Shown: positions 1 through 29,122 of the stretch, piece after piece
Layout of the letters: every line of letters begins with the position of its first letter
Position numbering within the stretch: the stretch's first letter is position 1
Assembly (NCBI GenBank): GCA_919901855.1
Contig: CAKKQC010000044.1
Span: forward strand, 478-29,599
Direction: 5' to 3'
DNA: 29,122 nucleotides
Source of the DNA: a bacterium
GTDB taxonomy: Bacteria > Oederibacteriota > CAKKQC01
Translations under genes and position numbers: made by a program
The notes under the pieces: generated by a model
The model's database searches: none
The model's input: only the letters and a program-made list of their open reading frames with translations
What the model was told of the DNA's origin: nothing

Positions 1-100
1 GCTGAAGGGCATCGACCTGCGGGTCGAGGCGGCCGGAACCGGTGGCGCGGCCGAACCCGGCTTCAAGCGCCGTGGCGGCGAGGACGAGCGCGGCAATCAT
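1..100 (-). CDS. Partial secreted protein, N-terminus only
   Basis: An ATG at 100 opens a minus-strand frame that stays open to the window edge (33 codons). It begins MIAALVLAATALEAGFG, which looks like a short Sec signal peptide with a possible cleavage site after an A-L-E-A stretch. The start lies 7 nt after the stop of the upstream glycosidase gene, so it probably continues the same operon. No strong Shine-Dalgarno sequence is visible. The mature protein is outside the window, so no function can be given. It could be a chance open frame, but the spacing and hydrophobic start argue for a real gene. Confidence 0.5.
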   Translation of the reverse strand, partial: MIAALVLAATALEAGFGRATGSGRLDPQVDALQ

Positions 101-107
101 CGTGCGG

Positions 108-2684
108 CTACCGGGTCAGCAGGAACCAGAGCGAGTACGGGGGCTTGGCGTTGAGCGCGACACTCGTGCCGTTGCCGGAGGCGCGGACCGCGAGCTTCGC
201 GGCCGGATGCCCGGCTCCGTCGAGGACCTCGGCTTTCCAGCCGCTGCCGGGTAACGTGAGCGTCGCGGGCACCCGCTCCGCGATCGTGGGGCCGTGGCCC
301 CAGTCCCGGCCGATCGAGGTCCGGTCCGCATTCCACTTCATCCCCTGATTCTCGACCCGGGCCGCGATCGAGACGAGGACGCGGCTGGAGTCGGCCAGGG
401 GCTTGCCGTCCAGGGCAACGATCGCCACGCAGGCGGAGGAGTTCTTCACCTTGCCGATCTCGAGCATGGCGTCGCCCAGCCGGACCGTGGTGCCCCCGAG
501 CGTGCCGGCCGCCATCCGGAACCCGGGCGCCTCCACCGTGAACGTGTGGGCCTCTTTCCCGGGCCGCCACGTGATCTCGCCGGTGTCGCTGGTTCGGGTG
601 CTGCCGACCGGGACCGCGCCCGTCGACGCGATCGGGGTGCCGGGCTCCACGATCCGGACCCGCATCCGCCGGACCGAGTCCATGCCGACCTCGACGCCCG
701 CGGACTCCCAGACGTCCCGGAGCCCGGCGGCATTTCGGGCGAGGAGCCCGGGGGCCGCGTCGCGGGGAAGCGTGATCGTGACCGGGTCCCGGCCGGGGGC
801 GACCAGCCCGAGCCGGAACGCGACCGCGGCGGCGGGGGCGAAGACGAGCTTGCCCGGGTGCCCGGCGAAGTCGAAGAACCCGAGGAAGTGGTCGGCGGCC
901 CACTCGCGCCGGAAGTCGAGGTAGGTGTAGGCGTAGATCGCGTCCCAGTCCTGGAAGGCCGCCAGTGCGGCGAGCATGGGAAGCGCGGAGGCCGCGTGGT
1001 CGTTCGGGGTGGGCAAGTTGTACTCCGATACCGTGAACGGCTTGCCCTCGACCCGGCGGAGGGCGAGGTCCTCGAGCACGCCCCCCCAGCCGACGGCGAC
1101 CTGGTCCGTGTTCGGGATCCGCCAGTTCACGGGGTCCCAACCCTTGCCCGGGAACTCCGGGTGCTCCCAGTACGCGTGCTCGTCGATGAAGTCCGAGTAC
1201 GCGGCCTCGCGCAGGACGCCGGCCGCCTGCCCGTAGCCGGCCTGCGTGTCGCAGATCGGGGCCACGACGCCGAGGTCGTGCCGGAGGTAGTCCATGAGGG
1301 TCTTCGTCACCCCCCGTTCGGTCTCGACGAGGAAGGTCCAGTAGTCGAGCGTGACCGCGGAGGTCCCCGTGCTGCGGAGCGCCACGGTGCCGGCCTCGAG
1401 GCTCTCGTCCTCGGCGAGGCCCGCAAGCCCGGCCTCGCGCAGAGAGAGAGCCGCGAGCTCGACCGTGCCCGTTCGGTTGCCGGTGGAGAGGTTGAGCCGG
1501 GCGCGGGGCCCGCCGGAGGACGCTCCCGTGAACCGGTAGGCATAGGTCTTCCACTCCGTCGACAGCGCCGGCCGGGCGTCCAGGCCGAGCCCGGTCCAGG
1601 GCTCGACCTGGAGCATGACCGAGATCCAAAGCACCATCGGGGAGTTGCTGCGCGCCCGGAACGAGACCTCGTAGGCGATGCCGGGCCGGATCTCGAGTCC
1701 GGTCTGCATCAACTGGAGGTTCCAGTCCGCGGTCCCGGCCTTCGTCGCGGTCCAGCGCAGGGCGGCCAGGCCGCCGCCGGCGACGGCTTGGAGGGCGGCC
1801 TGCGCGCCGCCCGCGGATTCGATGATCCAGTCCGCCGTGCCCTTGCGCAGATCGCCGTTCCGGAGCATCTCGGGCCCTGCGGGCTTCGCCCCCGGGCCCC
1901 ACGCCGCGCGCAGGGCGGCCGTCGTCCGGTATTTCGCCGCGAGCCACGCCCGCCACTGCCGGACGAGTTCGCCCGCGAACGGCTCGGGGAGGTCGGTCGG
2001 CGAGCCGCCCCAGAAGGGCAGGAGCGTGTTCTCGTTGTTGAGCTCGACCAGCGCGACCGCGGGCTCCCGGGCGTAGGCGACCCCGGTCTTCGCGTTCACG
2101 TGTGTCAGCAGGTCGCGCGCGTACTTCTCCTGCATCTCGACGAACGGCGGGTAGAACCGGTCGAGGACCTTGCCAAACCCGAACCGCTCCGCGGCCGCGT
2201 CGACGATGCCCGGGTACCGGCGGGCGACGTGCAGGTTGAGGTCGACGTAGATCCCCTCGGCCTTGAGCGCGGCGACGAGGTCGTCGAGCCGCGTGAGCTG
2301 GCCTGGGTCGAATGTGACGAGGTCCTTCCGGAGGAGGCCGGCCGGGGTTTCGATATCCATGAAATGGAGCCGGACGAGGTTGAACCCGAGGGCCCGCAGG
2401 CGCTTCGCCAGCTTGGGGGCCTCGGCGGGCTCGGGGAAGCACGCGGTCCCGGTGAGGTTGGTGGCGAAGAACCGGATCCGGCGTCCCTTCCCGTCGACGA
2501 AGTGGCCGTCCCGGGCCGAAACGAATCCGTCCTTGCCGGCGGGGGTCTCGTTCAGGAACGAGACGTCGGCGGCCCCGAGCGCGCCGTCGCCGTCCGCGAG
2601 GGCGAACGGGAACCACCCGTTGGGAATGTCGCCGCCCGTCGCCGCGTGAACCGCCACCGCGAGGAGGAGGGCGCTAACCGGCAT
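108..2684 (-). CDS. Secreted clan GH-A-type glycoside hydrolase with carbohydrate-binding-like insert
   Basis: 858 residues. It probably hydrolyses a beta-linked polysaccharide or oligosaccharide outside the cytoplasm. Residues 1-15 form a short signal peptide. Residues 65-250 read as the first half of a TIM barrel (RRIRFFATNL, NLVRLHFMD, GIYVDLNLH). ELNNENT holds the likely acid/base Glu218, and TVSEYNLP the likely nucleophile Glu554; both fit the two-glutamate arrangement of clan GH-A. Residues 272-420 (from LRNGDL to LSLREAG) look like a CBM4/9-type jelly roll inserted in the barrel. The C-terminal 250 residues are beta-rich. The start at 2684 overlaps the previous gene by 11 nt (translational coupling) and gives a signal peptide; a longer frame upstream would only read the neighbour out of frame. 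The exact GH family and substrate cannot be read from sequence alone. Confidence 0.85.
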   Translation of the reverse strand: MPVSALLLAVAVHAATGGDIPNGWFPFALADGDGALGAADVSFLNETPAGKDGFVSARDGHFVDGKGRRIRFFATNLTGTACFPEPAEAPKLAKRLRALGFNLVRLHFMDIETPAGLLRKDLVTFDPGQLTRLDDLVAALKAEGIYVDLNLHVARRYPGIVDAAAERFGFGKVLDRFYPPFVEMQEKYARDLLTHVNAKTGVAYAREPAVALVELNNENTLLPFWGGSPTDLPEPFAGELVRQWRAWLAAKYRTTAALRAAWGPGAKPAGPEMLRNGDLRKGTADWIIESAGGAQAALQAVAGGGLAALRWTATKAGTADWNLQLMQTGLEIRPGIAYEVSFRARSNSPMVLWISVMLQVEPWTGLGLDARPALSTEWKTYAYRFTGASSGGPRARLNLSTGNRTGTVELAALSLREAGLAGLAEDESLEAGTVALRSTGTSAVTLDYWTFLVETERGVTKTLMDYLRHDLGVVAPICDTQAGYGQAAGVLREAAYSDFIDEHAYWEHPEFPGKGWDPVNWRIPNTDQVAVGWGGVLEDLALRRVEGKPFTVSEYNLPTPNDHAASALPMLAALAAFQDWDAIYAYTYLDFRREWAADHFLGFFDFAGHPGKLVFAPAAAVAFRLGLVAPGRDPVTITLPRDAAPGLLARNAAGLRDVWESAGVEVGMDSVRRMRVRIVEPGTPIASTGAVPVGSTRTSDTGEITWRPGKEAHTFTVEAPGFRMAAGTLGGTTVRLGDAMLEIGKVKNSSACVAIVALDGKPLADSSRVLVSIAARVENQGMKWNADRTSIGRDWGHGPTIAERVPATLTLPGSGWKAEVLDGAGHPAAKLAVRASGNGTSVALNAKPPYSLWFLLTR

Positions 2685-3381
2685 CGGCCCAGCGCAGGAG
2701 GAACCGGCCGACGAAGTGGCGCGCCGACTCCGGCGCGACGTAACCGGCGAGCGCCCACGCGAGGCAGAGCCCGAGGTGGCCGTCGAGATCGCCCGCATCC
2801 CGGGCGCGCAGGAACGACGGGTGGAGCCGGCTCACGAGGATAGTGCCGTCCTCGAACCTGGCCAGCTCCTCGCGCGCGGGGTCGTCCTCCCACGCGATCG
2901 CGATCACGAGCCCCTCCGGCGCCGCGACGGGCGCGAGCGCGGGCGGCGCGCCGGGGTCGTCCGCGCCGAACGCGGCGTCGACGGCGAAGGGGTCCTCCTT
3001 CGACTCGACCGCACTCGGCGCCGGCGGGGGGGCCGTCGCGGCCCCGGTCACCTCGCCCAGCTCCGGGAACTCGGCCAGGAGCGCGGCCACGACCTGCTCG
3101 CACCGCCGCGCGTGGATCGCGAGCTCGGGCTCCGGCGGCGAGAGCTTGAAGATCGAGAGCGCGGCCGCGGCGGCGGCCTGCACGGACGTGTCCGCCGGGG
3201 GGGAGGCGGGCACCGGGGTCGCGACGGCCGCCGGCGGGGGGGCGTGACGGGCCGGTGCCGTCGTCCGGCGAACCCGGCGCTTCGGCGTCCGCCGGGCAGG
3301 CTTGCGCGGGACCCGGCGAGCATGCCTGCGGTGGATCGGTCGCCGCCCCTGCTTCCGCTTCTTCCTTCGCTTCCCGGTCAT
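2674..3381 (-). CDS. Hypothetical protein with very basic N-terminal tail
   Basis: 235 residues, not recognised. The start at 3381 is chosen because GGAGG lies 4 nt upstream of the ATG. The first 45 residues are almost all Lys and Arg (MTGKRRKKRKQGRRP and onward), followed by an Ala/Pro-rich linker to about residue 75. A short segment (residues 80-115) resembles a helical domain, and there is a second acidic Ala/Pro linker. The C-terminal 85 residues look folded: GLVIAIAWEDDP, then FEDGTILVSRLHPSFLRAR, then helices. The basic tail could bind nucleic acid or an anionic polymer; that is inference. It sits between two glycosidase-like genes, 25 nt after the first and overlapping the second by 11 nt, although nothing in it suggests sugar metabolism. 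No signal peptide is seen, so it is probably cytoplasmic. Confidence 0.7.
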   Translation of the reverse strand: MTGKRRKKRKQGRRPIHRRHARRVPRKPARRTPKRRVRRTTAPARHAPPPAAVATPVPASPPADTSVQAAAAAALSIFKLSPPEPELAIHARRCEQVVAALLAEFPELGEVTGAATAPPPAPSAVESKEDPFAVDAAFGADDPGAPPALAPVAAPEGLVIAIAWEDDPAREELARFEDGTILVSRLHPSFLRARDAGDLDGHLGLCLAWALAGYVAPESARHFVGRFLLRWADAG

Positions 3382-3406
3382 GGCGCCTCCATGATACCCC
3401 GCCGGT

Positions 3407-6019
3407 TCAGCGCATCGGCACTTCGGGCAACGGCTCCAGCGGCACTTCGAGCACGTGCGTATACGTGGAGGATTCGCGATAGGGCTCGATGGTCGCCGCA
3501 ACCGGGCCCAGCGGCGCCCCGCCCCGGATTACGGCGAGCGCGAGCTCGTTTCCCAGCGACCCGAACTTGAGGAAGGGTTCGGCCAGGAAGAACTCGGTCT
3601 GCGGTCCCGCGGCGAAGGCGTTCCCGATCTGGACGCCGTTCAGGAAGATTCGGGCATCCTGCCTGGATTTCAGGACGAGCTTCCAGGCGACGTTCCAGCC
3701 CGGCGGGACGGCCAGGGTGAACGACGTGCGGAACCAGACGACCGGGCCGCCGGCGGCGAGCGCGGCCGGGAGGGGCGTGCCCGTCCGCCAGTTCGCCCAG
3801 TCCGCGCTCTCGCCCCGTTCCCACGCGCGCGCGAGCCGGGGGGCCAGCTCCCAGCCCGCGACCGGCGTTCCGCCCGGCCAGTCGGCCTCCGTCGCGGAGG
3901 TTCCGGAGGACGCGAGCGCCGTCCCGGAGGGCGCGCGATAGCGGGGCAGGAGGACCGCCCGCGCGAGGCCCTTGGCCGCGTCCAGCCCCGGCCCGCTATC
4001 GGGCCGGCCCCGGTTCTCGAGCAGGACTTCCAGGAGGTTATCGCCGGGCTTGGCGAGGCGGCTGAGCTCGGCGATCCCCGTGCGGGCGGTGCCGGAGAGC
4101 CCGGGGACGAGGACGCCGTTGACGAGGACGAGGTGGGCGTCGTCGTCGAGGAAGCCGAGCGCGAGCGCCTCCTCGCCGTTCCACGCGAACCGGGCCCGGT
4201 ACCGGACGAAGCCCTCGGCATGGCGGTCGAGGTCGCCGAGCGATGCCAGTCCGTCGAGGCGCTCCCACCCCTCGCCGTCCCCGGGGCGCTCCGCGGCGAC
4301 GCGGAACTTTTCTAGCCGGATCGGCGGGAACGGGAGCGGCCTCGTCCAGAACGGCACGTCGATGAGCCGCGTCGCGGAACCCGGCAGGAGGACGCGCATG
4401 GTCCCGGGGCCGGGCAGCGCGTCGACCTCGAGCACCAGCGACCCCGCCCGCTCGGTCGAGTGGCGGAGGTCGTACGCCCCGGTCGAGACGATCGCGGGGC
4501 CCTTCGTGGTCTCGACGACCCAGGTCCGGGCCGCGCGCGCGGGCGGCTGGCCCCACACTACTACCCCGCGGGGGAGGATCGTGAGCTTCCCGTCCTTCCC
4601 CCACGCCGCGGTGCCGGTCACTGCCGAGCCATCGAGGCGTGCCGTGACGGGCCAGGTGCCCGGCTCGTCGGCGAGGAGGAGGACGCGGCGGGCGCCCTGG
4701 CGGACCATGGCCTGGACCTGCACGGCCAGCCGGTCGACGACCAGCCCTTCGGCCCCGGCTCCGGCGACAAGGAGCTTCGCCTGGCGTGGCTTCAGGGCGA
4801 CGGTCAGCGGGGACCCGCCGGGGACCGTGATCCGTGCCGTCACCGGGCGAGCGGACTCGTTGCGGACCGCGACGAACCGGGCGGCTCCATCGGCGCGGGA
4901 CCGCACTGTCACCGCCTTCGTGTCGCTCCGCGCGCCCTCCTCGGGCAGGGCGCGGGCGAGCCCGGGGCCGTAGGTGCCGAGGAAGTCGCCGAGCAGCTTC
5001 ATCGCGGCCCACGACGGCGTGAGGCCGCCGGACTCCGAAACCGGCGCGCCGCCGTCCCAGCTCGTGGCGAGGCCGGGCGCGCCCCAGTAGGCCTGAGACG
5101 TCCCGGCGCAGGCGGGCTCGATGTTGACCGCCGAGGCGCCCGCGATGATCGCGGTCTTGACGAGCGCATCGAGCGCCGTCGCGTCGGGGACGGGCGCGGC
5201 GGGCTGCCCGACCGGCTCCAGCCGGTGGCCGGCCAGCGACAGGACGGCGAGCGGCGCGCCGGGCTGGGCGTCCCTGAGGGCGGCGAGGGCGCGTTCGACC
5301 CGGGCGGGCTCGTCGCCCGCCCGGACCTCCAGGGTCTCGATCACGCGTGGCTCCCGGCCGGCCGGACGTACGCGCGCGGCGGCCGTGCCGCAGGTCACGA
5401 GCGGCACCTCGAGGTCCCGCTTCGCGGCGGCGGTAGCGAGGGCGTCGAGGTACCGTCCATACGGGCTGGCGTCGCCGGCGGCCCCGGCGTCGAGCTGGAC
5501 GAGGATGACCGGTCCGCCTTGCGTCACCTGGCGGGGCTCGAGGACGGAGCACACGGTCTTGTACCAGCGCTTCGACCACTTGAGGCAGGCGCTCGAGTCG
5601 GTCCGCCACCCGGCGTTCCCCCCCGCGAGCCAGGCCGGGAGCCCCCCGGCGTTCCATCCGTCGCCGATGAACGGCCCCGGCCGGGCGATCACGAGCAGGC
5701 CGAGGCGCCCCGCCAGGTCGAGACATTGCTCGAGATCCGAGAGGTCCTCGTGGCCGCGCTCGCGCTCGTGCCAATTCCACGGGATGGAGACGGCCACGGC
5801 GTTGCACCCGGCGCGCTGGAGCTTCCGCATCCGGTCCTCCCAGAGCGCGCGCGGGCAGCGGACGTAATCGAAGCCCCCGGCATAGACGAATACGCTCGTG
5901 CCCTCCCGGAGGAAGGCCCGGGCGTCGAAGGTGAAGGCGGGCGGGCGTTCCGCCGCGGCTCCGGGGGAGGCCAGGGCAAGGGCGCAGGAGAGCGCGAGCA
6001 GGGCCGGCTTCAGGGACAT
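3407..6019 (-). CDS. Secreted GH35-like (beta-galactosidase-type) protein lacking catalytic glutamates
   Basis: 870 residues with a signal peptide at 1-23 (ALLALSCALALASPGAAA). The barrel follows the GH35 pattern: FVYAGGFDYVRCP, CNAVAVSIPWNWHE (residues 72-85), RPGPFIGDGWNAGGLPAWL (113-131), GGPVILVQ (168-175). At the position where GH35 enzymes carry the acid/base Glu (QxENEYG), this protein reads QLDAGAAG. Where the nucleophile Glu is expected (EFWxGWFDxWG-like), it reads VLSLAGHRLEPVG. The C-terminal half has at least two jelly-roll domains of the galactose-binding type (around 590-700 and 770-860). It is therefore more likely a sugar-binding or structural protein than a working galactosidase, unless other residues take over. 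It is first in a minus-strand operon. A TACAAT element lies 6 nt upstream of the ATG and there is no Shine-Dalgarno sequence. Confidence 0.87.
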   Translation of the reverse strand: MSLKPALLALSCALALASPGAAAERPPAFTFDARAFLREGTSVFVYAGGFDYVRCPRALWEDRMRKLQRAGCNAVAVSIPWNWHERERGHEDLSDLEQCLDLAGRLGLLVIARPGPFIGDGWNAGGLPAWLAGGNAGWRTDSSACLKWSKRWYKTVCSVLEPRQVTQGGPVILVQLDAGAAGDASPYGRYLDALATAAAKRDLEVPLVTCGTAAARVRPAGREPRVIETLEVRAGDEPARVERALAALRDAQPGAPLAVLSLAGHRLEPVGQPAAPVPDATALDALVKTAIIAGASAVNIEPACAGTSQAYWGAPGLATSWDGGAPVSESGGLTPSWAAMKLLGDFLGTYGPGLARALPEEGARSDTKAVTVRSRADGAARFVAVRNESARPVTARITVPGGSPLTVALKPRQAKLLVAGAGAEGLVVDRLAVQVQAMVRQGARRVLLLADEPGTWPVTARLDGSAVTGTAAWGKDGKLTILPRGVVVWGQPPARAARTWVVETTKGPAIVSTGAYDLRHSTERAGSLVLEVDALPGPGTMRVLLPGSATRLIDVPFWTRPLPFPPIRLEKFRVAAERPGDGEGWERLDGLASLGDLDRHAEGFVRYRARFAWNGEEALALGFLDDDAHLVLVNGVLVPGLSGTARTGIAELSRLAKPGDNLLEVLLENRGRPDSGPGLDAAKGLARAVLLPRYRAPSGTALASSGTSATEADWPGGTPVAGWELAPRLARAWERGESADWANWRTGTPLPAALAAGGPVVWFRTSFTLAVPPGWNVAWKLVLKSRQDARIFLNGVQIGNAFAAGPQTEFFLAEPFLKFGSLGNELALAVIRGGAPLGPVAATIEPYRESSTYTHVLEVPLEPLPEVPMR

Positions 6020-6025
6020 GGCGTC

Positions 6026-6031
6026 ATTGTA
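6026..6031 (-). promoter_or_regulatory. -10 element abutting the GH35-like start codon (leaderless type)
   Basis: TACAAT on the minus strand ends 6 nt before the ATG at 6019, with no Shine-Dalgarno sequence. The divergent PIG-L gene (ATG 6083) likewise lacks a ribosome binding site; a weaker TACCAT at 6064-6069 lies 13 nt before it. Confidence 0.45.
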
Positions 6032-6082
6032 CGGGAGTCTTCCTGCGGCGGGGCTGCACCGGGTACCATAGGTCCGTCGACC

Positions 6083-6940
6083 ATGGCGACCCGGAGCGGC
6101 AACGTTCTCTCGGCCTCGAACCGGACGCGGGAGTCCCTGCCCGCCACCCGGAGGCTCATGATCCTGGGCGCGCATCCGGACGACTGCGAATGGATGGGCG
6201 GGGGGCTGGCGGCGCTGTGCGCGAAGGCGGGGTGGACAGTCCGGTTCGTCTCGGCGACGAACGGCGACGCGGGCCACCACGAGATGCCCCGTGGAGCGCT
6301 CGCCGCCCGGCGCGCGATCGAGGCCCGACGCGCGGCCGCCCGGATCGGGGCGACGGCGTTCACGCTGGGGGAGCCCGACGGCCGGCTCTTCGTCACGGAC
6401 CGGACGACGGAGAAGGTCGTGCACGCGATCCGGCGGTTCGACCCCGACGTCCTGGTCGCGCACCGGGTCACGGAGTACCACCGCGACCACCGGTACGCGG
6501 CGCAGCTCGTGCTCGACGCCTCCTTCGTCCTCCAGGTGCCGCTCGTCTACCCGAAGGTCCCGGCGCCCCGGCGGGTGCCCGTCATCCTCTACGCCTGCGA
6601 CTTCTTCACCGAGGGCACGCCGTTCCGCGCGGACGTCCTCGTGAATGTGGCGGCCGTTCTCGAAACGAGAACCCGGATGCTTCTCGAGCATGTCTCCCAG
6701 TTCCAGGAGTGGATTCCGTGGCTGAACGGGAACCGGGACGCCGGGCGGCGGCGGCCGGCGACCGACCTCGAGGACATCAGCCGGGGGCTCGAGCACCGGC
6801 CCCGGGCGATCGCCCGGCAGTACGCGGCGGCGCTCCGGCGCAAGTACCGGCGCCGCGTGGACGCGGCGGAGGCGTTCATGCTGAGCGAGTACGGCCGGCG
6901 GCTGTCCCCGCAAGAGCTCAAGACCCTCCTGCCGTTCTGA
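6083..6940 (+). CDS. PIG-L family deacetylase
   Basis: 285 residues. PIG-L (LmbE-like) enzymes are zinc-dependent hydrolases that remove acetyl groups from N-acetylglucosamine-type substrates. The metal motif is visible as ILGAHPDDCEWMGGG (residues 28-42), where AHPDD is canonical and the usual following Glu is displaced by one Cys. The second metal ligand region is HRVTEYHRDHRYAAQ. The length fits the family, which usually has 220-290 residues. The ATG at 6083 is used; an internal Met at residue 26 (MILGAHPDD) is an alternative, because the first 24 residues are not conserved-looking. It ends with TGATG, so the next gene starts within its stop codon. It is divergent from the GH35-like gene across a 63-bp gap. 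The acceptor of the deacetylated sugar is unknown. Confidence 0.92.
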   Translation: MATRSGNVLSASNRTRESLPATRRLMILGAHPDDCEWMGGGLAALCAKAGWTVRFVSATNGDAGHHEMPRGALAARRAIEARRAAARIGATAFTLGEPDGRLFVTDRTTEKVVHAIRRFDPDVLVAHRVTEYHRDHRYAAQLVLDASFVLQVPLVYPKVPAPRRVPVILYACDFFTEGTPFRADVLVNVAAVLETRTRMLLEHVSQFQEWIPWLNGNRDAGRRRPATDLEDISRGLEHRPRAIARQYAAALRRKYRRRVDAAEAFMLSEYGRRLSPQELKTLLPF

Positions 6941-8997
6941 TGGCGGGGAAGGGGGACGTAGTTGAGAAGTTGACAAACTCAGCGAAGTCCAGCCGCAAGG
7001 GCGAGTTTGTCAACTTCTCAACTACGTCCCCTCAGTCGCCGCTGACCCCGCGGGCGGTCGCGATCGGCCTCACCCTCGCGGTCGGGATCAACCTCGTCAT
7101 GCTCTACAACGACTACTACCTGCGCAACACGCCCCTGATCCTGAACCACAGCCCCACGGCGGGGATGGCGGTCCTCATCGCGCTCGTGGGATTGAACCTC
7201 CTGCTCCGCCGGTGGCCGGGCGCGGCGTTCACGTCCGGCGAGATGCTCCTCATCTGGTGCATGGTCGCGATGGGCGGCGGGATCGGGGCCACGGGATTCG
7301 CGCGGTGCATCATCGGGTTCATGGCGTCGCCCGCGTACCTCGCCACCCCGTCGAACGAGTTCATGGAGTACCTGGTCAAGCCCCTGCCGGCGTGGGCCGT
7401 CGTGAGCAAGGACCCCTACAGCCCGGCCCTGCGGTGGTACTTCGAGGGCCTGCCGCGTGGCGAGTCCATTCCCTGGGGGGCGTGGGCGCGGCCGCTCACG
7501 GTCTGGATCGGGTTCTTCGTCGCCATGTACGCGGTCATGTTCGCGTTCACCTCCCTGCTCTACAAGCAGTGGGCGGAGCGGGAGCGGCTCACGTTCCCGA
7601 TCGTGTTCGCCCCCCTCGCGATGGCGGAGGCGCCGCGGCCGGGCCGGCTGGTCAACGAGTTCCTGGGAAACTGGATCACGTGGGCCGGGGCGGCGATCCC
7701 GATCGTGATATTCGCCTGGAACGGGACCCGGTCCTACCTGCCGGCCCTGCCCGAGCTCCCGCTCCACTACGGGACCTGGGGGCTGTTCCCGGACCGGCCG
7801 TGGAGCGAGTTCAACCTCGAGATGGCGCACGTGTACTTCGCGATCATCGGACTCTCGTTCCTGCTCACGACCGAGGTCAGCTTCTCGCTCTGGTTCTTCT
7901 TCGTCGCCTACCACCTATCCTTCGTCTACGTGGCCTGGCTGGGCGCCGCGGGGCGGGGGTACTTCAGCTCCTGGAACCAGAAGGTCGGCACGCTCCAGAG
8001 CGCGGGCGGGATCCTCGTCATGGGCGTCTTCCTGATGTGGATCGCGCGGGGGGCGCTCCGGGCCTGGTGGGGCCGGGTGCGGCGCGGGGAGGACGTGCCC
8101 GGCGAGGACCCCCTCCCGCCGCGGCTCACGCTCGTCCTGCTCGTGGGCGGATTCGCGGCCATGGTGGCGTTCGTCTGGGCGCACGGGGCGCAGTGGTGGG
8201 CGGCGCTCCTCGGCATGGTCCTGTTCGTCTGCGTGATCGTCTTCCTGACCCGGCTGGTCGTCGAGGCCGGCATGCTCCTCGTCGGCGTCGAGGCGATCGG
8301 GTACGAGTTCCTGCACAACGTCTTCCCGGCGAAGTGGCTGACGGCGGGGACGCTCACGACCTACGTCCAGCTCCGGGGCGGGGTCATGAGCGACCTGCGG
8401 GAGCTCCTGATGCCGTACCTCATGAACGGCCTGCGGCTCTGCGCGGCCTCCGGTAAGCATGCGCGCAAGGTCCTGGCCGTCTTCGCCGTAACCGTCGCCG
8501 TCGCGCTCGTCGCGGCGTGCTACGGCCGGATCACGACCTGTTACAAGTACGGGGCGACGGGGGGCGACGACGCCTACAACCGCGGCTGGCAGGCAGGCCT
8601 CTACCCCGACGTCACGGGGCGGCTCAAGAACCCGCCGCAGTTCCAGTGGGTCGCGGTGGGGTCGGTGAACGCGGTACCCGCCGGCCTCGCGCATGTGGCT
8701 ACGGGGGCCGGGCTCACGGGGTTCATGCTCTTCATGCGGGCCAGGTTCCTCTGGTGGCCGCTCAACCCGATCGGGTACCTGGTCTGCGGTTCGTGGCCCA
8801 TCACCGAGATCTGGTTCTCGGTCTTCCTCGGCTGGTGCTGCAAAGCCGGCATCATGACCTTCGGGGGCGCGAAAACATACCGGCTCATGCTCCCGTTCTT
8901 CCTGGGCCTCGTCGTGGGGCAGGCGATCATCTCGACCTTCTGGACGGTCGTCTCGCTCTTCACCGGCGTTCCCGGTATCCTCATGATGCCCAACTAG
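6940..8997 (+). CDS. DUF6785/DUF6784-type polytopic membrane protein
   Basis: 685 residues with roughly 12-14 hydrophobic spans, starting at AVAIGLTLAVGINLVMLYN. The C-terminal block WWPLNPIGYLVCGSW, followed by FGGAKTYRLMLPFFLGLVVGQ, matches what I know of the DUF6785 family, common in Planctomycetota and relatives and of unknown function. It could be a transporter with some likeness to oligopeptide-transporter-type proteins, but this is not established. The ATG overlaps the PIG-L stop by one base, so translation is probably coupled. Codons 5-31 lie inside a perfect 29-bp inverted repeat and encode an unusual polar stretch (DVVEKLTNSAKSSRKGEF), which looks inserted ahead of the first membrane span. 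No better downstream ATG exists before the first span. Confidence 0.88.
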   Translation: MAGKGDVVEKLTNSAKSSRKGEFVNFSTTSPQSPLTPRAVAIGLTLAVGINLVMLYNDYYLRNTPLILNHSPTAGMAVLIALVGLNLLLRRWPGAAFTSGEMLLIWCMVAMGGGIGATGFARCIIGFMASPAYLATPSNEFMEYLVKPLPAWAVVSKDPYSPALRWYFEGLPRGESIPWGAWARPLTVWIGFFVAMYAVMFAFTSLLYKQWAERERLTFPIVFAPLAMAEAPRPGRLVNEFLGNWITWAGAAIPIVIFAWNGTRSYLPALPELPLHYGTWGLFPDRPWSEFNLEMAHVYFAIIGLSFLLTTEVSFSLWFFFVAYHLSFVYVAWLGAAGRGYFSSWNQKVGTLQSAGGILVMGVFLMWIARGALRAWWGRVRRGEDVPGEDPLPPRLTLVLLVGGFAAMVAFVWAHGAQWWAALLGMVLFVCVIVFLTRLVVEAGMLLVGVEAIGYEFLHNVFPAKWLTAGTLTTYVQLRGGVMSDLRELLMPYLMNGLRLCAASGKHARKVLAVFAVTVAVALVAACYGRITTCYKYGATGGDDAYNRGWQAGLYPDVTGRLKNPPQFQWVAVGSVNAVPAGLAHVATGAGLTGFMLFMRARFLWWPLNPIGYLVCGSWPITEIWFSVFLGWCCKAGIMTFGGAKTYRLMLPFFLGLVVGQAIISTFWTVVSLFTGVPGILMMPN
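6952..7031. repeat. Perfect 29-bp inverted repeat inside the start of the DUF6785 gene
   Basis: Arms 6952-6980 (beginning GGGGACGTAGTTGAGAAG) and 7003-7031 (ending TTCTCAACTACGTCCCC) are exact reverse complements, with a 22-nt loop (6981-7002). The whole element is 80 bp and is read in frame as codons 5-31. GGGGACGTA-ended palindromes are reminiscent of REP-type or MITE-like elements mobilised by IS200/REP-associated transposases, but no transposase is present here. Confidence 0.9.
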
Positions 8998-8999
8998 CC

Positions 9000-9923
9000 A
9001 TGGATCACCACCGGCACGATCACGTCTTCGGCCAGGATGTCGCCCGGGCGGGCGAGCACCGGACCCGCGTCGTCGTCGCGGTCACCGCCGCGACCATGGT
9101 CGTCGAGATCGTGGCCGGCCTCGTCTTCGGATCGATGGCCCTCCTCGCCGACGGGCTGCACATGGGTTCCCACGCGTTCGCCCTGGGGATAGCCGCCTTC
9201 GCGTACCGCTACGCCCGGCGCCACGCCGCGGACGAACGGTTCACGTTCGGGACGGGTAAGGTGGGGTCGCTGGCCGCGTTCACCAGCGCGACGATGCTCG
9301 GGCTCTTCGCGCTCGCCATGGGGTGGGAGAGCGTCCGGCGCCTGCTGGCGCCCGTCGGCATCCGGTTCGACCAGGCGATCGTCGTCGCCGTGCTGGGCCT
9401 GCTGGTGAACGCCGTGTGCCTCCTGATCCTGCGCGGGCCGGATGCCGGGCACGTCCACGGGGCGCCGTCCGGCGGCGCCCTGCCCGGCCACGACCTGCGG
9501 CACGACCACACGCTGTGGTCCGCTTACCTGCACGTGCTCGCGGACGCGCTGACCTCCGTCTGCGCCATCGCCGCGCTCATGGCGGGCAAGTACCTGGGGT
9601 GGTTGTGGCTCGATCCGGCGATGGGGATCGTGGGCGCGGTGCTCATCGCGAGCTGGTCCCGGGGACTCCTGCGGTCGTCCGCCCTGGTCCTCCTCGACAG
9701 CCGGGCGCCCGGTCACGTGGTCGCAGCGGTCCGCCGGGCCGTCGAGGGGGCGGGTGACGCCCGGGTGACGGATCTCCACGTCTGGTCGATCGGTCCCGGG
9801 GTCTGGGCCGCCGAGATCGTCCTGGAGTCGGCGGCTCCGGCGGAGTCCGGGCGGTACCGGGATCGCCTTCCCCGCGACCTGGGGCTCGTCCACGTCACGA
9901 TCGAGGTCCGCCGCGCCGCCTGA
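9000..9923 (+). CDS. dmeF: CDF-family Co/Ni (Zn) efflux transporter, DmeF-like
   Basis: 307 residues. Cation diffusion facilitators export divalent metals from the cytoplasm in exchange for protons. It follows the DmeF pattern closely: a His-rich start (MDHHRHDHVFGQD), EIVAGLVFGSMALLADGLHMGSHA (residues 36-59), RFTFGTGKVG (80-89), a His/Asp-rich cytoplasmic loop (HVHGAPSGG, HDLRHDH), then AYLHVLADALTS and GWLWLDPAMGIVGA. The presumed transport site is H54/H58 in helix 2 and H178/D182 in helix 5. The C-terminal cytoplasmic domain is short and ends at the window's only plus-minus convergence in this part. It starts 2 nt after the previous stop, so it is probably cotranscribed. Substrate choice between Co/Ni and Zn cannot be settled from sequence. 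Confidence 0.92.
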   Translation: MDHHRHDHVFGQDVARAGEHRTRVVVAVTAATMVVEIVAGLVFGSMALLADGLHMGSHAFALGIAAFAYRYARRHAADERFTFGTGKVGSLAAFTSATMLGLFALAMGWESVRRLLAPVGIRFDQAIVVAVLGLLVNAVCLLILRGPDAGHVHGAPSGGALPGHDLRHDHTLWSAYLHVLADALTSVCAIAALMAGKYLGWLWLDPAMGIVGAVLIASWSRGLLRSSALVLLDSRAPGHVVAAVRRAVEGAGDARVTDLHVWSIGPGVWAAEIVLESAAPAESGRYRDRLPRDLGLVHVTIEVRRAA

Positions 9924-9927
9924 CGGC

Positions 9928-9944
9928 GGGGCGGAGTGCGCCCC
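9928..9944. terminator. Possible bidirectional terminator hairpin between convergent genes
   Basis: The 28-bp gap between the stops of dmeF (plus) and the aminotransferase (minus) contains GGGGCG, a 5-nt loop and CGCCCC. There is no T-tract on either side, so it is a weak candidate for an intrinsic terminator. Confidence 0.35.
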
Positions 9945-9951
9945 CGGGCCG

Positions 9952-11154
9952 CTACCCCTTCCTGGTCCGCTCCACGGCCTCGATGACGGCGGCCGCGATG
10001 TACTCGTTCTGCGCGTCCGTCATGAGCGGATGCAGGGACGGGCAGAAGAGCCTGGCCCCGATCTCATCCGACTTCGGAAGCCGCTGGCGGCCGGTGGCCT
10101 TCCGGATGAACGCGTTGTCCGAGTACACGGGCGGGTTCGCGATGATGCATCCGACCCCGTACTTTCTTCTCAGGATATCGACCACCCGGTCCCGCTTCCG
10201 GCCGGCCCAGTCGGGCGGGAGCAGGAGCGTGTACAGATAGTACGTGTGTTCTGCGTACGCCGGCTCGAAGGGCAGGGCGAGCTCCGGCACGCCCGCCAGG
10301 AGCTTCGACCGCAGCCGGGCAAGCCGGACCCGCCGGGCGATCATGGAGTCCAGCCGTTTGAGCTGGACGAGTCCGACGGCGGCCTGCACGCGCGTCATCT
10401 TGTAGCTCGATCCCCACCCCGACGCGCCGCCCCACTGCCGGATGCTCTCGAGGCGGTTCTTGACCGCCCGGTCGTCCGTCGTGATCATTCCGCCCTCGCC
10501 CAGCGTCGTCATCAGCTTCATCGTGTGGAAGCTGAAGACGGTCATCCAGCCCCGCTTCCCGATCTTGCCGCTCTTGTATCCGCCGCCGCCGGCCCGCGCC
10601 GCGTCGCCGATCACGCGGATGGGCTCACCATGGCCGCGCGAGTGCCGCTTCGCGATCGCGAGGAGCTCGTCCATGGGGGCCGAGAGCCCGTTCATGTGGA
10701 CCGGCAGGATCGCGCGTGTCCGCCGCGTGATCCGCCGCTCGGCGTCATGGGGATCGATGTTGAACGTCCTCGGGTCGATGTCGGCGAACACGATCCGGCC
10801 GCCCTGGCCCAGGATGGCCATGTGCGACGCTTTGAAGTTGACGGCGGGGCAGATGACCTCGTCTCCGGGTCCAAGGTTCAGGCAGCGCATGGCCATATCC
10901 AGCCCGACGCTGGCGGTCGAGACCGAGACCGCGTACCGGCTGCCCGTGTACCGGGCGTAGGCAGCCTCGAAGTCCGTGAACTCCTTCGTGATAAACCCGA
11001 ACCCCTCGCGCCAGTCCATGGAATCCCGGATCGCCTTGACCGCCGCCCGGATCTCGCGGTCCGTGTACCACCCGCCCAGCCGGGGCTCGCCCTCCCATCC
11101 CGCCTGCGACCGCCCCCGGGCCAGAATCCGCTTCCTCCGCGCCGCGTCGATCAT
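9952..11154 (-). CDS. DegT/DnrJ/EryC1/StrS-family PLP-dependent aminotransferase
   Basis: 400 residues. The family transfers an amino group to keto-sugars (usually nucleotide-linked), or in some members to other ketones, using pyridoxal phosphate. Visible features are the glycine/serine cofactor region VSVSTASVGLDMAMRCLNL (77-95), the substrate/cofactor Asp184 in VIGDAARA, and FSFHTMKLMTTLGEGGM (208-223) with Lys213 as the PLP lysine. The start at 11154 is supported by GGGAGGG 5 nt upstream; a longer frame reaches 11271 but passes the promoter-like TAGAAT at 11198-11203. It stands alone on this strand: no nucleotide-sugar dehydratase, acyltransferase or glycosyltransferase is next to it, so the substrate is unknown. 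Residues 322-390 carry the family's small C-terminal domain (EHTYYLYTLLLP). Confidence 0.92.
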   Translation of the reverse strand: MIDAARRKRILARGRSQAGWEGEPRLGGWYTDREIRAAVKAIRDSMDWREGFGFITKEFTDFEAAYARYTGSRYAVSVSTASVGLDMAMRCLNLGPGDEVICPAVNFKASHMAILGQGGRIVFADIDPRTFNIDPHDAERRITRRTRAILPVHMNGLSAPMDELLAIAKRHSRGHGEPIRVIGDAARAGGGGYKSGKIGKRGWMTVFSFHTMKLMTTLGEGGMITTDDRAVKNRLESIRQWGGASGWGSSYKMTRVQAAVGLVQLKRLDSMIARRVRLARLRSKLLAGVPELALPFEPAYAEHTYYLYTLLLPPDWAGRKRDRVVDILRRKYGVGCIIANPPVYSDNAFIRKATGRQRLPKSDEIGARLFCPSLHPLMTDAQNEYIAAAVIEAVERTRKG

Positions 11155-11197
11155 GATTCCCTCCCGTTCATGCGTCACCCCGGTCCATGTCGCGATG

Positions 11198-11203
11198 ATT
11201 CTA
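11198..11203 (-). promoter_or_regulatory. -10 element for the aminotransferase gene
   Basis: TAGAAT on the minus strand lies 43 nt upstream of the ATG at 11154, with a good ribosome binding site between. No convincing -35 hexamer is seen at 16-18 nt. Confidence 0.4.
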
Positions 11204-11290
11204 CTCCACGCCGCGGACGGGACTGGCGTGCAAAATACGCGTGTGGGCCTGCACTTTCCGGAATCTCCCATCGCACCGGCGCGGAGGGTT

Positions 11291-11296
11291 TAGAAT
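11291..11296 (+). promoter_or_regulatory. -10 element abutting a start codon (leaderless type)
   Basis: TAGAAT ends 6 nt before the ATG at 11303, so transcription would begin at or next to the A of the start codon. GGAGGG lies 14 nt from the ATG, upstream of the -10, and would not be in the transcript. Confidence 0.5.
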
Positions 11297-11302
11297 CATC
11301 AA

Positions 11303-12982
11303 ATGAGCCAGACCTGTCCCACGTGCGGTCAACCGATCCCAGAGCCCTCCGCCGGCCAGCCGGCCCAGACACCCGCGGCGCCGCCGCCGGGCCCGGGGCT
11401 TCGCCGGTTCGCGACGGTCAAGGTCGCGGCCATCGCCGCCGCGGTCGTCGTCGTGGCTATCGGTGCCTATCTCCTGTTCGGCCGGAGCCGGCCGCTCGCG
11501 GAGCGGCTCTACGCCGAGGACCCGGCCACTCGCGAGGCGGCGCTGACCGAACTCGCGACCCTTGAGACGAATACCCGCGCGCCGGTCGTGGAGGCGTTGG
11601 TCAAGAACGCGGCCGACCCCGACCCGCGAAAGCGGTCGTGCACGCTCGAGGCCCTCGTCCGCCTCAAGCCCCCGGTGGACGATGCCCGCTCCGTGCTGCC
11701 CGGACTTCATGCGCTGATGGGCGGCCCGGATTCTCCGGCGGCCATGCAGGCGTTCGCGGCCGCCCGCTATATCGCGCCGGCGCGGCAGGAGGTGCAGGCC
11801 GCCGCCCTGGTGGTGCTCTCGTCGCAGGGAGTCCGGCTTTCGTCGACCGCGTACCTGGCGGTCCTCGCGACCGTCAGCCAGACCATGTCGGCCACCGGGG
11901 ACGCCGTGCCGGGCCTGCCGGTCGCGCTCGGGTCGGTGGTGCTGGCCACGCCGGACGCGGCCGTGCGGACAAGCGCGCTCGGCGTTATCGGCCAGCTCTC
12001 CTCGACCGCCCAGGCCGAGGCCGGGACGGTCGTGGGGCTCGGCGCGTTCAGTTCGACTTCGATCCTGCAGGGGCTGCAGGACCCGCTTCCCGCCAACCAG
12101 CAGGCCCTGCTGGGAAGCCTCATCCGGATCATTCCGAAATCCGTCGACCTGGCGGCTCCGCTGGTCCTGCTGGCGCGCGATCCGTCGCCCGCCCTGCGCA
12201 CGGCGGCCGTCGAGGTGCTGATGAGCCTCACTCCGACCTCGACTACCGGGTGGGCGGCCGTAACGGGATTGCTGAAGGACGCGTCCGTGGATGTCCGGCG
12301 TGCCACGGTGCTGGCGGTGAAGCCCCGGGCCAAGGAGCTTCCCCGGATGGCCGTGACGAACCTGATCGCGCTGCTCAAGGATCCGGACGAGATCGTGCGG
12401 GGCGAGGCGGCCGCCGTGTTGGAGACCATGCCCAGCCCGCGAGTGAAGAAGGCGCTCGCCGCCTACGCGTCGGCGAAGGCCGCCGCCGAGGCTCCGGCCA
12501 CCGAGGCGGCCGCGGCGGAGCCGGCAGCGGCTGAGGCCGCTCCGGACGAGACGGCGGCGTCGCCGTCAGCGACCACCGAGACCGCATCGACCCCGCCCGC
12601 AGCGGGCGGGGCCGCATCGGGCGAAGCCCCGGCCACCGAGGCCGCCCCGGCGGAGGCGGCTCCCGCCGATGTCGCCCCCGCGGACGCGGCGCCGGCCAAA
12701 CCCGCCCCGGACGAGACGATCCAGACCGACCCCGCGGAAGCCGCGCCGGCCTCCGGGGAAGCCGCCAAGCCGTGCGGCTACACACCCGAGCAGGCGACCA
12801 CGCTCGCGAAGGACCACACGCCCCGGTCCTACGCGGACGGGGCCTGCAAGGATACCCTTCAGTACTCGGTCAAGAAGAGCGACACGGCCCCGTGCGTCTT
12901 CGAGGTGACGGTCTCCTGCAACGGGGAGGCTCTGGGGACCTGCGAAGTGGACGGGGACAAGGGGACGTACGCCTGGCAATAG
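11303..12982 (+). CDS. Single-span membrane protein with CxxC head, HEAT-like repeats and Cys-rich tail
   Basis: 559 residues, no named family recognised. Residues 1-10 contain CPTCGQ (Cys5, Cys8), half of a zinc-ribbon-like motif. Residues 38-59 are a transmembrane helix (VAAIAAAVVVVAIGAYLLF), so the rest is probably outside the cytoplasm. From about 64 to 390 the sequence is all-helical with repeating HEAT-like units (DPATREAALTELATL, DPDPRKRSCTLEALVRL, DPSPALRTAAVEVLMSL, DPDEIVRGEAAAVLETM). Residues 393-490 are an Ala/Glu/Pro low-complexity stalk. The last 70 residues (from CGYTPEQATT) form a small domain with five Cys, which may form disulfides. It may be a scaffold or binding protein in the envelope; this is inference from architecture. 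Confidence 0.8.
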   Translation: MSQTCPTCGQPIPEPSAGQPAQTPAAPPPGPGLRRFATVKVAAIAAAVVVVAIGAYLLFGRSRPLAERLYAEDPATREAALTELATLETNTRAPVVEALVKNAADPDPRKRSCTLEALVRLKPPVDDARSVLPGLHALMGGPDSPAAMQAFAAARYIAPARQEVQAAALVVLSSQGVRLSSTAYLAVLATVSQTMSATGDAVPGLPVALGSVVLATPDAAVRTSALGVIGQLSSTAQAEAGTVVGLGAFSSTSILQGLQDPLPANQQALLGSLIRIIPKSVDLAAPLVLLARDPSPALRTAAVEVLMSLTPTSTTGWAAVTGLLKDASVDVRRATVLAVKPRAKELPRMAVTNLIALLKDPDEIVRGEAAAVLETMPSPRVKKALAAYASAKAAAEAPATEAAAAEPAAAEAAPDETAASPSATTETASTPPAAGGAASGEAPATEAAPAEAAPADVAPADAAPAKPAPDETIQTDPAEAAPASGEAAKPCGYTPEQATTLAKDHTPRSYADGACKDTLQYSVKKSDTAPCVFEVTVSCNGEALGTCEVDGDKGTYAWQ

Positions 12983-13062
12983 AGCCCGTAGCGCCCCCAG
13001 CCCTGACGGGATGATCCTGCCCCGCACTTTCCGGCCAGTTGTTGTCCCTCGTGGCCGGAGGG

Positions 13063-13068
13063 TACGCT
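13063..13068 (+). promoter_or_regulatory. Possible -10 element
   Basis: TACGCT at this position pairs with TTGTTG at 13039-13044 with an 18-nt spacer. The ATG at 13087 follows an AGGAGG ribosome binding site (13076-13081). Modest match only. Confidence 0.3.
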
Positions 13069-13086
13069 ATCGGTCAGGAGGTGCCG

Positions 13087-14169
13087 ATGGCCGGTCCTGA
13101 AGACTCTCCCGCCGGGAAGCGGAAACCCGCATCCGCCGCGACGCCGGTCTCCCCGGTTCGGGAGGGAGGCACGGGGCTGGCGGAGGCCGACGCGCTCGAG
13201 ATCGCGTATTCGCACCTGCGCAGCGCGCTGGACGCCTACGCCCACGATCTCTACCCCGTCTCGCTCGCGCGCACCTTCGAGCAGAAGGGCAAGACCGAGG
13301 CGCTGGCCGGCAAGCTGGTCGAGGACGAGAAGAAGTGGATGGGACTGCTCAAGACCGTCGACGAGCACATCGAGCTGTTCAAATCCCACAAGCTGGAACA
13401 CAAGCAGCAACTGGAGAAGGCCAGACTCGTCAACGAGACGATTCCGCACTACGAGCCTCCCAGCGAGGAAGAGCTATTCCAGATCCTGCCCCGGGAATAC
13501 GTCGACTTCATGAAGCAGGCCGTCCCTACGCCCCGGGGCACCGCCCCGGCCGGCGCGACCGAGCCGGCGGAGCTCTCGGCCGTACCCGAGGAGCCGGATC
13601 CGGCGGGAGAGTCCGGAGCCGGCCCGGCCGCCGATGACGCGCCGCTGAGATTCGACAACATCAAGTTCGAATCCTCCGCACCCGCCGCGCCGGCCGCGCC
13701 CGCGCCGCGGGCGGCCGCCCGGACTCCTCCTCCGCCCCCGTCGCCCACGCCGCGGAAGCCGTCTCCGCTGGTCTTCGCGGGCGCCTGCGGCGTCTGTGTC
13801 CTCGCCGGCGCCGTCGCCGGATTCGTGGCGGGAGGGCGGGCCCGGCCCGCCGTGCCGGCCCGGGCGGCGGCCCCCACGCCGGCGGCGACATCAGTCGAGT
13901 TGCTCGTCGATGGCAGCGGTTATTCGGGCGAGAAGTACGAATCGCCGGGCAAGGTCACCGTTACCTACGCCAAGGACCTCCGGACCGTCACGATCTACGT
14001 CAACTCCGTGGCTGAAGCGAAGCCGGCTCCCAAGCCGGAGCCTGAGGCGAAACCTGCCCCCAAGCCGAAGGCGTCAGCGGAACCGGCACCCAAGCCCAAG
14101 CCCAAGCCCAAGCCGAAGCCGGAAGCAAAGTCCGAGGACCCGTTCCCGCCCGGATGGGAGAACCAGTAG
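13087..14169 (+). CDS. Single-span membrane protein with Lys-Pro-rich C-terminus
   Basis: 360 residues, not recognised. The start is set by AGGAGG 5 nt upstream of the ATG; an in-frame TTG upstream is less likely. Residues 30-120 are charged and helical, probably coiled-coil (EQKGKTEALAGKLVEDEKK, EHIELFKSHKLEHKQQ). Residues 147-225 are Ala/Pro-rich. A hydrophobic segment follows at 228-250 (LVFAGACGVCVLAGAVAGFVAGG). A small beta-type domain at 265-310 (SVELLVDGSGYSGEKYES) is followed by a tail of KP/EP repeats (AKPAPKPEPE, KPKPKPKPKP) and a final DPFPPGWENQ. Such tails are used by envelope proteins to span the cell wall or periplasm. With the preceding gene it forms a pair of similar design, 104 nt apart. 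Confidence 0.78.
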   Translation: MAGPEDSPAGKRKPASAATPVSPVREGGTGLAEADALEIAYSHLRSALDAYAHDLYPVSLARTFEQKGKTEALAGKLVEDEKKWMGLLKTVDEHIELFKSHKLEHKQQLEKARLVNETIPHYEPPSEEELFQILPREYVDFMKQAVPTPRGTAPAGATEPAELSAVPEEPDPAGESGAGPAADDAPLRFDNIKFESSAPAAPAAPAPRAAARTPPPPPSPTPRKPSPLVFAGACGVCVLAGAVAGFVAGGRARPAVPARAAAPTPAATSVELLVDGSGYSGEKYESPGKVTVTYAKDLRTVTIYVNSVAEAKPAPKPEPEAKPAPKPKASAEPAPKPKPKPKPKPEAKSEDPFPPGWENQ

Positions 14170-14197
14170 AGCCCGCTTCAAAACTCCAACGGGCTCT
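14168..14197. terminator. Possible terminator between convergent genes
   Basis: An 8-bp perfect stem (AGAGCCCG at 14168-14175 with CGGGCTCT at 14190-14197) with a 14-nt loop lies directly at the stop of the upstream plus-strand gene. No T-tract follows. Confidence 0.4.
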
Positions 14198-14239
14198 GGA
14201 AGCAGCGGATGGATTCTTGCTGTGAAATGGCTCTTGGGG

Positions 14240-15616
14240 TCAGCGGGGGCGCGGGCGGGCGCGGGAGAGCCGCAGGGGCCGGTAGCCGCCCCGCGAACGG
14301 TGCCAGAAGATGAGGGGGACGTAGACCAGGAGCGGGAAGAGGGGCAGGACCGAGACCCACCGGAACGACATGGAGGCTCCGGCGCGCTCGGCGGCGCGGA
14401 CGGCGGCGAGATCGGCGGGAGCGTCGAGGCGCTCCTTGGCCACCGGGCTGTAGCGGCCGTCGACGACGACGAGGGACGCGACCCCGGGCGGCAGGTTCCG
14501 GACCGTGTACCGGTCGTAGATCGTGCCCATGACGGGGCCCGCGAGGCCGCCTCCGAGGGCGCCGGTCGCGCTCAGGAGCGCGAGGCCCAGCGCTCCGCTC
14601 TTGGGGAACCGCTCGGTCGCCACGCCGAGGAGGACGGGCCAGAGGAGCGAGAGCCCGACGGCGAAGACGGTGGCGGCGGCGAACGCGGGGGCGGGCGTGA
14701 ACGCGTGGCTCAGCCAGAAGAGGCCCCCGGCCGCGAGCAGGCAGGAGGCGGTGAGCACCCCGAAGGGCGAGTACCGGCGGACGAGCGCGCCCGCCCAGAT
14801 CCGGAAGACGAACATGATCACGGCGGTGTAGACGAGGAACGTGATGCCCCGCATCCCGACGGTGTCGGTCATGACGGACCCCAGCCACGCGTCGGGTCCC
14901 ATCTCGGTCGCGGCCGTGAATGCCATGCAGACGACGAGGATCAGGAAACCGGGGTGCACGGTCTCGCGGATCATGGCGCCCATCGAGACGCCCGAGGCCG
15001 CGCGCTCGGTCTGCGGGAACGGCTGGCCGACGAGGAGGAATCCGTATCCGAGGGCGGGGAGGAGGATCAGGGCGAACTTGACCCGCCACGACAGGCTGAT
15101 CGCGGCGGCGGTGACGCCGGGGACGTCGAGCCGGAACGCGGCGGTGACAGCGACGCAGAAGAGACCGCCGACGACTAGACCGAGGGGCCAGGAGGCGTGG
15201 AGCAGGTTGATCCGGCCCGTCTTGTCGCGCGGGTACAGGGTGGCGACGAGGGGGTTGATGACGCCTTCGACGACGCCCTCGGTCAGGCTGAGGATGAAGC
15301 AGGCCGCGAGGAGGACGGGGAAGCCGAGGGCGGGGGAGGCCAACGTCAGCAGGATGCCGGTCACGTGACCCACGAACGCGATGCGGAGAAGCCGACCCAT
15401 CCCGAAATGGTCGCAGAACGGGCCGACGACGAGGATGGACATCGGGTACCCCCAGGCGGCGGCGGCGAGGATCAGGCCCTGCCGCTGGTGCGAGAGGTCG
15501 AACTCGAGCCCGAGCGCGCTCAGGATGTCGCATCGGACGGCGAACGTGAGCGCCATGGTGACGAGGGCGAGGCAGCTCGCGAGGAAGATGCGCGTCCGGT
15601 TGACCGGGTGAATCAT
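14240..15616 (-). CDS. Major facilitator superfamily transporter
   Basis: 458 residues with about 12 hydrophobic spans, the usual MFS size. It opens MIHPVNRTRIFLASCLALVTMALTF. The loop 2-3 signature is recognisable as GPFCDHFGMGRLLR, equivalent to the GxxxDRxGRR motif. A second-half equivalent is GALVRRYSPFG. The region FILSLTEGVVEGVINPLVATLYP resembles sugar- and nucleoside-type MFS permeases, where such helix-4/5 motifs occur. The loop before the last span (residues about 400-430) is longer than usual. Substrate unknown. The ATG follows a TATACT -10 element by 8 nt with no Shine-Dalgarno sequence. It is divergent from the ATPase gene at 15638 across only 21 bp. Confidence 0.9.
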   Translation of the reverse strand: MIHPVNRTRIFLASCLALVTMALTFAVRCDILSALGLEFDLSHQRQGLILAAAAWGYPMSILVVGPFCDHFGMGRLLRIAFVGHVTGILLTLASPALGFPVLLAACFILSLTEGVVEGVINPLVATLYPRDKTGRINLLHASWPLGLVVGGLFCVAVTAAFRLDVPGVTAAAISLSWRVKFALILLPALGYGFLLVGQPFPQTERAASGVSMGAMIRETVHPGFLILVVCMAFTAATEMGPDAWLGSVMTDTVGMRGITFLVYTAVIMFVFRIWAGALVRRYSPFGVLTASCLLAAGGLFWLSHAFTPAPAFAAATVFAVGLSLLWPVLLGVATERFPKSGALGLALLSATGALGGGLAGPVMGTIYDRYTVRNLPPGVASLVVVDGRYSPVAKERLDAPADLAAVRAAERAGASMSFRWVSVLPLFPLLVYVPLIFWHRSRGGYRPLRLSRARPRPR

Positions 15617-15623
15617 GGAGACA

Positions 15624-15630
15624 TAGTATA
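15624..15630. promoter_or_regulatory. Shared -10 element for two divergent genes
   Basis: TAGTAT (plus, 15624-15629) and TATACT (minus, 15630-15625) overlap by five bases. The plus element ends 8 nt before the ATG at 15638 and the minus element ends 8 nt before the ATG at 15616. Neither gene has a Shine-Dalgarno sequence, so both messages would be almost leaderless. Symmetric -10 elements that fire in both directions are known in bacteria. Confidence 0.5.
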
Positions 15631-15637
15631 GCCCCGG

Positions 15638-16372
15638 ATGATGAATGGGAATGCGATCGACGCGCACGTGGCCGAGATCGACCGGTGCAACCAGCGAAGC
15701 GCCAGGATGCTCTCGGTCGTGGACCTGCTGGAGGCAAAGACGCTGACGCCGGAGCTGGCCGCCTACCTGCTGGCCGCGATCTCGCGGGGCGCCTCCTATC
15801 TGGTCGGCGCCCTGCCCGGAAGCGCGGGGAAGACGACGGTCATGGGCGCGCTCCTGAACTTCGTGCCCGCCACGATCGCGCTGAAACCGGCCGATTCGGC
15901 GAAGACGATCGCGGACGCGCTGGCGCACCTCTCGCCGCGCCGGTGCTGGATCTGCCATGAGATCGGGGCCGGCGGCTACTACGCCTACCTGTGGGGGCCG
16001 GCCCTGCGTGCGTACTTCGAGCTGGGGCGGGCCGGGCACCAGCTCGCGACGAACCTGCACGCGGACACGTACGAGCAGGCGCGCGCCCAGGTCTGCGACG
16101 AGAACGGGGTGCCCCTCGAGGACTTCGTCCGGATGAACCTGGCCCTCTTCCTGCGGGTGCGCGGCGGGGACCGGGTGGTCCACGAGGTCTGGGAGTCGGA
16201 CGGGGCGTCCGTCCACCGCAGGATCTTCGCGGGGGGCAGGCTGGCCGGGGGCCGGCTGGCGGACCCGGAACGGGTGGCGCAGGCGGGAAAGACCCTCGAC
16301 GCGCTCATGGCCACGGGGGGCCGCACGATCGGGGACGTGCGTCAGTTCCTCGTCAAATCCTCCGCTGTATAA
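15638..16372 (+). CDS. Short P-loop ATPase resembling VirB11/CpaF/PilT secretion ATPases
   Basis: 244 residues. A P-loop-like PGSAGKTT occurs at 60-67, with strand YLVGAL before it and helix VMGALLNF after it. CWICHEIG (103-110) fits a Walker B-like strand ending in Glu. GRAGHQLATNLHADTYEQA (130-148) resembles the His-box region of secretion ATPases. The order and spacing match the C-terminal domain of VirB11/CpaF-type ATPases, but the protein is about half their usual size, has almost no N-terminal domain, and replaces the first Gly of the P-loop by Leu. No pilin, secretin or platform gene lies nearby. It may be a free-standing regulator or remnant; ATP hydrolysis is not certain. An ATG pair (15638, 15641) offers two starts. 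Its stop codon lies inside the next promoter's TATAAT. Confidence 0.65.
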   Translation: MMNGNAIDAHVAEIDRCNQRSARMLSVVDLLEAKTLTPELAAYLLAAISRGASYLVGALPGSAGKTTVMGALLNFVPATIALKPADSAKTIADALAHLSPRRCWICHEIGAGGYYAYLWGPALRAYFELGRAGHQLATNLHADTYEQARAQVCDENGVPLEDFVRMNLALFLRVRGGDRVVHEVWESDGASVHRRIFAGGRLAGGRLADPERVAQAGKTLDALMATGGRTIGDVRQFLVKSSAV

Positions 16373-16373
16373 T
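16368..16373 (+). promoter_or_regulatory. Consensus -10 element upstream of the ThuA-like gene
   Basis: A perfect TATAAT overlaps the TAA stop of the ATPase gene. The ATG at 16406 is 32 nt further on, with AAGGAG at 16395-16400 as ribosome binding site. No clear -35 hexamer is seen. This probably starts the operon running to at least 20029. Confidence 0.55.
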
Positions 16374-16405
16374 GCCCCCGGGTAACGCCAAGACAAGGAG
16401 CATTC

Positions 16406-17059
16406 ATGGCCGATAAGAAGAAGGCACTGTTCGTGTGGGGGGGATGGGACGGGCACACGCCGAAGCAGAGCACGGACCTGCTAGCGCCGTGGCTGGAGTC
16501 GCAGGGCTACTCGGTGAAGGTCTCGGACACGCTGGACGCGTACCTCGATCGCGAGTACCTGATGGCGTGCTCGCTCATCGTGCCGGTGTGGACGATGGGC
16601 ACGATCACGGGCGACCAGGAGAAGAACCTGCTGGAGGCGGTCAAGGGCGGGGTCGGGCTCGCGGGCTGGCACGGATCGATGGACGACTCGTTCCGGAACA
16701 ACACCGAGTACCAGTTCATGACCGGCGGCCAGTGGGTCGCGCATCCGGGCGGCGTCATCGATTACCGGGTCAACATCACGAAGCCGAACGACCCGATCAT
16801 GGCCGGAATCGGGGATTTCGCCATGAAGTCCGAGCAGTACTACATGCACACGGATCCCGCCAACGAGGTGCTGGCCACGACCACGTTCGGCGGCGAGCAC
16901 GCGTCCTGGATCGCCGGGCACGTGATGCCCGTAGTGTACAAGAAGACCTACGGAAAGGGCCGCGTCTTCTACTCGTCGCTCGGCCATGTGCGGGCGGATT
17001 TCGACGTCCCCGAAGCCCTGACCATCCAGCAGCGCGGGATGCTCTGGGCCAGCCTCTGA
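16406..17059 (+). CDS. ThuA-like (trehalose-utilisation type) protein
   Basis: 217 residues. ThuA-like proteins have a glutamine-amidotransferase-like fold and are found in sugar catabolic clusters; in rhizobia ThuA and ThuB act in trehalose breakdown through 3-keto sugars. The pattern here is [17 protein letters not shown] at the start, [59 protein letters not shown] and the end block [15 protein letters not shown], all in the usual order and full length. It is cytoplasmic with no signal peptide. The dehydrogenase gene starts 29 nt after its stop, and ThuA/Gfo-Idh-MocA pairs are a recurrent arrangement, which supports a joint role in oxidising a sugar to a keto-sugar. Good AAGGAG ribosome binding site. 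Confidence 0.92.
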
Positions 17060-17088
17060 GCGCGCATCTCACAGGGAGGAGCACAGAC

Positions 17089-18243
17089 ATGAAGGCAGCC
17101 GTGATTGGAGCGGGGTTCATCGGGCCCGTGCATGTCGAGGGCCTTAGGCGGGCGGGCGTGGTCGTCAAGGGCGTTCTCGGCATCGACCGGAACGAGTCGG
17201 AGACCGCGGCGAAGGCGATGGGGCTCGAGCGCGCGTATCTTTCACTTGAAGAAGTCCTCAAGGATCCGGACATCGCGAGCGTCCACATCGCGTCCCCGAA
17301 CAAGCTCCACGCGAAGATGGCGCTGGCCGCGCTCGAGGCGGGCAAGCACGTCGTGTGCGAAAAGCCGCTGGCGATGACTTCCAAGGAGAGCGCGACGCTC
17401 GTCGCGGCCTCGAGGAAGCGGCCGAAGCAGGTCGCGGCCGTCAACTACAACCTCCGGTTCTATCCCCTGAACATCGAGGCGCGGACGCGCGTCCGGCGCG
17501 GCGACCTCGGCGAGGTGTTCCATATCCGGGGCGCCTACGTCCAGGACTGGCTCCTGTACCCGGACGACTTCAACTGGCGCGTGATGGCCGAGGACGGCGG
17601 GGCGACCCGGGCCGTCGGCGACGTCGGGACGCACTGGCTCGACCTCGTCCACTACATAACCGGCCTGGAGGCCGAGGCCGTCATGGCCGACCTCCGGGTC
17701 GTCCACCCGGTCCGCTACCGCCCTCTCGGGCAGGTCGAGACCTACAAGGACAAGGAGAAGGGCGCCGAGGAGAAGATGGAGCGGAAGCCCGTCAAGATCA
17801 CGACCGAGGACTACGGCGCCGTGCTCATCAAGTTCAAGGGCGGCGCGCGCGCGTCCCTGCTGGTCTCCCAGGTGACGGCGGGCCGCAAGAACCGGCTCGA
17901 GTACGAGATCTCGGCGGCGAAGGCCGCGATCCAGTGGATCAGCGAGTCGCCGAACGAGATGTGGATCGGGAGCCGCGAGCACGCCAACGAGGTGCTCCTG
18001 CGCGATCCGTCGCTCCTGGACCCCGCCGCGCGCAAGTTCGCGAACTACCCCGGCGGCCACAACGAGGGCTTCCCCGACACCTTCAAGCAGGTCTACCGCG
18101 CGATCTACGAGGACATCCGGTCCGGTGGGCCCAACCCGAAGTCCCTGTACGCGACCTTCGCGGACGGGCACCGGGAGCTCGTGCTCTGCGAGGCCATCCT
18201 GGAGTCGAGCCGGAAGCAGGCGTGGGTGAAGGTCAAGTCGTGA
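17089..18243 (+). CDS. Gfo/Idh/MocA-family NAD(P)-dependent oxidoreductase
   Basis: 384 residues, normal size. The Rossmann nucleotide-binding loop is AVIGAGFIGPVHVEGL (residues 4-19), with acidic D38 at the end of strand 2 (LGIDRNE), suggesting a preference for NAD. The family EKP motif is CEKPLAMTSKES, and DVGTHWLDLVHYITG carries the conserved His near the active site. It oxidises a sugar or inositol-like hydroxyl in related enzymes; the exact substrate is unknown. A charged insertion (DKEKGAEEKMERKPVK) lies in the C-terminal domain. GGAGGAG precedes the ATG by 7 nt. Its stop overlaps the GTG start of the aldolase gene, so the two are translationally coupled. Confidence 0.93.
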   Translation: MKAAVIGAGFIGPVHVEGLRRAGVVVKGVLGIDRNESETAAKAMGLERAYLSLEEVLKDPDIASVHIASPNKLHAKMALAALEAGKHVVCEKPLAMTSKESATLVAASRKRPKQVAAVNYNLRFYPLNIEARTRVRRGDLGEVFHIRGAYVQDWLLYPDDFNWRVMAEDGGATRAVGDVGTHWLDLVHYITGLEAEAVMADLRVVHPVRYRPLGQVETYKDKEKGAEEKMERKPVKITTEDYGAVLIKFKGGARASLLVSQVTAGRKNRLEYEISAAKAAIQWISESPNEMWIGSREHANEVLLRDPSLLDPAARKFANYPGGHNEGFPDTFKQVYRAIYEDIRSGGPNPKSLYATFADGHRELVLCEAILESSRKQAWVKVKS

Positions 18244-18962
18244 CGACGGACGGCCTCACGCTCAAGGCCATCGCGAAGATGATCGACCACTCGCTCCTGC
18301 ATCCGACGATGACGGACGCGATCGTCACCGAGGGCTGCGAGGTGGCGAAAAGTCATGGCGTTGCGACCGCGTGCGTGAAGCCGTATTCGACGGCCATGGC
18401 GGCGCGGATCCTGGAGGGGTCCGGGGTGGCCGTCTGCACCGTGACCGGGTTCCCGCACGGGAACTCGACGGTCGCGATCAAGGTCGAGGAGACGAAGCTC
18501 GCCATGCGCGAGGGGGCAACCGAGATCGACACGGTGGTCAACATCGGCAAGGTGCTCGGCGGCGACTGGGAGTACGTGACGGCCGAGTTGCGCGAGGTGA
18601 ACGCCGCCGCCACCGGCGGGGGCGCCATCCTCAAGGTCATATTCGAGAACGACTACCTCCAGGACGAGCACATCGTGAAGCTCTGCGGGATCTGCTCGAA
18701 GCTCCAGGTCGCGTTCGTCAAGACCTCGACCGGGTACGGGTTCGTGCGCCAGTCGAACGGCATGTACGCGTACCAGGGCGCGACGGACCACCACCTCCAG
18801 CTCATGCGTGCGAACTGCCCGCCCTCTGTGCAGGTCAAGGCCGCGGGCGGCGTGAGAGCGCTGGACGACGTCCTCCGTGTCCGCGCGCTCGGTGTCACCC
18901 GCATCGGGGCCACGGCGACCGTCGCGATCCTCGAGGAAGCCAGGAAGCGCGGCATCACCTGA
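18240..18962 (+). CDS. deoC: Deoxyribose-phosphate aldolase
   Basis: 240 residues. DeoC cleaves 2-deoxyribose-5-phosphate into glyceraldehyde-3-phosphate and acetaldehyde through a Schiff base. Key sites are visible: D97 in EIDTVVNIGKVLGGDW, the Schiff-base Lys161 in AFVKTSTGYG, and Lys200 in QVKAAGGVRALDD. MIDHSLLHPTMT near the start and VTGFPHGNSTVAIK are also typical. The GTG start at 18240 lies in GTGA over the stop of the dehydrogenase gene. In such sugar clusters, DeoC-family proteins may act on substrates other than deoxyribose phosphate. The neighbouring ThuA-like and dehydrogenase genes make that possible. Confidence 0.93.
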   Translation: MTTDGLTLKAIAKMIDHSLLHPTMTDAIVTEGCEVAKSHGVATACVKPYSTAMAARILEGSGVAVCTVTGFPHGNSTVAIKVEETKLAMREGATEIDTVVNIGKVLGGDWEYVTAELREVNAAATGGGAILKVIFENDYLQDEHIVKLCGICSKLQVAFVKTSTGYGFVRQSNGMYAYQGATDHHLQLMRANCPPSVQVKAAGGVRALDDVLRVRALGVTRIGATATVAILEEARKRGIT

Positions 18963-18982
18963 TCCCGGGAGGCGCCGGCTAG

Positions 18983-20029
18983 GTGATCAAGTACCTGGGG
19001 TCGAAGCGGCTGATCGTGGACCGGATCGTCCGGGCCGTCAATGCGATCCCGGGGACTCGAAGCGTCCTCGACCTCTTCTCCGGCACCGCCCGCGTCGGCC
19101 ACGCCCTCAAACGCGCCGGGTACCGGGTCCTGGCCAACGACCACAACGAGTACGCCCGGGTCCTCGCGACCTGCTACGTGGCCGCCGATCGCGAGAAGGT
19201 TCTTGCCCCCGCAACCCGGCTCGTCCGCGAGTTCAACCGCCTCCGGGGGAAGCCCGGGTGGTTCACCGAGACCTTCTGCGTGAACTCCCGATTCTTCCAG
19301 CCGAAGAACGGGGCGCGCGTCGACGCGATCCGGGACGCGATTCGTGGGAAGGGGCTGGAGCCCGAGCTCGAGGCCGTCCTGCTCACGTCGCTCATGGAGG
19401 CCGCCGACCGCGTGGACTCGACGACCGGGGTCCAGATGGCGTACCTGAAACGCTGGGCGCCGCGGGCACTGGGCGACCTCGAGCTCCGGGTGCCGGACTT
19501 CCTGCCGCGGGCCCGGGCCGGGAAGGGCGAGGCGCACGGACTCGACGCATTCGAGGCGGCGGCGCGGCTCGAGGCCGACGTCGCGTATCTCGATCCTCCC
19601 TACAACCAGCACTCGTACCTCGGCAACTACCACGTCTGGGAGTCGCTCGCGCGCTGGGACCGGCCGGAGGTCTACGGCATCGCGCGCAAGCGGCTGGACG
19701 TCCGGAGCCGCCAGAGCGTGTTCAACTCCCGGCCCCGGTTCCGGGCGGCCTTCAGCCGGCTGGTCCGCGCGGTCCGGGCGCGGACGCTGATCGTCTCCTT
19801 CAGCGACGAGGGCTACCTCGACCGGGCGGCGATGGAGGAAGTGCTCGGCCTGCGCCCGGCCGTGGGCGTGGTCGCCATGGACTTCAAACGCTATGTCGGC
19901 GCCCAGATCGGCATCTACAACCCCCAGGGCGTGAAGGTGGGGAAGGCCGGGCGACTGCGCAACCGCGAGTTCCTGTTCATCGCGGGCGCGCGGCGGGTTG
20001 TTGACCGGGCAATGGCGGCGTTATCCTGA
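18983..20029 (+). CDS. D12-class N6-adenine DNA methyltransferase
   Basis: 348 residues. The SAM-binding motif is VLDLFSGTARVGHALKRAG (28-46) and the catalytic motif DPPY is at 204-207 (AYLDPPYNQHSYLGNYH). MIKYLGSKR at the start matches the family's KYxGSK motif. These are the alpha-type (SAM motif before DPPY) marks of Dam/D12 methylases that modify adenine N6. It starts with GTG; GGGAGG sits 10 nt upstream. No restriction endonuclease is next to it, so it is either an orphan methylase or part of a split system outside the window. It is 20 nt after deoC and on the same strand, an unusual neighbour for sugar genes. Codon use looks like that of its neighbours. Confidence 0.88.
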   Translation: MIKYLGSKRLIVDRIVRAVNAIPGTRSVLDLFSGTARVGHALKRAGYRVLANDHNEYARVLATCYVAADREKVLAPATRLVREFNRLRGKPGWFTETFCVNSRFFQPKNGARVDAIRDAIRGKGLEPELEAVLLTSLMEAADRVDSTTGVQMAYLKRWAPRALGDLELRVPDFLPRARAGKGEAHGLDAFEAAARLEADVAYLDPPYNQHSYLGNYHVWESLARWDRPEVYGIARKRLDVRSRQSVFNSRPRFRAAFSRLVRAVRARTLIVSFSDEGYLDRAAMEEVLGLRPAVGVVAMDFKRYVGAQIGIYNPQGVKVGKAGRLRNREFLFIAGARRVVDRAMAALS

Positions 20030-20095
20030 CGTTTGAGGGATTCGTGAGGCAGGAGACAAGTGGCCGACACCGCGGATGACGGAGGGGATAAAACC

Positions 20096-21661
20096 ATGAA
20101 GAAGCCCGGCAAGGTGGCCGCGATGCTTACTTCGGCGCTGGTGTCCCTCGCCGGCGGCGGCCGGGCCGGGGCCGCCGGGATCGAACGCGCCCCCGTGCAT
20201 GCGGGGTCGTTCTACCCTGCGGGGAAGTCCGAAGCCGAGGCCCTGCTCAAGGGCTACCTCGCGAAGGCGACCCCGCCGCCGGGCCCCGTGCCGCGCGCGG
20301 TCGTCGTCCCGCACGCGGGCTGGCAGTACAGCGGGCCGACGGCGTCCTGGGCCTACAAGGCCCTCGCGCGGGGGGCGGAAACGATCACGCGCGTGATCCT
20401 GCTCGCCCCGAGCCACTACGTAGCGTTCCGGGGCGTCGTCGTCAACGAGCGCTCCTACCGGTCGCCGCTCGGGGTCTGTCCCCTCGACACGGAGGCGATC
20501 GCAACGCTCAAGAAGGGGGACTTCGCGCAGGCCGACATGCAGGGGCCGGGGACGCGCGAGCACGCGGACGAGGTCCAGATTCCGTTCATCCAGACCGTCC
20601 TTCCCAAGGCCCGGCTCGTGCCCCTGATCGTGGGAGAGCTGGCGCCCGGCGACGCCGAGCACACGGCGCGCGCGATCTCGACGATCCTGGACGAGCACAC
20701 GGTGATAATCGCCAGCTCGGACTTCACCCACTACGGCCTCCGGTTCGGATTCGCGCCGCCGCTGGGCCGCGACATCCCGGCCGGGCTTCGGGACCTCGAC
20801 CTCGGGGCGGCTGACCGCATCACGCGCGGGGACGGGGAGGGTTTCGCTGCCTACGTCGACCGGACGGGCGCCACGATCTGCGGCCGGAACCCGATATCGA
20901 TCCTGCTGGCCGTCTTCAAGGTCAACCGCTGGCGGGCCAACGGGAAGGTGCTCCAATACGCGACGAGCGGCGCGCTGACCGGGGACTGGTCCTCGAGCGT
21001 CAGCTACTGCGCGATCGCGCTGGGCGACGTCTCCATACCGCCGAGGGCGAAGGCGGTCGCGGCTACCGGGACGAAGACCTCGGCCGCTCCTGCGACCACG
21101 TTGTCCCCGGCCGACGGGGAGGCGCTCCTGAAACTGTCGCGCTACGTGCTCAGAAAGTTCGTTGTCGACAAGGTTTCGCACTTCACGGAGGAGGAACTCG
21201 AGCCCTTCGGGCTGACGGCGGCGGCGAAGGGCCAGCTCGGGGCCTTCGTAACGCTGCGGGAGCAGGGCCAGCTCCGCGGGTGCATCGGCCACATCGTCCC
21301 GCGGTTCCCCCTGTACCGGGGCGTCGTCGAGAACACGATGAACGCCGCCTCCCGCGACCCGCGGTTCGGGTCCGTCAAGCCGGGGGAGCTGGCGGCGATC
21401 ACGATCGAGATCTCGGTCATGTCGCCGCTCGTGAAGGTCGAGTCCGTGGACGAGATCGTGGTCGGGCGCGACGGGCTCGTGCTCGTGAACGGGCAGAACA
21501 CGGGCGTCTTCCTGCCCCAGGTGCCGGGGGAGCAGGGCTGGGACAAGGACACGTTCCTCCAGCAGCTCGGGGTGAAGGCGGGGCTCGATCCCGGCGCGTA
21601 CCGCCGGCCGGACACCGAACTCTACCGGTTCACGGCGCGGATCTTCGAAGAGAAACCCTGA
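20096..21661 (+). CDS. amrB: Exported AmmeMemoRadiSam B-A fusion (MEMO1 domain + AMMECR1 domain)
   Basis: 521 residues from the ATG at 20096 (GGAGGGG 8 nt upstream); this start gives a Sec-type signal (MKKPGKVAAMLTSALVSL, cleavage near AGAAG). A GTG at 20060 with AGGAG is an alternative that adds 12 residues. Residues 30-312 are the MEMO1-like domain: VVVPHAGWQYSG (His73), LLAPSHYVAF (His107), REHADEVQIPF (His156), ASSDFTHYG and TICGRNPIS (Cys262), the residues that form the metal site in human MEMO1. Residues 338-521 are the AMMECR1-like domain with the LRGCIGHIVP motif (393-402). The two domains are separate genes in many bacteria. AmmeMemoRadiSam function is unknown. It is followed within 1 nt by an iron-sulfur membrane protein gene. 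Confidence 0.92.
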   Translation: MKKPGKVAAMLTSALVSLAGGGRAGAAGIERAPVHAGSFYPAGKSEAEALLKGYLAKATPPPGPVPRAVVVPHAGWQYSGPTASWAYKALARGAETITRVILLAPSHYVAFRGVVVNERSYRSPLGVCPLDTEAIATLKKGDFAQADMQGPGTREHADEVQIPFIQTVLPKARLVPLIVGELAPGDAEHTARAISTILDEHTVIIASSDFTHYGLRFGFAPPLGRDIPAGLRDLDLGAADRITRGDGEGFAAYVDRTGATICGRNPISILLAVFKVNRWRANGKVLQYATSGALTGDWSSSVSYCAIALGDVSIPPRAKAVAATGTKTSAAPATTLSPADGEALLKLSRYVLRKFVVDKVSHFTEEELEPFGLTAAAKGQLGAFVTLREQGQLRGCIGHIVPRFPLYRGVVENTMNAASRDPRFGSVKPGELAAITIEISVMSPLVKVESVDEIVVGRDGLVLVNGQNTGVFLPQVPGEQGWDKDTFLQQLGVKAGLDPGAYRRPDTELYRFTARIFEEKP

Positions 21662-21662
21662 G

Positions 21663-22703
21663 ATGATCCGGCCGCTCGTCCTGGCGGCGGTCATGAGCGC
21701 GCTGAGCTGGCGGGTGTACGCGGGCCGTCCCGCCGCCCTCGGGGTTGCCCTGGTCTGGTCGGCGCTGGTCGCGGCGGGCGCCGCCTGGATGGAGGCGCGC
21801 GGGCGGCTGGCGCTCTACCGCCGGGTTTACTTCGCCGTCCTCGCGGCGTGCTTCCTTCTCCAGATGCACCTGCCGCGGGCGGGGCCCAACCTCGAACCGT
21901 ACTGCCACCTCGGCCTCGCGGGGAACGCGCTCCACACCGGGTACAACCAGTTCCTCGCGATCGCGGGAGGGACCTGGGGTGCGTACGGCCCCCTGAGCCT
22001 CGGACTGCTCTGGCTCCTCGTCGTCCTCGCGTGCGGCGGCTCGCTCTGCGGCTGGGTCTGCTTCTTCGGCGGCGTGGACGACACGCTGTCGTCCCTGCGG
22101 AAGCCCCTCTTCCGCATCCCGAACGCGAGCCGGATTCGCGTCTTCCAGCTCGCGCTCCTGCTCGTGATCGCGGCGACCTCGTTCGTCCACATGGAGCCCG
22201 AGTTCTGCCGGATGCTGTGCCCCTTCAAGCTCACGGGTGATATCGCCCAGTCGTACGCGCACCCGGCGCTGACGTGGGGGCTCTCGTTTGCCCTCGTCGG
22301 CGGCGTCTTCGTCGTGGGACTCCCGCTCCTGACCGGCCAGCGCACGTTCTGCTCGGGCGTCTGCCCGTTCGGGGCGATCCCGCCGCTCGTCGCCGGGCTG
22401 AACCCGTACCGGGTCGCGATCCGGGATGACGCCTGCACCGGGTGCTCGACCTGCGCGTCCGTCTGCCCGAGCTTCGCCATCGATTCGCGCCCGGGAAGCG
22501 CGTCCATCAACCGCTACTGCACCGCGTGCCTGCGGTGCGTGGACCCGTGTCCCGCGAACGCGATCCGACCGGCGCTCTTCGGCCGCCGCGAGAGCCGGCT
22601 CTTTCCCTGGGTTACGCTCGCGCTCGGCGGCGCGCTCTCGGTGTTCTACGTGCCCGCCGGTGTCCTTGCCCTCGTCCGGATCGCGGGGGGCCACCCGGCG
22701 TGA
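21663..22703 (+). CDS. NapH/YccM-like polytopic membrane protein with two 4Fe-4S clusters
   Basis: 346 residues. Several membrane spans occur between residues 5 and 225 and one near 315-340. The membrane part contains the paired Cys motifs CGGSLCGWVCFFGG (124-137), CRMLCPFKL (182-190) and CSGVCPFGA (230-238) typical of NapH-type electron-transfer proteins. A ferredoxin domain follows with CTGCSTCASVCP (258-269) and CTACLRCVDPCP (286-297), ligands for two 4Fe-4S clusters. Such proteins pass electrons from the quinone pool or ferredoxin to partners across or at the membrane. Here it lies between the MEMO1-AMMECR1 fusion (1-nt gap) and the spermidine-synthase-like gene (4-nt overlap). A role in supplying electrons to the radical SAM enzyme or the exported fusion is inferred. 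Confidence 0.92.
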   Translation: MIRPLVLAAVMSALSWRVYAGRPAALGVALVWSALVAAGAAWMEARGRLALYRRVYFAVLAACFLLQMHLPRAGPNLEPYCHLGLAGNALHTGYNQFLAIAGGTWGAYGPLSLGLLWLLVVLACGGSLCGWVCFFGGVDDTLSSLRKPLFRIPNASRIRVFQLALLLVIAATSFVHMEPEFCRMLCPFKLTGDIAQSYAHPALTWGLSFALVGGVFVVGLPLLTGQRTFCSGVCPFGAIPPLVAGLNPYRVAIRDDACTGCSTCASVCPSFAIDSRPGSASINRYCTACLRCVDPCPANAIRPALFGRRESRLFPWVTLALGGALSVFYVPAGVLALVRIAGGHPA

Positions 22704-24826
22704 CGCTCGCCGCCGTCGCCGGAGCCCTGTCGGTCGTCGCGCAGGCCGTCCTCGTCCGCGAGCTCGCCGTGCTCTTCCGGAACAACGAGCTCGTGCTCGG
22801 CATCCTCCTGGGCGCGTGGCTGGCCGGCAGCGCGGTGGGGGCTGCCGGGTTGGGTCGCCTGCCGGCGGGGTGGCGCTGGCGCAGCGGCTGGCTGCTCTTG
22901 GCGCAGATGCTCCTCGTCCTCGCCGACGTCTTCGCGATCCGGTGGCTGTTCGGCGTCTGGCAGTTCCACGCCCGGCCGCCCCTGCCGGTTGTCGGTGGCG
23001 TCGCGTTCGCGCTCACGGCTCCCGCGGGGGCGCTCGCGGGTCTCACGTTCGCGTCGCTGGCGACGTTCCGGTCCGGGCCGCTGGCGAGCGCGATCTACGT
23101 GGCGGAGGCCGGGGGCGCCTGCCTGGGCGGGCTCGCGTTCGCCGCCCTCCTCGCGGCGGGCTGGCACGCGATCGACGTGGTCGTAGCCGCGCTCTTCGTC
23201 GTGCTCGTGTTCCTCATCAACTCCGGGCGGGCCCGGCCGTGGGGCCGGCTCGCGGCCTCCCTGGCGGTGCCCGCGCTCGGCCTCTGGCTGTGCCTGCCGC
23301 TCCTGCGGGCGGCCGACGACGCGGGGCGGCGGCTCCAGTACCGGAAGACCCCGCTCGTCTTCGCGCGCGAGTCGCGGTGGGGCCACCTCGCGCTGACCGG
23401 GGGCCCGGGTTTGGGCGCCTTCTGGTACAACGGCGAGGTCATCGTCCAGCGCGACCTCGCGGCCGAGGAGGAGGAAACGCTCTGTCCCATCCTCGCGGCG
23501 GGCGTCCCGTCCTCGATTCTCGTCCTCGGGTTCTGTCCCGACACGCTCCTCGCGGGCTGGCAGGCGCTCGGGGTCCGCCGGATCACGGCCGTGTTCCAGG
23601 ACGAGGTCATGATGCTGTTCGAGGACTACGGGTCGGGTCGCCGCGAGGGATACTCGTTCTCGCCGCGGTTCGCGGACCCCTTCCGGTGGGCGACGGTGGT
23701 GCGGGAGCGGTACGACCTCGTCGTGGTCCGGGAGCCCCTGCCGGTCACGATCGCGGCGAACCGGTTCTTCGCGCGGAGCTTCTACGAGGGGCTCCGGGGC
23801 GCGCTCGCCCCGGGCGGCGTCGTCGCGGTCGCGGTGGCGTACGAGGAGAACGGGCTGGACCCGCGCACGGCGCGCGCGCTCGCGATCGTGCAGGCCACGC
23901 TGGGCGCGGCCTATCCGGCGGGTGGGATCGTGGCCGCGGGCCGGTTCTGGTTCTTCGCCTCCGGCGCGCCCCTGGCGATGGGGCCGGCCGACGCGCGGCG
24001 CCGGCTCGCGGCGCTGCCCGCCGTGCCGAGGTTCGTGAACGCGGCCTGGGTGGCGCACACGTTCGCGCCGGAGCGGACCTCGAGGTTTGAGCGCGAGCTC
24101 GAGGCCGCGGGACCGGTGCCCGTGAACGGCGTCTTCACCATGGCGCTCTTCCGCGACGTCCTCCGCGGGTGGGTGCGCCGGGACCTGGGAGATACGGGGA
24201 AACTGCTGCTGATCGTGCTCGCGGCACTGGCCGCGCTCGCGGCGGCACGGTGGAATGCGCTCCGCGGGATCGCGCTCCGCCGGCCGGGGGCGTTCTGGCT
24301 CGCGGCGGCCGGCTTTGCCGGGATGGCGGGCGAGGTCCTGCTCCTGTTCTGGTACCAGGGCGTGACCGGCGTCATCTACGACCTCTTCGCGCTGCTCACG
24401 GGGCTCTTCATGCTCGGGATGGCCCTGGGGGGACACGCCGGTTTGGGCTGGGGCCCGGCTTCGCGCGGCGTGGGCTTCGCCGGATTGCTGCTGGCCGGCT
24501 GGGTGGCGGCCGTGGGCGCGCTCTTCCTGCTCCCGGTGCCGCCGGGGGGCGTGGTCGCGGACGCCGTCGCGTTCGCGCTCAGCGGCCTCGGCGGCGCCGC
24601 CCTCGGCGCGGTCTTCACGGGGGTCGCCCGGCACCGGGAGAAAGCCGGCGCTTCGCCGGCCGCGGTCAGCGGGCTCTACGCCGCCGACCTCGCGGGGTCC
24701 GCGGTCGCCGCGGTGGCGGTGCCCGCCCTGCTCGTGCCCGTCCTCGGGCTGCCCGGCACCTCGGCCGCCGCCGTCGCGGTCCTGGTCCTGGCCCACGGGC
24801 TCGCGGGCCGCCACACGTGGGACTGA
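22700..24826 (+). CDS. Spermidine-synthase-like multi-span membrane protein
   Basis: 708 residues. Hydrophobic spans at 1-200 and 510-700 flank a soluble domain (about 210-500), a layout seen in spermidine-synthase-like fused membrane proteins. VRELAVLFRNNELVLGILLGAWLAGSAVG (19-47) matches the start of that family. The central domain keeps the order expected for a spermidine synthase fold (YNGEVIVQRDLAAEEEE, SILVLG, YDLVVVREPLP, FYEGLRGALAPGGVVAV). The glycine-rich SAM-binding loop GGGxG, however, is replaced by LGFCPD (276-281). True polyamine synthesis is therefore doubtful. It may bind a different ligand or act as a flippase or scaffold. The GTG start lies within GTGA of the previous stop. 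The next gene overlaps its end by 10 nt. Confidence 0.85.
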   Translation: MTLAAVAGALSVVAQAVLVRELAVLFRNNELVLGILLGAWLAGSAVGAAGLGRLPAGWRWRSGWLLLAQMLLVLADVFAIRWLFGVWQFHARPPLPVVGGVAFALTAPAGALAGLTFASLATFRSGPLASAIYVAEAGGACLGGLAFAALLAAGWHAIDVVVAALFVVLVFLINSGRARPWGRLAASLAVPALGLWLCLPLLRAADDAGRRLQYRKTPLVFARESRWGHLALTGGPGLGAFWYNGEVIVQRDLAAEEEETLCPILAAGVPSSILVLGFCPDTLLAGWQALGVRRITAVFQDEVMMLFEDYGSGRREGYSFSPRFADPFRWATVVRERYDLVVVREPLPVTIAANRFFARSFYEGLRGALAPGGVVAVAVAYEENGLDPRTARALAIVQATLGAAYPAGGIVAAGRFWFFASGAPLAMGPADARRRLAALPAVPRFVNAAWVAHTFAPERTSRFERELEAAGPVPVNGVFTMALFRDVLRGWVRRDLGDTGKLLLIVLAALAALAAARWNALRGIALRRPGAFWLAAAGFAGMAGEVLLLFWYQGVTGVIYDLFALLTGLFMLGMALGGHAGLGWGPASRGVGFAGLLLAGWVAAVGALFLLPVPPGGVVADAVAFALSGLGGAALGAVFTGVARHREKAGASPAAVSGLYAADLAGSAVAAVAVPALLVPVLGLPGTSAAAVAVLVLAHGLAGRHTWD

Positions 24827-26010
24827 GACCCGCCGCCGCGCTCACCGCGGGAGAGAGGGCGCGGCTCGCACTCTCCCTCGCGGTCACCGCGCTCTGCCTG
24901 GCCGGCTTCCTGGCGGCGAAGTCCCCGCGGATCCTGGGGGCTGCCGTTCCCGACGGCTCCCGGGCGCGCGAGGCCCACTGGTGGCACGCGACCGACCTCG
25001 GCGTCCAGTGCGACCTCTGCCCTTTCCGGTGCTATCTCCCCGAGGGGGCCAAGGGGAAGTGCCGGGTCCGGATCAGCGCGGGCGGAAAACTGTGGACGAT
25101 GGTCTGGGGCCAGCCGGTTTCGGTCGCCGTCGACCCGATCGAGAAGAAGCCCGTGTTCCACATGCTGCCGGGCTCCGCGATCCTGTCGCTGGCCACCGTC
25201 GGATGCCCGCTGCGGTGCGACTTCTGCCAGAACTGGGCGATCTCGCAGTGCGATCCCGAGTCGGTGAAGCCGTCCGCCGAGCTCGCGGCGCTCCGCCAGA
25301 CGCCCGGCCCCGGGTTCCTGCCGCCCGAGGACGTGGTCGCGCTGGCGGTCAAGAACCGGATCCCCGCGCTCGCGTACACGTACTCGGAGCCCGCGATCTT
25401 CTGGGAGTACGTGTTCGACTGCGCTAAGTTGGCGAAATCGCGCGGCCTGCGCAACGTCATGGTCACGTCGGGCTGGATCAACCCGGAGCCGCTGAAGGCG
25501 CTCGCGCCGTACCTCGACGTCGTCAAGGTGGACCTCAAGGGGATGCGCGAGGATTTCTACCACGACGACGTCGGCGGAAGGCTGGAGCCAGTGCTGGACA
25601 CGCTCCGGCTGCTCAAGCGGCTCGGGGTCCTCGTCGAGGTCGTGAACCTCGTGGTGCCCACTCGCAATGACGCCGACGCCGACCTTGAGCGGCTGGCCCG
25701 GTGGGTGCGCGACGAGTTGGGGGCCGACACGCCCCTGTTCTTCAGCCGGTTCCACCCCGACTACCGGTTCACGAGCGTGCCCGCCGGGTCCGTGGAGACC
25801 CTCGACCGCGCCCGGCGGATCGCGATGCGGGCTGGCCTTCACTATGTGTACGTCGGTAACGTGCCCGGCGACGAGGGTGAGAACACGTACTGCCCCAAGG
25901 ACGGCACGCTCCTGATCCGGCGCAGCGGGTATCAGATCGTGGAGTACAATCTCATCCGCGGCCGCTGTCCCGTATGCGGCACGCGCATTCCAGGCATCTG
26001 GGGGAGGTGA
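24817..26010 (+). CDS. amrS: AmmeMemoRadiSam radical SAM enzyme with N-terminal membrane anchor
   Basis: 397 residues. Radical SAM proteins split SAM with a 4Fe-4S cluster to make a 5'-deoxyadenosyl radical. The cluster motif is GCPLRCDFCQNW (Cys130, Cys134, Cys137). The AmrS-type N-terminal Cys region is CDLCPFRCYLPEGAKGKCRVR (Cys65, 68, 72, 82, inside a longer run), and the C-terminus has RCPVCGTRIPGIWG. AYTYSEPAIFWEY and VDLKGMREDFYHDDVGG are typical of the family. Residues 16-34 (RLALSLAVTALCLAGFLAA) form a probable membrane anchor or signal, so the enzyme is unlikely to be free in the cytoplasm. The GTG start overlaps the preceding gene by 10 nt, and no strong ribosome site is seen. No downstream start keeps the Cys cluster intact. 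Confidence 0.93.
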   Translation: MGLRPAAALTAGERARLALSLAVTALCLAGFLAAKSPRILGAAVPDGSRAREAHWWHATDLGVQCDLCPFRCYLPEGAKGKCRVRISAGGKLWTMVWGQPVSVAVDPIEKKPVFHMLPGSAILSLATVGCPLRCDFCQNWAISQCDPESVKPSAELAALRQTPGPGFLPPEDVVALAVKNRIPALAYTYSEPAIFWEYVFDCAKLAKSRGLRNVMVTSGWINPEPLKALAPYLDVVKVDLKGMREDFYHDDVGGRLEPVLDTLRLLKRLGVLVEVVNLVVPTRNDADADLERLARWVRDELGADTPLFFSRFHPDYRFTSVPAGSVETLDRARRIAMRAGLHYVYVGNVPGDEGENTYCPKDGTLLIRRSGYQIVEYNLIRGRCPVCGTRIPGIWGR

Positions 26011-26013
26011 CCG

Positions 26014-26859
26014 GTGGCAAGACCCAAGCGGCTCGCGTTCGTGGATTACGCCCTCGACAACTGGCATTCGAACACGTACCTCGGCTACCTGCGCGGCGCG
26101 CTCAAGGGACGGGGCTGGGAGGTGGCCGGTTGCCACGCGATGCGGGAGGCGGAGGGGCGTCGCTGGGCGGCCAAGAACCGGATCCCGTACTGCGCGTCGC
26201 CGGTGGAGCTCAACGACCGCGTGGACGCCTTCCTCGTGATGGCGCCGAGCAACCCCGAGACCCACCTCGCGCTCGTCCGCCGCGTCGTGCGGTTCGGCAA
26301 GCCCGTCTGGGTCGACAAGACCTTCGCCCCGGACCTCGCCACCGCGAAGGCGATCTTCGCGCTCGCGGACGCGCACCGCGTCCCCCTCGAGACCAACTCC
26401 GCCCTCCGGTTCACGGCCGTCCAGGCCTACGCCCGCGAGGTCGGCCGGGACGCGATCCGGCACATGGTGGTCTGGGGCGGCGGCGGCCGGCTCGAGGAGT
26501 ACACGATCCATCCCCTCGAGCTCCTGGTCTCGTGCATGGGGCCCAAGGCCGAACGCGTCATGCGGCGCGGGAAGGGCGAGGAGGCCCAGCTCCTGATCGA
26601 CTTCTCCGGCGGCCGCACGGCCGTCGTGAACGTCTACATCGGGACGAACACGGACTTCGCGGCGTCGGTGACGACGAAGCAGGCGACGCGATACATTCCC
26701 GTCGACGGCGGCGTCCTGTTCCGGGACGCGACGGCCGGGATCCTGAACTTCCTCGAGAAGCGGCGGCCGACCTTCGACCGGAAGGAGTCGCTCGTGATCC
26801 GGCGGCTCATCGACCTCACGCTCTCGCCGGCCACCCGTAGGGCGTTCGTCAAGGTGTAG
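26014..26859 (+). CDS. Atypical Gfo/Idh/MocA-like protein
   Basis: 281 residues, shorter than the usual 330-400. The topology is that of the family: VDAFLVMAPSNPETHLALVRRVVRFGKPVWVDKTFAPD corresponds to the segment ending in the EKP motif, here DKT. The N-terminal strand is followed by YALDNWHSNTYLGYL instead of the GxGxxG nucleotide loop. Lys in the DKT motif remains. HPLELLVSCMGPKAERV resembles the region with the conserved HxxD-type catalytic His, here His followed by Pro-Leu-Glu. NAD(P) binding is thus questionable; it may be a binding or regulatory relative. GGGGAGG lies just before the GTG start and overlaps the radical SAM stop by 3 nt. A convergent-facing CRISPR array begins 135 bp downstream. 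Confidence 0.82.
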   Translation: MARPKRLAFVDYALDNWHSNTYLGYLRGALKGRGWEVAGCHAMREAEGRRWAAKNRIPYCASPVELNDRVDAFLVMAPSNPETHLALVRRVVRFGKPVWVDKTFAPDLATAKAIFALADAHRVPLETNSALRFTAVQAYAREVGRDAIRHMVVWGGGGRLEEYTIHPLELLVSCMGPKAERVMRRGKGEEAQLLIDFSGGRTAVVNVYIGTNTDFAASVTTKQATRYIPVDGGVLFRDATAGILNFLEKRRPTFDRKESLVIRRLIDLTLSPATRRAFVKV

Positions 26860-26875
26860 GAATCCCGGTCAATCT

Positions 26876-26900
26876 CCTCTCCCCCGCCTCGGGGGAGAGG
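26876..26900. repeat. REP-like GC-rich hairpin between gene and CRISPR array
   Basis: A perfect 11-bp stem (CCTCTCCCCCG with CGGGGGAGAGG) with a CCT loop, followed by CTTGGTGAGGGG. This closely resembles the palindromic CTCTCCC...GGGAGAGG-type intergenic repeat found in many bacteria. It could also end transcription from the Gfo/Idh/MocA gene or from the array. The rest of the 135-bp gap (26860-26994) holds no gene or clear AT-rich leader. Confidence 0.7.
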
Positions 26901-26994
26901 CTTGGTGAGGGGGGCTCTGCCCGAGGTTCCCGCACGTCCGCCCCGACGGGCTGAAAGATTTTGGTGAGCTTGGTGCCTCCTGGGGGCTGATGCA

Positions 26995-29122
26995 GTTTCA
27001 ATCCGCGTCCGGCCTTTCGGCCGGACGATACATGGGGCATCCCGGCGGCGCGGCTGGCGGTGCAGGTTTCAATCCGCGTCCGGCCTTTCGGCCGGACGAT
27101 ACTTCAGGAAGTGCGTGGAGCACACGACAAGATCAAGGTTTCAATCCGCGTCCGGCCTTTCGGCCGGACGATACACGAGGTCGACGGCCTCCCGGTACCC
27201 GGACTCGAAGTTTCAATCCGCGTCCGGCCTTTCGGCCGGACGATACTTGAGGTCCAGTGCCGTGACGTTCGTCATATTGTGGTTTCAATCCGCGTCCGGC
27301 CTTTCGGCCGGACGATACTTCGATGCCAGATGGACGGCGGGCGGGGCCGCGCTGTTTCAATCCGCGTCCGGCCTTTCGGCCGGACGATACCTGACGCTGA
27401 TGAACAGCGTCGCCCCGTCCCGCAAGTTTCAATCCGCGTCCGGCCTTTCGGCCGGACGATACCCGGCAGTCCTCGTACTCGGCGACCGCATTGCTGAGTT
27501 TCAATCCGCGTCCGGCCTTTCGGCCGGACGATACTCCACAGATGCCGCCAAACCCCGGGGACCAACCTGTTTCAATCCGCGTCCGGCCTTTCGGCCGGAC
27601 GATACGCCGCAGGAGGTGCGAAGTGAACGACATTAGGAAGTTTCAATCCGCGTCCGGCCTTTCGGCCGGACGATACTGGCTCCGCCTACGCCGCAGGCCG
27701 CGCCTCTCGTGTTTCAATCCGCGTCCGGCCTTTCGGCCGGACGATACGGGACGTACTGGCGCGGGACTACCAACTGTTGATGGTTTCAATCCGCGTCCGG
27801 CCTTTCGGCCGGACGATACCCCACAGACAGGGAGTAGGACGGCAGAGGGCAAGAGGTTTCAATCCGCGTCCGGCCTTTCGGCCGGACGATACGACTTGCG
27901 CTGTCGTGCGTCGTCATGGTGTGCTTAGTTTCAATCCGCGTCCGGCCTTTCGGCCGGACGATACAGCGCGTGGTCGAGGACGGCGCCCTCACGCTGGTTG
28001 TTTCAATCCGCGTCCGGCCTTTAGGCCGGACGATACCCGAGAAAACCAACCCGTTACACTCGCACTCGGGTTTCAATCCGCGTCCGGCCTTTCGGCCGGA
28101 CGATACCGGGTGGCTCCCGACATGGAGGAAAACATGAAAGCGTTTCAATCCGCGTCCGGCCTTTCGGCCGGACGATACCCGTAGACCCGAAAGCGGCCGT
28201 CACCGTCTACCTGTTTCAATCCGCGTCCGGCCTTTCGGCCGGACGATACACATGTACGGGCGGCCCTTCACGGCGTCAGTGCAGTTTCAATCCGCGTCCG
28301 GCCTTTCGGCCGGACGATACTACACGATGCGCGGGTCCACGGGATCGAAGAAGCTGTTTCAATCCGCGTCCGGCCTTTCGGCCGGACGATACCAAGGCAG
28401 TAGCGGTACAGACGCAGATGACGAAGGTTTCAATCCGCGTCCGGCCTTTCGGCCGGACGATACCCTGCGCCACGGTCAGGGTGGCGGGGGCCATGACGTT
28501 TCAATCCGCGTCCGGCCTTTCGGCCGGACGATACCTGGCCTGCGAGCGCGGGCCCCGCGAGATCACGGTTTCAATCCGCGTCCGGCCTTTCGGCCGGACG
28601 ATACGGCGTCCCCCGGGAGTCCATACAGGGCTCATATCTGTTTCAATCCGCGTCCGGCCTTTCGGCCGGACGATACTCGATTACCTCGGACGTGCTGGCA
28701 TCAGGTTACCTGTTTCAATCCGCGTCCGGCCTTTCGGCCGGACGATACCTTCGTGGCTGGAGGGTTGCGGGTCGGGGGATTGTGGTTTCAATCCGCGTCC
28801 GGCCTTTCGGCCGGACGATACTGGTCCCACGGCCACGGGGCGTTGGGCTTGACGAGGTTTCAATCCGCGTCCGGCCTTTCGGCCGGACGATACACCTCTT
28901 TGGTATACCGAGTGCGAAGGGAAGGCCGTTTCAATCCGCGTCCGGCCTTTCGGCCGGACGATACTCCTCTCGCTCAAGCTGGACCCATTCGGGGATGCGT
29001 TTCAATCCGCGTCCGGCCTTTCGGCCGGACGATACCGCTGGTCAAAGTCGATCTCATCGGGCACGGGGGGTTTCAATCCGCGTCCGGCCTTTCGGCCGGA
29101 CGATACTGGAGTGGTGGCTGGG
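26995..29122 (-). CRISPR. CRISPR array, 30 repeats of 37 bp with 29 complete spacers, open at right edge
   Basis: Repeats start at 26995, 27066, 27138, 27210, 27282, 27354, 27426, 27498, 27569, 27640, 27711, 27783, 27856, 27928, 28000, 28070, 28142, 28213, 28284, 28356, 28427, 28498, 28568, 28640, 28712, 28785, 28857, 28928, 28999 and 29070. Each begins GTTTCAATCCG on the plus strand and ends GGACGATAC. Read on the minus strand it ends in CGGATTGAAAC, an 11-nt handle after a 9-bp stem with loop GAAA. All repeats are identical except the one at 28000. Spacers are 33-36 nt (mostly 34-35). The last spacer is cut at 29122. The ATTGAAAC end and GNRA loop indicate minus-strand transcription, with the leader beyond the right edge. 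The stem plus 11-nt handle resembles subtype I-C repeats, but the length is greater, so the type is uncertain. No cas gene is in the window. Confidence 0.98.
28000..28036 (-). repeat. Variant CRISPR repeat with loop substitution
   Basis: This 15th repeat has A instead of C at 28023. On the minus strand the tetraloop becomes TAAA rather than GAAA. It is the only change seen among 30 repeats. Confidence 0.9.

What the first reader, a model, noticed from the sequence alone, without database searches (positions are those of the whole stretch)
20096..26010. Membrane-associated AmmeMemoRadiSam operon with an iron-sulfur electron carrier and a spermidine-synthase-like partner
The sequence shows four overlapping or touching genes: a MEMO1-AMMECR1 fusion with a signal peptide, a NapH-like membrane protein with two 4Fe-4S motifs, a spermidine-synthase-like membrane protein, and the AmmeMemoRadiSam radical SAM enzyme with an N-terminal membrane anchor. 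The AmmeMemoRadiSam trio is a known co-occurring set with no settled function. Placing all parts at or across the membrane with a dedicated electron carrier suggests an envelope radical or redox modification pathway. MEMO1 metal-site residues (His73, His107, Cys262) are kept, so the exported domain could bind copper or iron.
Basis: partly seen in the sequence, partly recalled or inferred. Interest (0 to 1): 0.82.

Follow-up and report, generated by a model that had tools for sequence, protein, structure and literature searches.

The report
Radical enzyme system outside the cytoplasm
Four neighbouring genes make a version of the poorly understood AmmeMemoRadiSam protein set whose working parts all carry export signals, which would put a radical-SAM enzyme, normally an inside-the-cell machine, outside the cell membrane together with likely suppliers of electrons and cofactor.

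Summary
In detail: MEMO1-AMMECR1 fusion (20096-21661), NapH-like Fe-S membrane protein (21663-22703), spermidine-synthase-like (SPDS) membrane protein (22700-24826) and AmmeMemoRadiSam radical SAM enzyme (rSAM; GTG 24817-26010) lie 1 base apart or overlap. The same parts recur elsewhere in shuffled order. Main new result: this rSAM belongs to one clade (72 of 131 rSAMs; 87 of 133 in a second tree). Most members carry Tat or Sec signals, six of them with a c-type heme motif; everything outside the clade is unsignalled. The partner MEMO-AMMECR1 fusion almost always has a signal peptide or lipobox. A distinct SPDS-like protein tracks the clade genome-wide (30/35, 10/12, 13/14 genomes with it; 0/16, 4/33, 0/36 without). 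Its model has an MFS-transporter fold with the SPDS domain predicted to face outward. NapH/NosR-FMN, DsbD_2 or c-heme modules (electron carriers) sit beside many members, almost never beside cytosolic ones. Best reading: an extracytoplasmic radical-SAM system supplied with electrons, and possibly SAM, across the membrane. Substrate, SAM transport and activity are inferred. One nested subclade lacks a signal on the rSAM, unexplained. New variant of a known kind, of high interest.

The parts
20096..21661 (+). MEMO1-AMMECR1 fusion (AmmeMemoRadiSam proteins B+A), 521 aa, predicted exported
   Evidence: TIGR04336 206.9 bits, TIGR04335 150.9 bits; Pfam Memo and AMMECR1; solved relatives 7kq8, 1vaj
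20096..20176 (+). signal peptide MKKPGKVAAMLTSALVSLAGGGRAGAA
   Evidence: sequence; flagged by the signal rules; relatives have Sec signals or lipoboxes
20186..21019 (+). MEMO domain (residues 31-308) with metal-site residues H73, H107, C262 conserved
21164..21646 (+). AMMECR1 domain (residues 357-517)
21663..22703 (+). NapH-like polytopic Fe-S membrane protein, 346 aa
   Evidence: Pfam Fer4, Fer4_5; TIGR02163 61 bits, below its cut-off
22434..22550 (+). two 4Fe-4S motifs of the NapH-like protein (residues 258-296)
   Evidence: sequence
22700..24826 (+). MFS-fold membrane protein with inserted spermidine-synthase-like domain, 708 aa, GTG start
   Evidence: AlphaFold pLDDT 84.3, pTM 0.88; spermidine synthase and MFS matches
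23339..24142 (+). spermidine-synthase-like soluble domain (about residues 214-481), predicted extracytoplasmic
   Evidence: positive-inside charge pattern over 27 homologues
24817..26010 (+). AmmeMemoRadiSam radical SAM enzyme, 397 aa, with N-terminal anchor
   Evidence: TIGR04337 343.5 bits; start codon
24865..24918 (+). N-terminal hydrophobic segment LALSLAVTALCLAGFLAA, predicted N-in/C-out signal anchor
   Evidence: sequence; clade-wide Tat/Sec signals
25204..25227 (+). radical SAM CxxxCxxC motif (C130, C134, C137)
   Evidence: invariant in all 72 clade members

Best explanation
An extracytoplasmic version of the AmmeMemoRadiSam system. Shown at sequence level: the rSAM is anchored or exported through its N-terminus, the MEMO-AMMECR1 fusion is exported, the SPDS-like domain of the MFS-fold protein is predicted to face the same side, and the rSAM keeps its full cluster motif. 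Inferred: the NapH-like protein (FMN-NosR-like, DsbD_2 or c-heme modules in relatives) carries low-potential electrons across the membrane to the [4Fe-4S] cluster of the rSAM. Inferred more weakly: the MFS-SPDS protein supplies SAM to, or removes adenosyl by-products from, the outer face. The 5'-deoxyadenosyl radical made there modifies an envelope substrate, possibly a lipid, isoprenoid or protein, which the MEMO metal site and AMMECR1 domain then process.
For: Export signals: in a tree of 131 rSAMs all Tat/Sec-signalled members fall in one clade (72 rows, SH-aLRT 96), everything outside is unsignalled, and export needs only 3 changes. A second sample gave 87 rows at 98. Six Tat members carry CxxCH with a nearby His between the signal and the rSAM core, and c-heme is attached only outside the cytoplasm (established knowledge). 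Partner: MEMO fused to AMMECR1 has a signal in 45/49 by rule, standalone MEMO in 6/35. One genome has an exported fusion directly beside cytosolic MEMO and AMMECR1 genes (L242). One Bacteroidota genome lacks the signal on both proteins and has no SPDS (G058). SPDS within 6 kb: 32/72 in the clade, 0/58 outside. Genome-wide: 30/35 against 0/16, 10/12 against 4/33, 13/14 against 0/36 in a second sample. Conduit genes: 20/72 against 1/58. DsbD_2 beside 14/23 Sec-type and 0/39 Tat-type rSAMs, as expected if apo-enzyme exported by Sec needs reduced cysteines outside. Gene fusions: FMN-NosR-like protein ending in the rSAM's own N-terminal segment (L093, L096) and MFS-SPDS-FMN-NosR fusions. Charge pattern: loops predicted inside average 2.4-3.6 K+R, outside loops 0-1.0, placing the SPDS domain outside. 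CxxxCxxC is intact in 72/72.
Against: No experiment exists. SAM is not known outside the cytoplasm of bacteria. A nested subclade (16 rows) has no signal on the rSAM, although its MEMO-AMMECR1 is exported and SPDS is present; in some of them the anchor is a separate overlapping ORF, in others it is gone. L148 has an unsignalled rSAM beside a signalled MEMO-AMMECR1. Signals were called by simple rules, not SignalP. The label changes rarely on the tree, so independent-pair tests have no power (2 pairs) and the Fisher values overstate significance. In the window the SPDS cofactor motifs are eroded (LGFCPD instead of LxGGGxxG), and the synthase's catalytic Asp is missing family-wide. Four genomes of this phylum have SPDS without a detected exported rSAM; where such a locus was read the SPDS lies in an unrelated gene context.
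Confidence: 0.55

Rival explanations
1. Split across the membrane: the rSAM of the window works at the cytoplasmic face (anchor inserted N-out/C-in, or rSAM inside in general), and the MFS-SPDS protein exports its product to the periplasmic MEMO-AMMECR1.
For: Window anchor has charges on both sides; the unsignalled rSAM subclade still has exported MEMO-AMMECR1, SPDS and FMN-NosR; SAM and reductant are available inside.
Against: 39 Tat-type and several cleavable-looking Sec-type relatives, plus six CxxCH-bearing ones, cannot sensibly be cytoplasmic; cytosolic rSAM lineages lack SPDS and conduits.
Confidence: 0.2
2. The exported rSAM-fold protein no longer does SAM chemistry outside; it serves as an Fe-S electron-transfer partner of MEMO-AMMECR1.
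For: No known SAM pool outside; conduits and c-heme insertions suit a pure electron-transfer role.
Against: CxxxCxxC is kept in 72/72 and clade members aligned to the window enzyme are 44-56% identical to it; an adenosyl-binding-type protein tracks the clade.
Confidence: 0.12
3. The MFS-SPDS protein does not move SAM; it makes or exports a polyamine-like or other product used by the system or the envelope.
For: It is a real spermidine-synthase homologue; related lower-scoring proteins occur in many other contexts.
Against: The catalytic Asp region is replaced by PLP..NRFYT; the protein tracks the exported clade rather than AmmeMemoRadiSam in general.
Confidence: 0.35
4. Ordinary cytosolic AmmeMemoRadiSam trio with spurious signal calls or mis-set starts.
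For: Starts were chosen by rule; most loci are from metagenome assemblies; the window rSAM starts at GTG without a clear ribosome site.
Against: Signals are confined to one well-supported clade and absent in all rSAMs outside it; SRRxFLK motifs, lipoboxes and CxxCH recur across many phyla.
Confidence: 0.04

Closest known systems
AmmeMemoRadiSam system (NCBIfam TIGR04335, TIGR04336, TIGR04337)
   Same: All three defining models are passed and the genes are adjacent.
   Different: A and B fused; all parts exported or anchored; extra MFS-SPDS and electron-conduit genes; a separate clade from the cytosolic enzymes.
NapH-like/NosR-FMN and DsbD extracytosolic electron-transfer systems (Meheust et al. 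2021, PMC8238504)
   Same: Same kinds of conduit (PF12801 Fer4_5 membrane protein, FMN_bind, DsbD-type) serving an extracytosolic enzyme.
   Different: No AMMECR1, Memo or radical SAM is mentioned in that paper; the oxidoreductase partners it names are respiratory.
Fused MFS/spermidine synthase proteins (name from memory)
   Same: Spermidine-synthase domain in an MFS-fold protein.
   Different: A distinct high-scoring group tied to exported rSAMs; catalytic Asp lost; domain predicted outside.
Human MEMO1
   Same: Metal-ligand residues His, His, Cys conserved.
   Different: Human MEMO1 is intracellular; here it is exported and fused to AMMECR1.
Pyruvate formate-lyase activating enzyme (PFL-AE, 3c8f)
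   Same: Nearest solved radical SAM structures by profile (E=3.9e-15).
   Different: Cytosolic; the match covers only the core, without the N- and C-terminal Cys motifs and the export signal.

Membership tests
AmmeMemoRadiSam system | rSAM passes TIGR04337 cut-off (220) | tested here: met
   343.5 bits
AmmeMemoRadiSam system | MEMO (TIGR04336, cut-off 26) and AMMECR1 (TIGR04335, cut-off 99) encoded alongside | tested here: met
   206.9 and 150.9 bits
Radical SAM superfamily | CxxxCxxC cluster motif and Radical_SAM domain | tested here: met
   PF04055 73.8 bits; motif in 72/72 clade members
Radical SAM superfamily | reductive cleavage of SAM | not testable with these tools
   needs purified protein
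NapH/MauN (TIGR02163) | passes family cut-off 213 | tested here: not met
   61 bits; so NapH-like, not NapH
Spermidine synthase (PF01564 / NF002956) | passes family cut-offs | tested here: not met
   window 16.8 < 22.9 and 29.2 < 472; relative L039 passes Pfam at 64.1
Spermidine synthase (PF01564 / NF002956) | catalytic Asp motif | tested here: not met
   replaced by PLP..NRFYT across the group
MFS transporters | MFS fold | tested here: met
   SLC37A4 9w1r Z 29.7, rmsd 3.4, 336 aligned over residues 1-706; NarK Z 25.3
MFS transporters | match to an MFS family model | tested here: inconclusive
   no MFS family listed by Pfam
MEMO | conserved metal-site His/His/Cys | tested here: met
   H73, H107, C262

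The most novel reading that the evidence does not exclude
A widespread family of radical SAM enzymes works outside the cytoplasmic membrane, with a dedicated MFS-type SAM (or adenosyl) translocator and dedicated transmembrane electron conduits, making radical chemistry an envelope process.
Probability: 0.4. Interest if true: 0.93.

Novelty: new variant of a known kind. Interest (0 to 1): 0.8.

Why it matters
Radical SAM enzymes are treated as cytosolic because SAM, strong reductant and Fe-S assembly are there. An exported clade across many phyla breaks that rule and predicts two unknown functions: delivery of SAM, or handling of its by-products, outside the membrane, and low-potential electron supply to a periplasmic cluster. 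It also gives handles on the long-unsolved role of MEMO and AMMECR1, which have human homologues: the substrate of the exported branch should be an envelope molecule.

Tried and rejected
Conserved four-gene order: rejected, since content is kept but order and strand shuffle. NapH as a universal partner: rejected, since the NapH profile finds it near only 5/72 clade rSAMs; NosR-like, DsbD_2 or c-heme modules stand in elsewhere. Unsignalled rSAMs as sequencing errors: rejected, because they form one subclade. 'Fusion of MEMO to AMMECR1 implies export': not universal, as Myxococcota have unsignalled fusions beside cytosolic rSAMs. Programmed frameshift in the split genes: considered; the ATGA overlaps fit re-initiation equally well, undecided. 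Phylogenetically independent tests had too few pairs. Literature: no paper found for exported, periplasmic or secreted radical SAM. The key prior survey of Memo/AMMECR1/radical SAM contexts (Burroughs et al. 2019, doi 10.1074/jbc.RA119.007595) is not held, so it may already note signal peptides. A first rSAM alignment and one Pfam call failed on bad coordinates.

Full report
1. What is there. The window (bases 478-29599 of one contig in a 4.68-Mb genome) holds four tightly packed genes on the plus strand: MEMO1-AMMECR1 fusion 20096-21661, NapH-like Fe-S membrane protein 21663-22703, SPDS-like membrane protein 22700-24826 and the AmmeMemoRadiSam radical SAM enzyme 24817-26010. The rSAM starts at GTG 24817, the only in-frame start between the upstream 24250 start and its first Cys motif, giving MGLRPAAALTAGERAR-LALSLAVTALCLAGFLAA-KSPR..., a basic N-terminus and a hydrophobic segment before the catalytic domain.

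2. Same parts elsewhere. In other genomes of the phylum all four parts co-localise in L043 and L046 and three in L060, with different order and strand. A scan of named genomes gave 80 loci from many phyla. MEMO-AMMECR1 fusions and SPDS-like genes sit beside the rSAM in Omnitrophota, Chloroflexota, Latescibacterota, Acidobacteriota, Armatimonadota, Myxococcota, Thermodesulfobacteriota, Bacteroidota and others.

3. The rSAM is exported in one clade. Upstream of the domain, many members have classic Tat motifs (SRRQFLE, TRRDFLK, SRREFLK, NKREFLK), others Sec signals or anchors, including cleavable-looking ones (L038, L039). In a tree of 131 rSAM domains the signalled ones form one clade of 72 (SH-aLRT 96); the export label needs 3 changes and all rows outside are unsignalled. 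With an added independent set the clade has 87 rows (98). Five Tat members in the first set and one in the second insert CxxCH with a later His between the conserved EARYW motif and the first Cys motif, and a seventh locus (L222) has the same motif without a recognised signal. Covalent c-heme is made only outside the cytoplasm (established knowledge), so this is independent support. All 72 keep CxxxCxxC.

4. The partner is exported too. Of distinct MEMO proteins in the first sample, 45 of 49 fused to AMMECR1 have a signal by rule (three of the four misses look signalled by eye) against 6 of 35 standalone ones, two of which are contig-cut fusions. In G083 an exported fusion lies directly next to unsignalled MEMO and AMMECR1 genes (L242), and G055 holds both types. 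In G058 rSAM and MEMO-AMMECR1 both lack signals and SPDS is absent, a matched reversal. In Myxococcota, cytosolic rSAMs sit next to unsignalled MEMO proteins, some fused.

5. The SPDS-like protein. The AlphaFold model (pLDDT 84.3, pTM 0.88) combines a spermidine-synthase domain with an MFS fold (SLC37A4 Z 29.7 over 336 residues spanning 1-706; NarK Z 25.3). Over 27 homologues, loops alternate between 2.4-3.6 and 0-1.0 K+R, which places the SPDS domain, after the seventh helix, outside. SV2A, also matched, carries a luminal domain in the same loop (from memory, not checked here). The synthase's catalytic Asp is replaced by PLP..NRFYT; glycine-rich and acidic cofactor motifs remain in most members but are eroded in the window. 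A high-scoring group of this protein is present in 30/35 genomes with an exported-clade rSAM against 0/16 with only cytosolic ones, 10/12 against 4/33 in the window's phylum (in G033, G034, G036 and G037 it is unlinked and in a housekeeping context), and 13/14 against 0/36 in a second, Myxococcota sample (a cut of 220 bits was used there and 320 bits in the first two, chosen at the gap in each score list). Because it tracks the clade and not AmmeMemoRadiSam in general, I infer that it solves a problem of being outside: supply of SAM or removal of adenosyl products. This is inference.

6. Electron supply. Beside clade members lie NapH/NosR-like proteins, often with an FMN_bind domain, and DsbD_2 proteins, in 20/72 loci against 1/58. 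In L093 and L096 the NosR-like protein ends with the rSAM's own N-terminal segment, and in Myxococcota MFS-SPDS is fused to FMN_bind and NosR-like domains in one chain. These fusions tie conduit, SPDS and rSAM together. DsbD_2 neighbours occur with 14/23 Sec-type and 0/39 Tat-type rSAMs, which fits Sec-exported apo-enzyme needing reduced cysteines outside while Tat exports folded enzyme. NapH-like and DsbD systems are described as extracytosolic electron routes by Meheust et al. 2021 (PMC8238504); no AMMECR1 or Memo is mentioned there.

7. What does not fit. One nested subclade of 16 rows has no signal on the rSAM. In some members the anchor plus EARYW motif is a separate ORF overlapping the rSAM start (mostly ATGA), in others it is missing, yet MEMO-AMMECR1 is exported and SPDS-FMN-NosR is present. 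L148 is a single mismatch. Few changes on the tree mean that association p-values are not independent evidence. Signal calls are rule-based. No paper on an exported radical SAM enzyme was found in the held library, but the closest prior survey (Burroughs et al. 2019) could not be read.

8. Verdict. The envelope interpretation is strengthened and extended; electron supply is well supported; SAM supply by the MFS-SPDS protein is a testable hypothesis; the substrate is unknown, and an envelope lipid, isoprenoid or protein is the best guess. New variant of a known kind, interest 0.8.

Noticed in passing
L093:2029, L132:5433, L126:2450, L105:5157, L301: rSAM gene split from its N-terminal anchor: the upstream ORF ends in the EARYW-like motif and overlaps the rSAM start (ATGA in most), conserved in one subclade across several phyla; frameshift or two polypeptides is undecided.
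   Followed up: partly
L325:4447, L326:3921, L327:3762, L328:3331: Single chains of about 1200 aa joining MFS, spermidine-synthase-like, FMN_bind and NosR-like domains in Myxococcota.
   Followed up: partly
L040:842-1912, L134:7888-8946, L152:8907-9905, L154:8794-9810: DUF362 proteins, many with their own Tat-like signals, directly upstream of Tat-type rSAMs in about a dozen loci; role unknown.
   Followed up: partly
L265:7905-10722 (G083): Exported MEMO-AMMECR1 fusion immediately followed by separate cytosolic MEMO and AMMECR1 genes: two parallel systems side by side.
   Followed up: partly
26995-29106: CRISPR array with 30 copies of a 37-nt repeat GTTTCAATCCGCGTCCGGCCTTTCGGCCGGACGATAC, spacing 70-73 nt; no cas genes examined.
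   Followed up: no
26014-26859: Gfo/Idh/MocA-like oxidoreductase starting 3 nt after the rSAM stop, possibly the last gene of the operon.
   Followed up: no
18983-20029: D12-class N6-adenine DNA methyltransferase just upstream of the operon.
   Followed up: no
G000:C21:41385-42380 (L034): Second, unsignalled AmmeMemoRadiSam rSAM in the same genome, in the cytosolic part of the tree.
   Followed up: partly
L084:354-2440: Two adjacent, divergent rSAM copies of this family.
   Followed up: no
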